This document shows positions 1-64,000 of a DNA stretch of 64,000 nucleotides, in pieces. The notes under the pieces were generated by a model that did no database searches, was not told where the DNA came from, and worked only from the letters and a program-made list of their open reading frames with translations. The DNA is from Psychrosphaera sp. F3M07. Lineage in GTDB: Bacteria; Pseudomonadota; Gammaproteobacteria; Enterobacterales; Alteromonadaceae. Each line of letters starts with the position of its first letter. Position 1 is the first letter of the stretch. The stretch is from NCBI RefSeq assembly GCF_018860345.1, contig NZ_JAHKPJ010000021.1:305173-369172 (forward strand), read 5' to 3'. The position numbers were made by a program, and so were the translations under genes.

Positions 1-1
1 A

Positions 2-1198
2 AGAGGCAGTTACTTATATTCTGTAGGAAAGGAATTAAAACTAGCGATAGAACAATACACTGATTACAAAGTTGAATTAGTGGTTAGCCGAAGTTCAACG
101 TTCAATCGTGGCGTTTTGCAATCAGGTAAAGCTGATGTCGCAATAATATCACCAGCGGCTAGTTCGATGACGAATATGTCTGTGGTTGTTCCAATCTCAA
201 AAAGCTATATCCACGTCATAGTAAAAGAAAATAGTGCGATAAACTCAATTTCAAACCTGGCTGGCCATCGAATCTCGCTTGGTGCTTTACAAAGTGATCA
301 TCGCCAAAATGCGCTTAAGTTACTAAACCACTATAGAGTAGAAGAAAAAACTTTGCGCAATACAGAAGTATCACACCTTGAGCTTTTAGAAGGTAACAAC
401 CTTGATGGGGCAATAATAACCTCAAGTTTTAAAGATGAATATCTGCAAAAGCTCATGGCAAGTGGACATTTTAAACTTATTGAAATTGAAGCGGCTGAAG
501 GCGTAGCAACATCTTACCCGTATTTGAACGCTAATACATTACCGGTTGGTGTTTACCCTTCTATAATGGGACCTATGCCAACAAAGTCTTTATCTATATT
601 AAGTACGGATGCGTTATTAGTAACTCGTACAGATGCGCCATCATTGTTAGTTGAAGGTTTATTAACGGCATTGTTAAATAAAGATGTAAGTGAAAAATTT
701 CCTTTAATAAAACAATGGTTAAACACAACAGGTGGTATTTTACCAAGTTTAGATACACATGAAGCTGCATTACATATATTTAATCCTTATTCAAAATTAC
801 AAAAAACGGCCTACGCATTTTTACTTCAACTTTGGATATATAAGTGGGTTATTTTATGTATAACCATTTTAATCCTAAGCGCTGTTTCTCGATGGTTTGA
901 TATAAAAAATAGAAAAGCAGAAGAGAATAAGAAGAACAGATTTCAACGGATAGAAAAACTGTTAGAGGATATAAATCAACATGAAATGTTACAAGCCGAT
1001 ACTAAAGATTATAGGTTATTAACCAGACGCTTAGCTGAAGCTCGTAAAATTAAGCAAGACGGTATACAAATAGCCTGTGAACAAAATATGAGTAACAGCC
1101 CTGTATTTATCGCTTTCTTACAACAATGTGATCATGTAATAAAAGATATTCAATGGAAACTTTCTTTGGGCCTTGCTGGCTCTACTAACGTGGCTTAA
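2..1198 (+). CDS. Membrane-anchored TAXI-type solute-binding protein (5' partial)
   Basis: The reading frame is open to the left edge, so the true start lies outside the window; GTG at 80 is only an internal codon. The visible N-terminus (RGSYLYSVG..., then VSRSSTFNRGVLQSGKADVAI) and a later LPVGVYPS element match the TAXI family of TRAP-transporter periplasmic binding proteins. Counted from codon 80, a hydrophobic segment at about residues 252-271 is followed by a charged, probably coiled-coil tail of about 100 residues. The binding domain is therefore tethered to the inner membrane with a cytoplasmic tail, unlike the usual free or lipid-anchored receptor. No TRAP permease gene is visible. 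It lies 20 nt before the Sel1 lipoprotein gene, probably in the same operon. A sensory rather than transport role is inference. Confidence 0.75.
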   Translation, partial: RGSYLYSVGKELKLAIEQYTDYKVELVVSRSSTFNRGVLQSGKADVAIISPAASSMTNMSVVVPISKSYIHVIVKENSAINSISNLAGHRISLGALQSDHRQNALKLLNHYRVEEKTLRNTEVSHLELLEGNNLDGAIITSSFKDEYLQKLMASGHFKLIEIEAAEGVATSYPYLNANTLPVGVYPSIMGPMPTKSLSILSTDALLVTRTDAPSLLVEGLLTALLNKDVSEKFPLIKQWLNTTGGILPSLDTHEAALHIFNPYSKLQKTAYAFLLQLWIYKWVILCITILILSAVSRWFDIKNRKAEENKKNRFQRIEKLLEDINQHEMLQADTKDYRLLTRRLAEARKIKQDGIQIACEQNMSNSPVFIAFLQQCDHVIKDIQWKLSLGLAGSTNVA

Positions 1199-1218
1199 AA
1201 ACGGAATTACGTGTAATT

Positions 1219-2640
1219 ATGAACACAAAAGACTTTGTTAAATTTACGTTGTCAGCTTCCATTTTAAGTATTGGAATATCTGGTTGCAGCTCATTGTTAG
1301 GTAATGATGAAGAAACAAAAGCAGATCAAAATATGGATGTTGAAGTAGAACTTCCAACTGACTCATTTGTTAAAGTTTTACCTGATTTTCAGGCTTTAGA
1401 TCCTTTATACGACTTAGGTTTTGAAGGTGATTTTGACAAAGGTATGACTGCATATAATGAAAAAAGGTATAGCTTAGCGTTAACCGAATGGTACCCACTA
1501 GCCAAAGAGAGAGACGCTCGAGCAGAATACTATATAGGCATTATGTATTTAAATGGGTTAGGCATGCCGGTGAATTACAAACAAGGGACTATTTGGATTC
1601 AGCGTAGTGCGAGTCAAGGTTATGCTGAAGCACAGTTTGAGTTTGGTAATTTATATGTTGCTGGTCAAAAAATAGAGCAAAATTATGATCAAGCCATTCG
1701 TTGGTTATTATCAGCAGCTAGACAAGGTCATGCTGGTGCACAATTTAATTATGGTTTGTTATATCAACAAGGCAAAGTTCCTTTATCTTCTAACCTTATG
1801 GAAGTGTATAAACAATCACGCTCTCAAACGTTTAACGATCAACAAGCATTTAAATGGTATACATCAGCAGCAACTCAAGGACATGGTGCAGCCCAGAATA
1901 ATTTAGCATGGATGTATTTATATGGACGAGGTGTCGCACAAAGCGATCAGTTAGCATTGAAATGGTATACCGAAGCAGCAAATCAAGGTGTGATAGATGC
2001 TCAATATAATTTAGCTTTATTATATGAACAAGGAAAAGGCACCACACTAAATTTACAAGAAGCTCTGTTTTGGCATAGTAAAGCTGCTGACCAAGGCTAC
2101 TTCCCATCTCAACAACGATTACCAATATTACAACAACAAATAGAGTCTTTTGATACCTCACTCGTTCTATTTGGTACTACATTAGCCCAAGCGACAAGAG
2201 ACGCATTACGTAATAAATTGAAATCCAATAATGGCAATATGTTACGTGAACAAGATAATTATTGGTTTGATATTTACGAATCTTCTCGACTTTTAAAGAG
2301 AACTGACAGATTGTTTGTTGGTTATAGTCTTCAAACAGACCATGTTGCCTCTCTAGAATATCGCTTTCCTTCTCAAAATGATCCTAATTTTGTTTTAACC
2401 GTGATTGATATGGTGAAAGAAAAATATGGGCCACCAATTGAAACTGAAGGCTCATTAGACTTTGGCAAGGTTAAGTACAGCTGGATAGTGAAAGACACAG
2501 AAGTTTTTGTAACTCGGTATTGGCCTGATACCACTGTTTATTTGTCTTATCATATAGGGTCAAATTACCAACAAATGGTAAGTGAAATGCCTGAAAATGC
2601 AGAAGAGTTAATTTATAACATGGTATTTGAAACCTATTAA
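1219..2640 (+). CDS. Sel1-repeat lipoprotein
   Basis: The 473-residue protein starts with a lipoprotein signal peptide whose lipobox is ISGC (Cys at about residue 23), so it should be lipid-anchored in the cell envelope. From about residue 75 to 300 it has tandem Sel1-like repeats with the usual A-x2-(Y/F)-x-(L/F)-(A/G)-x2-(Y/L) pattern followed by Y-x-A-x-(R/K)-W, for example at AEYYIGIMYLNGLG and AQYNLALLYEQGKG. Such repeats form alpha-alpha superhelices that bind protein partners. The last 170 residues form a separate region I do not recognise, with a KYGPP motif. It sits between the TAXI-like gene (20 nt gap) and the giant Ig-like lipoprotein gene (57 nt gap), on the same strand, so a scaffold role in that envelope system is plausible inference. 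Confidence 0.85.
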   Translation: MNTKDFVKFTLSASILSIGISGCSSLLGNDEETKADQNMDVEVELPTDSFVKVLPDFQALDPLYDLGFEGDFDKGMTAYNEKRYSLALTEWYPLAKERDARAEYYIGIMYLNGLGMPVNYKQGTIWIQRSASQGYAEAQFEFGNLYVAGQKIEQNYDQAIRWLLSAARQGHAGAQFNYGLLYQQGKVPLSSNLMEVYKQSRSQTFNDQQAFKWYTSAATQGHGAAQNNLAWMYLYGRGVAQSDQLALKWYTEAANQGVIDAQYNLALLYEQGKGTTLNLQEALFWHSKAADQGYFPSQQRLPILQQQIESFDTSLVLFGTTLAQATRDALRNKLKSNNGNMLREQDNYWFDIYESSRLLKRTDRLFVGYSLQTDHVASLEYRFPSQNDPNFVLTVIDMVKEKYGPPIETEGSLDFGKVKYSWIVKDTEVFVTRYWPDTTVYLSYHIGSNYQQMVSEMPENAEELIYNMVFETY

Positions 2641-2697
2641 CTTACTTAACTGTAATTTCAAATATATCGCTGAAGTTAGATTTTTAAATAGAAGATT

Positions 2698-5600
2698 ATG
2701 AACATTACCAATATTTTACAGACATTATTCTCACGGCTAGTCATTCTGACTTTAGCTGTAGTATTTCTCAGTGGGTGTAATCCTGAAGAAGTATTGGATG
2801 ACGGTGGTTATGAAATTAAATTATTATCTACTGAAAGTGTATTTCGTGAAGGAGAACAACTCTCAGTAGGGGTGTTTGATAAAGTTACAGGTGAGCAAGA
2901 TGTTAGTGCCAATATATCAAGTAATAACCAATCTTTTGAATTAGATGAATATGTTTGGACTACCGATAACTCAGATCTTGCTGAAATGGCTCTGGAGAAA
3001 TCATATAAAAATCAGATCATAACTAAAGCGCCAGGTAAAGTTGTCATCACAGCGACTAATTCAAAACGACAAGTTTCTTTCGAACTGACTATTGCACCCG
3101 CATTATTAAATAGTGTCGTTATCTCACCAAAAGCACAAAGTATATATTTAGGGCAAATTAAATCGTTTGTTGTAAATGGTAATTATAGTGACGGTTCGAT
3201 TAGGCCAATAACTGAAGGGATATCGTGGTCTATTGATAACAACGAACACGCATCTATTACAAATCAAGGAGTAGTCTCTTCTTTAAATGTTGGTCTAGTA
3301 AAAGTGACGGCCAGTGTGACTAATGAATTACAGCAGGTCAAAACAAACGCTGTAAACTTAACCATTACCGAAGCCGCTGTCACAAAATTAGACATTACCG
3401 CTCAATCTAATATTCCTCTAGGACGAACCGGGCAAGTATCAGCAATTGCGCAATTTACAGATTTAACGAATGATAATGTAACCACAAATGTAAGCTGGAT
3501 AAGCACACCAGAAAATATTATAAACATTGATGCTGAAGGCAATATAACCACAAATAACATGGGGCAAGTAACGGTTTCAGCAGTTATTGATGATGGATAT
3601 GGTACTGAAGTTACGTCGAACTCTGTTGAAATAACAATTAGCGAAAAAGTGATTGAAACAATAGATATCGTTCCTGAGAATCAAGTGATTCTTAAGGATG
3701 CACCGGTTATTTCAATAGAAAAACAGGAACAGTTTACAGTCGAAGCAACATATTCAACTGGTGATAAAGAAGATATAAGTTTAAATGAATCATTAGTCTT
3801 TACCTCTAGCGATACCTCGATAGCTACAGTGGCATTGTTGGATTCCGGTCAATTTTTAATTGAGACCTTTGTTGAAGGCACAACGACATTAACCTTATCT
3901 TTACCTAATCGTCTGGACGAACAAATCGTTACTGAACGAGTGTTAACTGTCATAAAACCAGTGTTGACTAAAATAGATATTTCCGCGCAATCCGACACCT
4001 TTGCTGTGGGTTTACAAGTTAACTGGCAGGCCATTGGGCATTATGATGATAACACCACAAAAGATATTTCAGACACGGTAACTTGGAGTTCTAGCTCCTC
4101 AAATCTTGCGAGTTTTAACCAAGACAAACGTTCAACTTTAAGTGTCACTGATACCGGTGTAACGTCAATAACAGCACAATTTATTAACGATCGTGAGCAA
4201 CTTATTGTCAGTGAACCTGCTGAGGTAACTTTACGATCTGCAATTGTTGTTGATGTATTAACAATTTCAGATAACGCCAACATTGTTGATGGACAAGTAT
4301 CGGTACCTCAAGGCGTACAGGTAAATTTTCAATTAAAAGGAATGTTAAGTGATGGCACAGAGCAAATACTGTCAGGCGTTACTTGGACAGCAACAGAAAA
4401 CGAATTAGCGACATTAGACTCAAGTTCTGGAATATTAATTGCGACCAAAGATGTATCCAAACTGGGAGTACTAACCACAACCGCATCAATTTTTATCGAT
4501 GATACCAATTTCTCACACGACGTCATTGTTACCGTTACACCAGCTAAATTAGTCTCTTTCGCGATCGAACTACCAGAAAATAATGGTTTGTATAAAGGTT
4601 ACAGCCAACCACTTAAAGTGATGGGGACGTTTTCAACCGACTTAACTTATGATTTAACCGATGTAGTCACTTGGGAAATTAATGAAGCCAGTAAAGATAA
4701 AATAGTTTTATCTAGCATCAAATTAAATACATTAGAAATGGTTAATGCCGGTGATGTAACCGTTAGTGCCAGTTATTTAGATATATACGACGAAAATAAA
4801 ACTAAAACCACTAGTTTAAATTTCACGGTTGCACCTGCGTTGTTAACGTCCATGAGTATTTCGGCTCAATTAGATTCAGATAAAAATGGCGTTGGTGAAC
4901 TCGATGTCGTGTCGGTAGCAAGCGGTCAAAATGTATTGTTTAGTGCCATTGGTACCTACAGTGATAATTCGACAAAAGAGATAACTGAGCAAGTTACTTG
5001 GCTTTCTAGTTCTCCTTCATTTTTAACTATCATTGAAACTGGTGAAGACGGAGGACAAGCGAATACTTTTGAGCCAACTCTGGAAAATACTGCATTAACC
5101 ATATCTGCACTTCTTACCAATGATAAACAAGAAGATATTAGTTCAACATTTTCGTTTACCATTGGAGACGCGGTACTTGAAAATATTAATCTATCCCCTG
5201 CAGCTTTAAGTTTTGGTTTAAATGTCCCGGCAGGTAAAAGTGTACAACTTGAAATATGGGGAACATATTCAGATGGTTCTTATAAAAAGATCACAGAAGA
5301 TAACGCTGCAGTTTGGTCATCAAATAATCTAGAAATTGGCACTATCGTAAAAGAAACGGGTTTAGTGACAATGGAAAAGGGGGATCCCGCTGCTTTATTA
5401 ATAACTGCAACAGAGACAGTATCTGGCAATTCTTTTAAAGGAAGTTTGGTTCTTAACCGTGTCGATGCCATAGTTGAATTTATTAAAATAACTCCTGACA
5501 CTTCGAGTGCTCCATGGAAACTGGCGGATGGGGCTCAATTAAATCTAAAAGCTTTCGCTGTTTATAGTGATTTATCAGAAGTTGAGATCACTGAAGACGA

Positions 5601-8600
5601 AAATAGCACTTGGTCTATTCCTGATGTAAGCGATCAAGCATTCATTAGTGTTGAAAATGGATCAACATTTAAAGGTTTGGTGACCGCACTTACTGAAACA
5701 GAAAACAAAGTTACGGTAAATCTTCAAAATACGACATTTGGGCAAACATTAATAACAACGGCTGATTTTGTTATTGGTGCAGCCGTATTAGAATTTATTG
5801 AAGTAAGTCCAACGATTCAAACCATTACAAGTGGAGATACCTTAGTATTTACAGCCACTGGGTTTACCAGTAATGACGAAACAATCGATCTTACAGAGTT
5901 GGCGACTTGGAGTAGCCAAAATATAAACGTTGCTGAGTTTAATCAAGCTAGCAGCAATGTACTCCAAGGAATATCAGCTGGGTCTGTTTATATAACGGCT
6001 AGCTACACACCGACAGGACAAGAGGAGTTAACCTCTGAAACCCAAGTTACAGTAGAACCTGCAATTTTAAGAAGTATTAGTATTCACCCAACGTCACCGA
6101 GGTTTACTGAGATACCTCAAAATACGCCTCTATTTTTAAAAGGTAACACAGATTTGCTTACGGCCACCGGCTTATATTCTGATGGTACTACGGCAACGAT
6201 AAACGGCAGTGTAGATTGGTCTATTGATAATACAAATGTTGCCTACATTAGCTCAGTAGGTGTCATAACACCCGTAGGGCTAGGCGATGCAACCTTGCAT
6301 GTAGAAATTGAAGTGGTTGAATTAGGTGAAACGAAAACGATTTATGTCGACTACCCATTTACGGTTATTGGCCCATTATTAAAGTTCATTGATATCACTC
6401 CTGCAACACCAGTTTTTGTTCTAGGCATGCAACAACAGTTCACAGCTAAAGGCATTTATTCTGATAATAGTATTGTTGATTTAACCAATGCAGTAACCTG
6501 GACAACGGGACGTTCTAATGAATTAGCGGAAGACAAAGCCGGTAATATAACTAACACGGGAGTATTTAGTGCAGAAAGATTAGGCTCTGTAACAGTTAAC
6601 GCTTCACATCCTGACTTTGATGATAAAGCCATCATAAAACAAACATTTGTATCGATAGAAACATTAGATCATCTTGTGATTGAGCATGCTGGTGGCGATG
6701 TATATGCCGGTCAAAAGTTATCTTTAAACGCTTATGGTGTCACTAGTAATAACAAACAAGTTACTTTTTCAAATGGATTAACGTGGCAGGTTTCGGCAAT
6801 TGCAACAATTGATGATATAACTAATCAATCAAGTACTAATTCATTCACAACCAATGCTGCTGGAGTGATGACGGCGACCGCGACTTGGACAACCGATGCT
6901 GGTGTTACATCTAAATCTATTCAAATAGATATAAAAGACCCATTATTAACATCCATTAGTTTATCTGTAGATGATAATAGTATCGCCGACGGGTTAACGG
7001 CACAATTTACCGCGACGGGTAGTTATTCAGACGGCAGTACTCAAAATATTACGGATGATGTAAGTTGGAATAACTTAAATGAAAGTATTTTTACAATATC
7101 CACTACTGGATTGATCACCTCTAATCAACCAGGTTCTGGTGATGTTTCCGTTTATATAACAAACGAAAGTGGCAATATAATCACCAGTTCATTGGTAACA
7201 ATTACGGTTGAACTCCCAATAGTACAATCTCTAACTATTACCGCTCCAGACTCAAACAACACAATAAGTAGGGGGACAAGTGCTCAACTGAGTTTAACTG
7301 GTCAATTAACCGATGGTACAACTGATTTACCTTCAGGGATCACTTGGGAAAGCTCTAATGAATTGAACGCGATAGTAACTGATGCTGGTCTTGTTTCTAT
7401 ACCGAACGATGCAGCTCTTGGAGCTGCAGTGACAATTAAAGCTTTAGTCCCCGTTAAAAATGATGCAAATGAGATAATTGAGAAAACAATAATCTTAACA
7501 GTTGGTTCAGCTAAATTAACTAGTTTAACACTAACAACAACTGATCAAACTGTACCAAGAGGATCAACTGCACAAATTAGTGCGATAGGGTTATTAACTG
7601 ATGATACAGCTGGCTTTCCAATAGGAACCGCAATTACATGGAGCAGTAGCGATACGAATAAAGCAACAGTTAATGCAAGTAATGGGCTAGTCACAATAAT
7701 TTCAAACGCAGTCATTGGTCAAAAAGTCACTATAACTGCGACATCGCCAGATGCTGACGGTTCCTCAGTTAATATCACCCAAAGCATTGTATTAACTATA
7801 GGGAAACCTTTATTAACAGCATTGAGTTTAACAACGAGTGATACAACAGTTCCTCGAGGTACTTCTGTTACTATAGATGCAACGGGAATTCAATCTGATT
7901 CTACGAATGGTATTTCAACAACAATAACTTGGACAACGAAACAACCAACTTTATCAACGGTTAGCTCAGAAGGTGAAGTATTTATACGGAATACAGCGAC
8001 CGTTGGTGAAACAGTTGAGATAAAAGCAAAAGCATTTGAATCTGCGAGCTCATTAACACCAGTAGAAGCAACGCTTAATTTAACCATTGCCGAGCCGTTA
8101 TTAAGTAGTATGACATTGAGTTCAACTAAGACAACGGTTCCAAGAGGTACAACAGCAACGGTTTCAGCTATTGGTACGTATACAGATACAACTACAGGTG
8201 TACCTAATTCAATTATTTGGGAATCGAATAATGTTAAAGCACCTGTTGATGTAAATACGGGAGTTGTAACAATAAATAACGATGCTGTTATAGGTGATAC
8301 AGTTACAATTAAAGCTTCCGCAGATAATAATGTAGAAAAAGAAATTACATTAATTATTGGCTATCCAGTAGTTAATTCATTGTCAATAGATACAAGTGAT
8401 AGTGAAATAAGAAAAGGGCGTAGCTTAACGTTAGCTAATACGGTCGTAATGTCGGATGGAGATACATCTTCAATACCCACTTTAACTTGGAGTAGTTCAA
8501 ATTCAATAACCGCAACGGTTGATAATGGTGTTGTTACAATCCCAAACAGTGCAACAGTAGGACATACAGCAACTATTAAGTTACGAGCTCCTAAATATAT

Positions 8601-11600
8601 TGGATCTAGCGAGGAATTTGTTGAAGATTCAATATTAATCACAGTGACAGAAGCTGCGTTAGAAGCTATTACATTAACTCCAGGTGATAGCCAAGTACCG
8701 CGAGGCTCAACAATTAAGTTGGTTGCTTCAGGTTTAATGTCAGATGGTTCGAGCGATTTACCTACAGAGTTAACATGGTCAACTTCTGATTCATCAATTG
8801 CAACAGTCACTGACTCAGGTGACGTAACTATTAAAAATGATGCTGACTTTTCGACTCCAGATACCGTCGTAATCACAGCTACCGCTGATGAAGCTTTGTT
8901 AGATTCTAGCACGACAATTTCAAAATCAGTCACCTTAACGGTTGGTGAACCTGAAGTTGAAAGTGTAGATATTACTAATTCGGATTTGACTTTAGCGCGA
9001 GGAAAATCTTTAACTTTAACAACTAATGTTGTTATGTCTGACGCCAACCCCGCATCGGAACCAACATTAACTTGGAGTAGTAAATCGCCAAGTATAGTGA
9101 GTGTCGCCCAAGATGGTACAATCACGGTTCAGAATAATGCGACTGTGCTTTCTAAAGCAGAGATTGTAGTTCAAACAGTTGCTTTCACTGGCTCTAGCAC
9201 AATCGTTTCTGATTCAATATTCGTTACAGTAGGGGCTCCATTATTAACCTCTATCGCATTATCACCTGGTGACTCTGATATCAGAGTAGGCACAAGTATG
9301 GCATTTACTGCTACCGGTACCTTATCAGATGGTACAAATGGACTACCTACAACTCTGACTTGGTCAAGTGATAATGCTAAAGCGACAGTCAGCACTACTG
9401 GGGTTGTAACTTTTGCAAATGATACTTCACTTAGCCCAACAACAACCGCAACCATTAAGGTTAGTGCTCCTGAATCATCAAGCTCATCAACATTAATTGA
9501 ACAAACCGTTGTTGTCACTGCAATAGCACCTTTGGTTGAGCAAATTGAGATCACCGTGAATAATGTATCTTCTGCGGCTGAAAATGTTGCAAAAGGGGAT
9601 TCATTACAATTAGGAACCTTAACAACCTATTCTGATGGAACGACTTCAACCTCAGCAGCCGTTACATGGGAAGAACTTCTTGATTCAGTTAACGGCTCAG
9701 TTTCTAGCCCTGCAGGGGTAGTGACCATCGCCAATAATGCTAATGTTGGAGATACTATATATATAGCGGTATCAACACCAATCTATGATGGTGCTTCTGA
9801 AACTGTAAACGACTCCATTGAGATAACCATCACAGAGGCAATTCTAGAATCTATTGAATTTGATACAGCTAATTCATCTGTCATTCAAGGCAATACTTTA
9901 CAAGTTGTTGCAACCGGTACGTATACAGACGGAACGACTATGAGTGCGGAAGATTTAAGTTCTACTTTAACTTGGTCTACTGACAACCCTGGTGAAGTTG
10001 ATGTCTCACATATCGACAGTGGGTTATCTTCAGCCCATGGGTTGATTACTGTTGCCTATGATGCAGTAATCGCAGACTCGATAATCACAGCAACAGATTC
10101 ATCAACGAATATCTCACAAAGCATAACAATTACTGTGGCTTATCCAGAGGTGGATCTAGAGTTGTCGGTATCTAATAGTACATTTTTAGTTGAAGATACA
10201 TTGACAATAACGCCTAGTTTTACCACAACTTCTGACACCATTTCTGATACAGACGGGTATGACTCTACACAATTATCATGGTCTAGCTCGGATGACTCAA
10301 TTGCGACAGTAGGGGCGACAACAGGAATAGTTTCAGCGCTAGCACAGGGGTCTGTAACCATCACAGCAACGCATGATTTGGTCACTGAAGATTCTGCAAA
10401 TGGCATTTATGCTGTGGCTAGCTCACCGTTAACTGCAACCATAGAGTTAACTATTGAAAACCCGACAGCTAATTTGGAATTATCAGTCAATGTTGAAGAT
10501 ATATTATTAGGTGAAACCCTAACTATAGCACCTACTTTTGGTACATCAGCTAACAATTCAAGCGCTTCGACTACAGGTTATGAAGTAGCTAATTTAGTTT
10601 GGACAAGTTCTGATGAAACTGTTGCAACAGTGGCTAGTGGCATAGTAACAAGTCTAACCCAAGGTACTACAACGATCACTGCATCTCTACCGGCTATTAT
10701 TGCAACAGCAAACTTGGATGACACAGATCTTACAAATAATGTTTATACATCCGCGTCAGCTCTTAGCGAAAGCGCTGCAATAACCGTAACTGCACCTGAG
10801 GTTGTTGATTTTGATATTTACGCTCAAACTTCAACTATTTTGGTGGAACAAACACAGCTAGTCATAGATCCAGTTGAAATATTTTCAGATAAAACCACAC
10901 AAGCTCTAACAACAACATTGGATTGGAGCACTGACGACTCTAACATTATATTCACGACAGGCAGTTCACAAACGGTTAATGCCCATAGTGGGAGTATTGT
11001 GGTCACAAGTAATAACTTAGGCTCAGATACTACGGCCACTATTACGGCTACTCATGCAACATTAGGTACTAAAACGTTATCAGTGACATTTAGAAATGAT
11101 AATGATTTTGTTATTTCTCATATAGAAACATCCAGCCCAGTAATTATAGTTCCTGATAATGGTATATTGCAGTTAGAAGCTGTTGCGATATATGATGATG
11201 GTTTCATTATAAATATTACTAGTGACGCTGATAATGCTTGGACGACAAACGATGAAAGTTCAACCGTTATTAATGGTTTAGTGACCATAGATAACGACAC
11301 CGAATACAGTGGTAATAATATTATTACTTCTACTTTCGCAACCAAAGTAGCAACAACAACGTTAGACATTAAAGATGCCACTTTAGTATCCATCGAAGTA
11401 TACCCACAAGATGTCGAAGTTTTAGCCGGTTTAAATTATAACTTCAAGGCATATGGTCTTTATAGTTATAGTGATACTCCTACAGAGTATGTTATTGCGG
11501 ATATTACAGATTCTGTAACTTGGTCTAGTGACGATACTAGTGTTATTAATAATAGCGGTAAAGCGATTGCAACTGGAACCGCTACATACACAGCAACCGT

Positions 11601-12504
11601 ATCAGGCATGCCTGATATTACAAATACTGCAAGTGTACAAGTAGTCTCAACAATCTCTAATATTGCTTTAACTAAAACCATGACGGATGTTAGTAATGAT
11701 CATGCTAATCAAGCATTAAACTACCCAATTAATGCACTTGCGACTTACCCCAATGGTCATGTTCAAAACATTACAGAACAAGTATTTTGGAGCGCCACTT
11801 CTGATCTGATAGTAAATAATTCCGATGGTTACAAAGGCTTAATTACACCAACCGCATATACAGATACAGAACAAACTGTGACGGCTAGTATATTTACTAA
11901 TAGTGGAACAGTCAGTGGCACAACAACCTTAAATACGTCGAGTAGAACGGTAAGTTCAATTGCAGTAACTCCTGCATCCATAGATTTGGGTGACAATGGG
12001 CAACAACAATTTACGGCAACGGCGACTTATAGTGATTCTTCAACTGAAGATGTAACGGAATTAGTTACTTGGAAAACGGATAGTATTACTTCTGTTCATA
12101 TTAGTAATACACCTAGTACAAAAGGCTTATTAACAGCGAAACCGGGATCGACAGACGGTGCAACATTAACAGCATATTTATATACTAAAACGGATACGGC
12201 AGCGATTACACGTTCAAATGTGAGTGCGACTGCTTTAAATTTATCACCAGATACGAGTAATGATGATGTAACTATTGCTGTTGATGGAACACTCCAGTTT
12301 ACGGTTGAAGGTGAATTCACTAGTACTAATACTGATTTTACAAAAAGAGTCGTTTGGACAAGTTCAGATCCGACAAAAGTTATAATAAGTAATGCTGCAG
12401 AAACAAGAGGGGTTGCAACCCGTTTAGCATCTGGTGATGTAACAATAACAGCGACCTATGAAAACTTATCAGTTACTAGCGGCACGATAGGAACGACACC
12501 TTAA
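2698..12504 (+). CDS. Giant Big_2 (bacterial Ig-like) repeat lipoprotein, 3268 aa
   Basis: The N-terminus has a signal peptide with lipobox LSGC (Cys at about residue 27), so the mature protein should be lipidated. After about 100 residues, nearly the whole chain is tandem Ig-like units of about 85-110 residues. Each contains a Y-S-D-G-type turn followed by (V/L)-T-W-S-S and then A-T-V...G-x-V-T; I count about 32 such YSDG/TW pairs. Big_2-type domains form elongated rods in adhesins and invasins. No C-terminal anchor, LPXTG motif, beta barrel or RTX repeat is visible, and the chain ends in a plain GTIGTTP tail. The stop overlaps the next start (TAATG), which implies translational coupling to the TbpB-domain protein. 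Units in the middle (from about nt 7200 to 9900) share a V-P-R-G-(T/S) motif and appear to have expanded recently. Surface adhesin or stalk function is inferred from the repeat type. Confidence 0.9.
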   Translation: MNITNILQTLFSRLVILTLAVVFLSGCNPEEVLDDGGYEIKLLSTESVFREGEQLSVGVFDKVTGEQDVSANISSNNQSFELDEYVWTTDNSDLAEMALEKSYKNQIITKAPGKVVITATNSKRQVSFELTIAPALLNSVVISPKAQSIYLGQIKSFVVNGNYSDGSIRPITEGISWSIDNNEHASITNQGVVSSLNVGLVKVTASVTNELQQVKTNAVNLTITEAAVTKLDITAQSNIPLGRTGQVSAIAQFTDLTNDNVTTNVSWISTPENIINIDAEGNITTNNMGQVTVSAVIDDGYGTEVTSNSVEITISEKVIETIDIVPENQVILKDAPVISIEKQEQFTVEATYSTGDKEDISLNESLVFTSSDTSIATVALLDSGQFLIETFVEGTTTLTLSLPNRLDEQIVTERVLTVIKPVLTKIDISAQSDTFAVGLQVNWQAIGHYDDNTTKDISDTVTWSSSSSNLASFNQDKRSTLSVTDTGVTSITAQFINDREQLIVSEPAEVTLRSAIVVDVLTISDNANIVDGQVSVPQGVQVNFQLKGMLSDGTEQILSGVTWTATENELATLDSSSGILIATKDVSKLGVLTTTASIFIDDTNFSHDVIVTVTPAKLVSFAIELPENNGLYKGYSQPLKVMGTFSTDLTYDLTDVVTWEINEASKDKIVLSSIKLNTLEMVNAGDVTVSASYLDIYDENKTKTTSLNFTVAPALLTSMSISAQLDSDKNGVGELDVVSVASGQNVLFSAIGTYSDNSTKEITEQVTWLSSSPSFLTIIETGEDGGQANTFEPTLENTALTISALLTNDKQEDISSTFSFTIGDAVLENINLSPAALSFGLNVPAGKSVQLEIWGTYSDGSYKKITEDNAAVWSSNNLEIGTIVKETGLVTMEKGDPAALLITATETVSGNSFKGSLVLNRVDAIVEFIKITPDTSSAPWKLADGAQLNLKAFAVYSDLSEVEITEDENSTWSIPDVSDQAFISVENGSTFKGLVTALTETENKVTVNLQNTTFGQTLITTADFVIGAAVLEFIEVSPTIQTITSGDTLVFTATGFTSNDETIDLTELATWSSQNINVAEFNQASSNVLQGISAGSVYITASYTPTGQEELTSETQVTVEPAILRSISIHPTSPRFTEIPQNTPLFLKGNTDLLTATGLYSDGTTATINGSVDWSIDNTNVAYISSVGVITPVGLGDATLHVEIEVVELGETKTIYVDYPFTVIGPLLKFIDITPATPVFVLGMQQQFTAKGIYSDNSIVDLTNAVTWTTGRSNELAEDKAGNITNTGVFSAERLGSVTVNASHPDFDDKAIIKQTFVSIETLDHLVIEHAGGDVYAGQKLSLNAYGVTSNNKQVTFSNGLTWQVSAIATIDDITNQSSTNSFTTNAAGVMTATATWTTDAGVTSKSIQIDIKDPLLTSISLSVDDNSIADGLTAQFTATGSYSDGSTQNITDDVSWNNLNESIFTISTTGLITSNQPGSGDVSVYITNESGNIITSSLVTITVELPIVQSLTITAPDSNNTISRGTSAQLSLTGQLTDGTTDLPSGITWESSNELNAIVTDAGLVSIPNDAALGAAVTIKALVPVKNDANEIIEKTIILTVGSAKLTSLTLTTTDQTVPRGSTAQISAIGLLTDDTAGFPIGTAITWSSSDTNKATVNASNGLVTIISNAVIGQKVTITATSPDADGSSVNITQSIVLTIGKPLLTALSLTTSDTTVPRGTSVTIDATGIQSDSTNGISTTITWTTKQPTLSTVSSEGEVFIRNTATVGETVEIKAKAFESASSLTPVEATLNLTIAEPLLSSMTLSSTKTTVPRGTTATVSAIGTYTDTTTGVPNSIIWESNNVKAPVDVNTGVVTINNDAVIGDTVTIKASADNNVEKEITLIIGYPVVNSLSIDTSDSEIRKGRSLTLANTVVMSDGDTSSIPTLTWSSSNSITATVDNGVVTIPNSATVGHTATIKLRAPKYIGSSEEFVEDSILITVTEAALEAITLTPGDSQVPRGSTIKLVASGLMSDGSSDLPTELTWSTSDSSIATVTDSGDVTIKNDADFSTPDTVVITATADEALLDSSTTISKSVTLTVGEPEVESVDITNSDLTLARGKSLTLTTNVVMSDANPASEPTLTWSSKSPSIVSVAQDGTITVQNNATVLSKAEIVVQTVAFTGSSTIVSDSIFVTVGAPLLTSIALSPGDSDIRVGTSMAFTATGTLSDGTNGLPTTLTWSSDNAKATVSTTGVVTFANDTSLSPTTTATIKVSAPESSSSSTLIEQTVVVTAIAPLVEQIEITVNNVSSAAENVAKGDSLQLGTLTTYSDGTTSTSAAVTWEELLDSVNGSVSSPAGVVTIANNANVGDTIYIAVSTPIYDGASETVNDSIEITITEAILESIEFDTANSSVIQGNTLQVVATGTYTDGTTMSAEDLSSTLTWSTDNPGEVDVSHIDSGLSSAHGLITVAYDAVIADSIITATDSSTNISQSITITVAYPEVDLELSVSNSTFLVEDTLTITPSFTTTSDTISDTDGYDSTQLSWSSSDDSIATVGATTGIVSALAQGSVTITATHDLVTEDSANGIYAVASSPLTATIELTIENPTANLELSVNVEDILLGETLTIAPTFGTSANNSSASTTGYEVANLVWTSSDETVATVASGIVTSLTQGTTTITASLPAIIATANLDDTDLTNNVYTSASALSESAAITVTAPEVVDFDIYAQTSTILVEQTQLVIDPVEIFSDKTTQALTTTLDWSTDDSNIIFTTGSSQTVNAHSGSIVVTSNNLGSDTTATITATHATLGTKTLSVTFRNDNDFVISHIETSSPVIIVPDNGILQLEAVAIYDDGFIINITSDADNAWTTNDESSTVINGLVTIDNDTEYSGNNIITSTFATKVATTTLDIKDATLVSIEVYPQDVEVLAGLNYNFKAYGLYSYSDTPTEYVIADITDSVTWSSDDTSVINNSGKAIATGTATYTATVSGMPDITNTASVQVVSTISNIALTKTMTDVSNDHANQALNYPINALATYPNGHVQNITEQVFWSATSDLIVNNSDGYKGLITPTAYTDTEQTVTASIFTNSGTVSGTTTLNTSSRTVSSIAVTPASIDLGDNGQQQFTATATYSDSSTEDVTELVTWKTDSITSVHISNTPSTKGLLTAKPGSTDGATLTAYLYTKTDTAAITRSNVSATALNLSPDTSNDDVTIAVDGTLQFTVEGEFTSTNTDFTKRVVWTSSDPTKVIISNAAETRGVATRLASGDVTITATYENLSVTSGTIGTTP

Positions 12505-14015
12505 TGGAAATTAGCCAAATGAAAGTTTATTTAAATAAATGTATAAAAAATATGGCCATACTCACCTTTGTGATGCCGATGTTGGTGTGCGCAGCGAATG
12601 ATGTTTCATTTGATCAGAATGAGTCTTTAGGTGAGCCTATATCCAGCCTAGATCTAAACGCCATTTCGAATATTGATAAGTTATTAGATGTAAGACCCAA
12701 TTTAATAGATGAATATATTCAGTTACAGAGAGATATAAAAACACTTACTGCGGTTTTATTAGTAAAAGAGGGTACACATAGTGAGGAGTTTCAGAAATTT
12801 AATGAATATCAAAAACTAATATCTAATAAATATAACCCTAATCAAATTTTCAATTTATTTCGCCAGCTAGATGTACAAAGCCACCAGCAAGATATTACAG
12901 ATAATGAATATGACCTTAATAGGTTAAAATTAAAACTGTATACCGCGCAAGTTAGATATCAGCAAATAGAAATTGAAGTAGAACAAGCTTATTTATCTAA
13001 ATATGCGGTTGATGATAAACAATTAACCCAAGGATTATTGGCAAATGAGGCGTTATTGATAAAAGATGAGCAGCAAAAAGTAGTATTTAACTTACTTAAA
13101 TCGTATGAAAACAACCCTAGAACATTTGCCCAGATATTAAGTCATCCTAGCGTTGTTGCATTACTGCCAGACTACTTAAAAGAACAACTAAATATTTTTA
13201 AGGAAGCAAACATTTCGTTAGTACAAGCTTTAAATAAGCCTGATGTAATGAAAGCAGTGATCAGTAAAGTTAACGCGATTGATTTTTCACCTGCACAATT
13301 AGAGGACGACATAAATAAGAGTATTTATAGCGAACAACAAGTCCCTAAAATTTTAAACTCTATTGTTATGCCTATCTATATTAGTAGTGACTTAGATGCT
13401 GATACAGTTAACCCAATTGAAGCTATAGAGTTGTATGATCTTCCTTTACCATCTCAAGAATTAGTTTTTCTTTTAGCTTCAATTAGAGAGAACAATACTA
13501 CCTCAGTATACTCAAGTTTATCTGATTATTCTTTGGATCAAATTGTCGATTGGGATGGCCTAGAGCCAACCTATACTGTAGCAAGTCAATCAGAGTATTT
13601 AACGGCGTTAAATAATGCACATGGTCCTGAAAGCTTAGATATATCACAAGTATTACCTGATAGTTTAACGGCGACGTTTAATGGTGAGATGCAAGGGCAA
13701 CTTATGGATGGGTCAGGTGCAGTTAGCGGAGATATTAGTTTAGATGTTAATTTCTCTGGCAACACCAATACACAAATTGAAGGTAGCTTCACACTGAATA
13801 CCGACCAAAGCGCGATTAATGGCGTTATTCCTTCCACAGTGATCAGTGGGCCTGAAAACTTTGAGCTTAATTTTACCACTGATAGTCAGCAACAAGGTGG
13901 TTTTAATGGTAGTTTTTTTGGAACCAACGCAGAAGAAATGGGTGGCGTTTGGGTACTTGGTAATGATATCGATGGTTTTAATGGTGCACTTGGTCGATTT
14001 AGAGCCAAACGATGA
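12504..14015 (+). CDS. Exported protein with C-terminal TbpB-like beta-barrel domain (putative type XI secretion cargo)
   Basis: A 503-residue protein. The start overlaps the stop of the giant lipoprotein gene (TAATG); a second in-frame ATG at 12519 gives a more compact signal peptide (MKVYLNKCIKN... ending near LVCAA). The cysteine there does not fit a good lipobox, so a soluble secreted form is likely. Residues about 40-300 are predicted mostly helical and charged. Residues about 395-503 are glycine-rich beta sequence containing GSFFGTNAEEMGGVW and ending in GALGRFRAKR. These match the G-x-F-(Y/F)-G-x-x-A-E-E-x-G-G hallmark and the terminal strand of TbpB-type barrel domains found in Slam/T11SS-dependent cargo such as TbpB, HpuA and hemophilin. 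The next gene encodes a Slam-like translocator. The substrate or ligand is unknown. Confidence 0.75.
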   Translation: MEISQMKVYLNKCIKNMAILTFVMPMLVCAANDVSFDQNESLGEPISSLDLNAISNIDKLLDVRPNLIDEYIQLQRDIKTLTAVLLVKEGTHSEEFQKFNEYQKLISNKYNPNQIFNLFRQLDVQSHQQDITDNEYDLNRLKLKLYTAQVRYQQIEIEVEQAYLSKYAVDDKQLTQGLLANEALLIKDEQQKVVFNLLKSYENNPRTFAQILSHPSVVALLPDYLKEQLNIFKEANISLVQALNKPDVMKAVISKVNAIDFSPAQLEDDINKSIYSEQQVPKILNSIVMPIYISSDLDADTVNPIEAIELYDLPLPSQELVFLLASIRENNTTSVYSSLSDYSLDQIVDWDGLEPTYTVASQSEYLTALNNAHGPESLDISQVLPDSLTATFNGEMQGQLMDGSGAVSGDISLDVNFSGNTNTQIEGSFTLNTDQSAINGVIPSTVISGPENFELNFTTDSQQQGGFNGSFFGTNAEEMGGVWVLGNDIDGFNGALGRFRAKR

Positions 14016-14063
14016 ATCGCATATTAATTGTAAAATCCTTTAATTCATACACTAAGGGTGTAA

Positions 14064-15434
14064 ATGAATAGTTTAAATAAATTAGTTACTGTTAACGTAT
14101 TAGTATGCATTTTATTTACAGCATCGGTATTTTCAGAAACAAATACAACATTATTAAATAACAGAAATGTGGCGAACAAAGTCAGTAGTGCCACTAAGTT
14201 ATTAAAACAAAAGTCATACGCGAAAGCCTGTAGTCAATTAATGGACTTATCGGAATTAGCGTCAAATGTAGACACGAGCCAAACTAAAGAAGCACAATTA
14301 CAGCTCAATATTAATTATTTGCTAGGGCAATGTCACGCTGGGCTAGGTTTATTTAAAGAGGCGAGCGTCTATTTTGAAAGAGTTGTGCAATATGACCCAT
14401 CGGAGCCACGTCCGTATTTGGATTTAGCTTTAACATATCAGTATCTTGGAGAGTACTCTTTGGCAGATTCGCAATACAGCGAACTGCTCAACATGCCAAA
14501 CTTAAGCGACACAGTACGTCAAAAAGTTGAACACCTTCACAGTAATAATCCTAATAAAATACAATACTTCATTGATTTTTCTACAGGTGTGATCTCGGAC
14601 GACAATATAAACAATGCCCCCATAACAGACTCTATAACGATGTGGGACACAGAATTTATCTTTAATAATGACTCAAGGCCAAAATCTGATCTTGGAATTT
14701 ACTTGGGGGTGAACGCCAAAGCGAATAAATTATTAAGCAGTCAGTCAAGACTAACCAGCACGTTAGAGATTAATTCTACCAATTTCACAACAGACAGCGA
14801 GCATAATAACGCCGTTATCGACTTTGGCGTGACATATCATCGTAAATTGTGGGGGGGGGAATATTCCGTCCAAACTCGATTAGCTAATGTCAGTATTGGT
14901 AACGAATCATTGCTTAATGTGTTTGGCGTAAATGGCATATTCTCAATCTTACCATTTAATAAATTACGAACGACCGCGAAGCTAGGTATTCAAACCTTGA
15001 GTTACACAGAAAGTTCAGATCGTAATGTAAACGAATTGAATACTGGTTTTTTGGTAAATTATCAAGTTAGCAACAAATGGTTACTAAACTCAGAGATTGG
15101 GTTTGCGTACGGTGCAGCCAGTGATGACGCGAATAGTTACACAAATTATAAATTTGATTTTGGTGGTAATTATTCAATCACTAATTCGTTATTATTATCC
15201 ATGACGCTAAGGTACAACCCTCGTAAATATTTAAGTAAAATTGAGGCGTTTAATAAAACAAGAGACGACCAAAGAACCTTAATTAATACTGAATTAAATT
15301 ATAATTTTAAAGACAATATATCCCAGCGTTTAACGTTAGATCTTGGTGTTAACTTATTTCAAAATAAATCTAATATAAAAGTATTTGAAAACGACCGAAC
15401 CCAAGCATATTTAATATTGCATTTTACAATTTAG
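14064..15434 (+). CDS. Slam/DUF560-like outer membrane protein (type XI secretion translocator)
   Basis: A 456-residue protein with a signal peptide (cleavage near VFSET). An N-terminal TPR-like helical region lies at about residues 35-165 (A-x-(V/Y)-x-F-E-R-V-V-Q-Y-D-P and L-A-L-T-Y-Q-Y-L-G-E-Y). From about residue 168 to the end, alternating amphipathic beta strands begin with GVISDDNINNAP and end in YLILHFTI, a beta-barrel-like terminus. TPR plus C-terminal barrel with this entry motif is the architecture of surface lipoprotein assembly modifiers (DUF560), which export TbpB-domain cargo across the outer membrane. The upstream gene has exactly such a domain. At residue 263 the gene contains nine consecutive G (14851-14859), read in frame here as W-G-G-E. 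A long G run in an AT-rich genome suggests slipped-strand phase variation. Confidence 0.75.
   Translation: MNSLNKLVTVNVLVCILFTASVFSETNTTLLNNRNVANKVSSATKLLKQKSYAKACSQLMDLSELASNVDTSQTKEAQLQLNINYLLGQCHAGLGLFKEASVYFERVVQYDPSEPRPYLDLALTYQYLGEYSLADSQYSELLNMPNLSDTVRQKVEHLHSNNPNKIQYFIDFSTGVISDDNINNAPITDSITMWDTEFIFNNDSRPKSDLGIYLGVNAKANKLLSSQSRLTSTLEINSTNFTTDSEHNNAVIDFGVTYHRKLWGGEYSVQTRLANVSIGNESLLNVFGVNGIFSILPFNKLRTTAKLGIQTLSYTESSDRNVNELNTGFLVNYQVSNKWLLNSEIGFAYGAASDDANSYTNYKFDFGGNYSITNSLLLSMTLRYNPRKYLSKIEAFNKTRDDQRTLINTELNYNFKDNISQRLTLDLGVNLFQNKSNIKVFENDRTQAYLILHFTI
14851..14859 (+). repeat. Poly-G tract (G9) inside the Slam-like gene
   Basis: Nine consecutive G follow a T, read as TGG GGG GGG GAA, in frame in this assembly. 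Reading the shifted frames by eye, one extra G leads to a TAA about ten codons later, and one missing G leads to a TAG about eight codons later. Both slippage products would lose roughly the C-terminal 40% of the barrel. This is the classic layout of a phase-variable contingency tract. Confidence 0.7.
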
Positions 15435-15467
15435 TCCAGTAAACACATAAGCTTACCGGACTAAATT
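15428..15467. terminator. Hairpin between convergent slam-like gene and frmB
   Basis: Arms AATTTAGTCC (15428-15437) and GGACTAAATT (58-67 of the same line), extended inward by GTAA/TTAC after one A-C mismatch, with a 10-nt loop. It overlaps the stop of the Slam-like gene. No long U run follows, so termination is likely but not certain. Confidence 0.5.
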
Positions 15468-15513
15468 GGCCAATATGTCGTGGTACACCTATCAACTCAC
15501 TTAACAACCTAAC

Positions 15514-16353
15514 TTATTTATTTAAGTGTTGGGCATGAAATGTTAAATGTTGCTCAATAAATGATGAAATAAAATAATAACTATGGTCGTAACCTTCGTG
15601 AAGGTTATATTTCAACGGGTATCCACTATGGGTTGCTGCCGCTTCTAACGTTTCCGGTTTCAATTGTTCGGTTAGGAAGTTGTCAGCTTGACCCTGATCT
15701 ACTTTTGCCGGCACAAACGCAGTGGCTTGTTTCATTAATTCACTCGCGTCATGTTGTTTCCATTTAGCTTCATCATCGCCTAAATATGCCGTGAAAGCTT
15801 TTTGCCCCCAAGGACAATTGATTGGATTACAAATCGGGCTAAATGCAGAAACAGAGCTGTATTTTTCTGGGTTTAACATAGCAATAGTTAAGGCACCGTG
15901 TCCGCCCATTGAATGTCCACTGATGGCTCGTTTGTTTAACACTGGAAATGTTTCTTCAATCAAAGCTGGTAATTCATTTACCACATAATCATACATTTGA
16001 TAATGGCGATTCCATGGTGCCTGTGTTGCATTCACATAAAAACCAGCTCCTTGACCTAGATCATAACCATCATCATTTGGGACTTCAGTTCCTCTTGGGC
16101 TAGTATCAGGTGCAACAATCGCTATGCCTAGTTCAGCCGCCATTTTAAATGCTCCGGCTTTTTGCATGAAGTTTTCATCAGTACAGGTTAAACCCGATAA
16201 CCAATACAAAACAGGCACTTTTTGTTTATTTGATGCAAGTGGAGGTAAGTAAATAGCAAACCTCATGTCACAATTAAGTGTTTTAGATTGGTGCGTGTAT
16301 TGTTTGTGCCAACCACCAAAACTCTTGTTTATAGATATATTTTCAATTGTCAT
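15514..16353 (-). CDS. frmB: S-formylglutathione hydrolase
   Basis: Hydrolyses S-formylglutathione to formate and glutathione, the second step of glutathione-dependent formaldehyde removal in the cytoplasm. The 279-residue length is normal for the family. It is an alpha/beta hydrolase with nucleophile Ser148 in GHSMGG, an early LSGLTCTDENF motif typical of esterase D/FrmB/YeiG proteins, and a late YDHSYYF that supplies the catalytic His (about residue 257). It lies 64 nt downstream of the formaldehyde-oxidising dehydrogenase gene on the same strand, so the two form one functional unit. An 11-bp hairpin lies in the gap between them. Confidence 0.93.
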   Translation of the reverse strand: MTIENISINKSFGGWHKQYTHQSKTLNCDMRFAIYLPPLASNKQKVPVLYWLSGLTCTDENFMQKAGAFKMAAELGIAIVAPDTSPRGTEVPNDDGYDLGQGAGFYVNATQAPWNRHYQMYDYVVNELPALIEETFPVLNKRAISGHSMGGHGALTIAMLNPEKYSSVSAFSPICNPINCPWGQKAFTAYLGDDEAKWKQHDASELMKQATAFVPAKVDQGQADNFLTEQLKPETLEAAATHSGYPLKYNLHEGYDHSYYFISSFIEQHLTFHAQHLNK

Positions 16354-16367
16354 GATAAACCTTAAAA

Positions 16368-16408
16368 TACTGCCTAATTATCAAATATTAATTAACTATT
16401 AGGCAGTA
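16368..16408 (-). terminator. Hairpin between frmA and frmB
   Basis: Perfect 11-bp arms TACTGCCTAAT (16368-16378) and ATTAGGCAGTA (16398-16408) with a 19-nt loop; on the minus strand a short TATTTT follows. It sits between frmA stop and frmB start, so it may act as a partial terminator or mRNA-stabilising element that sets the frmA:frmB ratio. Confidence 0.45.
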
Positions 16409-16417
16409 GGGTAGTTA

Positions 16418-17560
<1,143 letters not shown>

Positions 17561-17694
17561 TTATCAGTTGAATACAAGGTTGGAATTTAGGCCCGTCATC
17601 ACTATTGGGCTAGATTATATTAAACATTATAGTTGTTTCTTCAATGGTGATAATATACTAATTTGTTAAAACACTTTTACATATAGGTAACAAT

Positions 17695-18567
17695 ATGAAG
17701 TGGGAAGGGATCAGTGAATTTGTCTATGTTGCTGAAAACGAAAGTTTTACATTAGCATCTAAAAAAATGGCAATTTCTACCGCTCAGGTTAGTCGACAGA
17801 TATCATCGCTTGAAAAACGTTTAAATATTAAATTATTTTATCGTACAACCCGAAAAGTATCGTTAACCGACGAAGGCCGAATATATTACCAACATTGTCG
17901 AAGTGTATTGGATGGTTTGGACGCAGCGGAACGAGCCATCACAAACCTACAAACCAAACCCCAAGGTAAAATTAAACTTACGGCACCAGTTACCTATGGC
18001 GAACAAACAATATTACCTTTAGTAAATGATTTCATGCTCCAATATCAGGATGTTGAGGTGAACGCATATCTAAGTAACCAACAGGTTGATTTAGTAGAAG
18101 GAGGTTATGATTTAGCCATTCGGTTAGGTAAGCTTATTGATTCATCTATGATGGCAAAAAAGTTAGGCACACGTACTAATTATATCTGCGCTTCACCGGA
18201 CTATTTGGATAAACATGGTGTCCCACACTCACTTTCAGAATTAAGTAAACATAACTGCTTATTAGGCACTTTAGATTATTGGAATTTTAGTGAAGGCAAT
18301 AAAGATAAAGCATTACGGGTTACCGGTAAGCTTAGATACAATAATGGATTTGGATTGGTGGATGCCGCATTAAAAGGCTTAGGTATAGTTCAATTACCTG
18401 ATTATTATGTTCAAGAGCATATTGAAAGTGGCACGTTAATTACCTTATTAGACAATTACCGTGCACCAAATGAAGGGATTTGGGCGGTATATCCACATAA
18501 CCGTCAATTATCACCAAAAATCCGTTTTCTGGTGGATTATTTAACATCAAATCTATACAAGAGTTAG
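17695..18567 (+). CDS. LysR-family transcriptional regulator
   Basis: A 290-residue protein with an N-terminal winged helix-turn-helix (about residues 3-60; SFTLASKKMAISTAQVSRQI, then LEKRLNIKLFYRTTRKVSLT) and a type 2 periplasmic-binding-like effector domain from about residue 90. The start ATG is preceded by AGGTAAC. It is transcribed away from frmA/frmB across a 146-nt AT-rich gap, the usual LysR layout, so it probably controls the formaldehyde-detoxification genes. The effector is not evident from sequence. Confidence 0.9.
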   Translation: MKWEGISEFVYVAENESFTLASKKMAISTAQVSRQISSLEKRLNIKLFYRTTRKVSLTDEGRIYYQHCRSVLDGLDAAERAITNLQTKPQGKIKLTAPVTYGEQTILPLVNDFMLQYQDVEVNAYLSNQQVDLVEGGYDLAIRLGKLIDSSMMAKKLGTRTNYICASPDYLDKHGVPHSLSELSKHNCLLGTLDYWNFSEGNKDKALRVTGKLRYNNGFGLVDAALKGLGIVQLPDYYVQEHIESGTLITLLDNYRAPNEGIWAVYPHNRQLSPKIRFLVDYLTSNLYKS

Positions 18568-18627
18568 TTAAATAATTGCTATTTTTCAGTCTTCCTACAT
18601 TTCCTTTTTAACAAAATTAAAGTCTGT

Positions 18628-20238
18628 TTATTGCATTCGTTGTTGTACTTTATAAGAATGCCAAACCGCCGGAATAATGATAATGACAGCGATAAATGCT
18701 AAAAACCATTGATGGCTTTGATCAACAAAAGCCAAATTGATGATCTCGGCAGCTTCTTTGGTATTTGTTAGATTAGCATGAGCTATGGGGCCTATTGCCG
18801 CATCGTTAGCGATAGAAAAGCCATTACTTAATGCGCTTTCCCAACCAAGTGCAGAAAAAGCTCCATATGCTTTATAGGCAATTGCAGAGGCACCCATACC
18901 GACTAAACCTATGCCAACCGTACCAATGCCAATTAAACCAATACCAATAGAGCCTACAGTGACAATACCAAAAGAGACAATTCCAACACTAATTGGAGCA
19001 ACAGCTAAACCGCCCCACGCAAAGAGCAAGCCATAAGCTTTACTGCCGCCGGCTACCCATGCGTAAGCCGGTTTATAGTTATCTTCAGGGGTACCAAATT
19101 GAAAATGAAATAAGGGAGCGCCAAACAATTTAATCTTGCTTTTATACTCACGTAATGAGGAGTCTTTTTGATCTGATTGACGATGAAATGCGCCTGGATT
19201 CAAAATCCTTTCTTGCATCCTCACTAATATTATTTGCTTAAACATGCGATAAAATAAATAAAAGTTACTCAAAATAAATGCAAGGACAATCAATTGTGAA
19301 GCCAAGGAATAGAGATATATATTATCAGTACTTAAAAGAGCAAAACGTTTTAATACAATATTCGCTATTACATAAACAATCACAGAAATGAAAAAAGCAG
19401 AAACATATAAAATAACTTGTTTTTTTTCTCGAGTAGTACGGGATTGTGATAAAGCCGCTTTCACTCCAAAGTAAGAACTGACAACACCGGAAAATGACGC
19501 AAGCACAACTAAAATTGAAGATATCTTAAACATCGATCCCCCTTTAGCCGCACTTGTACCTAACAACGCAGCTTTTGCCGGTGGCGATAATAAACTGATT
19601 GCAGATATAACACTGGCGGTGAAATCAACTCCAGGTTTACTTTTGGATAAGGTGTCTTCTACAAACGATATCATAGCTCGTTTGAGTAATTTACGTCCCC
19701 TTGAAAGTCGCTGCTTAGTTGTATCTAAAGACAAATCTAATTCAGTTGCAACTCGCTCAACCGATTGTTGTTCTCGGTAGAATAATATTAATGGCTCCCG
19801 ATAAGTATCGTCCATTTGATCTAACGTTTTCCAAAGTAAGTTCTGTTCTTGTTCACGAATGGCTAAATCATCCATTGGCTGGAAATGGTTTTCTTCAACA
19901 TTATGCTCTTCAAATTCACTGGCATTTTTTATAGGTTGGGTGTTTTCTTTGCGACGATAACGACTCACTTTAAATCTGAGAATACCGCAAAGCCAAGATT
20001 TCAACTTTGCAGGTTCTTTTAAACTATCGAGACTTTTCCAAGCTTCTATAAATGTTTCTTGGGCAATATCTTCACTGTGCTTAACATCACCGACCGAAGA
20101 GTAGGCTAAGGAGCACAATAAGTTTTGATATCGAGAAACGATTTGACAAAACGCATCTCTATCTCCGCCTAATGAAGAAATAACCAAGTTCACATCATTC
20201 ATCTCAGTGAAGGATTTTTTACGCCTAAATATGCTCAT
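18628..20238 (-). CDS. ECF sigma factor fused to a membrane domain
   Basis: A 536-residue protein, nearly three times the length of a typical ECF sigma factor. Region sigma-2 spans about residues 22-95 (HSEDIAQETFIEAW, SWLCGILRF) and sigma-4 about 133-190 (YREPLILFYREQQSVERVATEL, then TTKQRLSRGRKLL). After a linker come hydrophobic segments at about 238-258, 275-297 and 306-333. A glycine-rich hydrophobic stretch at 403-460 has repeats of the form G-I-G-x-(V/I/L)-G, and a last transmembrane segment is at about 507-526. The membrane part may act as a built-in anti-sigma or sensor module, which is inference. Upstream on the minus strand is one of three copies of a bipartite motif that fits an ECF promoter, suggesting autoregulation. 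It converges with the LysR gene. Confidence 0.85.
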   Translation of the reverse strand: MSIFRRKKSFTEMNDVNLVISSLGGDRDAFCQIVSRYQNLLCSLAYSSVGDVKHSEDIAQETFIEAWKSLDSLKEPAKLKSWLCGILRFKVSRYRRKENTQPIKNASEFEEHNVEENHFQPMDDLAIREQEQNLLWKTLDQMDDTYREPLILFYREQQSVERVATELDLSLDTTKQRLSRGRKLLKRAMISFVEDTLSKSKPGVDFTASVISAISLLSPPAKAALLGTSAAKGGSMFKISSILVVLASFSGVVSSYFGVKAALSQSRTTREKKQVILYVSAFFISVIVYVIANIVLKRFALLSTDNIYLYSLASQLIVLAFILSNFYLFYRMFKQIILVRMQERILNPGAFHRQSDQKDSSLREYKSKIKLFGAPLFHFQFGTPEDNYKPAYAWVAGGSKAYGLLFAWGGLAVAPISVGIVSFGIVTVGSIGIGLIGIGTVGIGLVGMGASAIAYKAYGAFSALGWESALSNGFSIANDAAIGPIAHANLTNTKEAAEIINLAFVDQSHQWFLAFIAVIIIIPAVWHSYKVQQRMQ

Positions 20239-20266
20239 AAAACTCTTATATTTGCCTTTTAGCTAC

Positions 20267-20297
20267 TAAGTGCCACGTATATTTAAAAGGTGACAAA
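20267..20297 (-). promoter_or_regulatory. Putative ECF-type promoter of the sigma factor gene
   Basis: On the minus strand: TTTGTCACC, 14 nt, GGCACTTA. The downstream element ends 28 nt before the sigma factor ATG. Two further copies with a 15-nt gap lie at 20336-20367 and 20605-20636 pointing the other way. Conserved boxes and near-constant spacing are what a -35/-10 pair recognised by one ECF sigma would look like. Confidence 0.6.
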
Positions 20298-20335
20298 ATT
20301 ATTAATAAAAATCACATAAAGTAAAATACGCCATC

Positions 20336-20367
20336 TTTGTCACCTTTATAAATCAATATGGCACTTA
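20336..20367 (+). promoter_or_regulatory. Putative ECF-type promoter, copy 2
   Basis: TTTGTCACC (20336-20344), 15 nt, GGCACTTA (20360-20367). It lies 37 nt before the GTG of a 51-codon ORF encoding a small membrane protein. Same boxes as at 20267-20297 and 20605-20636. Confidence 0.6.
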
Positions 20368-20404
20368 ACGACATCATATTAACGTATTTATATAGAGATC
20401 ATGG

Positions 20405-20560
20405 GTGAAACAAATAAACATAAGAAAGTTCAAATTGAGTAGTGTCTTTGCCATGACTACATTTTTGTTTTTATTTGGTTATTTAATATCAAATGAAATC
20501 TCTAAGATATTAGATAACGTTGATATGTTTTTTATGCTGTTACTCCTTGCATTTAATTGA
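20405..20560 (+). CDS. Small putative membrane protein, 51 aa
   Basis: A GTG-started ORF of 51 codons ending in TGA. A basic N-terminus (KQINIRKFK) is followed by two hydrophobic stretches (VFAMTTFLFLFGYLIS and MFFMLLLLAF). It has no recognised family and only a weak ribosome binding site (AGAG). What supports it is position: a copy of the putative ECF promoter motif ends 37 nt upstream, matching the spacing at the other two sites. A role as a small partner or regulator of the membrane-fused sigma factor is speculation. Confidence 0.35.
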   Translation: MKQINIRKFKLSSVFAMTTFLFLFGYLISNEISKILDNVDMFFMLLLLAFN

Positions 20561-20604
20561 ATTGTTATTGATTCAACTTGAGTGATAAAAATAAAAATTA
20601 TTTT

Positions 20605-20636
20605 TTTGTCACCTAACTTATCGGTAAGGGCACTTA
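20605..20636 (+). promoter_or_regulatory. Putative ECF-type promoter, copy 3
   Basis: TTTGTCACC (20605-20613), 15 nt, GGCACTTA (20629-20636), ending 45 nt before the ATG of the CIA30-like gene. The nucleotides between the boxes differ from the other copies, so conservation is confined to the two boxes. Confidence 0.6.
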
Positions 20637-20681
20637 CTTATTAAACACACAAACACATTAAATTAACCATTTGGAAAGATA

Positions 20682-21272
20682 ATGAAAATATCAATATTAA
20701 ACCGAGTAAAACTTTTATGTATGACAAGCTTACTAGCGTGCTCTGCTTACACATATGCTAATAAAATGGCGCCAATCGTTGACGACTTTAGTCACCCAAA
20801 TAACAATAGTTTAGGCATTAAACGACAATTTTTAGACGACAAAGTCGCAGGTGGGAACTCACAAGCAACGATAAAAGTAATTGATGGCAAGTTACATATC
20901 TCGGGTGAAATTGAGCCGCCTAGAGGTCAACCTGGCTGGGCGAGTTCTGTATTATTACTTAATCCTGAAGGTTTACCGCAAGATGTAAGTAAGTTTTCTG
21001 GGATTAGATTATTAATAAAATTACGCAGCGGTAACATTTCAATTTCTGCCAATAGTACAGACATAAGTAATTTTGATTACCACTCTGCCATGTTAATGGT
21101 GCAGGCAGACGATAAATTTCATGAAATAAAAATACCGTTTGATTCAATGAAGCGAACTTGGTCTGAACAAACGAAGTTAAATACGACAACGATTAATAGC
21201 CTTAGTATTGTTTCATTTGGCATGCAAAAAACACCTTTTGAATATCAACTGGACGAAGTTGGCTTTTATTAA
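20682..21272 (+). CDS. Exported CIA30-like (galactose-binding-like) protein
   Basis: A 196-residue protein with a signal peptide (cleavage near AYTYANK). The mature part begins VDDFS and carries D-D-K-V-A-G-G-N-S, then a strand G-W-A-S-S-V-L-L-L, a series resembling the CIA30 / NADH:ubiquinone oxidoreductase intermediate-associated protein 30 domain, a jelly-roll carbohydrate-binding-like fold. It ends in YQLDEVGFY, as do many family members. The exact substrate is not known. It is preceded by the third ECF-type motif and followed 74 nt later by an acyltransferase gene, so it is probably part of the sigma factor's regulon. An envelope-stress or surface-glycan role is inference. Confidence 0.65.
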   Translation: MKISILNRVKLLCMTSLLACSAYTYANKMAPIVDDFSHPNNNSLGIKRQFLDDKVAGGNSQATIKVIDGKLHISGEIEPPRGQPGWASSVLLLNPEGLPQDVSKFSGIRLLIKLRSGNISISANSTDISNFDYHSAMLMVQADDKFHEIKIPFDSMKRTWSEQTKLNTTTINSLSIVSFGMQKTPFEYQLDEVGFY

Positions 21273-21304
21273 CTGATAGACAATCAGCAACTCTGTATTT
21301 TTTT

Positions 21305-21322
21305 ATGAGGGGCTCCCCTCAT
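21305..21322 (+). terminator. Short GC-rich hairpin between CIA30-like and acyltransferase genes
   Basis: Palindrome ATGAGGGG-CT-CCCCTCAT preceded by a T run and followed by only a few T. It could be a weak terminator or attenuator that lets some transcription through to the acyltransferase gene. Confidence 0.35.
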
Positions 21323-21346
21323 TTATGTAATTAATTGAGAATCGTT

Positions 21347-22564
21347 ATGACAAGCCAAATTCAAACTAATCAACGACTTTACTACTTAGATGGTGTACGA
21401 GCCTTTGCCTTAATTTTAGGCGTATTTTTTCATGCTAGTTTATCATTTATGCCAATGTTTATTGGTTGGGCTGTGATGGATATTTCGACGAGTGAGGTGG
21501 TCTCAATTTTTGTCTTGATCAGTCATTCGTTTCGTATGGAGTTGTTTTTCCTAATTGCCGGTTATTTTAGCCACCTTAAATTTCATCAACAAAGTTTGTC
21601 TACCTTCTTAAAATCGAGATTTGTAAGAATATTAATTCCCTTTGTATTAGGTTGGTTTTTACTAAGACCATTATTAGTTTCTGGCTGGATATTAGGTGGA
21701 GAAAGTATGCGAGGAGAAGCAAATATAATTAATGGACTTATTGCTGGATTTGATAGCTTATCTGAATTACCAAAGGGGCTTCTGATTGGAACACATTTAT
21801 GGTTTTTATATTATTTGTTGTTTATTTCTATTAGCTTAATTTTATTACGAGTAGTCATCGGCCAGCATCAACCTACTTATCATTGGCTCAAAGTGGTCTT
21901 AGACCGCGGCGTTAGCTGGGTGAGTAATGCTAGAACAGGGATACTTTGGGTATCGGTTCCCACATCACTTTGTCTTTGGTTTATGAACAGTTGGGGAATG
22001 GAAACACCCGATAAATCTTTGATACCTAATATACCCGTTACCTTAATATACGCTGGGTTTTTCTTTTTTGGTTGGTTGTTACATAGACACGATAATTTGA
22101 TTGGGCTTTTCTCAAAGATCACACCGAGTAAATTAATTTTCTTTCTTGTATCGACGTTGTCATGCGTAATTTTGGCTGGTTTTGAGATGAAATATGGACA
22201 TGTTAATTATCAGTATATAAAAGCTGGGTTCTTATTCAGTTACGCTGTGATGATGTGGACTTTAATCGCTTTATCAATAGGTTTTGCTAATAAGCTCATT
22301 AAAGGCAGTAATAAAGTGGTTCGATATTTAGCAGATGCTTCATACTGGCTTTATCTAATTCATTTACCGATTGTGATCTGGTTACAAATTGCGTTTGCCG
22401 AGTTACCACTGCATTGGAGTTTAAAACTAGTCACGGTCAGTGGTATGACAATTCTATTATCAATTCTCCTTTATGATATTTTCGTCCGTTCTACATTGAT
22501 TGGTGCTGTATTAAATGGAAGTAGAAAAACGAGAGTGATATTCAATAAACATAAAAACCAGTAG
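21347..22564 (+). CDS. Acyltransferase 3 family membrane protein (OpgC/MdoC-like)
   Basis: About 405 residues with some ten hydrophobic segments. The N-terminal YYLDGVRAFALILGVFFHASLSF contains the R/H signature of acyltransferase family 3 (the conserved His follows the first membrane segment), and a second conserved block RMELFFLIAGYFSH follows. OpgC/MdoC members transfer succinyl or similar groups to periplasmic glucans, while other members acetylate sugars. I chose ATG at 21347, with GAGA upstream, over a TTG 12 nt earlier. It lies just downstream of the CIA30-like gene on the same strand. Substrate uncertain. Confidence 0.8.
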   Translation: MTSQIQTNQRLYYLDGVRAFALILGVFFHASLSFMPMFIGWAVMDISTSEVVSIFVLISHSFRMELFFLIAGYFSHLKFHQQSLSTFLKSRFVRILIPFVLGWFLLRPLLVSGWILGGESMRGEANIINGLIAGFDSLSELPKGLLIGTHLWFLYYLLFISISLILLRVVIGQHQPTYHWLKVVLDRGVSWVSNARTGILWVSVPTSLCLWFMNSWGMETPDKSLIPNIPVTLIYAGFFFFGWLLHRHDNLIGLFSKITPSKLIFFLVSTLSCVILAGFEMKYGHVNYQYIKAGFLFSYAVMMWTLIALSIGFANKLIKGSNKVVRYLADASYWLYLIHLPIVIWLQIAFAELPLHWSLKLVTVSGMTILLSILLYDIFVRSTLIGAVLNGSRKTRVIFNKHKNQ

Positions 22565-22758
22565 CTATATTATCCTCGATAAATATAAACCAATACGTTT
22601 ATTCAGTATTTAAGTTTTAGTTTGTTATATAGTTTTATACCTAACTTGAATGTTTATAATAATTGTAAATTGATCCCTACAATTTAATACAACTTGTCAG
22701 TTAGGATTAATTTAAAATGAACTTATAACTTGCAAAACTGATTGATGGAATTGAAATT

Positions 22759-23622
22759 TTGAATAGCGTATTGAAACAAATTTCTGTATTTACCTTAAGC
22801 ATATTGGTTATTTTATTGTTTACGAATAGCGCATTCGGACAAAATAACAACAAACTATCAGACACGGAAAATGGCGGTTTTTTAGAAATAAATACCGGTA
22901 TATTGGCACTCAATAGTCGGTATATTGATGCCCCAGAAAATGCTGGAGTAATCGCAGACCTTCGTTTTAGCTATTATTGGCGTGGTTTCTTTTTAGAAAA
23001 TCGAGGGCATCAAGGAATAGGCTTTCCTGGGGTCGGTTATAACTTTTACAATGAAGATACTTGGATGTTAGATATATTTATCACGGAAACCCATCCCTCT
23101 ATTTTATGGGATAATGAAATAGACATTGAAAATGGCGTATTAAATGAACAAGATGGTTTGATAGGTATTAGACCAAGAGAATCGGACGATAGGATTGCGC
23201 TGAGGGCAACTCGTTTTATTGACGATACGACAGCGCTGCGGTTTTTAATTGCGCCTATATCAGATACTAACGGCATTGCAGAGGTAAGCCCTTATCTAGC
23301 GGTTTGGTATGGCAAAACATGGCAATATCAAAACATCAACTTTCACAGTATTTACAGTGCACAATATTATAATACCAGCACCTTACAATATTATTATGGG
23401 GTTACGGACGAAGATGTATCAGAAAAATTCCAACCCTACAAAGCACATAGTGGCGTTTCTTTAAGTGCCGAATTTGGAATGACGTATCCATTATCGGCGG
23501 ATTGGTTATTTGAAAGTTCTGTTAAGCTAACTCGATTACCAGATAATATTCATAACAGTCCTTTGGTTTCAGGCCGTTTAGAATCTCAAGCTCAAATATC
23601 ATTAACTTATGTTATTTTTTAA
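22759..23622 (+). CDS. MipA/OmpV family outer membrane protein
   Basis: A 287-residue protein with a signal peptide (cleavage near SAFGQ). Features of the MipA/OmpV barrel are visible: an early ALNSRYI, then LRFSYYWRGFFLENRG, VGYNFYNED, and a final strand AQISLTYVIF with terminal Phe. MipA-type proteins are outer membrane beta barrels linked to murein enzymes or to stress and peptide uptake. The only credible in-frame start is TTG at 22759. It leads an operon with a DUF3019 protein (overlapping or 1 nt spaced) and a two-component pair, a grouping I know from other Alteromonadales. Confidence 0.82.
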   Translation: MNSVLKQISVFTLSILVILLFTNSAFGQNNNKLSDTENGGFLEINTGILALNSRYIDAPENAGVIADLRFSYYWRGFFLENRGHQGIGFPGVGYNFYNEDTWMLDIFITETHPSILWDNEIDIENGVLNEQDGLIGIRPRESDDRIALRATRFIDDTTALRFLIAPISDTNGIAEVSPYLAVWYGKTWQYQNINFHSIYSAQYYNTSTLQYYYGVTDEDVSEKFQPYKAHSGVSLSAEFGMTYPLSADWLFESSVKLTRLPDNIHNSPLVSGRLESQAQISLTYVIF

Positions 23623-24043
23623 AATGATCACTAGCTTTCACTCCTTTGGCTTAATACGACGGATTTTGTTTGTATTATCGACTTTGTGCTGTGTTAACAG
23701 TTATGCTGCTGAGCAACAAACAACAGAAGACATCTTTTTTAAATTAAAACCGCATAAATGTGTTTCATTACATGAAGGCCAACAGTGTTTTACCAAGGTA
23801 AAAATAAACTGGCAAACTAATATCAAAAGTGATTACTGCCTTTATAGTTCACAACAACGGTCTGCGCTTTATTGTTGGAAAAACACACAACAAGGTAATA
23901 TTGAGCACGAGTTAAATACGAATGCTGATGTGCAATTTGTCCTTAAACAATCTCCTAATATTGTTATATCCGAGTCGATACTTAAGGTGTCATGGGTATA
24001 TAAAAAGAAACAAAAATCTCGTTTATCATGGCGGTTATTTTAA
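23609..24043 (+). CDS. DUF3019-like exported protein
   Basis: A 144-residue protein with a signal-peptide-like N-terminus ending near NSYAAEQ. The start at 23609 overlaps the MipA gene by 14 nt; ATG at 23624 just after the MipA stop gives a more usual signal peptide and is equally possible. The mature part has paired cysteines in C-V-S-L-H-E-G-Q-Q-C, then W-Q-T...D-Y-C-L-Y and L-Y-C-W, the cysteine pattern of DUF3019. It is followed directly by the response regulator ATG. Probably a periplasmic partner of the two-component system, but no function is established. Confidence 0.7.
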   Translation: MLFFKMITSFHSFGLIRRILFVLSTLCCVNSYAAEQQTTEDIFFKLKPHKCVSLHEGQQCFTKVKINWQTNIKSDYCLYSSQQRSALYCWKNTQQGNIEHELNTNADVQFVLKQSPNIVISESILKVSWVYKKKQKSRLSWRLF

Positions 24044-24760
24044 ATGAACAATCAAAAAGTGAATATTTTACTCGTTGAAGATGATAAATCTTTATCTGAC
24101 TGGATTTGTGATTATTTATCCAATAAAGGTTTTAATGTGACTCAGTGTTACCGTGGTGACGATGCGGTTGATTTAATTTTAAATACCAAACCTGATGTCG
24201 TCATATTAGACGGAATGTTACCGGGATTGGATGGTTTTGAAGTGTGTAAGACCGTTCGCCAAGAATACAATGGTAGTATTTTAATGTTAACGGCGAGGGA
24301 TGAAGAAATAGATGAAGTTCTTGGGTTAGAACTTGGCGCTGATGAATATATTTTAAAGCCGGTACGAGCGAGAGCCTTATACACAAGGATAAACCGGTGT
24401 TTATCTCGCAAAGATGAAACGACAAATAACGAGGATATTCCTGCAAACGCCAATCATCTAACGTTTAATAGTTTAAGTATCGATCCTACCTCGCAAAAAG
24501 TGTTATTAAACAACCAAGAGATAAAACTCACTTCTAAAGAGTTCGAAGTCATGTGGATCATAGCGAATAACGCAGGCAATATTATCTCGAGAGATTGGCT
24601 TATTAGTCAGGTTAGGGGGTTAGAGTATGATGGATTGGACAGAACTATAGATATACATATTTCTAAGTTACGTAAAAAACTTGGCGATGAATCGAAAGAT
24701 CCTAAAAAAATTAAAACCATATGGGGTAAGGGGTACTTATTTGTTCCAGATGCTTGGTAA
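24044..24760 (+). CDS. OmpR/PhoB-family response regulator
   Basis: A 238-residue protein with an N-terminal receiver (acidic pair Asp13/Asp14 region, phospho-acceptor Asp56 in VVILDGMLP, Thr83, Lys105 in ILKPV) and a C-terminal winged helix DNA-binding domain (LTSKEFEVMWIIA ... LDRTIDIHISKLRKKLG ... WGKGYLF). The ATG directly follows the DUF3019 stop, and the histidine kinase gene overlaps its 3' end, so the four genes 22759-26042 are one operon. Confidence 0.93.
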   Translation: MNNQKVNILLVEDDKSLSDWICDYLSNKGFNVTQCYRGDDAVDLILNTKPDVVILDGMLPGLDGFEVCKTVRQEYNGSILMLTARDEEIDEVLGLELGADEYILKPVRARALYTRINRCLSRKDETTNNEDIPANANHLTFNSLSIDPTSQKVLLNNQEIKLTSKEFEVMWIIANNAGNIISRDWLISQVRGLEYDGLDRTIDIHISKLRKKLGDESKDPKKIKTIWGKGYLFVPDAW

Positions 24761-26042
24761 ATCTATGCGGTTGTTAACCTTATCCTTAATAACCGCAGTG
24801 TTAATTGCAACTATCGGCCTTGGCTGGTTATTGGATAGTTTGTTTTATAATTTTTCAGAAAATTCACAAACAAACAATCACAGCATTCCAACATTGGAAG
24901 ATTTTGGGCGTGACTTATCAAGTGCTTTAAATAAATTAGAACAACCTCAATTGATGATTAAAAATTGGCCGGTAGCGGGCAATGTTATACTTGAATATAT
25001 CGATAATAGTGACATTCAGCTACCTGACACATTAATGAAACAAGCCGTTGAAGGACAACATTTATTACTGACAGATAAAGACCTCGTTAATCTCTATTAT
25101 TACTTACCTAATCACGATGCTTGGGTCATTGTTCAATCTCAACGCATTGCTACTGATACCAATAATGCCAGCATAAAACTGATCCTAACTTTAGTTTTTT
25201 ATAGCCTGCTTATTCTTTTTATATGGATGTGGACTTACCCATTAGTGTCTCGGCTTATTAACTTACGTAATACGGCTCAGTTGTTTGGTAAAGGTGAGTT
25301 TGAACAACGGATTGACGTGGGCGCGGTGTCCTATGTTAAAGACCTAGAATTAGAATTTAACCAAATGGCTCAACGAATCGTTAATCTAGTCAACGACGTT
25401 AAATTAATCGGCAATGCAGTTTCACATGATATGCGAACGCCCTTAGCCAGGATGCGATTTGGTATCGATACTATTGCAGAAGAAGACGATCCCATTCAGC
25501 AAAAGCGATATTTACAGAGGCTTGGCAAAGACGTCGACGAAATGACCAAGTTAGTAGAGTTACTATTAGAATACTCTCGTCTTGATCAAGCTATGGTGAG
25601 TTTAGATAGAAAACCAGTTGAATTGTCCTCGTTGCTAAAAGACTGTATTGCTTATAAACAAACTGAAGATAAACAGATGTTACTTAATGCCCCTGACGAG
25701 CACGTTAGCATCCTAGGCGATAAAAAATATCTGAGCATCTTAGTTAACAATTTATTGCAAAACGCCTTAAATTACGGAAAAACAAGCGTTCAAATTAATG
25801 TCTTCATTGAAAAGGGAAAGGTATGCCTGAGTATTTCAGATGATGGACCTGGCTTTGAAGGTAACCCACAAGATATGCTAAAGCCTTTTGTGCGAGGTAA
25901 AGAAGCAAATGATGTCATTAAAGGGTACGGAATGGGTTTGGCTATCGTCAAAAGAATTGTTGAATGGCATCAAGGCGAATTAAAGATAAGTCGATGTGAC
26001 CAATTATTAGGGGCTAAAGTAACAGTAAAATTACCTAGGTGA
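24750..26042 (+). CDS. Sensor histidine kinase
   Basis: About 430 residues from ATG 24750, which overlaps the response regulator by 11 nt; ATG at 24765 is an alternative. Two transmembrane segments (SLITAVLIATIGLGWLL and LILTLVFYSLLILFIWMW) enclose a periplasmic sensor of about 110 residues. A HAMP region, the HisKA box VSHDMRTPLARMRFG (phospho-His near residue 226) and an HATPase_c domain (NLLQNALNYG, DDGPGFEG, GYGMGLAIVKRI) follow. It is the partner of the preceding regulator. The signal may be envelope related, given MipA and DUF3019 in the same operon. Confidence 0.93.
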   Translation: MLGKSMRLLTLSLITAVLIATIGLGWLLDSLFYNFSENSQTNNHSIPTLEDFGRDLSSALNKLEQPQLMIKNWPVAGNVILEYIDNSDIQLPDTLMKQAVEGQHLLLTDKDLVNLYYYLPNHDAWVIVQSQRIATDTNNASIKLILTLVFYSLLILFIWMWTYPLVSRLINLRNTAQLFGKGEFEQRIDVGAVSYVKDLELEFNQMAQRIVNLVNDVKLIGNAVSHDMRTPLARMRFGIDTIAEEDDPIQQKRYLQRLGKDVDEMTKLVELLLEYSRLDQAMVSLDRKPVELSSLLKDCIAYKQTEDKQMLLNAPDEHVSILGDKKYLSILVNNLLQNALNYGKTSVQINVFIEKGKVCLSISDDGPGFEGNPQDMLKPFVRGKEANDVIKGYGMGLAIVKRIVEWHQGELKISRCDQLLGAKVTVKLPR

Positions 26043-26582
26043 TTTGGCGCATCTGGTTACTGAAACGTTTAAACTGGTTAAATCGAACGGTTGACTTTAG
26101 GTATTAAATCCAGCTGCTTAATACGGTTAACCAAAAGAACCATTTTGTCGAAATACTAGATTTAGTTATTTTGTTTTCATTATACAGTTTGCCCTTAATA
26201 GTAGGCTATTCACTACGTTCAACGTAAAAACCAACCGTTTTCACCCACTGACTTAAATTAAGTATCGGTTACTCTAAATCACGCTGTACCTTGTAAAACT
26301 TTAAAGCATACAAATAACAATATCCTGATTTACTATTTACAGTAATTACATCCCCTTACGCACTAGCATAGTGAGTTCAGTAAGCTCTGGTTGTCATTAA
26401 TGCTAAGCCAATCCGTTGTACACTGTGGTTATAAATATTATGAGAATTTTACGGTGAGGAATTTTGATAATTCTAAAGGGGATTTAAAGTCAAACGGGTA
26501 AGTGAAGATGAATAGATTTATATCACCTGAAGTATAGATGTGAATAAAGCGACAATACGTTCAGGTGATATAACAAGGTTAA
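26043..26582. other. Intergenic region, no gene seen
   Basis: 540 bp between the convergent histidine kinase and TonB-receptor genes. No ORF with a credible start was found. The only structure noted is the 14-bp inverted repeat at 26518-26573. Confidence 0.5.
26518..26573 (-). terminator. Inverted repeat downstream of the TonB-receptor gene
   Basis: Perfect 14-bp arms TTATATCACCTGAA (26518-26531) and TTCAGGTGATATAA (26560-26573), with a 28-nt loop, 9 nt after the receptor stop on the minus strand. There is no U run, so it may be a 3'-end stabilising hairpin or a protein-binding palindrome rather than a simple terminator. Confidence 0.4.
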
Positions 26583-28658
26583 CTAAAAAGTAATACTAAA
26601 ACCGATAGAAGGGCGCATTTCAAATCCATCTGTATCTTCAACTATAATCAAATCGTCGGTTGAATTTACCTTTTGATAATCTAAATCAATGGATGCTGTG
26701 TTCTCTTGACCATAAACATTCATAATCTCAAATACCCAAACCGCGTCTAAACCCCAAACTGTGGTTTTACGCTCGGCTCTTACGTCAAGACGATGAGATA
26801 GGTCAAAGCGTTTTGAAAATGCTTCGCCATACACAGGCAAAAAGCGGTCTTCATAATCTGAGTTTTCTTTTACGCCAATAATAGGTGTATAAGGTTGCCC
26901 ACTTCGTCCAGTGAAGTTGAATCCAGCATTCCAGTTCTCATCAATTTTGTAGTTAAATACCATATTGATAACAATAGGAGTATCCGCGTAGTAATTAATA
27001 TCTTTTTTGGTTAATAAGTTGGTGCGTTCACTTTTTGAGTAACTTAAAGAGAACCAACCGTACCAATTTTCAGTTAAGTTTTTATTTACTAGTAAATCAA
27101 CACCGTAGGCTTTACCTGAGACATCATTGGTATAAATACTATCTAGTTCTGTGTCTGAATCTTCACTTGCTAACGGTAGATCATCCATGGTTTTGTAATA
27201 TGTTTCTATCGACCATAACCAATCATTGTCTAAGTGTTGTTCAAAACCTAAGGTTAAATGTTCTGCCGTTTGTGAATCTAATAAAGGATTACCAATCTTA
27301 GGCATAATGACATCTATATCTTGCTGTCTATTATATTGACCATATTTCGCAATAATCGTTGAATCATCCGTAATAAAGTAATTTACGGCTACTTTAGGTT
27401 GAATGAAATCTTCGTCAGTATATTTATGATGTTGCCATTGAAGCCCAAATTCTAATTGCCAATAATCATTAAGCGTATATAAATCTGATAAACCTACAAA
27501 GTGATTACTGGTATCAACCGTAATAACATCTGCAATTCTTTCCCCTTTATTATCGCCACAGTTGGTATCAATTTCAGTACACGGATCTAAATAAAAGTCA
27601 TAGTCATAAGTGGTACTTTTGTCGTAATAAGCAGCATCAACTAACAACTTATGTTTATTATTAAAGCGATAACTTAATCGTGTTTTATAGGTAATTTGTT
27701 TATCACTTTCGTTGATATACACACCTTTTGGCGTTTGAGCTGTTTTACCAAGACTTAAATCTTCGCTGCTTTTTAGTGAACCAATGCCCACTTTAAATTG
27801 GAGATCACCAGCATAATGATCCCAAATGATACTTTGGCTATCAAATTTCTTATCAAAGTCGGCATCGCCAGTATATTCAGGAGATCTTAATGTGATGTCT
27901 GCTCTTGCATTTAAGTTTATGGCAGCCATATCCTGTGCGCCGGTGACAGATACCGAAATAACATCGTCGGCAGTCATATCCCACACCCACTTTGCTTGAT
28001 AGTCATTATCATCAAAGGGTTTATTAATTGTAATAGTCTCTTCATCATCTAATGTATCGCCTTTGCCAAAAAAGACCGGCAGCATACTTTTACGATATGA
28101 AAAGTAAAACGCACTGTTTTCGCTAGTCGCACCTTCTAAAAATATACCCGTATTAAACAAGCTAAAGTCTATCGTTGTAATTAAGTCTTGGTTTTTAGGT
28201 GTACGCAGGTTGACATCAAATACAGCTCCAGTTGCACCGCTGTAACTCGTACCATAACCGGCGGACAATAATTGAAAGTCTTGTATTAAGTGTTTGTTAA
28301 ATATCGATTGACCAAAATCATGAAAGATATAACCCGCAGGCATAAAATCAACTTCGAATAAATTATCATCTGGTGACGATCCTCTCACAGCAGGGGAGTC
28401 GCTTGAACCTCCAGCAGCTACAACACCAGGTAAGGCAAAAGCAGCTTGTAGCGGATCGCCTCCGGCGCCGGGCATGACTACTAATTTCTCAGCACTTTCT
28501 GTTATTTCAGACATTATGCTGGTGCGTTTATGTAAAACGCCGATTCGCTCAATCTCTTTATCTGAGCTATTTGTTTCAGGTTCGTTAGCATAAACGCTAG
28601 TTGTTAATATACTAGATATCAAGATTGATATAGGGGTAAGTGAGTAATGTTTATTCAT
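26583..28658 (-). CDS. TonB-dependent outer membrane receptor
   Basis: A 691-residue protein with a signal peptide (cleavage near SVYANE). A possible TonB box IERIGV lies near residue 36, followed by a plug domain (PGAGGDPLQAAFALPGVV, AVRGSSPDDNLFEVDF, GYGTSYSGATGAVFDV) and a C-terminal barrel of aromatic-rich strands ending in RPSIGFSITF, with terminal Phe for BAM recognition. It is short for the class and lacks an N-terminal carboxypeptidase-like or signalling domain. No neighbouring gene hints at the ligand. The ATG is chosen because the signal peptide starts there. Confidence 0.88.
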   Translation of the reverse strand: MNKHYSLTPISILISSILTTSVYANEPETNSSDKEIERIGVLHKRTSIMSEITESAEKLVVMPGAGGDPLQAAFALPGVVAAGGSSDSPAVRGSSPDDNLFEVDFMPAGYIFHDFGQSIFNKHLIQDFQLLSAGYGTSYSGATGAVFDVNLRTPKNQDLITTIDFSLFNTGIFLEGATSENSAFYFSYRKSMLPVFFGKGDTLDDEETITINKPFDDNDYQAKWVWDMTADDVISVSVTGAQDMAAINLNARADITLRSPEYTGDADFDKKFDSQSIIWDHYAGDLQFKVGIGSLKSSEDLSLGKTAQTPKGVYINESDKQITYKTRLSYRFNNKHKLLVDAAYYDKSTTYDYDFYLDPCTEIDTNCGDNKGERIADVITVDTSNHFVGLSDLYTLNDYWQLEFGLQWQHHKYTDEDFIQPKVAVNYFITDDSTIIAKYGQYNRQQDIDVIMPKIGNPLLDSQTAEHLTLGFEQHLDNDWLWSIETYYKTMDDLPLASEDSDTELDSIYTNDVSGKAYGVDLLVNKNLTENWYGWFSLSYSKSERTNLLTKKDINYYADTPIVINMVFNYKIDENWNAGFNFTGRSGQPYTPIIGVKENSDYEDRFLPVYGEAFSKRFDLSHRLDVRAERKTTVWGLDAVWVFEIMNVYGQENTASIDLDYQKVNSTDDLIIVEDTDGFEMRPSIGFSITF

Positions 28659-29125
28659 CAGTAAACTCTATACTTAGTTAATATTGCCAACTAGCTTATA
28701 GGTCAATGTGGTTCACTGTTGTAAATGTGTTATTCATTAATGTATTAAAATGTAAAATAGATTTAAATTCTGTTTAACACTTATTGCAGTTAGTTAAATA
28801 TCCTATCGGGAATACAAATATCAAATAAAAATCAACGAAGGTAAGTGAATATCTAGCATTCATAACAAAAGTTAAACTAAGCCCGAAAGACGAGTAAAAG
28901 CGAACCATCACACTCAATATTTCAAATTAAACTTCAATATAAAATCGACACTTTATTTTAATTTTACAAATTGTTTAATAGGTATCAATGGTTCTTAGAA
29001 AGCATTGTCTACCCAACATATAGTCGCAATGCTATTTAAAAAGGGCCATCGAAACTTCATAAGTAAATACAAACTGTAATGTTCGTGTACACAGCTTTAG
29101 TTCAAGTTCTCTTATAGTCAGGAAT

Positions 29126-29140
29126 CGACCCAATGGGTCG
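29126..29140. repeat. Palindrome CGACCC-AAT-GGGTCG, copy 1
   Basis: Perfect 6-bp arms around a 3-nt centre. The same arms recur at 29257-29271 with ATT (the complement of AAT) at the centre, i.e. the second copy is the inverted form. The pair flanks a 116-bp AT-rich segment. Confidence 0.6.
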
Positions 29141-29256
29141 TTTGTGTCGGATGTATGGTTAAGCTTAAATTTGGTAAGTACTTGATGTAGAGAAAAAATA
29201 GATATTTTTTATTAGTATAGGTAGGATTAAAACGACCGCGATGTGCGGTAGAAAAA

Positions 29257-29271
29257 CGACCCATTGGGTCG
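29257..29271. repeat. Palindrome CGACCC-ATT-GGGTCG, copy 2
   Basis: Second copy of the palindrome at 29126-29140, ending 30 nt before the start of the orphan exported protein gene. It could be a regulatory site, a MITE-like end or a REP-type element. Confidence 0.6.
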
Positions 29272-29301
29272 ATATTAAGTTGTTAGCTGTATAGGGAAGT
29301 T

Positions 29302-29865
29302 TTGCACATTAAATCAATTTTATTTATTTTCCTTTGTCTATTTTCTATTTCTGAAGTTCAAGCCAATCGGTTGATTTTGGTTACTAGGGTACTTTCAGAA
29401 GAAGTAGTGAAACGTAACTTTGATGGCAAAGAAGATCCAAGATTAAAGCCCTTCAAACTAGAAAAGTCGAATGCTTGTGGTATACAGTTTGTTAAGCTTT
29501 ATGTTGAAAGCGTTTTAGATGGAAACTTCGATGAGCAAGTCATAGATGCACATGTGATTATAGGCGAGTGGTGCGGACAACCATTTAAACCCTTTCAAGA
29601 ATATGTTGTAAGATTATTTGATAAAGAAGACTCAATCGTTTCAATACACCATACTCAATTAGATGGTTGGGAGGTGTTCAATCTATATAGTATTAACAAG
29701 CTTTCAAATAACGAGAGAGCTTTAACCGAAGACTGGCACATTAAGCATTTTGAACATTTAACGCCTTCTGTTATTAGTGATGTTAATGGCAAGTCAGTAA
29801 TTAAAATCAATGACTTAAAGGCGCAGTATACAGCTAACAAGAGAATGAATGGTGATTCACTTTAG
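29302..29865 (+). CDS. Exported protein of unknown function
   Basis: A 187-residue ORF starting at TTG, with GGGAAG 4-5 nt upstream. The first 22 residues form a clear signal peptide ending EVQAN. The mature protein is acidic and hydrophilic with single Cys residues in SNACGIQF and IGEWCGQPF that may pair. It has no transmembrane segment or motif I recognise. The gene stands alone, flanked by about 640 bp and 440 bp of non-coding DNA, and may be accessory. Confidence 0.6.
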   Translation: MHIKSILFIFLCLFSISEVQANRLILVTRVLSEEVVKRNFDGKEDPRLKPFKLEKSNACGIQFVKLYVESVLDGNFDEQVIDAHVIIGEWCGQPFKPFQEYVVRLFDKEDSIVSIHHTQLDGWEVFNLYSINKLSNNERALTEDWHIKHFEHLTPSVISDVNGKSVIKINDLKAQYTANKRMNGDSL

Positions 29866-30308
29866 TTTATCATTTTTAGTTGCAAACACCGCAACAAAAC
29901 TGCCAAACTAGTTCACACATTATTCAGGCGTTATTACTGAACGTGTCATTCCACAAGTCTATACTATCAATTCTAGCTTGTACGAACGGTCGGAAATGGC
30001 ACGGAAGAGACCATCGAGGTAACTCCTTTCTGTCCAATAATAAGTTAACGTAGCAATCAGGTTTTCTGATCATAACTATCTGTCAGATGAAGTCTAAAAC
30101 TTTTCATCTAAACTGTAAGAACAGTTAAGCTTTTAAATCACGGGGCTTTTGACAGATTTTTTGAATCGCATATATTGCTCCACAAAATGCTCCAATACGA
30201 GATAACTCGAAAGTGAACGAAATAGAAAAGAATAATACGAATGGTGAAATTTTACTGGAGCAAGAAGTGTGTTTAAGGGTTAATTTTTATGTAAGTGCTT
30301 GAAGAGAT
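29866..30308. other. Intergenic region, no gene seen
   Basis: About 440 bp between the orphan exported protein gene and tRNA-Val. No ORF with a credible start and no recognisable integrase remnant. One short inverted repeat (AGATGAA ... TTCATCT near 30085-30110) was noted without an assigned role. Confidence 0.4.
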
Positions 30309-30385
30309 TGGTACAACCGAGTGGATTCGAACCACCGACCCCTACCATGTCAAGGTAGTGCTCTAACCAACTGAGCTACGGTTGT
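30309..30385 (-). tRNA. tRNA-Val (GAC)
   Basis: 77 nt on the minus strand with encoded CCA. The acceptor pairs ACAACCG with CGGTTGT, the D arm has GCTCAGTTGGTTAGAGC, the anticodon loop is TTGACAT (anticodon GAC) between CTACC and GGTAG, and the T loop is TTCGAAT. Confidence 0.96.
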
Positions 30386-30414
30386 ATAATATAGATGTCT
30401 TGAAGACGGCGGCT

Positions 30415-30443
30415 ATCCTAAACAGCAGACCATTAAAAAGCAA
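30415..30443 (-). promoter_or_regulatory. Promoter of tRNA-Val
   Basis: On the minus strand: TTGCTT, 17-nt spacer, TAGGAT, followed by a GC-rich discriminator (AGCCGCCGTC) typical of stringently controlled stable-RNA promoters. The -10 lies 30 nt before the mature tRNA end. Confidence 0.65.
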
Positions 30444-30468
30444 GACGTTTTTTGGTTCAATAAACTGT

Positions 30469-30496
30469 TTGCATAATTAGTGTACACTTATATAAA
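30469..30496 (+). promoter_or_regulatory. Promoter with palindromic operator for the TetR-nagZ operon
   Basis: TTGCAT (30469-30474), 16 nt, TATAAA (30491-30496). The spacer contains the perfect palindrome AGTGTACACT (30479-30488), a likely operator. Its place inside the promoter suggests autorepression by the TetR protein encoded 79 nt downstream. Confidence 0.5.
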
Positions 30497-30574
30497 TCCT
30501 TTTGAATTGATAATTGTATTTAGTCGTTATGTTCATTAATCTAAACTATCGTTTAAAACAGATAGCCTAATCTT

Positions 30575-31201
30575 ATGACCAACAAAAGAAGTACCAAAGA
30601 TAAAATATTGGATGCTGCTGAGCAATTATTTGCCTTAACGGGATTCGCAGAAACCTCTATGCGACAAATAACCAGTAAAGCAAACGTTAACTTGGCTTCA
30701 GTTAATTATCATTTTGGTTCTAAAAAAGATTTAATTCAGGCGGTAATGGACAGATATCTGTCACAGTTTATTCCACAATTGTTAAACGAATTAAATCAAC
30801 TTAATAACAAACAGCCAGATTATTCTATCACCCAGCTCTTTAGCTGCTTTAAAAAGCCATTACTCGATTTAGAAAACATTAGTAAACATGGATCTGTGTT
30901 CTTTTTACAAATGTTGGGCAGAGGTTATGTGGATTATCAAGGTCATTTACGCGTTTTTATAACTGACAAATATGGTTCTGCTTTAACACACATACAGCAG
31001 TCATTTCATAAGACTAAACCCGAATTAACGCCTGCCGATTTATTTTGGCGTCTGCATTTTATATTAGGTACTTCTGTTTTTACCTTAGCGGCATCTCAAG
31101 CGTTATCAGACATTTCCAGCAAAGACTTCCATCAACAAATGAATACTGAACAAATTGTTGATGAGTTATTACCGTTTTTAGCGGCAGGGTTCATAAACTA
31201 A
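30575..31201 (+). CDS. TetR/AcrR-family transcriptional regulator
   Basis: A 208-residue protein. The N-terminal helix-turn-helix domain is typical: KDKILDAAEQLFALTGFAETSMRQI, then ANVNLASVNYHFGSKKDLIQAV. The C-terminal ligand-binding half (about residues 85-205) is of the type found in fatty-acid or efflux-related TetR proteins; I cannot name the ligand. Its stop overlaps the nagZ start (TAATG), so the two are translationally coupled. A palindromic operator sits inside the promoter upstream. Confidence 0.92.
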   Translation: MTNKRSTKDKILDAAEQLFALTGFAETSMRQITSKANVNLASVNYHFGSKKDLIQAVMDRYLSQFIPQLLNELNQLNNKQPDYSITQLFSCFKKPLLDLENISKHGSVFFLQMLGRGYVDYQGHLRVFITDKYGSALTHIQQSFHKTKPELTPADLFWRLHFILGTSVFTLAASQALSDISSKDFHQQMNTEQIVDELLPFLAAGFIN

Positions 31202-32241
31202 TGATCAATCAAGCTAGTATCATGATGGACTTAGAAGGGACGGAACTTGCTGAAGATGAAATAAACATGTTAGCAAACCCACTGATTGGTGGCTTAATCC
31301 TGTTTAGTCGTAACTTTGAGAGCTCAGAACAATTACGTCAATTAATAAAAAACGTTAGAGCCGCTGCTTCTCAGCCGATTCTAATAGCGGTAGATAACGA
31401 AGGCGGCCGAGTTCAGCGTTTTAAAACCGATGAGTTTACCCACATTCCAGCTATGGGAAGTATCATGCCATCGGATCAAACAAAAGTAGACGCAGAAGTA
31501 CTGCAGCAAGTAAAAGAACTCGCTTGGTTGTTGGCAAGTGAATGTTTAGCGCATGGCATCGATTTATCTTTTGCACCCGTTTTAGACTTAGAACGAGGTT
31601 CTGACGTTGTAGGTGATCGCGCCTTTCATCATGACCCACAGGTAACCATTCAATTAGCACAAAGTTGGTGTGAGGGTATGACTGAGGCGGGAATGGCTTG
31701 TGTTGGCAAACATTTCCCTGGCCATGGTTCAACAAAAGAAGACTCACATATTGCTGCGCCAAAAGACACCAGAAGTTTCCAACAAATTGAACAAAGTGAT
31801 TTAGCTGTTTTTCAAGCCATGATCGCCAGCAATCACCTACAAGCTCTAATGCCAGCTCATATTGAGTTTAGCCAAGTGGATAAAAACCCCGTTGGATATA
31901 GCACAAGGTGGATACAAGACATACTTAAATCTAAGCTTGGTTTTAATGGTTTATTATTTAGTGATGACTTATCCATGATTGGCGCAGGTGAACACTTAAC
32001 CTATACCCAAAGGGTGTTAAAAGCGATTAATGCAGGTTGTGACATGGTGCTTATTTGTAATAATAAACAAGCCGTGCAAGAGGTGCTAAAGGAACTCAGT
32101 CCACAAACCATACTTGGTGATTCTAAAGTACATGATTTAATGGCCAAGTCTTTTCCAAATTCGTCTGAGTTAATTCATACACAACGTTATTTTAATGCCG
32201 TTAAAATAAGCCAAACAATCAAATCTAAGAATACGGCGTAA
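31201..32241 (+). CDS. nagZ: Beta-N-acetylhexosaminidase
   Basis: A cytoplasmic family 3 glycosidase that removes N-acetylglucosamine from anhydromuropeptides in peptidoglycan recycling. 346 residues, the family's usual length. It shows GLILFSRNF, the substrate-binding AVDNEGGRVQRF, the diagnostic KHFPGHG followed by STKEDSH, whose His acts in catalysis, and the nucleophile Asp in LLFSDDLSMIGA. It is coupled to the TetR gene by a 1-nt overlap and followed 2 nt later by a transporter gene, so the three form an operon. Confidence 0.95.
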   Translation: MINQASIMMDLEGTELAEDEINMLANPLIGGLILFSRNFESSEQLRQLIKNVRAAASQPILIAVDNEGGRVQRFKTDEFTHIPAMGSIMPSDQTKVDAEVLQQVKELAWLLASECLAHGIDLSFAPVLDLERGSDVVGDRAFHHDPQVTIQLAQSWCEGMTEAGMACVGKHFPGHGSTKEDSHIAAPKDTRSFQQIEQSDLAVFQAMIASNHLQALMPAHIEFSQVDKNPVGYSTRWIQDILKSKLGFNGLLFSDDLSMIGAGEHLTYTQRVLKAINAGCDMVLICNNKQAVQEVLKELSPQTILGDSKVHDLMAKSFPNSSELIHTQRYFNAVKISQTIKSKNTA

Positions 32242-32243
32242 TT

Positions 32244-33623
32244 TTGACTGCAACTCCAGACCGTAATATTCACCTATGGCTTGCTCCTACCTTAGCGGTA
32301 GTGGCTTACTTTGTCGTTTTATGGTTTGGACATTCTTCACAAATTTCTATCACGTTAGCGATTACCATATGGGTTGGGTACTGGTGGATATCTGAGGCGA
32401 TCCCAATTCCATTTACATCATTATTACCTTTTGTGTTATTACCAGCGTTTGGTGTAATTGATTATAAAGAAGCGTCTTCTTCATTAGGCAATCACGTCAT
32501 CGTGTTATTAATGGGTGCATTTTTAATGGCTAAAGCGCTGGAAGCATCTGGTGTACATAAACGAATTGCGTTTAACATCATTGCGTTTATAGGCGGAACC
32601 AGTTCGTTTAGGATTGTATTGTCGTTTATGACTGCCAGTGCCTTTTTATCAATGTGGATATCAAATACCGCAACTGTATTAGCGTTGTTACCTGTCGCTA
32701 CCGCAATAGGCATGTCTAGTAATGATAAACAATTTACTATTGCGTTGTTGTTAGGTTTGGCTTATTCAGCTTCTATTGGTGGTGTTGGTACTTTAATAGG
32801 CACGCCACCAAATGTAATATTTGCTTCTGTTTATGATAACTTTTCTGGGCATGAATTTGGCTTTGTACAGTGGATGAAAATTGGTGTCCCTGTGGTAATT
32901 GTTACCATACCTGTAGTGGCATATTGGCTAACGAGAGGAACTAAACTAACAACACAAATAACGTTGCCACAAATGTTTCAATGGTCGACAAGCGAAAAAC
33001 GAGTGTTAACGATATTTGGAATAATCGCTTTGTTGTGGATCACCAGAAACAACCCATTTGGTGGTTGGTCAGAATTAATTGGTATTTCGTCAATTGGCGA
33101 TGCCACCATAGCTTTATTAGGTGTTGTATTAATGGCCACAGTAAAAGGTGACCAACAAGTACCTTTGTTAACCTGGGATAAAGCCAAAACAATCCCTTGG
33201 GATATGTTGTTATTATTCAGTGGGGGAATTTGTCTTGCCAAAGGGTTTAGTGCGTCAGGTTTAAGTGAGTTAATTGGTCAGTTACTTTCTTCTACGTTAG
33301 ATTTACCGATATTTTGGGTGTTATTAATCTTAACAATTTCGTTATCTTTTTTAACTGAAGTTACATCAAATACTGCAACAGCAACCTTATTTATGCCAAT
33401 TCTAGCAAGTGTGGCATTAACTAAAGGTTTACCACTAGAGTTAATAATGATCCCTGCGGTGATTTCATGTAGTTTTGCCTTTTGTTTACCGGTTGCTACA
33501 GCACCAAATTCTATTGTGTTTGCCTCTGGGCAGATCACCATTAAAGACATGGCAAAAAACGGCATTATGCTTAACTTTATTGGTGGCTTTATCGTGTCCA
33601 CTGTATGTTGGGCACTTATTTAA
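32244..33623 (+). CDS. DASS (SLC13) family sodium-coupled anion transporter
   Basis: A 459-residue integral membrane protein with about 11-12 hydrophobic segments. Family motifs include WWISEAIPIPFTSLLPFVLLP, SMWISNTATVLALLPVA (first S-N-T) and TEVTSNTATATLFMPIL (second S-N-T), the sodium and substrate sites of divalent anion:Na+ symporters for dicarboxylates or sulfate. The start is TTG, 2 nt after nagZ; no ATG is available nearby. Substrate not determinable here. Confidence 0.9.
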   Translation: MTATPDRNIHLWLAPTLAVVAYFVVLWFGHSSQISITLAITIWVGYWWISEAIPIPFTSLLPFVLLPAFGVIDYKEASSSLGNHVIVLLMGAFLMAKALEASGVHKRIAFNIIAFIGGTSSFRIVLSFMTASAFLSMWISNTATVLALLPVATAIGMSSNDKQFTIALLLGLAYSASIGGVGTLIGTPPNVIFASVYDNFSGHEFGFVQWMKIGVPVVIVTIPVVAYWLTRGTKLTTQITLPQMFQWSTSEKRVLTIFGIIALLWITRNNPFGGWSELIGISSIGDATIALLGVVLMATVKGDQQVPLLTWDKAKTIPWDMLLLFSGGICLAKGFSASGLSELIGQLLSSTLDLPIFWVLLILTISLSFLTEVTSNTATATLFMPILASVALTKGLPLELIMIPAVISCSFAFCLPVATAPNSIVFASGQITIKDMAKNGIMLNFIGGFIVSTVCWALI

Positions 33624-33718
33624 CAACACTTTAAATATCGTTATAGCCAAAAGTCTAATATAACCATTCAGCTTTTTTCTTTATTGTTAAATCCATATAA
33701 AGATTGAGGATATACCTG

Positions 33719-35596
33719 ATGAGTTACCAAAGTGAATATCTACGCGCTAAAAACAACCCAACTCAATACTGGCAAGAACAGGCAAAGTTAATTGATTGGT
33801 TTCAAGCGCCAACCAATATACTTAGCCAAGACCAAGATGATTTCTATCATTGGTACGCGGATGGTTCACTCAATACATCGTATCTTGCACTTGATTATCA
33901 TGTTAAACAGGGCCGCGGCGAACAAACGGCATTGATATATGACTCACCTGTTACCAATACCAAAGAAAAATACAGTTATGCTGAGTTAACGGTTTTAGTG
34001 GCTAAATTTGCTGACGTACTTGCAAAACAAGGTGTTACTAAAGGGGATAGAGTCTTAATTTATATGCCAATGATCCCACAGGCCGCTATTGCAATGTTAG
34101 CTACTGCAAGACTTGGTGCCATTCATTCCGTGGTGTTTGGTGGTTTTGCACCACACGAATTAGCGGTAAGAATTGATGATGCAACGCCAAAAGTCGTTGT
34201 AGCAGCAAGTTGTGGTGTCGAAATTGAAAAGGTAATTGCTTATAAGCCTATGATCGACAAAGCATTTGACGATGCGATACATAAACCAGACACCTGCATT
34301 GTATATCAAAGAGACTTAGTCAAAGCAGATTTACTTCCTAATCGGGACATTGACTGGCAACAGGCCATGATTAACGCAACAGAACATGAACCGGTTCCAG
34401 TACTGGGCAAGGACCCACTTTATATTCTATATACCTCAGGCACCACAGGTAAGCCTAAAGGTGTTGTTAGGGAAAATGGCGGACATGCCATTGCAATGAA
34501 ATATTCGATGGATATTAATTACGGAGTAAAACCTGGCGACGTATTTTGGGCTGCGTCAGATGTGGGATGGGTAGTTGGACATTCGTACATTGTTTATGGG
34601 CCTCTAATCAGTGGTTGTGCCACGGTTTTATATGAAGGTAAACCAATTAAAACTCCGGATGCTGGTGCATTTTGGCGCGTATGTGAAGAATATAATGTAA
34701 ATGTATTATTTTCCGCACCAACCGCTTTTAGGGCAATCCGTAAAGAAGATCCTCACGGAAATGAATTATCTAAATACAACTTACCATCGTTAAAACGTCT
34801 TTACTTAGCGGGTGAACGATTAGACCCAGCGACATACCATTGGTTAAAAGACATTACGCACCTTCCAGTAATCGATCATTGGTGGCAAACCGAAACGGGG
34901 TGGCCTATAGCAGGTATACCAGTGGGTTTAGATACAATGGAGCCTAAAGAAGGATCAGCGGGTGTCGCCACACCTGGATATCAAATTGAGATATTAGACC
35001 CAGATGGCGTACCGGTTAATAAGGGCGAATCAGGTTACATTGCAATAAAACTCCCATTGCCACCTGGTTGTTTACCGACAATCTGGAATGACCCAGAACG
35101 ATTTAAAGTAGGGTACTTGAATAGTTTTCCTGGTTACTATGTAACTGGCGATGGGGGATATATTGATAAAGATGACTATCTTTTCATTATGGGACGAACA
35201 GATGACGTCATTAATGTGGCTGGACATCGTTTATCAACGGGTGAAATGGAAGAAGTTATATCTAACCATAAAGATGTAGCGGAATGTGCCGTTGTTGGTA
35301 TTAAGTGTAAATTAAAAGGGCAAGTCCCTTTAGCACTTATTGTTTTGAAAAATGGCTGTGAGCAAACTACGGAAGTACATAAAGTGCTTAAAGAGTTAAT
35401 CCGTGACCAAATAGGCGCTATCGCTTCGTTGAAAGAAGTACTAACCATAGATAGGTTACCTAAGACTCGATCTGGGAAAATACTAAGGAAAGTTATGCGA
35501 CAAATGATAGATGGTGAGGAAGTTCAAGTACCATCAACGATTGATGATATGAGTATACTGGACGAACTTAAAATAAGTTTTCGAGTGCTAACATAA
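33719..35596 (+). CDS. prpE: Propionate-CoA ligase (acyl-CoA synthetase)
   Basis: Activates propionate (or acetate) to the CoA ester with ATP via an adenylate. 625 residues, the size of PrpE. It has the AMP-binding motif YTSGTTGKPKGVVR, the core DHWWQTETGWPI, YVTGDGG, and the C-terminal catalytic Lys in RLPKTRSGKILRKVMR, which is the site of regulatory acetylation. ATG 33719 is preferred over a TTG 15 nt upstream because TTGAGGA forms a ribosome binding site at good distance. No prpBCD genes adjoin, so it stands apart from the methylcitrate cycle. Propionyl versus acetyl preference is inferred from overall similarity. Confidence 0.87.
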   Translation: MSYQSEYLRAKNNPTQYWQEQAKLIDWFQAPTNILSQDQDDFYHWYADGSLNTSYLALDYHVKQGRGEQTALIYDSPVTNTKEKYSYAELTVLVAKFADVLAKQGVTKGDRVLIYMPMIPQAAIAMLATARLGAIHSVVFGGFAPHELAVRIDDATPKVVVAASCGVEIEKVIAYKPMIDKAFDDAIHKPDTCIVYQRDLVKADLLPNRDIDWQQAMINATEHEPVPVLGKDPLYILYTSGTTGKPKGVVRENGGHAIAMKYSMDINYGVKPGDVFWAASDVGWVVGHSYIVYGPLISGCATVLYEGKPIKTPDAGAFWRVCEEYNVNVLFSAPTAFRAIRKEDPHGNELSKYNLPSLKRLYLAGERLDPATYHWLKDITHLPVIDHWWQTETGWPIAGIPVGLDTMEPKEGSAGVATPGYQIEILDPDGVPVNKGESGYIAIKLPLPPGCLPTIWNDPERFKVGYLNSFPGYYVTGDGGYIDKDDYLFIMGRTDDVINVAGHRLSTGEMEEVISNHKDVAECAVVGIKCKLKGQVPLALIVLKNGCEQTTEVHKVLKELIRDQIGAIASLKEVLTIDRLPKTRSGKILRKVMRQMIDGEEVQVPSTIDDMSILDELKISFRVLT

Positions 35597-35616
35597 TGTA
35601 AACATACAAGATCAAA

Positions 35617-35641
35617 AAAGGGCAGTTACGTACTGCCCTTT
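35617..35641. terminator. Bidirectional terminator between prpE and fldA
   Basis: Perfect stem AAAGGGCAGT / ACTGCCCTTT with a 5-nt loop. An A run precedes it and serves as the U tract for the minus-strand fldA transcript; it also lies 20 nt after the prpE stop. Confidence 0.85.
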
Positions 35642-35655
35642 AAACTATCTGTGAT

Positions 35656-36180
35656 TTACGCTAATTCAGCTAAACACATTTCTTCAGTGATTTGTTCACA
35701 CCATTGTTTAACACGCGTTTCCGTTAACTCAGGTTGTCTATCTTCATCAATTCCAAGACCTACAAAATGATTGTCGTCCGCTAAACCTTTTGAAGCAACA
35801 AAGTCATAACCGTCTGTAGACCATTGACCCATTACGATTGCGCCTTTAGCTTCTACGATATCACGCACCATGCCCATGGCATCTAAGAAATATTCAGCGT
35901 AATCTTCTTGGTCACCACAACCAAAAATAGCGACCAATTTGCCATCGAAGTCTATTTCTTCAAGCTCTGGGAAAAAGTCATCCCAATCACACTGAGCTTC
36001 ACCGTAATACCAAGTCGGGATGCCGAATAATAATAAATCATATTCTGCAATTTCTTCTTTGGTACTTTTAGCTATGTCATGAACATCAACTAAACCTTTA
36101 CCTAATTGCTTTTGGATAAGTTTTGCAACATGTTCAGTGTTTCCGGTATCACTACCAAAATAAATGCCTACACTAGCCAT
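35656..36180 (-). CDS. fldA: Flavodoxin
   Basis: A 174-residue long-chain flavodoxin, an FMN-binding electron carrier. The phosphate-binding loop is YFGSDTGNTEHVA near residue 8, the first FMN aromatic loop is GIPTWYYGEAQCDW, and the second is FGCGDQEDYAEYFLDAMG. In gammaproteobacteria FldA reduces biotin synthase, IspG/H and activating enzymes. It is the last gene of the ybfF-DUF2788-ybfE-fldA group, 13 nt after ybfE; fldA-ybfE-ybfF-seqA-pgm order is also seen in E. coli. Confidence 0.96.
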   Translation of the reverse strand: MASVGIYFGSDTGNTEHVAKLIQKQLGKGLVDVHDIAKSTKEEIAEYDLLLFGIPTWYYGEAQCDWDDFFPELEEIDFDGKLVAIFGCGDQEDYAEYFLDAMGMVRDIVEAKGAIVMGQWSTDGYDFVASKGLADDNHFVGLGIDEDRQPELTETRVKQWCEQITEEMCLAELA

Positions 36181-36193
36181 TTGGTTAACCCTT

Positions 36194-36469
36194 TTATAAA
36201 TTTTTTAATGAATTGTTTATTAATTCTGCTAAAAGCTCACTTCGGCTTATGCCTTGCTCTGCAGCGATCACAGAGGCTTTATCATAAGTTTCTCTGTGTA
36301 ATTTAATCTCTACTCGTTTAAGACCGTTTTGTTTATCGCGGGTTAACTGATTTTTTTTATTAATCCGCATTTGCTGCTCACGACTGTAAGGTGAGCTTTT
36401 TGGTCTACCACGTTGTTTCTCTGTTGCAAATAAATCGATAGTGGCTCTATCTACACTTACTTTTGCCAT
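36194..36469 (-). CDS. ybfE: YbfE family protein (LexA-regulated protein homologue)
   Basis: 91 residues from ATG 36469, starting MAKVSVDRATIDLFA and carrying RGRPKSSPYSREQQMRINKK, very close to E. coli YbfE. The basic N-terminus and C-terminal ribbon-helix-helix-like part (RVEIKLHRETYDKA, GISRSELLAELI) suggest DNA binding. The start overlaps the stop of the DUF2788 gene (TAATG), which fixes it over a frame extension 24 nt upstream. I found no CTGT-N8-ACAG LexA box upstream, so SOS control is not supported here. Confidence 0.88.
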   Translation of the reverse strand: MAKVSVDRATIDLFATEKQRGRPKSSPYSREQQMRINKKNQLTRDKQNGLKRVEIKLHRETYDKASVIAAEQGISRSELLAELINNSLKNL

Positions 36470-36690
36470 TATGCCAGTCCATTCATCTGCCAATATACTT
36501 GGATTAGGCCTTTAGCCACAAAACCAAAACACCCTAAAAATAAAACTAACCAAACAAATAATTTTCCGTAATAAGGCACTTCACCTTTATTTAGAACATC
36601 TTTAATCGCCATACCGATAAAGAAAAATATACCGGCGAAAAATAAATTTAAGCCAATAATCTCAACTATCTCAAATTGTTCAGGCGTCAT
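36469..36690 (-). CDS. DUF2788 family membrane protein
   Basis: 73 residues with two transmembrane helices (GLNLFFAGIFFFIGMAI and LFVWLVLFLGCFGFVAKGLI) separated by a short polar loop DVLNKGEVPYYGK. It matches the small DUF2788 inner membrane family common beside ybfE in marine gammaproteobacteria. Its function is unknown. It is coupled to ybfE by a 1-nt overlap. Confidence 0.85.
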   Translation of the reverse strand: MTPEQFEIVEIIGLNLFFAGIFFFIGMAIKDVLNKGEVPYYGKLFVWLVLFLGCFGFVAKGLIQVYWQMNGLA

Positions 36691-36821
36691 AGAATCTCAT
36701 TATCCATTTTTTATATATCTTACTTAATAACTAATAGTTTTATCCTGATCTGGATCATGATTTAAGTTATCTGACCCAAACGGCGCGGGAGTGTAGCAAA
36801 TATAACGATATAATTCAGCAA

Positions 36822-37586
36822 CTATGCTAAAAAATCTCGACATATTTTTATAAACGCCGTAGGTTTCTCCGCATGAAGCCAATGTCCGGCATTTTGGATG
36901 ACTTTTACACTGGTGTTTTGGAAACGCGTTACTATTTTATTTTTATGTTCAGGCAGAACATAATTGGAGTTGCCGCCTATTATATATAGGGTTGGCCCTG
37001 GGTAGGTTAACAATGAGTTGCCTTTGATTAAGTTTTCATAACTGAGCTCTAAGGCGTTAAGATCAAAGCGCCATTTCCATCCTGATTGAGGTTTTTCTGC
37101 CCGCGTTAAGCTTTTCAATAAAAACCCTCTGACCCCAACATCATCTATAAATTGGCTTAACGTTTCATTTGCTTGCTGACGATTTTCTAAGGTATCTAGG
37201 TTAATGGAATTTAATCCTTCTAGGATATGATTATGACGACTTTCATATTGAACAGGCGCAATATCCGCGACTATTAATTTATCTACTCTGGCATTTTCTA
37301 GCAGTGCAATTTCCATTGCTATTTTTCCGCCTAAAGAATGTCCCAATAAACTAAATTGCGTAAGACCTTGTTGATCAGCAAATTCAAGTACCGCCTTAGC
37401 CATATTGTTTAACGTAAGAGGATCTGGTGTACTAGAGTCACCATGAGCAGGGGCATCTATTAGGTATATTTTATATTGGTCTGATAACGATTTAGCAATC
37501 TGTTTTAGATTGTCAGAAGTGCCAAATAAACCATGAATAACGATCAAAGGTTTGCCTTGACCTAATACTTGATGGGCGATTGTCAT
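36822..37586 (-). CDS. ybfF: YbfF-type alpha/beta hydrolase (esterase)
   Basis: A 254-residue hydrolase. HGLFGTSDNL forms the oxyanion region, nucleophile Ser lies in GHSLGGKIAME, and the catalytic His is in NAGHWLHAEKP. These match E. coli YbfF, an acyl-CoA/palmitoyl esterase. The ATG at 37586 (MTIAHQVLG) is preferred to a TTG 12 nt upstream. It is divergent from seqA, conserved as in E. coli. Confidence 0.9.
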   Translation of the reverse strand: MTIAHQVLGQGKPLIVIHGLFGTSDNLKQIAKSLSDQYKIYLIDAPAHGDSSTPDPLTLNNMAKAVLEFADQQGLTQFSLLGHSLGGKIAMEIALLENARVDKLIVADIAPVQYESRHNHILEGLNSINLDTLENRQQANETLSQFIDDVGVRGFLLKSLTRAEKPQSGWKWRFDLNALELSYENLIKGNSLLTYPGPTLYIIGGNSNYVLPEHKNKIVTRFQNTSVKVIQNAGHWLHAEKPTAFIKICRDFLA

Positions 37587-37776
37587 GTGTATATCCAATT
37601 TTTAGGGAGAGAAATTTAAATTAATTATTCTATCTAGACCAGAAGTAAGGTATTTTCTTATAGCGATTAACAATATGCAATTGAACTTTAATACAAAAAT
37701 GCATTGTATTAGATGTTTTCAATTCGTTGTTAACCATTATTTCAATCTGACTTTCTCAAACTTTTAGATCCAAATT

Positions 37777-38301
37777 ATGAAAAACATTCAAATCGAAGAA
37801 GACTTATATCACTACATAGCATCACAAACTCAGAACATAGGTGAAAGTGCCTCTGAGATATTAAGACGCTTATTATTGGGCGATGCCAATGCGCCTACAC
37901 CTGAAATTGCTGAAGCAAATACTCCACCAGTTAAACAACAAGACGTTAAAACTGAAGTTGAAGAAGGCTCAGTTTTTAACTTTATAAATCAAGAAGAAGT
38001 CACGACACAAAAAGGTGCCGTTGGTCGATTTTTGTTTTTGTTAGCGGCATTACACCGTGCACATCCAACAAACTTTAAAAAAGTGTTAGAAGTAAAAGGG
38101 CGTGAACGAGATTATTTTGCAACCAGTTCGGAAGAATTAGAAGCTCACGGAAGCAGTATAAAACCAAAAATCATTCCAGATAGTTCGTTTTGGGTTGTAA
38201 CCAACAACAATACACCTAGAAAGAAACTGATCATTAACGGAGCAGCTTTGGCGCTTGGTTATAGTGAAGAAGAAGCTGAAAAATTACGAGACTTCATCTA
38301 A
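37777..38301 (+). CDS. seqA: SeqA, negative modulator of replication initiation
   Basis: 174 residues. The N-terminal oligomerisation domain MKNIQIEEDLYHYIASQT...ESASEILRRLL and the C-terminal hemimethylated-GATC-binding domain (GAVGRFLFLLAALHRAHP...VLEVKGRERDYFA...FWVVTNNNTPRKK) are both intact, separated by an acidic linker. SeqA sequesters oriC and organises newly replicated DNA in Dam-containing gammaproteobacteria, which implies this organism methylates GATC. It lies 23 nt before pgm, likely co-transcribed. Confidence 0.96.
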   Translation: MKNIQIEEDLYHYIASQTQNIGESASEILRRLLLGDANAPTPEIAEANTPPVKQQDVKTEVEEGSVFNFINQEEVTTQKGAVGRFLFLLAALHRAHPTNFKKVLEVKGRERDYFATSSEELEAHGSSIKPKIIPDSSFWVVTNNNTPRKKLIINGAALALGYSEEEAEKLRDFI

Positions 38302-38324
38302 AAGAATATTTAAAGGAAGATAAC

Positions 38325-39980
38325 GTGGCAAATCATCCCAATGCTGGTAAACCGGCTCAAAAATCAGATTTAATTAATGTACCAAGATTGATGTCTAGCT
38401 ATTACTTAAATGAGCCTGACATTGTTAAATATCCAGAACAGAAAGTGGCTTTTGGTACTTCTGGTCATAGAGGTAGTGCATTAAAAACAACATTTAATGA
38501 ATCTCATATTTTGGCAGTTACACAAGCTATTTGTGATTATCGTAAAGATAAACATTATGAAGGTCCGTTATTTTTGGGCTTTGATACTCATGCGTTATCT
38601 GAGGCTGCGTTTAATTCAGCAATAGAAGTATTAGTGGCGAATGAGGTTGAAACTATTGTTCAAACAGGACGTGGTTTTACCCCAACACCCGTTATTTCTA
38701 ACTTAATAATTCAATACAATAAAACACATCCTTCCTTTTTATCAGACGGTATTATTATCACACCGTCCCACAACCCACCTGAAGATGGCGGAATAAAATA
38801 CAATCCTCCACACGGTGGACCAGCAGATTCTGATATCACCGATTGGATACAGGATAGAGCAAATCAGTTATTAATTGATGATTTAGCCGATGTACAAATT
38901 TATCCTTTTTCTCAAGCTTGGAAAACAGGTTATGTGAAAGAGCAGAATTTCATTGAACAATATGTTGAAGGTCTAAATTCAGTTATTGATTTTGAAGCAA
39001 TCAAAAATGCTGGGGTTAAGTTGGGTGTCGATCCTTTAGGTGGAGCGGGTATTGATTATTGGCCTGTGATCAAAGAGACCTATGGCATAGACCTAACTTT
39101 AGTTAATGACAATCTAGATCCTACTTTTGGATTTATGACGCTAGACAAAGATGGGAAGATCCGTATGGATTGTTCATCGGAGTGCGCCATGGCCAGCCTT
39201 ATCGGTTTAAAGGATGATTATGATATCGCGGTTGCTAACGACCCTGATTATGACCGACACGGTATTGTTACTAATACTCACGGCTTAATGAACCCAAATC
39301 ATTATTTATCTGTGTGTATTGATTATTTAAGTAAACACAGACCTGACTGGGATCCAACATTCAAAATTGGTAAAACTTTAGTTAGTACATCACTTATTGA
39401 TAGGGTAGCCGCTGCCAATAACAAACAAGTTTTAGAAGTTCCGGTTGGTTTTAAATGGTTTGTTGATGGCTTAACCAATCATCATATAATGTTTGGTGGT
39501 GAAGAAAGCGCTGGTGCCAGCTTCTTAACTAAGTCTGGCGATGTTTGGACAACAGACAAAGACGGTATTATCTTGGCTTTATTAGCTGCGGAAATACTTG
39601 CAGTTACAGGTAAAAATCCATCACAGTATTATGATGAGCTAACTGAGTTACACGGCAAACCCATTTATAAACGTATTGACGCACCAGCTAACCCTGAACA
39701 AAAGTCAGTATTAAGTAATTTAGAACCTTCGGATATAACTTCTACCGAACTAGCCGGTGAAAAAATTGAAGCCATTTTGACTGAAGCGCCAGGTAATGGT
39801 GCATCAATTGGTGGCTTAAAAGTAGTCACTAAAAACGGTTGGTTTGCCGCTAGACCTTCTGGTACAGAAAATATCTACAAGATCTATATGGAAAGCTTTT
39901 CAGGTGAGCAGCATTTAGCCGCTATAGAACAAGAAGCTCAAGCTATTGTTTCTCAAGCTTTCACTTCTGCAGGGTTATAA
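38325..39980 (+). CDS. pgm: Phosphoglucomutase (alpha-D-glucose phosphate-specific)
   Basis: Interconverts glucose-1-phosphate and glucose-6-phosphate. 551 residues starting at GTG, with AAGGA upstream. The phosphoserine loop is TPSHNPPEDGGIKYNPPHGG, the Mg-binding loop is DPDYDRHG, the sugar-binding loop is GGEESAGASF, and the phosphate-binding loop is ARPSGTENIYKIYMESF. It follows seqA as in E. coli and precedes glycogen phosphorylase, whose product it uses. Confidence 0.97.
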   Translation: MANHPNAGKPAQKSDLINVPRLMSSYYLNEPDIVKYPEQKVAFGTSGHRGSALKTTFNESHILAVTQAICDYRKDKHYEGPLFLGFDTHALSEAAFNSAIEVLVANEVETIVQTGRGFTPTPVISNLIIQYNKTHPSFLSDGIIITPSHNPPEDGGIKYNPPHGGPADSDITDWIQDRANQLLIDDLADVQIYPFSQAWKTGYVKEQNFIEQYVEGLNSVIDFEAIKNAGVKLGVDPLGGAGIDYWPVIKETYGIDLTLVNDNLDPTFGFMTLDKDGKIRMDCSSECAMASLIGLKDDYDIAVANDPDYDRHGIVTNTHGLMNPNHYLSVCIDYLSKHRPDWDPTFKIGKTLVSTSLIDRVAAANNKQVLEVPVGFKWFVDGLTNHHIMFGGEESAGASFLTKSGDVWTTDKDGIILALLAAEILAVTGKNPSQYYDELTELHGKPIYKRIDAPANPEQKSVLSNLEPSDITSTELAGEKIEAILTEAPGNGASIGGLKVVTKNGWFAARPSGTENIYKIYMESFSGEQHLAAIEQEAQAIVSQAFTSAGL

Positions 39981-40033
39981 ACGACAATCCTTGTCTAAAT
40001 ATAACGTTTTGCAAACGTATGTAGCATAAAAAC

Positions 40034-40058
40034 AGCCTATATCCACTTGGTATAGGCT
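40034..40058 (+). terminator. Hairpin downstream of pgm
   Basis: Stem AGCCTATA / TATAGGCT with a 9-nt loop, 53 nt after the pgm stop. It has no U run, so this is a tentative terminator. Confidence 0.4.
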
Positions 40059-40214
40059 GATGTTACCTATATTCTTATGTCATATCTTCAATAACAACAG
40101 CATTGTATTATCAACCTTCCTAGTTAATATAAATGTCACAGTCTGGTGATAGTTTAAAGTGAACGGCTGAATAATATGGACAATATAACGCTAAATTAAT
40201 ATAAGAGTGAAATC

Positions 40215-42692
40215 ATGACTAAGGCTAAAGAAACCGAAATGGCTATTGGTAAAATAACACCAAAGCAATTTAAAGAGTCGATTATAAAACACCTGAACAG
40301 TACTTTTGGTACTGATATCAATAAAGCCAGCAAAAAGGCTTGGTGGAATGCGACATCTGCTGCGTTAAACGAATTTGTATATGACCGTCTAAGCCAAACC
40401 CAAAAAACACATTTTGAAAAAGATACACGAGCTGTACATTATTTTTCACTAGAGTTTTTAATGGGCCGTTTAACTGGGAATAACTTACATAATTTAGGTT
40501 TATTTGAAACCGCCAAAAAAGCATTAACAGAATTAGACATAGATATTAATACGTTAGTGGATGAAGAAGAAGACATGGCTTTGGGTAACGGCGGTTTAGG
40601 TCGTCTTGCAGCTTGTTTTATCGACTCATTAGCGACTATGGAACTACCAGCTATTGGTTATGGTATTCATTACGAACATGGTTTGTTCCGTCAAGAATTT
40701 AAAGATGGTCACCAAATAGAACGCCCAGATAGTTGGCGTGAATACGGCAATCCATTTGAGATCTGCCGTCCTGAAAGCATCCAAGATATACCTGTTTATG
40801 GTTATGTTGAAACCAAATTTAATGACGCAGGAAAAGTCGTTAAAGAATGGCATCCGGGTCGAATCATTAAAGGGGTTCCTTGGGATGTACCTGTGGTTGG
40901 CTATTCTGGTAAAACGGTCAACGTATTACGTTTGTGGGAAAGTAGAGCAACTAACTTCTTTAACTGGGATGTATTTAACTCTGGTGGTTATCATGATGCA
41001 CATAAAGAAAATGTTGAATCAGAAACCATTTCTAAAGTGTTATACCCAAATGATGAAACTGATGCCGGTAAAGAGTTACGTTTAATCCAACAATACTTTT
41101 TCTGTGCGTGTTCATTAAAAGACATTATCCGTCGTTACAAACGTGCTCATGCTGATGATTGGAGCAATTTCAGTGCTCAAGTAGCGGTACAGTTAAACGA
41201 CACACATCCGGCTATAGCCATTCCAGAATTAATGCGTATTTTAATTGACCGCGCAGATATGGATTGGGATCAAGCATGGAAAATTTGTCGTGAAACCTTC
41301 TCATATACCAACCACACGTTATTACCAGAAGCGTTAGAAAAATGGTCAGTGCGTTTATTTGAGAAAGTTTTACCTCGTCATCTTGAGATTATTTATGAGA
41401 TAAACCGTCGTTTCTTAGAAAACGAAGTCGATGCTAAATGGCCAGGTGACAACGCCATTAAATCTAAATTATCCATAATAGAAGAAGGTCACGAACGTAT
41501 GGTTCGTATGGGTAATTTATCAGTAATTGGTTCAAATAAAGTTAACGGTGTGGCTGAAGTACATTCAGCTTTAGTTAAATCTGACCTTTTCCCTGAATTT
41601 AACGCCTTGTGGACAGATAAATTCACTAACGTGACAAATGGTGTTACTCCACGAAGATGGTTAAAAGCCTGTAATCCAGCATTATCTAAATTGATTGATA
41701 AAACGGTTGGCGATCAGTGGCCAACTAACCAAGAAATTCTAAGAGATTTAGACAAAAAAGCCGATGATGCTAAATTTCAAAAAGCATACATGGACATTAA
41801 ACACGAAAACAAAGTGGCATTAACTAAAGTCATTAAAGAGTTAACCGACGTTGATGTAGATCCAAGTGCTATTTTTGATATTCAAATCAAACGTTTACAC
41901 GAATACAAACGCCAACATTTAAACTTGTTACATATAATGGCCTTGTACCGTCGTTTATTGCAAAACCCAACAATGGATATGGTACCTCGAGTCTTTATCT
42001 TTGGTGCAAAAGCAGCGCCGGGTTATAAACTTGCAAAAGACATCATCTACGCAATCAATAAAGTAGCGGATAAGGTTAATAATGACGAGCGCATTGGTGG
42101 TAAATTAAAAGTTGTATTTTTACCTAACTACCGTGTGTCGTTAGCTGAGAAAATGATCCCAGCTGCCGACGTATCAGAGCAAATATCTACGGCAGGTAAA
42201 GAAGCATCAGGTACTGGTAATATGAAGTTGGCGTTAAACGGCGCAATTACAATCGGAACACTGGACGGCGCTAACATCGAAATTGCTGAAGAAGTGGGCG
42301 AAGAAAACGTTGTGATCTTTGGATTAACCGTTGATGAAGTTAAAGCGCTTAAGAAACAAGGTTACAACCCTTGGGATTACTATTACGGTAACGAAGAAAT
42401 TAAAGCGGTATTGGATTGGTTTGATACTGATTATTTCACACCGGGTAAACCTGGTGAGTTATCGTCAATTAAAAACAGCTTTTTAGATGGTGGTGATCCA
42501 TATTTATGTTTAGCTGACTTTGAATCTTATTCAGAAGGTCAAAAAGAAATCGAAGCTAAATACAAAGACAAAAAAGGGTGGGCGCGTAGTGCAATTTTAA
42601 ATACCGCTTATATGGGTAAATTTAACTCAGACCGCTCAATTCAAGACTATGTTGACCGTATATGGAAGTTAAAATCGTGCACGGTTAAGTAA
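40215..42692 (+). CDS. glgP: Glycogen/maltodextrin phosphorylase
   Basis: Releases glucose-1-phosphate from alpha-glucans using PLP. 825 residues, typical of family GT35. It shows [49 protein letters not shown], and the PLP-lysine motif [15 protein letters not shown] followed by [10 protein letters not shown]. The ATG at 40215 has AAGAGTG upstream. It forms a functional pair with pgm, but the 234-nt gap implies its own promoter. No glgA/B/C or malQ is in the window. Confidence 0.96.
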
Positions 42693-42728
42693 CTCTAACG
42701 GTTTTGTAAACACAAACTGTAAATTAAA

Positions 42729-42760
42729 TAAGCCATCAACTCCATGATGGCTTTTTTTTA
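42729..42760 (+). terminator. Rho-independent terminator of glgP
   Basis: Stem AAGCCATCA / TGATGGCTT with a 6-nt loop, followed by eight T. Confidence 0.92.
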
Positions 42761-42842
42761 TTCTGGATTTGTAACGTACTTAAAACATAAATATGGCAAA
42801 ATAGGGGACTTTTGATAAATCGAAACAAGCATCACAGTATTT

Positions 42843-43889
42843 ATGAATAAAATATCCAACAATGACTTTTTAGCGTTAACTTGTGCAAATGAATATTATT
42901 TAACACCATTTAGTATTGACCATCCCCAGTGTGATATCGATATATTAGCCACCGGTGTTATCTATTTTTGTCCAAAAAACATAATCGATAATCAACGAAA
43001 AAAAGCCATTGTTATATCGTGTGCGATCCACGGCAATGAAACGGCTCCAATTGAAATATGTAATGACATTATTAGTGATTTATTAAGTAATAACATTAAC
43101 TTACAGCACCCAACACTTTTTATATTTGGTAATCCCCCAGCTATTAATATTGGTGAACGCTTTGTTGAAGAAAATTTAAATCGTTTATTTAGTGGAATGC
43201 GTTCATCAGATAACAATGATTATGACCCAACACTTAATAAAGAAAGGGCCAGAGCAGCAGAATTAGAAAACTTTGTTACTGAGTTTTATCAAAAACACCC
43301 AGATGCAGAACGTACCCATTATGACTTGCACACTGCAATTCGTGACTCGGCACATGAGAAGTTTGCTGTTTATCCATTTATACACGGCAAACCTTGGCAT
43401 AGAGAGCAATTTGAAATTGTAAGAAGTATGGGCGTTACCACATTTTTATTAATGCAAAAACCCGCTACAACTTTCAGTTACTATTCTTCAAATATCCACG
43501 GCGCCCATTCTTTTACTATCGAATTAGGTAAAGTAAGACCGTTTGGTGAAAATGATCAAACTAAATTTGCAGCTTCAAAACAAACCATCATAAACCTTAT
43601 CTCTGGACAAGAAGTGGATATTCATCAATTTGATGCTAGCAATTATCAATTTATGTCTGTTTATAAAGAAGTAGTTAAACATAACGATTCGTTTAAATTA
43701 ACATTCTCCGATGACGTCGCTAACTTCACCGCGTTTAATCAAGGGGATGTATTTGCTATTGAAGATGATATAGAGATCAAAGCGGATACCAATGGAGAAG
43801 CGATTGTGTTTCCTAATGCTAATGTAGCTAACGGACAACGTGCGATGTTAACTGTGATCCCCGTGAATATTGATAACAACTTAGTTTAA
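42843..43889 (+). CDS. astE: Succinylglutamate desuccinylase
   Basis: Final step of the arginine succinyltransferase pathway: N-succinylglutamate to succinate and glutamate. The 348-residue length fits AstE. Zinc ligands lie in CAIHGNETAP (His, Glu) and in YDLHTAIRD (His), and the catalytic Glu is in FTIELGKVRPFG. The remaining ast genes are not nearby, as in several marine gammaproteobacteria where astE is separate. Confidence 0.92.
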   Translation: MNKISNNDFLALTCANEYYLTPFSIDHPQCDIDILATGVIYFCPKNIIDNQRKKAIVISCAIHGNETAPIEICNDIISDLLSNNINLQHPTLFIFGNPPAINIGERFVEENLNRLFSGMRSSDNNDYDPTLNKERARAAELENFVTEFYQKHPDAERTHYDLHTAIRDSAHEKFAVYPFIHGKPWHREQFEIVRSMGVTTFLLMQKPATTFSYYSSNIHGAHSFTIELGKVRPFGENDQTKFAASKQTIINLISGQEVDIHQFDASNYQFMSVYKEVVKHNDSFKLTFSDDVANFTAFNQGDVFAIEDDIEIKADTNGEAIVFPNANVANGQRAMLTVIPVNIDNNLV

Positions 43890-43902
43890 GTTTATATGTG
43901 GA

Positions 43903-43935
43903 AAGGCTAACGAGTAAATAAATTCGCTTAGCCTT
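43903..43935. terminator. Hairpin between convergent astE and the 125-aa ORF
   Basis: Arms AAGGCTAA-CGA and TCG-C-TTAGCCTT with one bulged C and a 10-nt loop. Located in the 52-nt gap between converging genes, so it may serve both. Confidence 0.5.
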
Positions 43936-43941
43936 ATAGCT

Positions 43942-44319
43942 TTACTGACTTTTAAGCCAGTTCATAGCCGCTTCAATATTATCGAAGTTTTGTGCATTTT
44001 GAGAACGTCTAGCCGGGGTTCGGCTCTCCAAAATAGCTAAATGTGCAGAAGATTGAATCACTAAGGCTTTTGCCACCATTTTTTGAGTATTTAGCCAAAC
44101 ATTACACTCGTTGATCTTTTCAAACACATCAGGGGTTCCCCCTTCAGTTTCTAAATAATTAAAAAGCAACTTAAAGTCATTTCCGTCAAAATTTTCAATT
44201 TCAGACTTTAATTGTGCAATCGTTTTTACAATACCTTCTTTGTTAAAAGCCCCAATAGCTTTAATTGTGATTATGTCGCCTATAACTGTTATTAGCGTTT
44301 TTCCATGTTCTATTGTCAT
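43942..44319 (-). CDS. Small cytoplasmic protein, STAS/SpoIIAA-like
   Basis: 125 residues with no signal peptide or membrane segment. The alternating pattern (ITVIGDIITIKAIGAFNKEG, then KLLFNYLETEGGTPDVFEKI, ending AMNWLKSQ) resembles SpoIIAA/STAS-like folds found in many short uncharacterised marine proteins, but I recognise no specific family. The gene stands alone, converging with astE. Confidence 0.65.
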   Translation of the reverse strand: MTIEHGKTLITVIGDIITIKAIGAFNKEGIVKTIAQLKSEIENFDGNDFKLLFNYLETEGGTPDVFEKINECNVWLNTQKMVAKALVIQSSAHLAILESRTPARRSQNAQNFDNIEAAMNWLKSQ

Positions 44320-44739
44320 ACAACGTCTCTAAGAGTTGATAACCACGTATTACTTGAACTGACAATTCAAATTGTGTCACTCAGTGGTTTACATTAACTA
44401 ATTACATCAAATTTGTAATATTAATAAGAATTTAACAGGTGCATTCAATAGAAACAATGCGCATACCTAACTAATCAATATTTAAATTAAACATCAACTT
44501 TCTGTTTAAATAATCATCATATAAACCTGCATAATTATGCTTTCACGGCCAAAGTGGCAATTTTTCTTAACAGTTTTGATTTCTAAACTATTTACTCTAA
44601 ATTCCTACTAAATTGAATTGCCTGTTACGTAAAGGTAAAGTCGCGCCAAATTCGGTTAATAACAATAATTCAGCACATCAACAATTGCCTAGTTAGACTA
44701 GAATTAAGGCATCGTCGCTGATACAGGAGTACTTCCCTT
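44320..44739. other. Intergenic region upstream of the bkd operon
   Basis: 420 bp, AT-rich, between divergent genes. No ORF. It contains the bkd promoter region and a near-palindromic TTACGTAAAGGTAAAG element. Confidence 0.5.
44625..44640. promoter_or_regulatory. Possible operator upstream of bkdA1
   Basis: TTACGTAAAGGTAAAG, 99 nt before the bkdA1 start. It resembles the TTACGT-AA-CGTAA type of site reported for LiuR-like regulators of branched-chain amino acid degradation, but the right half is imperfect and there is a single copy. Confidence 0.25.
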
Positions 44740-45963
44740 ATGGGTAAGCTTAATAATGTCGAAAATCCTAATAATATAAACCGCAGCGATACTTTATCGC
44801 TTGAGTTTGTGTCTGAGAACGCTTTATCTATACCTGCATTTAAAATGATGGATGCCAACGGTGACTTGTATGAAGGTGCAGCCAAATCCACATTAGATAA
44901 AGCCACAGCATTACGAATATATGAAACTATGCGCTTTGTGCGTGTGTTAGACGAACGTATGTTAGCGGCACAACGTCAGGGACGTATTAGTTTTTACATG
45001 CAATGTTTAGGTGAAGAAGCGGCCGTTACTGCAAGTGCAGCCGCTTTAGAAGACAAAGACATGATCTTTGCGCAATACCGTGAACAAGCAGCTTTAGCTT
45101 ACCGTGGTTTTTCTCTTGAAAACTTCATGAATCAAAATTTCTCAAACTCAAAAGATTTAGGAAAAGGCCGTCAAATGCCTATCCATTATGGTTCTAAAGA
45201 ATTGAACTACATGACTATATCTTCACCTTTAGGTACACAAATACCACAAGCGACGGGTTATGCTTATGGCCAAAAATTAGATGGCAACGGGGCTTGTTCA
45301 ATTTGCTACTTTGGTGAAGGTGCAGCTTCAGAAGGTGATTTCCATGCAGGCCTGAATATGGCCGCAGTGCATAAAGCACCGGTATTGTTCTTTGCTCGAA
45401 ATAATGGTTATGCCATTTCAACACCGGCCAGTGAGCAATTTAAAGGAGACGGTATTGCTTGTCGTGGTGTGGGTTACGGGATGAAAGCCATAAGAGTAGA
45501 TGGTGTGGATACGTTAGCCGTTTATGAAGCGGTTAAGATGGCACGTGAATATGCTGTCACTCATAACGAACCAGTATTAATCGAATCTATTGCTTACCGA
45601 TTAGCAGCGCATTCTAGTTCTGATGATCCATCAGGTTATCGTTCAAAAGACGAAGAAGAAAATTTCCGTCAAAATTGCCCAATTGCGCGTTTTAAATCGT
45701 ATCTATTAAAACAAGGTTGGTTAGACGAAGCTGAAGACGAAAAAGCTAAAGAAGCAATTCGTCAACAAGTGTTAGAGGCTTTAAAAGTATCTGAAAAAGT
45801 CGATATGCCAGCGTTAGAAGAAATTGTTACCGATGTTTATGAGCAAGTACCATTACATTTACAAGAGCAATACGAACAACTTAAACAACATATTCTTAAG
45901 TATCCAGATGCTTATCCAGCCACGGCCGCAAGAATTAAAACTACACCTGCGGAGGTTAAATAA
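44740..45963 (+). CDS. bkdA1: Branched-chain 2-oxoacid dehydrogenase E1 alpha subunit
   Basis: With E1 beta, decarboxylates the 2-oxo acids of Val, Leu and Ile using thiamine diphosphate. 407 residues, including an N-terminal extension of about 65. Cofactor and phosphorylation-loop regions are [16 protein letters not shown]...[11 protein letters not shown] (TPP-Mg motif) and [22 protein letters not shown] lies 10 nt before the ATG. The stop overlaps the bkdA2 start (TAATG), indicating equimolar coupled translation. Confidence 0.95.
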
Positions 45964-46940
45964 TGTCTAAAATGAATATGTTACAAGCAATCAACTCTGC
46001 AATTATGCTGGCGATGGAAGAGAACCAACGTTCTTGTGTATTTGGTGAAGATGTTGGCCACTTTGGTGGCGTATTTAGAGCAACAAGTGGTTTACAAGAA
46101 AAGTTTGGAAAAGACCGTGTATTTAATACGCCACTTGTAGAACAAGGCATTATGGGATTTGCTAATGGGTTAGCGGCTTTGGGTTATACCACCATCGCTG
46201 AAATTCAGTTTGCTGATTATATTTTCCCAGCGTTTGACCAAATAGTGAATGAAACAGCCAAGTTCCGTTACCGCTCAGGAAATGAGTTTAATGTTGGCAA
46301 CTTAGTCATCCGTACACCTTACGGTGGTGGTATTGCCGGTGGTTTATATCACTCACAATCACCGGAAGCCTACTTTGCACACACTCCAGGTTTACAGTTG
46401 GTATTCCCACGTAATGCTTATCAAGCTAAAGGTTTGTTAACTTCGTGTATTGAATCTAATGATCCTGTGATCTTTTTTGAACCTAAACGCCTTTATCGTG
46501 CATCGGTCGGCGAAGTTCCAGAAGAAAAGTATTCAATACCGCTAGGTAAAGCAGAAGTGGTAAAACAAGGTACGGATGTATCTTTGTTAGCTTGGGGCGC
46601 TCAAGTTGAAATCATTGAAAAAGCGGCAGCGATGGCGGAAGAAGATGGCATCTCTTGTGAGATCATTGACTTACGCACAGTATTACCTTGGGACAAAGAG
46701 ACGGTCGTTAACTCTGTAATTAAAACAGGACGTTTAATTGTCTCTCAAGAAGCACCTATCACATCAGGTTTTGCATCAGAAATTAGTGCAACTATCCAAC
46801 AAGAGTGTTTTTTACACCTTGAATCTCCAATAGACAGAGTGTGTGGTCTGGATACTCCGTATCCATTAGCTCACGAAAAAGAATATATGGCCGATCATCT
46901 AAAAGTTTATGAAGCCATTAAACGTTCTGTTAATTATTAA
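45963..46940 (+). CDS. bkdA2: Branched-chain 2-oxoacid dehydrogenase E1 beta subunit
   Basis: 325 residues, the normal length. Motifs include [52 protein letters not shown], and the C-terminal transketolase domain with [12 protein letters not shown]. It combines with E1 alpha as alpha2beta2. Positioned between E1 alpha (1-nt overlap) and E2 (19-nt gap). Confidence 0.96.
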
Positions 46941-46959
46941 GTCAGTGTAGGAGAAGATA

Positions 46960-48591
46960 ATGAGTAAAGATTTTATATTACCCGACATTGGTGAAGGTAT
47001 TGTTGAATGTGAAGTGGTTGAATGGTTGGTAGCTGAAGGTGACACCATAGTTGAAGATCAGCCTGTTTGTGATGTCATGACTGATAAAGCGTTAGTGCAA
47101 ATTCCAGCCATGAGTGATGGTGTTGTTACGAAACTGTATTATCAAAAAGGCGAGATAGCCCAAGTACATCAACCTTTGTTTGCAGTGTCTTCTGCCCAAG
47201 AGTCTGCCCAAGAAGTTAGTCCAGCCCAAGGTGTGGTAGAACAAATCATGGACCACGCACCAGTAAAACCAACTAATTTAACCGTTAATGAAGTAGTAGA
47301 AGACTTTTTATTACCGGATATAGGCGAAGGTATTGTTGAGTGTGAAGTCGTAGATTGGTTAGTTGCCGAAGGTGATGAAGTTAAAGAAGATCAAGCTATT
47401 TGTGATGTCATGACTGATAAAGCGTTAGTGCAAATTCCTGCAAAGTCAGATGGCATAATAGAAAAACTGTATTACGAAAAAGGTGAAATTGCGAAAGTAC
47501 ATCAACCTTTATTTGCTATAGCCATTAAAGGTTCAACGGCTGTTGCTGAACCTAATGTGGTTGCTAATGTTTCTCAATCCAAACCAACGACGGCAGTGTT
47601 AGATAAAGAGAGTAGTAATGTAGTTGCCATATCGACAACTGCGTCCTCTGCAAAACTAAACAACTCAGGTCAGTTAGTTACTCAAAAAGCCGTTGCATCT
47701 CCGGCGGTGAGACGCTTAGCACGTGAAATGAATCTTGATATCAGAACTGTAAATGGCTCAGGTGCTAAAGGCCGTGTATATAAAGAAGATCTAGTAGCGC
47801 ATACTCAACAAGCGCAAACACCATACGTAGCAGCCTCAGTTATTCAACAGCAACCTCAAGCTGAGCTAACACAAAATACTAGTGATTCGAGTTATATTGA
47901 ACCAATCAAAGGCATTAAAGCAGTTATGGCTAAAGCCATGCAAACGTCTGTTTCAACTATTCCGCATTTTACATTTTCAGATGAAATTGATTTAACTGAA
48001 ATCGTTAAATTACGTAAACAGTTAAAACCTGAATATGAAAAACAAGGCATTAAATTAACGATGATGCCGTTTTTCATGAAAGCTATGTCATTAGCAATTA
48101 AGCAATTTCCAGTAATGAACTCGCAACCAAATGACGACTGCACTGAGTTAACTTATTTTAACGATCATAATATTGGTATGGCCGTAGACTCTAAAGTTGG
48201 TTTATTGGTACCGAATATTAAATCTTGTCAAAACAAGAGCATTAAAGAAATTGCGATTGCGGTAATGGAAATGACGGAATTAGCTAGAGAAGGCCGTTTG
48301 TCTCCTGATAAATTAAAAGGTGGCACTATTTCAATTTCTAATATTGGTGCGTTAGGCGGTACAACAGCAACACCTATTATTAATAAACCAGAAGTGGCTA
48401 TTGTTGCCTTAGGTAAAATGCAAACTTTACCTAGGTTTAATGATAAAGGTGAAGTAGAAGCACGCCAACTAATGAACGTAAGTTGGTCTGGTGATCATCG
48501 AGTGATTGATGGCGGTACAATTGCTCGATTTAATAACCTTTGGACTCAATATTTACAAAACCCAAGCTCTATGATCATGGATATGATCTAA
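46960..48591 (+). CDS. bkdB: Branched-chain 2-oxoacid dehydrogenase E2 (lipoyl acyltransferase)
   Basis: 543 residues. Two tandem lipoyl domains, about 5-75 and 115-185, each carry the lipoylated Lys in DVMTDKALVQIPA and are near-copies of one another. A peripheral subunit-binding domain follows near residue 245 (ASPAVRRLAREMNLDIRTV). The C-terminal catalytic domain ends with SWSGDHRVIDGGTIARF (His and Asp of the active site). Most single-organism BCKDH E2 proteins have one lipoyl domain; two are common in Shewanella/Alteromonas-type marine bacteria. No E3 gene follows, so a shared lipoamide dehydrogenase must be used. Confidence 0.95.
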   Translation: MSKDFILPDIGEGIVECEVVEWLVAEGDTIVEDQPVCDVMTDKALVQIPAMSDGVVTKLYYQKGEIAQVHQPLFAVSSAQESAQEVSPAQGVVEQIMDHAPVKPTNLTVNEVVEDFLLPDIGEGIVECEVVDWLVAEGDEVKEDQAICDVMTDKALVQIPAKSDGIIEKLYYEKGEIAKVHQPLFAIAIKGSTAVAEPNVVANVSQSKPTTAVLDKESSNVVAISTTASSAKLNNSGQLVTQKAVASPAVRRLAREMNLDIRTVNGSGAKGRVYKEDLVAHTQQAQTPYVAASVIQQQPQAELTQNTSDSSYIEPIKGIKAVMAKAMQTSVSTIPHFTFSDEIDLTEIVKLRKQLKPEYEKQGIKLTMMPFFMKAMSLAIKQFPVMNSQPNDDCTELTYFNDHNIGMAVDSKVGLLVPNIKSCQNKSIKEIAIAVMEMTELAREGRLSPDKLKGGTISISNIGALGGTTATPIINKPEVAIVALGKMQTLPRFNDKGEVEARQLMNVSWSGDHRVIDGGTIARFNNLWTQYLQNPSSMIMDMI

Positions 48592-48618
48592 AAAAGAGTA
48601 AAACCGAGTTGATGTTGA

Positions 48619-48672
48619 AACGCTCAGTGGTGTTAATTGCATATTGTGATTAACATTCTGGGCGTTTTTTTA
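48619..48672 (+). terminator. Imperfect terminator of the bkd operon
   Basis: Arms AACGC-t-CAG...TTAAT and ATTAA...CTG-g-GCGTT, interrupted by mismatches, followed by seven T (GCGTTTTTTT), about 25-80 nt after the E2 stop. Confidence 0.65.
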
Positions 48673-48763
48673 TCTTTGTTATCAAAGTCAGTTTCTCTCA
48701 ATTGAATTCATTAACCATTAAGTGCAATACTGTTAGTAATTAATATTAAGGTGTTCTTGAAAG

Positions 48764-50611
48764 TTGGAATCAAATCTAAAGAATTTTTACATCGCTGATG
48801 AACAGTCAATTTACTTATTATCAGCTAATGACGCCAAAAAATTAAGAGATTGGGTAGAGCTATGTAAAACCCAGCTACGAAAAATGGGCTATTCCAATGT
48901 TGAAATGATTGGTAAAGGCGCGTTTGGTTTTGTTTTTGTAGGTACCGACAAAAACCAAACCGAACGTGTATTTAAATTTTCACGGATCACGCTAGCGCAA
49001 AACATAAGAGAACGTTTAGAAGAAGAAGGGTACATGTTAAATCTTCTAAATCACCCCAATATTCCCGCTTTTATCGACTTTCAAAGTATAAAGAAACAGG
49101 GCATTTTAGTAATGCACCGGGGTAAAGGCATTGATTTACACGAACTTTCCAAACTACGTGGGCGCTTGCCTGTAAGTACTGTGATTAAAATTGCGATTCA
49201 ACTGGCTAATATTATCAAGTACTTACGTAATTTCACTATGTTAAGTGCAAGTGGTCAATTTGAAAACAAACCTATTGTACATGGCGATATTAAACCGTCT
49301 AATTTGATGTGGGATGAGGTAACCGAAACGTTATCGTTAATTGATTGGGGCTCCTGTGTGTTTGCTCAACTAGATGAAAACGCACAACCTGTAGTCAATA
49401 ATGTAATGGAGTTAATGTCTGCAGATATGCAAAATACCAATGCACGTTTGGGTGATGTCTATTTTATTGGTGATGAGCAATTAAATGGTGCGTTATCTAA
49501 TACCCGTTTTGATGAACAAGGCGCTGCAGCAACACTTTACGCAATCGCATCAAATCAAAACTGCCGATACGGTTACAAAGCCATTCCTCCATCGTCATTA
49601 GGTTTACCTAAGGCTTTTGCTCAAACCCTTAATCATTTATTAAGTCACGACGAAGAATTAAAATGCCATGCCGGCGATCAATTTATTAATCATGTTCAAC
49701 AAATGGAAAATTGGTATTTACCTGTTCTGGAACTGGAACCCGAGAGCGCCTACATCCCAATTTGGAATAAACGGTCTAATACTAAATTAGATACAGTGGT
49801 CTATTCATCTCGTAAGTCATTTCTGCGCCAACAGGGCATCCATAGCGCGCTTTATGGTGTCAAAGATGCTCAGCTAGATAAGTACTATAAAAACTATCTA
49901 CAAGGCATGGGAGACAACGAGAAAGCGTTTGTCGCAACAGTAAGTCGGTTAAGTGAATTTCCAATTGTAGGTGGTTTTGCAATACATTGGTTAGAAGATG
50001 GAGTGTATGTTGATTCAAACTTAAATTTGTTTGACGATGTGTATCGAAAAAGTGTTACTGAAACGGTGAATAATATTATTGATATTGCCCGTTCATTGGA
50101 TCTTAGAGACGGTATTTTTAAAAGTTGTTTATTTGATGCTAAAAACACGATTCACGTTGAGCGTGAAAATGAAAATCAACAATTTGAATTAACGCACATT
50201 CCAAATATACCTTTTGAAATAACTCACACACCGGAAGTTGAACAAGGTAAACAACACTCGTACTTTGAAGATGGTGATGATCCAGACGAACGTTTACGTT
50301 TACCTGAGCAGATCATGGCACATATCGTTGCACTCAATGAGATCAGACATACAGGATGTATTATCTTTGAAGTTTTACCTAAGCATTTAAAAATACATAA
50401 TTATTACAATTTGTTAGACAAAACTAAGGTTGGGGAGTTTACCTTTCATTTAAATGGGATTTTACAAAATATAAAGTATATTGATGATGTTGGCGTATCT
50501 GGTTTCATGAAATTACCATATAAAGACGCAAAATTGTTTTGTTATCAAACGTGTCGCTCAGATTTATATTATCCGCAAGACCCTAAGTCGTTTATCCCGA
50601 AAAATAGCTAG
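48764..50611 (+). CDS. Protein kinase-like protein, Hanks type
   Basis: A 615-residue protein with a TTG start (AAGGTG upstream; no ATG in frame). An N-terminal eukaryotic-type kinase domain spans about residues 44-330: glycine loop GKGAFGFVFVG (50-60), Lys71 in VFKFS, catalytic loop HGDIKPSNLMWD with Asp175, Lys177 and Asn180, and metal-binding D-W-G (194-196) in place of D-F-G. The kinase core therefore looks active. The C-terminal 285 residues carry no family I recognise and no transmembrane helix. It converges with a response regulator whose last base is adjacent to its own stop, so the two may act in one signalling pathway (inference). Confidence 0.82.
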   Translation: MESNLKNFYIADEQSIYLLSANDAKKLRDWVELCKTQLRKMGYSNVEMIGKGAFGFVFVGTDKNQTERVFKFSRITLAQNIRERLEEEGYMLNLLNHPNIPAFIDFQSIKKQGILVMHRGKGIDLHELSKLRGRLPVSTVIKIAIQLANIIKYLRNFTMLSASGQFENKPIVHGDIKPSNLMWDEVTETLSLIDWGSCVFAQLDENAQPVVNNVMELMSADMQNTNARLGDVYFIGDEQLNGALSNTRFDEQGAAATLYAIASNQNCRYGYKAIPPSSLGLPKAFAQTLNHLLSHDEELKCHAGDQFINHVQQMENWYLPVLELEPESAYIPIWNKRSNTKLDTVVYSSRKSFLRQQGIHSALYGVKDAQLDKYYKNYLQGMGDNEKAFVATVSRLSEFPIVGGFAIHWLEDGVYVDSNLNLFDDVYRKSVTETVNNIIDIARSLDLRDGIFKSCLFDAKNTIHVERENENQQFELTHIPNIPFEITHTPEVEQGKQHSYFEDGDDPDERLRLPEQIMAHIVALNEIRHTGCIIFEVLPKHLKIHNYYNLLDKTKVGEFTFHLNGILQNIKYIDDVGVSGFMKLPYKDAKLFCYQTCRSDLYYPQDPKSFIPKNS

Positions 50612-52255
50612 TTATTTCTTCGCTAAAAATTGCTCAAATTGTTCTTTTAAATCGGTAGCTCGTTTTTTATGACCTTCACCAATTGGCATACCATCAATAA
50701 TTCGAAATACATTTTTACAGCGTTCAATGTACGTCCATTTTTGTTTTGGATTTTGCTTCATTAGCGCAATCAGAACTTGCACTAAGTTTAATGCACTGCC
50801 TGTATTCATTGGGGCAATCACCAATGACTTCTCAAATAAGTCATTGGCTTCTTTCAAGTCACCACGTGAAAATGCTTCAATACCTGTTTTATTTAACAAT
50901 CGCATACTGGTCATATGGTCTTTCGCCATATATTGCGCATCCATGATCATAGAACGCGTAAAGTCATCTAATTCTATTTTTGATTGTTTTATTTGTTTTA
51001 CATAATCTAACGCCGTTTCAAATTCACCAATCTTTAACATTAATGAAATACTGTCGGCCAGTAGACCGGCTGGAATTTTAAAATCTGGGTCGTTAAATTT
51101 TTGCGTTAATTCAGAAAATGACTTTTTAGCTTTTAAGTTAAGTCCATTTACAGAATCTAACCGCGCTAAACATAATTGTTCAAAGTCTTCTTGATCTATA
51201 TCGGTAAAGGATGAGCTATCGCGTTTGGATTGTTGTAATGCATATAACGCGTCTTGGTTATATTTTCGTTTTTTCTTTTCATCTTCTTCAAGGTCAACAA
51301 TATCAATAATGTTTCTTATGTGGTTTAACAAATGACGATAATCTTTTTTAAATGAGTTAGACGTTAAATCAACCACTTGGCTGCAAGCTTTAATTGACGA
51401 TTCAAAGTCTTTATTTAATTTAGCTACAGCACTTAACTTATATTGACGTGGTACTGAGAAAGGAGAGCGTTCAATACCAGAACGTACCCAATTATATGCT
51501 TGTTCTATTTCACCTTTTGCTAAGTAACAGTCGGTGATCACGTCATACGCTTCAACATTCATTTTACTTTGTAACACAGCTTCTTTGGCAAACTTAATGG
51601 ATGCAAGATACTTTTTTTCGTGTTTCAAAATTTTTGATTTGTAAATTAATGCCCAATTCAAACGCTTTTTTTCTAAAAAGCTATCGATGTAATCATTTAA
51701 CTCTTGGTATCGACCTAAATAGAATAATACTTGTGCTTTGTATTTGTTACAGGACGCTTTATAACGTGGATACTTGGCTATTATCTTATTGATTAGTTCT
51801 AACGATGTTTCATAATCGTTGGCATTCATACTGTGGTAAAAGGGCACAAATACCTGTTTTTTTAGCCATGATTTGGTAACGCGTTGCAGTAATAAGTTTT
51901 GAGAGAATGGCTTGACGATGTAATCGTCGGGCAACACTTCTAGTGCCCCCACGACAGCTGTAGCCTGACTTTCACCCGTTACTATGATGCAAATACTGGA
52001 GTCTGGAATTAACTTACGTTCCTTGATCTCTTCAAATAACTGTCGACCATTACGACCAGCACCTAAGTTATAATCTATCAGTAAAATATCGTATTGATTT
52101 TGCCCACACTTAACAATAGCGGCTTCGCCTGATTGGGCGACCGAAATTTTACTCACATCGAGATCTTTTAACATTCCTCGTATCATCACTTGAAATGGTT
52201 TTTGATCATCAACTATCAGTATTTTCTTACCACTAAATATAATATTTGAACGCAA
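50612..52255 (-). CDS. Response regulator with C-terminal TPR repeats
   Basis: 547 residues with a TTG start (AAAGA upstream). An N-terminal receiver domain is intact: Asp16/Asp17 in ILIVDDQ, phospho-acceptor Asp61 in ILLIDYNLG, Thr93, and Lys115 in YIVKPFS. From about residue 125 onward the chain is helical with TPR-like units, ending near residue 545, and carries no DNA-binding or enzymatic output domain. Such CheY-TPR proteins occur in Vibrio and Shewanella and work by protein contacts. It is tail to tail with the kinase gene (stops at 50611 and 50612). Confidence 0.87.
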   Translation of the reverse strand: MRSNIIFSGKKILIVDDQKPFQVMIRGMLKDLDVSKISVAQSGEAAIVKCGQNQYDILLIDYNLGAGRNGRQLFEEIKERKLIPDSSICIIVTGESQATAVVGALEVLPDDYIVKPFSQNLLLQRVTKSWLKKQVFVPFYHSMNANDYETSLELINKIIAKYPRYKASCNKYKAQVLFYLGRYQELNDYIDSFLEKKRLNWALIYKSKILKHEKKYLASIKFAKEAVLQSKMNVEAYDVITDCYLAKGEIEQAYNWVRSGIERSPFSVPRQYKLSAVAKLNKDFESSIKACSQVVDLTSNSFKKDYRHLLNHIRNIIDIVDLEEDEKKKRKYNQDALYALQQSKRDSSSFTDIDQEDFEQLCLARLDSVNGLNLKAKKSFSELTQKFNDPDFKIPAGLLADSISLMLKIGEFETALDYVKQIKQSKIELDDFTRSMIMDAQYMAKDHMTSMRLLNKTGIEAFSRGDLKEANDLFEKSLVIAPMNTGSALNLVQVLIALMKQNPKQKWTYIERCKNVFRIIDGMPIGEGHKKRATDLKEQFEQFLAKK

Positions 52256-52446
52256 ATCTTTACTACTTATTTAATTTAACTATGCCCATTCTTGTAAAAA
52301 TACACATAAATACAAGTGTTATTTTCATTTAATTATGGATCTGGGTGCGAACACTAAACCTAAATGTAATTGAAATTGATGGACAAGGTTAGTTTGAAAG
52401 GCTTGTAGCTAATTATATGAGATTAACAAAGCGCAAGATCAAAAAA

Positions 52447-52472
52447 ACCGATGTTAATTGCTTAACATCGGT
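52447..52472 (-). terminator. Terminator of tRNA-Tyr
   Basis: Stem ACCGATGTTA / TAACATCGGT with a 6-nt loop. On the minus strand it is followed by a run of T (AAAAAAA on the plus strand). It lies 13 nt past the 3' end of tRNA-Tyr. Confidence 0.85.
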
Positions 52473-52484
52473 CTATTGAATAGA

Positions 52485-52569
52485 TGGTGGAGGGAGGTGG
52501 ATTCGAACCACCGAAGGCAGAGCCAGCAGATTTACAGTCTGATCCCTTTGGCCACTCGGGAACCCCTCC
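52485..52569 (-). tRNA. tRNA-Tyr (GTA)
   Basis: 85 nt, class II tRNA with a long variable arm. Acceptor arms GGAGGGG and TCCCTCC followed by A and CCA; anticodon loop CTGTAAA (anticodon GTA) between CAGA and TCTG; T loop TTCGAAT. Confidence 0.96.
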
Positions 52570-52581
52570 AACAGGATGCGC

Positions 52582-52609
52582 ATAATACCAAAATTGTTTT
52601 GTCTGTAAA
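52582..52609 (-). promoter_or_regulatory. Promoter of tRNA-Tyr
   Basis: Minus strand TTTACA, 16-nt spacer, TATTAT, then the GC-rich discriminator GCGC. The -10 is 12 nt from the mature 5' end. Confidence 0.65.
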
Positions 52610-52676
52610 CATAAAATTAAAGTTTTTTGTTTAACTGCCGTTTAAATACCCAGATGCACAAAGAAAAGAAGTATTG

Positions 52677-53258
52677 ATGCAAACCCAAACCAAAGAACCA
52701 ATCGCTAAAAACATCCAAGTTATACGGGAATCTTCCGTATTTTCTGATATTCAAAAATCGGTTCACAGCAACGACAGCTCTGCCTTTAGCTTACTTTTAG
52801 CTATGGTCACACAAGACAGAATGGAATTAGATGAATTCCATTTACCAAAAAATAAAAAACCTAAAACAACTTCTGATTTAGAAAAAACATTTCACGTTGT
52901 ACCTAAAAAATTAATCGATAAAGTAAATAATGAACAAGATTTAATGTTCAATCAGTTAATTAATTCAGGATATAGAGAAAGTGTGAGTCTCATGTTGAAT
53001 TTACACCCTCAACCACTTATTTCGACAAATAGTGAAATAAATAACCCTATCAATATTCCAGCTAAGTTATTTAACAGCTTGGATATAAACCAACAAGCTA
53101 AGTTATACCAAGAGATCCAATCTAAAACATCAAATGTGGTAACAGAAGCGCCTATGATGACAACAGATAAAAACACTGATGATGAGAGCATCGAAATGGA
53201 TGTAGGTACTTGGTTTAGTGTACTAGAACAAGCAAGAACCTTAAGTAAAGTGGCGTAG
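52677..53258 (+). CDS. Small conserved cytoplasmic protein, possibly VC2046/SO_2500 family
   Basis: About 193 residues with no signal peptide or membrane helix. Blocks such as SAFSLLLAMVTQDRMELDEFHLP and FHVVPKKLIDKVNN suggest a helical protein. Its place upstream of a ydiJ-like gene in a marine gammaproteobacterium recalls the uncharacterised VC2046/SO_2500 family, but I cannot confirm that. The ATG is directly preceded by an in-frame TTG, so the exact start differs by one codon. Confidence 0.75.
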   Translation: MQTQTKEPIAKNIQVIRESSVFSDIQKSVHSNDSSAFSLLLAMVTQDRMELDEFHLPKNKKPKTTSDLEKTFHVVPKKLIDKVNNEQDLMFNQLINSGYRESVSLMLNLHPQPLISTNSEINNPINIPAKLFNSLDINQQAKLYQEIQSKTSNVVTEAPMMTTDKNTDDESIEMDVGTWFSVLEQARTLSKVA

Positions 53259-53381
53259 TTAAGCCACTTATCAATACGTTAAATAATGAAATGTTATAAC
53301 AAAGTGATTTGAACAATTTCATTTATTTAATTTCTCGTTATAATCAACCGCCTAAATAACTCATTCTTTAGCCGTTTATCT

Positions 53382-56300
53382 ATGATCCGTCGTATTACCA
53401 AACAAGAAATCTTATCCGTTACCGTATCTAATTTTTGTGACGAGCTTAAAACCTTTACTGCAAGTAACGGGTTAAAGTTTAATGGTGATGTGGATACTTC
53501 ATATTCAGCACGTATCTCACAGGCAACAGATAACAGTATCTATCAGGCATTGCCACAAGGGATTTTGTTCCCACGCAATACCGACGACATCCTAGTTTTA
53601 ACTGAGTTAGCCAACCGAGATAAATACTTATCTCTTCGTTTTTCACCAAAAGGCGGTGGAACTGGGACAAATGGCCAGTCCTTAACAGATCATTTAATAG
53701 TAGATATGTCACGCCACATGCGTGAGATAATTGAAATTAATGTTGAAGAGCGTTGGGTAAGAGTACAAACCGGTGTTATTAAAGATCAGTTAAACGACTT
53801 CTTAAGACCTCACGGTTTTTTCTTTGCCCCTGATTTATCCACGTCTAATCGTGCCACTATTGGCGGTATGGTTAACACAGATGCATCTGGCCAAGGTTCT
53901 TTGGTTTACGGTAAAACAAGTGATCATGTAATTGAATTAGAGGCGGTAACCATAGCTGGTGAACGTCTAGAAACCGCTGACATGTCACTTTCTGATGCAC
54001 AAGCTATCGCTAATAACGACAGTCCATTAAGCAGTATTTATAAACAAGTACTTGATACATGTACCACTCATCGCGATAACATTCTTGCTACTTTCCCAAG
54101 ACTCAACCGCTTTTTAACCGGTTATGACTTAGAGCACGTTTTTAATGAGGATATGAGTCGTTTCAACTTATCCCGTATCTTAACGGGTTCTGAGGGCACA
54201 TTAGCTTTCATTACAGAAGCAAAGTTAAACATCACGCCGATTGCTAAATACAAAACGATGGTGAATGTAAAGTATGACAACTTTGATTCTGCTCTTAGGA
54301 ACTCGCCGTTTTTAGTTGAAGCCAATGCAACCTCGGTTGAGACTGTTGATTCCAAAGTTTTAAACTTAGCCAAACAAGATGTGATTTGGGATTCTGTTTC
54401 CGATTTGATCACAGATGTACCTAATCAAACCATGAATGGCCTTAACATTGTTGAATACAACGATGAGGATCCAGACAATCAAAAACAAAAAATAGAACAC
54501 CTTTGTGCTCGTTTGGATGCGTTAATTGCCAACAATAATGAAAATGGGGTGATCGGGTATCAAATAATTGAAGACTTAGCTGCCATTAATAAAATTTACG
54601 CCATGCGTAAAAAAGCAGTTGGGTTATTAGGTAATGCTAAGTCTAGTAAAAAACCTATTGCCTTTGTTGAAGATACGGCCGTTCCGCCTGAACACCTAGC
54701 CGACTTTATCGCTGACTTTAGACGTTTGTTAGACAGTCATCAACTTGATTACGGTATGTTTGGACATGTTGATGCTGGCGTTCTTCATGTTAGACCTGCT
54801 TTAGATTTAACTGATCCGGCGCAAGAACAATTGTTAAGAGTTGTCTCTGACGAAGTAGTAAAGCTAACAGCAAAATATAATGGTTTGATGTGGGGCGAAC
54901 ACGGCCGAGGTTACAGAAGTGAATATGGACCAGAGTTTTTTGGGGATGCATTATTCAATGAGCTGAGAAAAGTAAAAACAAGCTTTGACCCTAACAATCG
55001 ACTAAACCCAGGCAAAATTTGTACGCCAATTGATTCAACTGAAAACTTAGTCTCTGTTGACGGAATTAAACGTGCTCATTTTGATAAACAAATTCCATTA
55101 TCGGTTATAGAAAACTTTGAAACCACCGTGAATTGCAATGGTAATGGACTGTGTTTTAATTATGATGTTAACAGCCCAATGTGTCCGTCTTATAAACATT
55201 CAAAAGACCGTTCATTTTCACCAAAAGGCAGAGCTAATCTGATGCGTGAGTGGATCAGGTTACAAGGTAATAACATCAGTGATGAACAACTTAATCGGTC
55301 ACGCGATACTATTTTTCAACTAATGACCCTGCCATACAAAGCATTTAGAAGTTTAGGTGCCAAGATGGGGATGTACGATTACAGCCATGAAGTGAAACAC
55401 TCAATGGATAACTGTTTAGCATGTAAAGCGTGTAGCACGGCATGTCCTATAAAAGTTGATGTTCCTAGCTTTAGAGCTAAATTTTTGTCTATGTACCACC
55501 AACGTTACTTCAGACCGTTAAGTGATTATTTAGTGGCGAATATAGAACATTTATTGCCCACTTTGGCCAAAACTCCAAAACTGAGCAATTTGTTTATGCA
55601 TAATCCGTTATCCACTTGGGTGACAAGAAACATTGTCGGTTATCTAGACGCACCTAAATTTAGTGATTATTTGAATACTCACTTAGACGATGAATTTAAG
55701 TTTAGTAAACACAAGATAACAGCATTATCTGCAGCGGATAAGTCAAAGGCCGTATTGATAGTACAAGACCCATTTACTAGCTTTTACGAGTCACAATTAT
55801 TGCTTGATACCGTCATTGCATTAAAAGGATTAGGCTTTAAGCCATTTGTTTTACCTTTTAAAGAAAATGGTAAACCAGCACATGTTAAAGGCTTTTTGAC
55901 TAAGTTTAATAAAATCGCGTCTAAGGCTAATAACTTCTACAACCAAATTGCTAAATACGATATCCCAATGGTAGGTATGGATGCCTCTTTGGTATTTGCA
56001 TATAGGGATGAGTATGTTGAGTCTCTAGGCGCTGACAAAGTAAACTATAAGGTGAGTTTATTAAGTGAGTGGTTATGGCAACAAGATTTTGATCTGTCAT
56101 CTGAAACTTTATCGCAGAATAGCAATAATGAAACGCCACAGTTTAATTTAATGACACATTGTACTGAAAAGTCAGTATTGCCAAACATAAACACTCAGTG
56201 GCAAACTATTTTCGCTAAATTAAATATGACAATTAACCCTATTAATACAGGGTGTTGTGGGATGGCAGGGACCTTTGGTCACGAAGCCAAAAACCAACAA

Positions 56301-56462
56301 GCTTCAAGCGATATCTATCAATTGAGTTGGAAACCTGCACTTGAGCAGGTCGATCAACGTCCAGTTTTAGTAACCGGTTTTTCTTGTCGTAGTCAGGTGA
56401 AACGTTATGAAAACAAGTTACTAAAACATCCTATACAAATTGTGGCTGACTTATTTAGATAA
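53382..56462 (+). CDS. ydiJ: YdiJ-type FAD- and Fe-S-binding oxidoreductase (D-2-hydroxyglutarate dehydrogenase-like)
   Basis: 1026 residues, close to E. coli YdiJ (1018). It combines an FAD-binding PCMH domain (SPKGGGTGTNGQSL; NRATIGGMVNTDASGQ), an FAD-linked oxidase C-terminal domain (YGMFGHVDAGVLHVRP; MWGEHGRGYRSEYGPEFFG), ferredoxin-like 4Fe-4S clusters (CNGNGLCF...MCPSYKHS, and NCLACKACSTACPIKVD) and a C-terminal cysteine-rich CCG domain (GCCGMAGTFGHE). YdiJ oxidises D-2-hydroxyglutarate formed as a side product of 3-phosphoglycerate dehydrogenase. No electron-transfer partner gene adjoins. Confidence 0.93.
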   Translation: MIRRITKQEILSVTVSNFCDELKTFTASNGLKFNGDVDTSYSARISQATDNSIYQALPQGILFPRNTDDILVLTELANRDKYLSLRFSPKGGGTGTNGQSLTDHLIVDMSRHMREIIEINVEERWVRVQTGVIKDQLNDFLRPHGFFFAPDLSTSNRATIGGMVNTDASGQGSLVYGKTSDHVIELEAVTIAGERLETADMSLSDAQAIANNDSPLSSIYKQVLDTCTTHRDNILATFPRLNRFLTGYDLEHVFNEDMSRFNLSRILTGSEGTLAFITEAKLNITPIAKYKTMVNVKYDNFDSALRNSPFLVEANATSVETVDSKVLNLAKQDVIWDSVSDLITDVPNQTMNGLNIVEYNDEDPDNQKQKIEHLCARLDALIANNNENGVIGYQIIEDLAAINKIYAMRKKAVGLLGNAKSSKKPIAFVEDTAVPPEHLADFIADFRRLLDSHQLDYGMFGHVDAGVLHVRPALDLTDPAQEQLLRVVSDEVVKLTAKYNGLMWGEHGRGYRSEYGPEFFGDALFNELRKVKTSFDPNNRLNPGKICTPIDSTENLVSVDGIKRAHFDKQIPLSVIENFETTVNCNGNGLCFNYDVNSPMCPSYKHSKDRSFSPKGRANLMREWIRLQGNNISDEQLNRSRDTIFQLMTLPYKAFRSLGAKMGMYDYSHEVKHSMDNCLACKACSTACPIKVDVPSFRAKFLSMYHQRYFRPLSDYLVANIEHLLPTLAKTPKLSNLFMHNPLSTWVTRNIVGYLDAPKFSDYLNTHLDDEFKFSKHKITALSAADKSKAVLIVQDPFTSFYESQLLLDTVIALKGLGFKPFVLPFKENGKPAHVKGFLTKFNKIASKANNFYNQIAKYDIPMVGMDASLVFAYRDEYVESLGADKVNYKVSLLSEWLWQQDFDLSSETLSQNSNNETPQFNLMTHCTEKSVLPNINTQWQTIFAKLNMTINPINTGCCGMAGTFGHEAKNQQASSDIYQLSWKPALEQVDQRPVLVTGFSCRSQVKRYENKLLKHPIQIVADLFR

Positions 56463-56516
56463 ACATCACATGTTTGTGATAGTCACTTGCCATCTTATTG
56501 TTATTAATTGGAGATA

Positions 56517-57164
56517 ATGTTGGATTACAGTCAATATGGTGTTGAATTTTTAACCATAGGGTTCGCTCATTTAATTGCTGTCACAAGCCCAGGGCCTGAT
56601 TTTGCAATTGTGATGAAATATTCGATTAATTACGGTAAAAGGATCGCATTACTCACTAGTTTGGGTGTTGGTTCAGCAATATTTTTACATGTGACTTATG
56701 CGTTGGCCGGTATCGGATTAGTGATAAGTACGACCCCTTGGCTTTATAATTTGTTGATTATAGTGGCATCCAGTTTCTTGTTATATCTTGGCTTTGGAGC
56801 GATACGATCACAACCTGTATCTGAGCAGAAGATAAAAGATAGTTCGCCAGTCAGATCTATTTCATCTAAAAAAGCATTCCTAATGGGGTTTTTAACCAAC
56901 GGAATTAATCCTAAGGCAACTTTATTCTTTTTGGCATTGTTTACTGTTGTTGTAGATATAAATACACCTCTGGTAATTAAGGGGTTGTATGGCCTATATA
57001 TGGCTATAGCAACGGCTATTTGGTTTTGTTTTTTGTCTTTAATTTTAACCCATAAAAGAGTTCAACACTTTTTCCAAGCTAACGCTTATATATTCGATAG
57101 GGTAATGGGAGTGGTCATGATCGGTCTTGCTTTAAATATCCTAGTTAATGAATTCTTATTATAA
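56517..57164 (+). CDS. LysE/RhtB family amino acid exporter
   Basis: About 215 residues with six hydrophobic segments. The N-terminal motif is HLIAVTSPGPDFAIVMKYSINYG with the family's P-G-P, and the mid-region GFLTNGINPKATLFFLALF is also typical. The ATG at 56517 (TTGGAGATA just upstream) is preferred to the TTG at 56508. Exports an amino acid (threonine, homoserine or lysine class not decidable). It follows ydiJ by 54 nt. Confidence 0.9.
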   Translation: MLDYSQYGVEFLTIGFAHLIAVTSPGPDFAIVMKYSINYGKRIALLTSLGVGSAIFLHVTYALAGIGLVISTTPWLYNLLIIVASSFLLYLGFGAIRSQPVSEQKIKDSSPVRSISSKKAFLMGFLTNGINPKATLFFLALFTVVVDINTPLVIKGLYGLYMAIATAIWFCFLSLILTHKRVQHFFQANAYIFDRVMGVVMIGLALNILVNEFLL

Positions 57165-57271
57165 ATAAACATAACAAATCATAGCTATACTTAACCCATA
57201 GTGCGATGTGGTCTAATTTATGTATACATTTTAACCACATTTAACTTAGGCAGTGATGTCAGGAGGCCACA

Positions 57272-57832
57272 ATGGCTTCTCAAACTCAATTAATTAATCT
57301 GTGGGTTGAAACAACCAATTTAAATAATGGTACAAGTGAAAAAAGACATATCACTGTTCCTATAGCAACCCCAACATATAGTAAAAAAAACGTGTTGACC
57401 TTATTAACACTTTGTTTATTACCACAATTTAAATTTAATTCTAAACCTAAGGTTAACCCCAATATTCAGCATATAAACCCAGATATTTATATACAAGATG
57501 ACGTTCACCTTGGTATTGATAGACTGTGGATTTACACTCGATCATTGTCAGCATCTGAATTGAAAAAAGCACAACACAAATGCCAAAAGCTCCTTTGCAT
57601 TGGAAGTGCAGAGACTTCTGAACTGATCAACAACCATGACCTTCAATTTAATTCCGCTTTAATAGAACAATTATCCAGCAACATACAAAAAAAACTAAAC
57701 TGGAATATTCTAATAGACGAAGAATCAATTGCTATTACGGACTCTGAACATTATTTATCAGGCAACTTCATTGCCGGACCAAAGTTTAAAAAGTTAAACA
57801 GCAATCAGTACCACTTTGATTTAACAGGGTAA
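57272..57832 (+). CDS. Uncharacterised protein, possibly YaeQ-like
   Basis: 186 residues, cytoplasmic, with AGGAGG upstream of the ATG (strong ribosome binding site). Residues about 75-110 (DIYIQDDVHLGIDRLWIYTRSLSASELKKAQHKCQKLLCIG, quoted here only by its pattern D-I...L-W-I...L-K-K-A...K) loosely resemble the YaeQ core, a PD-(D/E)XK-like fold; the rest I do not recognise. It is followed by a bidirectional terminator. Confidence 0.7.
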   Translation: MASQTQLINLWVETTNLNNGTSEKRHITVPIATPTYSKKNVLTLLTLCLLPQFKFNSKPKVNPNIQHINPDIYIQDDVHLGIDRLWIYTRSLSASELKKAQHKCQKLLCIGSAETSELINNHDLQFNSALIEQLSSNIQKKLNWNILIDEESIAITDSEHYLSGNFIAGPKFKKLNSNQYHFDLTG

Positions 57833-57869
57833 TATTAGGTCTAATTGTGATTGATTTACCTAAACGAAA

Positions 57870-57891
57870 AAGGGGACGAAAACGTCCCCTT
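57870..57891. terminator. Bidirectional terminator
   Basis: Perfect stem AAGGGGACG / CGTCCCCTT with an AAAA loop between convergent genes; flanked by A-rich sequence on the left, serving the minus-strand transcript. Confidence 0.85.
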
Positions 57892-57909
57892 AATGTTATT
57901 GATTTTGTA

Positions 57910-58671
57910 TTAGTGCTCTATTTCCAACAAGTCTAAATAAACAAACTTGGGATTAGTGGCTACCAATGCCTGTTCTAATTTGTCTACTCGTTTCATACTA
58001 TTGCAAAATGCATCCGCTTTAACTTCGATGAGATCAGCTTTAGCTTCAATCTCTCGTTCAATATTCTCGCCAAAATTATCAAAATCTATATCATCACCTG
58101 AGGCGATGGCTTGTCCCATATTAGATATTAAACCACCAATAATAGTGGGCACCATATCATCGACAATTTCATTAACTAACTCGTCAACTTCACCGTCGTC
58201 AATATCCATATTAAACTCACCTTCAGTAATTGAATATCGACCTTCATTACTATTGTATTTTTCTCTTATTTTTTCTTGTATTATCTTAAACTTATCTTCA
58301 TGAACTTCCATATCGACAAATTTACCAAGACCAGCATTTAAACCTTCAAAGGCCAATCCAACCGCCTCAATTGCTATTTCAGTAACTTCTGGTATTGCTT
58401 TGCGTATGGAAGTTGAATACTCATTAATCATCGATTGCTGTTTATCCGTTAACTGTATTTGTTCACCTTTTATAAACAAAATACGGTCTTTGTATATATC
58501 GACCATAGTTTCATCATCTTCAATGATACGAATATGATCAGGAGTGACCGATAAATCATTCTTTAACGACAAATGGCATTCGTTGTTGTGAGCGTTTGCA
58601 GAAACTGAATTAAATAGTAATAGGGTAGAAGCAATGACAGGTAAGGCTAATTTATTTTTTAATGTATTCAT
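57910..58671 (-). CDS. DUF2884 (YggN-like) exported protein
   Basis: 253 residues with a signal peptide (cleavage near ANAHN). The mature protein begins with a Cys-containing strand NECHLSLKNDLSV and carries the YggN/DUF2884 pattern of acidic, helical sequence (LTDKQQSMINEYSTSIR, AIEAVGLAFEGLNAGLG) with a C-terminal CNSMKRVDKLEQAL. A periplasmic protein of unknown function in E. coli and relatives. It is divergent from glnS. Confidence 0.87.
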   Translation of the reverse strand: MNTLKNKLALPVIASTLLLFNSVSANAHNNECHLSLKNDLSVTPDHIRIIEDDETMVDIYKDRILFIKGEQIQLTDKQQSMINEYSTSIRKAIPEVTEIAIEAVGLAFEGLNAGLGKFVDMEVHEDKFKIIQEKIREKYNSNEGRYSITEGEFNMDIDDGEVDELVNEIVDDMVPTIIGGLISNMGQAIASGDDIDFDNFGENIEREIEAKADLIEVKADAFCNSMKRVDKLEQALVATNPKFVYLDLLEIEH

Positions 58672-58981
58672 TAAACATTCTCCAACAGAAAGGTAATTTT
58701 TTTAAATCTAAAAAGTGATAAATTTATCTTTATTGTGTTTGTTATAACAAATACAGTGCCAGTTATATTTTAATTTAAATACAATGACTTAGCTTCATTA
58801 CAAATAGTTGAGTTAATATAATACGCGTTATTTTCGTAAATTTAACCAATAATTAGTGTTTAAGTTTAATTTATAACTTGTTGGTAAAATTAAATCATTA
58901 ATTTCTATATTTAAACTTGGAAAAACACTGAGTGGCAATGATATACTCGCGCCAATTAAATTGTTAGAAAAGGTTATATAA
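58672..58981. other. Divergent intergenic region between the DUF2884 gene and glnS
   Basis: 310 bp, strongly AT-rich. No ORF. Contains the glnS promoter (extended -10 at 58939-58947). Confidence 0.5.
58939..58947 (+). promoter_or_regulatory. Extended -10 promoter of glnS
   Basis: TG-A-TATACT, an extended -10 element, with a weak -35 (TTGGAA, 19-nt spacer) upstream. Start of transcription is expected near 58954, about 28 nt before the glnS ATG. Confidence 0.55.
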
Positions 58982-60652
58982 ATGGCGGATGTAGAGAATC
59001 GTCCATCTAATTTTATTAGAAATATCATCGACGCAGATTTAGCGGCAGGAAAATACCCTACAACCCATACACGTTTTCCTCCAGAACCAAATGGTTACCT
59101 TCATATTGGGCATGCAAAATCTATCGTGTTAAATTTTGGCATCGCTCAAGATTATGATGGATTATGTAACCTACGTTTTGATGATACCAATCCAGAAAAA
59201 GAAGACATTGACTATGTTAACGCTATAAAAAATGACGTTAGCTGGTTGGGTTTCAATTGGAGTGGTGAAATTTGTTATTCATCAAACTATTTTGACCAGT
59301 TGTTTAGTTATGCAGAAGAGCTGATCAATAAAGGCTTAGCGTACGTTGAATTCTCTAACCAAGAAACCATGCGTGAAATGCGAGGTACGTTAACATCGCC
59401 AGGTACTAACAGCCCATATAGAGACACCAGTCCTGCTGAAAACTTACAGTTATTCCATGACATGCGTGATGGCAAGTATAAAGATGGTGAGTGTTGTTTA
59501 AGAGCTAAAATCGATATGTCATCTAGCTTCATGTGTATGCGTGATCCTGTTATTTATCGTGTTCGTTTTGCCCATCATCACCAAACCGGTGACAAATGGT
59601 GTATTTACCCTATGTATGATTTCACTCATTGTATATCTGATGCAATAGAAGGGATCACACATTCTTTATGTACGTTAGAGTTCCAAGATAACCGTCGTTT
59701 ATATGATTGGGTGTTAGATAATATCTCCATTGAAACGCGCCCACATCAATACGAGTTTTCAAGATTAAACCTTGAATACACTATGATGAGTAAACGCAAA
59801 TTAAATGCGCTAGTTACAGAAAATCATGTACAGGGTTGGGATGATCCTAGAATGCCAACCATAGCTGGTTTAAGACGCCGTGGTTACACGCCAGGCGCAA
59901 TACAAGAGTTTTGTAAACGTATTGGTGTGACCAAAATGGAAAACACCATTGAAATGGGCGTTCTAGAAGCCTGTATCCGTGAAGATTTAAATGAAAATGC
60001 ACCACGAGCAATGGCCGTTGTTGATCCAATCAAATTGGTTATTGAAAACCTACCCGATGATCATATTGAATGGATAGACGCACCAAATCATCCAAGTGAT
60101 GAAAGCATGGGCACGCGCAAGCTACCATTTAGTAAAGTGGTTTATATTGAGCGTGAAGACTTCCGTGAAGAAGCCAATAAAAAATACAAACGTCTAGTGA
60201 TTGGTAAAGAAGTCCGTTTACGTAATGCATACTTTGTTAAAGCTGAGCGTTGTGACAAAGATGAACAAGGAAATATCACCACCGTTTATTGTACGTACGA
60301 TGAAACGACGTTAGGTAAGTTACCGGCTGACGGTCGTAAGGCGAAAGGGGTAATCCATTGGGTATCAGCCTCTCATGGTGTTGAAGCTGAGATCAGAGAT
60401 TATGATCGAATGTTTACCGTTGCTAATCCTGCTGCAGTTGAAGACTTTACCACAGTATTAAACCCTGACTCTTTAGTTATTAGACAAGGCTATATTGAGC
60501 CAAGTTTAGTAGAAGCAAAAGCTCAACAAGGTTTCCAATTTGAACGTTTAGGCTATTTCTGTTTTGATGGCAATAAAAACTCAGATGGTAAAATGATCTT
60601 TAATAAAACGGTTGGTCTAAGAGATACATGGACTAATAACGAAAATAAATAA
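58982..60652 (+). CDS. glnS: Glutaminyl-tRNA synthetase
   Basis: Class I aminoacyl-tRNA synthetase charging tRNA-Gln. 556 residues, the usual length. HIGH box [10 protein letters not shown] (about residues 38-47), MSK loop as MMSKRKLN, and the tRNA-Gln-binding beta-barrel domains C-terminal to it ([27 protein letters not shown]). An AAAAGG ribosome binding site precedes the ATG. Confidence 0.97.
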
Positions 60653-60671
60653 TTTTTGTGTCGTTACAAAC

Positions 60672-60703
60672 AAAAAAACCTAAACAATTGTTTAGGTTTT
60701 TTT
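60672..60703. terminator. Bidirectional terminator between glnS and ttcA
   Basis: Stem AAAACCTAAAC / GTTTAGGTTTT around AATT, flanked by A run on the left and T run on the right, so it can end both converging transcripts. Confidence 0.9.
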
Positions 60704-60735
60704 ATATTTAGTTAGCAAATTACTGAGAGTTAAAT

Positions 60736-61647
60736 TTAAACCAGTTCTATTACTTTAACGCTCGTTGTGTCTATCTCTGCAATTTCAGATTCTGGGTCTA
60801 TATATGTCGGTATCTCTGGCGCATCAAAAGCCACATCACCTTCTTCAACGTCTTGAGTCAAAGTTTTAAAGTCAAATAACTCTGTGTCTGCAAGATGACT
60901 TGGAACCACATTTTGTAACGCGCTGAACATACTTTCAATACGTCCAGGGAACTGCTTGTCCCAATCGTTTAACATTTGTTTAATTTGTTTACGCTGTAAA
61001 TTCTCTTGTGAACCACATAGATTACAAGGAATAATCGGGTAACCTTTTATTTGTGAAAACAATTCAATGTCTTTTTCTTTAGCATAGGCAAGAGGGCGAA
61101 TAACCACGTGTTCGTTATTATCACTTTTTAATTTTGGCGGCATCGATTTTAACTTTCCGCCATGGAACATATTTAAAAACATAGTTTCTAGTATGTCATC
61201 TCTATGGTGACCCAAAGCAATTTTTGTCGCGCCTAGTTCTTTTGCTGTACGGTACAAAATACCTCTACGCAATCTTGAACATAATGAACAAGTTGTTTTG
61301 CCTTCAGGTATCTTATCCATCACGATAGAGTAGGTATCTTCCGTTACTATCTTATATTCAACACCTAACTGTTCTAGATATTGTGGCAGTACATGATCAG
61401 GAAAACCGGGCTGTTTTTGATCTAAATTAACCGCTACTAATTCAAAATTGATAGGGGCAGCCTTTTGCAAACTCATTAAAATTTCTAACATGGTGTAACT
61501 ATCTTTACCACCAGATAAACAAACCATGACACGGTCACCGTCTTCAATCATGTTAAAGTCATTAATAGCCTGACCCACTTGACGACGAATACGTTTTTGT
61601 AGTTTATTGAAGTTATATTTTTGTTTTGCTTCTAATGATGTTGCCAT
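60736..61647 (-). CDS. ttcA: tRNA 2-thiocytidine(32) synthetase
   Basis: Thiolates C32 in some tRNAs using ATP and a 4Fe-4S cluster. About 303 residues. The PP-loop is [12 protein letters not shown] near residue 47; the cluster-binding cysteines lie in [12 protein letters not shown] and [11 protein letters not shown]; the motif LGHHRDD follows the first pair. ATG 61647 (MATSLEAKQ), with AGAGG just upstream, is preferred over the TTG/ATG pair 21-24 nt earlier. The ttcA-uspE-fnr order is conserved in gammaproteobacteria. Confidence 0.94.
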
Positions 61648-61701
61648 ACTGCCTCTCAAATTAAACATCAATAAGAGTTATCAAATTGATATAAGGCGCG
61701 C

Positions 61702-61707
61702 ATTATA
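61702..61707 (-). promoter_or_regulatory. Possible promoter -10 of ttcA
   Basis: Minus-strand TATAAT with TTTCTT 17 nt upstream as a weak -35. It falls between the uspE terminator and ttcA, supporting a separate transcript for ttcA. Confidence 0.4.
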
Positions 61708-61727
61708 ATGTCCTTACATAAACAAAG

Positions 61728-61753
61728 AAACCGCTAATTTATATTAGCGGTTT
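61728..61753 (-). terminator. Terminator downstream of uspE
   Basis: Stem AAACCGCTAA / TTAGCGGTTT with a 6-nt loop, followed on the minus strand by TTTCTTTG. It separates uspE/fnr transcription from ttcA. Confidence 0.75.
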
Positions 61754-61783
61754 TGTAAGTAACAATAATGGCCCTAGATTTGA

Positions 61784-62713
61784 CTATGCTTTAATTGGAC
61801 TAATAAAATCAGGTGGCTTTAATGCTAATAAATCACAGTTTAAATTATCTATAACGTGTTCCGCCGTATTGCCTATTAAAGCTGCACTGATGCCAGTTCG
61901 TCCCACTGTGCCTATCACTACTAATTCAGCGTCCAAAGTACGTGCAACTTCTGGAATAACGTCTTCTGGTAATCCTTCAACTATGTGAGTCTTATTGTCG
62001 TCGATGTTAAAGTCCAAAGCCAATTTTGATAATGATGTTTGATGATGATTTTTCATGTTTTCATTGTACTTAACAGTATCAAACTCTGGAATTTCAACCG
62101 CTATATTCATTGGCGTAGGGGGATAAGCATTAATCAGATGCGTGTCTGATTGTAATAAACCGGCCATAAAACATGCGTGATTAATGATCTCATAATTTAA
62201 CAACGCATGACTAGCATCGTCCGTTCCAGCACTCACCGCGGCGAGTACTTTACTGTTTTTAGGCCATGCATGATCTTTAACTAATAATACTGGGCAAGGG
62301 CACTTTCTTAATAAGTGCCAATCCGTTGGGGTAAAAATAACTGATTTTAACGAATCATGTTTGTGCGTGCTTTTAATAACCAAATCAAACTGGCCTTCAA
62401 TCGCTGCACGAGTAATGCTTTCATATGGTCGATTATGCCAAACGACTTCCGTTGAGATATTAGTATTATTTTGTTTAGTTTGTTTTATTAACTCAATTAA
62501 CCATTCTTTCTTATCTTCTAACACGGCATTTTGCATCACCGTACGTTCATCACTGGATAACATAGTGGTCATTTCATAAGAGAAATCATAAATAGTTAAA
62601 AACACTGTAATGTCACAAGGATGTTTTTCTGACATTTCTAAAGCACGCGATAGTGCTTTGTGGTTATCTTCTGTGGGGTCAATTACTACTAATATTTTAT
62701 TAAAGTGACTCAT
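61784..62713 (-). CDS. uspE: Universal stress protein E
   Basis: 309 residues made of two tandem Usp domains (about 4-150 and 165-305). The first begins KILVVIDPTEDNHKALSRALE and the second ends VIGTVGRTGISAALIGNTAEHVIDNLNCDLLALKPPDF, carrying the G-x2-G-x9-G-(S/N)-T-A ATP-contact pattern. Such double-domain proteins are the E. coli UspE type. ATG 62713 is favoured over the GTG 9 nt upstream because AAGGTG is 8 nt before it. It lies downstream of fnr, as in E. coli. Confidence 0.93.
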   Translation of the reverse strand: MSHFNKILVVIDPTEDNHKALSRALEMSEKHPCDITVFLTIYDFSYEMTTMLSSDERTVMQNAVLEDKKEWLIELIKQTKQNNTNISTEVVWHNRPYESITRAAIEGQFDLVIKSTHKHDSLKSVIFTPTDWHLLRKCPCPVLLVKDHAWPKNSKVLAAVSAGTDDASHALLNYEIINHACFMAGLLQSDTHLINAYPPTPMNIAVEIPEFDTVKYNENMKNHHQTSLSKLALDFNIDDNKTHIVEGLPEDVIPEVARTLDAELVVIGTVGRTGISAALIGNTAEHVIDNLNCDLLALKPPDFISPIKA

Positions 62714-62806
62714 ATTATTCACCTTCCATTTTTATGGGCACTTGCTAAGTGTAGTAAATTATTTAAATTTTGAAGCAGTTAATTGAATGATTTTATTCGT
62801 TTTTTA

Positions 62807-63526
62807 TTAATTACTTTCTAGCCGTCTAAATTTCTCGACATTGTCAATTTCAATTAATTTACCATTAACTTGAATGAAACCCGCTTTTTGAAATTTACTA
62901 AATATACGACTAACTGTTTCTACCGTTAACCCCAAATAATTACCAATTTCACCACGAGTCATGGTTAATCTGAAAGAGTGTTTTGATAACCCTCGTTGAG
63001 AGAAACGATCTGACAAAGAGGTAAGAAATATGGCTATACGTTCCTCAGCAGATTTTTTATTCAACATCATAAACATATTTTGGTCAGCTGAAATTTCGTT
63101 GCTCATTAAACGGGTAAATTGATTACGTAATTTAGGCATCTTGTCGGTGAGTTCATCCATTGTGGTATATGGAATTTCACACACCATGGACGTTTCTAGG
63201 GATTGGCAATAGGTTTGATGTTTTTGTGTTGCTAATGCATCAAATCCAATGACATCGCCAGGTAAATGGAATCCGGTAATTTGCTCGACACCTTGATCAT
63301 CCACTAAGTAAGATTTGAAACTGCCAGAACGAATTGCGTAAAGTGATTTAAATGTTTGTCCCGCTTCAACAATACAATCATTTTTATGAAATGGTTTTTT
63401 ACGCTCAATCACATCATCTAGTTTACGTAATTCATTTTCGTCCAATGAAAAAGGAATACATAATTGATTTAAACTGCAATTTGCACAGTTCAGTGAAAAG
63501 TTACTAGAAGAGTTATTAATTAACAT
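62807..63526 (-). CDS. fnr: Fumarate/nitrate reduction regulator (Fnr/EtrA)
   Basis: Oxygen-sensing CRP-family regulator. 239 residues. Iron-sulfur cysteines Cys14, Cys17 and Cys23 in [10 protein letters not shown] and Cys116 in TSMVCEIPY match the four ligands of E. coli FNR. The DNA-recognition helix is [15 protein letters not shown], with Glu and Arg at the positions that read the TTGAT half site. Its presence implies facultative anaerobic or microaerobic respiration control. It is followed by uspE and preceded, 16 nt upstream, by a membrane protein gene of the cytochrome oxidase assembly neighbourhood. Confidence 0.96.
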
Positions 63527-63542
63527 TAAATACCTACAATAC

Positions 63543-64000
63543 TTAGAGAAACATTATCCGATTATACGCAAAGTAAAACTGCCATATAGCCATTATAATT
63601 ACGCTCATACCTAATATAAACCTAACATAGCTATGGTTAAAAATACTATTTAATTTAGCATTTATTAACGTTAATCCGACTAAAGTAGGTAAGGTGCCAA
63701 TACCGAATAAAAACATGACTGAGAATCCAGTTAATGGTGAAGGTGATGTTATTGCTAAACTTAATGCAGTATAAACGAGTCCACATGGTAAAAATCCCCA
63801 AAACAAACCATACAACAAACATTTAAGTGGAGTATCTATTGGTAATATTTTAGATTTAATCGGATCAATAAAAGGTTGAAACCACTTACCAATAAACTCT
63901 GTTTTCAAAACAAAACTGTTAATATTAGCAATATGTAGTCCTATTCCAAACATTAAAATTGACGATAAAAGCGTCAGATATAACACGCCACCTTGAGTAA
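63543..64000 (-). CDS. TauE/SafE-like membrane protein (5' partial at right edge)
   Basis: The frame is open to the window edge (TQGG precedes the GTG at 63986), so the N-terminus is missing. The visible 150 residues hold four to five hydrophobic segments, with [19 protein letters not shown], the conserved P-C-G motif of the short TauE/SafE (DsbD-membrane-domain-like) proteins found next to fnr and the ccoNOP/ccoGHIS genes. They are thought to act in copper or heme handling for cbb3 oxidase. It ends 16 nt before fnr. Confidence 0.82.

Follow-up and report, generated by a model that had tools for sequence, protein, structure and literature searches.

Three copies of one bipartite motif, TTTGTCACC followed after 14 or 15 nt by GGCACTTA, lie beside the gene of a 536-aa ECF sigma factor in Psychrosphaera sp. 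F3M07 and are very probably core promoters read by RNA polymerase with that sigma factor. The window, i.e. the whole stretch of DNA that was analysed (64,000 nt), contains no further exact copy, and 100 dinucleotide shuffles of it contain none. The genome scan proposed in the first-pass annotation was run over the 3.87 Mb genome with spacers of 13-17 nt and returned the same three copies only. Their places, spacers and distances to the following start codons (Table 1) agree with those given by that annotation. Its central claim, that these are the promoters of the sigma factor encoded here, is supported by the position of the motif at orthologous loci and by its co-occurrence with the sigma gene.

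The core promoter would consist of a -35 element TGTCACC, usually followed by TTT, and a -10 element GGCACTTA, the two boxes being spaced 14 or 15 nt apart. From such sites the sigma factor would transcribe its own gene and the divergent CIA30-acyltransferase operon and, elsewhere in the genome, very likely a serine hydrolase gene. The motif, its position, its co-occurrence with the sigma gene and its loss together with that gene were observed computationally; direct recognition of the boxes by the sigma factor is what we infer from them.

Table 1. Positions in the window of the motif copies and the genes around them
Feature	Position	Strand	Remarks
ECF sigma factor, 536 aa	18628..20238	-	Pfam Sigma70_r2 and Sigma70_r4_2
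Copy 1, probable sigma gene promoter	20267..20297	-	-35 TTTGTCACC, spacer 14, -10 GGCACTTA; 28 nt before ATG
Copy 2, probable divergent promoter copy	20336..20367	+	Spacer 15; 37 nt before the start of the 51-codon ORF
51-codon ORF with a hydrophobic stretch	20405..20560	+	GTG start
Copy 3, probable promoter of the CIA30-like gene and acyltransferase	20605..20636	+	Spacer 15; 45 nt before ATG
CIA30-domain protein (PF08547)	20682..21272	+	Pfam; likely signal peptide, judged by eye
Membrane acyltransferase (PF01757)	21350..22564	+	MdoC/OpgC-like, well below the cut-off of that family

Sites upstream of sigma orthologues and their distribution

The survey covered 395 genomes of the family, in which sigma orthologues match over most or all of their length at 51-66% identity. 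A full-length or nearly full-length sigma gene is present in 32 of these genomes, belonging to 16 genera. Matches outside the 32 were left uncounted, most of them being paralogue-like by length and identity, as were short ECF proteins in two genomes (G060, G080) and a 73-residue fragment in a third (G372). Two loci (L137, L139) repeat others (L004, L032) and were not counted twice.

The first-pass annotation had suggested looking upstream of orthologous sigma genes, where absence of the motif would speak against promoters. With up to 3 mismatches the motif is found 25-45 nt upstream of the ATG in 28 of the 30 orthologue loci. The remaining two (L033 in G299 and L041 in G186) have degenerate sites with 4 mismatches, and two sigma genomes outside the 30 loci (G390, G348) have sigma-directed sites with 2 mismatches. 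Restricting the search to the last 150 nt and to at most 2 mismatches leaves a sigma-directed copy in 27/30 loci and a divergent copy in 18/30; 300 dinucleotide shuffles gave none.

In the best site of each locus no variation is seen in TGTC, in the C two bases on, or in the A and the second C of the -10 GGCACTTA, with the caveat that the 30 sites were picked as best pattern matches, so that selection accounts for part of this agreement in the boxes. The distance to the ATG and a run of T after the -35 box are free of this selection: T occupies the three positions following TTTGTCACC in 30, 26 and 30 of the 30 sites. The sequence between the boxes had been described as not conserved, which holds among the three copies in the window and fails across the orthologues, where this T run recurs. 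The spacer is 15 nt in 16 sites and 14 nt in 14.

The gap between the motif and the assumed ATG is only 25-28 nt in 15 of the 30 orthologues. A stretch this short leaves no room for both a leader and another promoter downstream of the motif, so the motif itself is likely the core promoter. A simple Shine-Dalgarno pattern was found in only 19/30 sigma leaders, and some start codons may therefore be misplaced. The same short gap bears on the reading in which the motif is the operator of some other regulator and the promoters are ordinary sigma-70 ones. The two boxes do resemble each other as a weak direct repeat (half-sites G-T/G-CAC-C/T-T, about 21 nt apart), and OmpR/PhoB-type regulators bind direct repeats. 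However, 25-28 nt before the sigma ATG cannot readily hold a sigma-70 -10 element and a leader, no other recurring regulator gene was noticed when the ORF lists of 12 extended loci were read, and the motif goes with the sigma gene across genomes. An operator is thus very improbable.

This co-occurrence is strong. The exact pattern TTGTCACC-N14-15-GGYACTTA has 36 matches in 24 of the 395 genomes, of which 33 fall in 21 of the 32 sigma genomes and three in three of the 363 others, each of these inside an ORF (Fisher p 6e-24, which is indicative only, the genomes being related). The reversed pattern has 5 matches in all. The exact form is absent from 11 of the 32 sigma genomes, and the genome with the sigma fragment (G372, counted among the 363) has no exact match. 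Almost all the matches in sigma genomes (30/33) are at the sigma gene, at CIA30 or, in G348, between the sigma gene and a gene for a serine hydrolase that lies some 0.45 kb downstream. One of the remaining three precedes the gene of a 48-residue TM-like peptide (L058).

In two different genera, on contigs other than that of the sigma gene, the exact motif stands 194 nt and 58 nt before homologous 2TM genes of 47% identity (L061 1501-2010, L078 1-279), which are candidate accessory members of the regulon.

A search of the order detected the sigma factor in five genomes of three other families. The motif precedes the sigma gene in all five (1, 1, 1, 1 and 3 mismatches), and a divergent copy is present in all four that have CIA30 in the flank (0, 0, 0 and 1 mismatch). 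Within the family, the presence of the motif across the 395 genomes tracks the sigma gene, which strongly supports the promoter reading.

Probable target genes and the short ORF

A CIA30 orthologue was detected in 28 of the 395 genomes, 27 of which also have the sigma gene, and in 26 of these 27 the motif (up to 2 mismatches) precedes CIA30. In G299 the CIA30 site is degenerate, as is the sigma site of the same genome. The acyltransferase gene follows CIA30 in all those extended loci that have CIA30 (8/12). Two genomes depart from the common arrangement. G273 has its CIA30-acyltransferase operon about 12.7 kb away from the sigma gene, with the motif retained. In G262 the operon is present with no sigma match at 1e-20 and no motif at 3 mismatches; a sigma-less operon without the motif indicates that the motif goes with the sigma factor.

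The surroundings of the sigma gene vary. In two genomes of one genus that have no CIA30 match (loci L131, L133) the sigma gene stands beside GH97 and GH43 genes, with GH2 in addition in L131, and a CMD-family gene also adjoins it in L133. In the window, just past the acyltransferase (22759-26042), are genes for a MipA-like outer membrane protein, a DUF3019 protein, a response regulator and a histidine kinase. This set was not noticed at three extended sigma loci.

Outside the window, a fourth site with 1 mismatch is intergenic (G000:C2:63173-63204) and precedes a PF00144 serine hydrolase gene. This gene is a credible fourth target, very likely activated by the sigma factor, because its orthologue is found at the sigma or CIA30 cluster in three relatives (G299, G195, G348). 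The regulon looks like the sigma gene, CIA30-acyltransferase and the serine hydrolase gene. An envelope location of the CIA30 protein and the serine hydrolase was judged by eye from their N-termini, and the acyltransferase family is a membrane one.

Ten mismatch hits were inspected in this genome: the C2 site with 1 mismatch, hits on C12 and C24, and seven with 3 mismatches. The C12 and C24 hits (1-2 mismatches) were rejected as targets, as each falls in one of two copies of an inter-ORF repeat, and a C28 hit (2 mismatches) was rejected as lying inside an ORF. A mismatch scan alone therefore gives false positives. Among the seven hits with 3 mismatches, C29:120139 belongs to the operon of a paralogous sigma factor and the others had no further support. 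A looser pattern has 7 matches in the genome, 4 of which are the known sites, and its reverse has 1.

The repeat copies (L009 4827-5094, L010 4533-4802) are 76% identical over 272 nt and MITE-like, with inverted ends (29 nt, 93%), and each contains a near-match to the motif; one copy lies just before a gene resembling an RpiR/HexR-type regulator. Near the sigma locus of G105, a copy with 2 mismatches is found 59 nt before a 781-residue amidohydrolase ORF (L130 10249-10278), which is a possible extra target.

The 51-codon ORF had been proposed as a target in its own right. The motif copy upstream of it stands as described, while the ORF as a separate gene target is unsupported. No significant homologue was found in the loci of the relatives compared, and the ORF sits where relatives have the start of CIA30. 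Copy 2 likewise lies approximately at the site of the single CIA30 promoter in most relatives. The ORF could be a truncated copy of the beginning of the CIA30 gene that arose by duplication, for which the chances are about even, or perhaps a genuine small membrane peptide.

A related reading is that only two of the copies have separate targets and that copy 2 is a relic, or a second start of the CIA30 operon, left by a partial tandem duplication. In most relatives a single divergent copy is present, immediately upstream of CIA30, and the CIA30 profile scores the ORF at 8.0 bits, against a maximum of 3.8 in 999 shuffles and of 5.2 over the 88 unrelated of 100 signal-peptide controls. However, at the DNA level the stretches downstream of copies 2 and 3 are no more alike than shuffles (334/500 reach their similarity), so this DNA test for duplication was negative, and the motif of copy 2 is intact and may still drive transcription. 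This reading has about an even chance of being correct. Its acceptance alters the content of the regulon and leaves the reading of the motif as core promoters as it is.

The sigma factor, its paralogue and known ECF systems

Sigma regions 2 and 4 lie within residues 34-185 of the 536-aa protein (Pfam Sigma70_r2, 6e-14; Sigma70_r4_2, 7e-9), with no Pfam hit to region 3, and are followed by a hydrophobic extension of about 345 residues. The protein scores above the cut-off of the NCBIfam sigma70-ECF superfamily, and among the solved ECF chains closest to it in sequence are SigW, sigma-H and sigma-E. By domain content it is an ECF (group IV) sigma factor.

The extension has about five hydrophobic segments, as judged from hydropathy and conservation over the 30 orthologues, and is probably a multi-TM membrane domain. 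It matches no Pfam family at E 0.001. Residues 196-536 of the window protein contain no cysteine, and each of the 30 orthologues has 0-3 cysteines beyond residue 200. Single-sequence structure prediction gave a mean pLDDT of 41, for the whole protein and for residues 360-500.

Within a hydrophobic stretch of the extension (residues 419-449, window 18892-18984), seven glycines follow each other at exact five-residue steps. Among 11 aligned relatives six of them are invariant and one nearly so. The corresponding repeat in a close relative weakly resembles GLTT repeats, below the cut-off. Either TM helices or a pentad solenoid of hydrophobic character could underlie the pattern.

None of the genes neighbouring the sigma gene in the window was recognised as a separate anti-sigma gene. 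Since the extension is hydrophobic and probably multi-pass, control by this membrane domain is the most likely mode, as far as hydropathy can indicate. The domain would keep the sigma factor inactive until an envelope signal leads it to free or activate the sigma factor. IutY and the ECF52 group (PMC8999054) offer the analogy for such inhibition and release, which has roughly an even chance of being correct. Release would then set off positive feedback, if the sigma gene is positively autoregulated as its upstream site suggests, and a burst of envelope-modifying proteins.

A paralogous fused ECF sigma factor of 376 aa, with a hydrophobic extension of its own, is encoded in the same genome (L013 1040-3171, G000:C29). 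A sister motif, TTTGTCACA-N-ACTTA, precedes its alpha/beta-hydrolase-sigma operon. At 2 mismatches this motif is present at 13 of 21 orthologous paralogue loci (shuffles: mean 0.29, maximum 2) and absent from 8. It is also present in genomes without the 536-aa sigma factor, and at the paralogue loci with no hydrolase match (L080, L095, L098) it stands before the sigma gene itself.

Both sigma factors thus occur in this genome, the paralogue with a closely similar motif upstream of its operon, and the promoters described above could in principle be read by a different sigma factor such as the paralogue, with the co-occurrence with the 536-aa sigma being indirect. However, paralogue-like sigma factors are found in many genomes without the 536-aa sigma, while exact TGTCACC-type sites outside ORFs are found only in genomes that have it. 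The base after TGTCAC also separates the two sets of sites: it is C in 24, T in 5 and G in 1 of the 30 sites of the 536-aa sigma, and A in 13 of 13 same-strand paralogue sites found by a pattern with this base left free. This makes a different sigma factor most improbable and argues that the two use separate variants of a common promoter architecture. Some cross-talk between them is possible.

RpoE and SigW are canonical autoregulated ECF sigma factors. With these the 536-aa protein has regions 2 and 4, a bipartite -35/-10 promoter and probable positive autoregulation in common, but no separate anti-sigma gene was recognised here. Its -35 box is also not GAAC-like, in contrast to the Shewanella RpoE sites given in PMC4336711.

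ECF41 has the promoter TGTCACA-n16-CGTC (PMC3426412) and shows several likenesses to the sigma factor described here: the -35 core TGTCAC, similar spacing, a regulatory C-terminal extension, and a very small regulon of neighbours with the promoter before the target and often before the sigma gene. However, the -10 element of ECF41 is CGTC and that found here is GGCACTTA, with C mostly following TGTCAC (24/30). The ECF41 extension is soluble and SnoaL-like (PMC8999054), whereas the extension here is hydrophobic with glycine repeats, and no SnoaL match was found in the 536-aa protein by Pfam at E 0.001. The ECF41 target in PMC3426412 is a COE gene (carboxymuconolactone decarboxylase / oxidoreductase / epimerase), and the probable targets here are CIA30, the acyltransferase and the serine hydrolase. 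One of 11 extended sigma loci (G165) has a CMD-family gene (PF02627), which is convergent to the sigma gene and has no motif at 2 mismatches. An assignment to ECF41 was rejected, as the -10 element, the extension and the recurrent targets differ.

In IutY (ECF243), ECF48, ECF52 and ECF53 an ECF sigma factor carries a fused membrane anti-sigma part, and their likeness to the protein described here is a sigma factor and a membrane regulatory part in one chain; PMC8999054 gives proteolytic release as shown for IutY and proposed for ECF48/52/53. The latter three are described there as having one or two TM helices together with a zinc-finger domain, whereas about five hydrophobic segments were found here. 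The ECF48/52/53 type was rejected, with no cysteine after residue 195 and no zinc-finger anti-sigma Pfam hit. IutY belongs to an iron-siderophore cell-surface signalling system (PMC8999054), and this type was also rejected, with no Pfam match to the extension and no receptor gene among the recurrent targets.

The principle of the autoregulated ECF promoter is well known. In the literature searched, which did not extend to the 2021 ECF re-classification, no description of the promoter or regulon of the 536-aa sigma factor was recognised, and neither the membrane-fused sigma nor its target sequence was found. A bolder reading, which we consider rather unlikely, is that the protein represents an unclassified ECF lineage with sensor, inhibitor and sigma factor in one multi-pass protein. 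Such a lineage would have its own code, TGTCACCTTT-N-GGCACTTA, next to TGTCACA-N-ACTTA for the paralogue, and would switch an envelope module that is self-contained and patchy in its distribution (CIA30, OpgC-like acyltransferase, serine hydrolase), perhaps acting while membrane-tethered and not after proteolysis.

With very probable core promoters as the reading of the motif, the paralogous pair, with sites distinguished mainly by the -10 element and a single -35 base, would be useful for studying how ECF specificity diverges. A membrane-fused ECF sigma factor would gain a defined promoter and a small regulon, with natural variants in which the site is lost, relocated or degenerate, so that specificity becomes directly testable. 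CIA30-domain proteins would be linked, through a common regulator, with an acyltransferase and a serine hydrolase.
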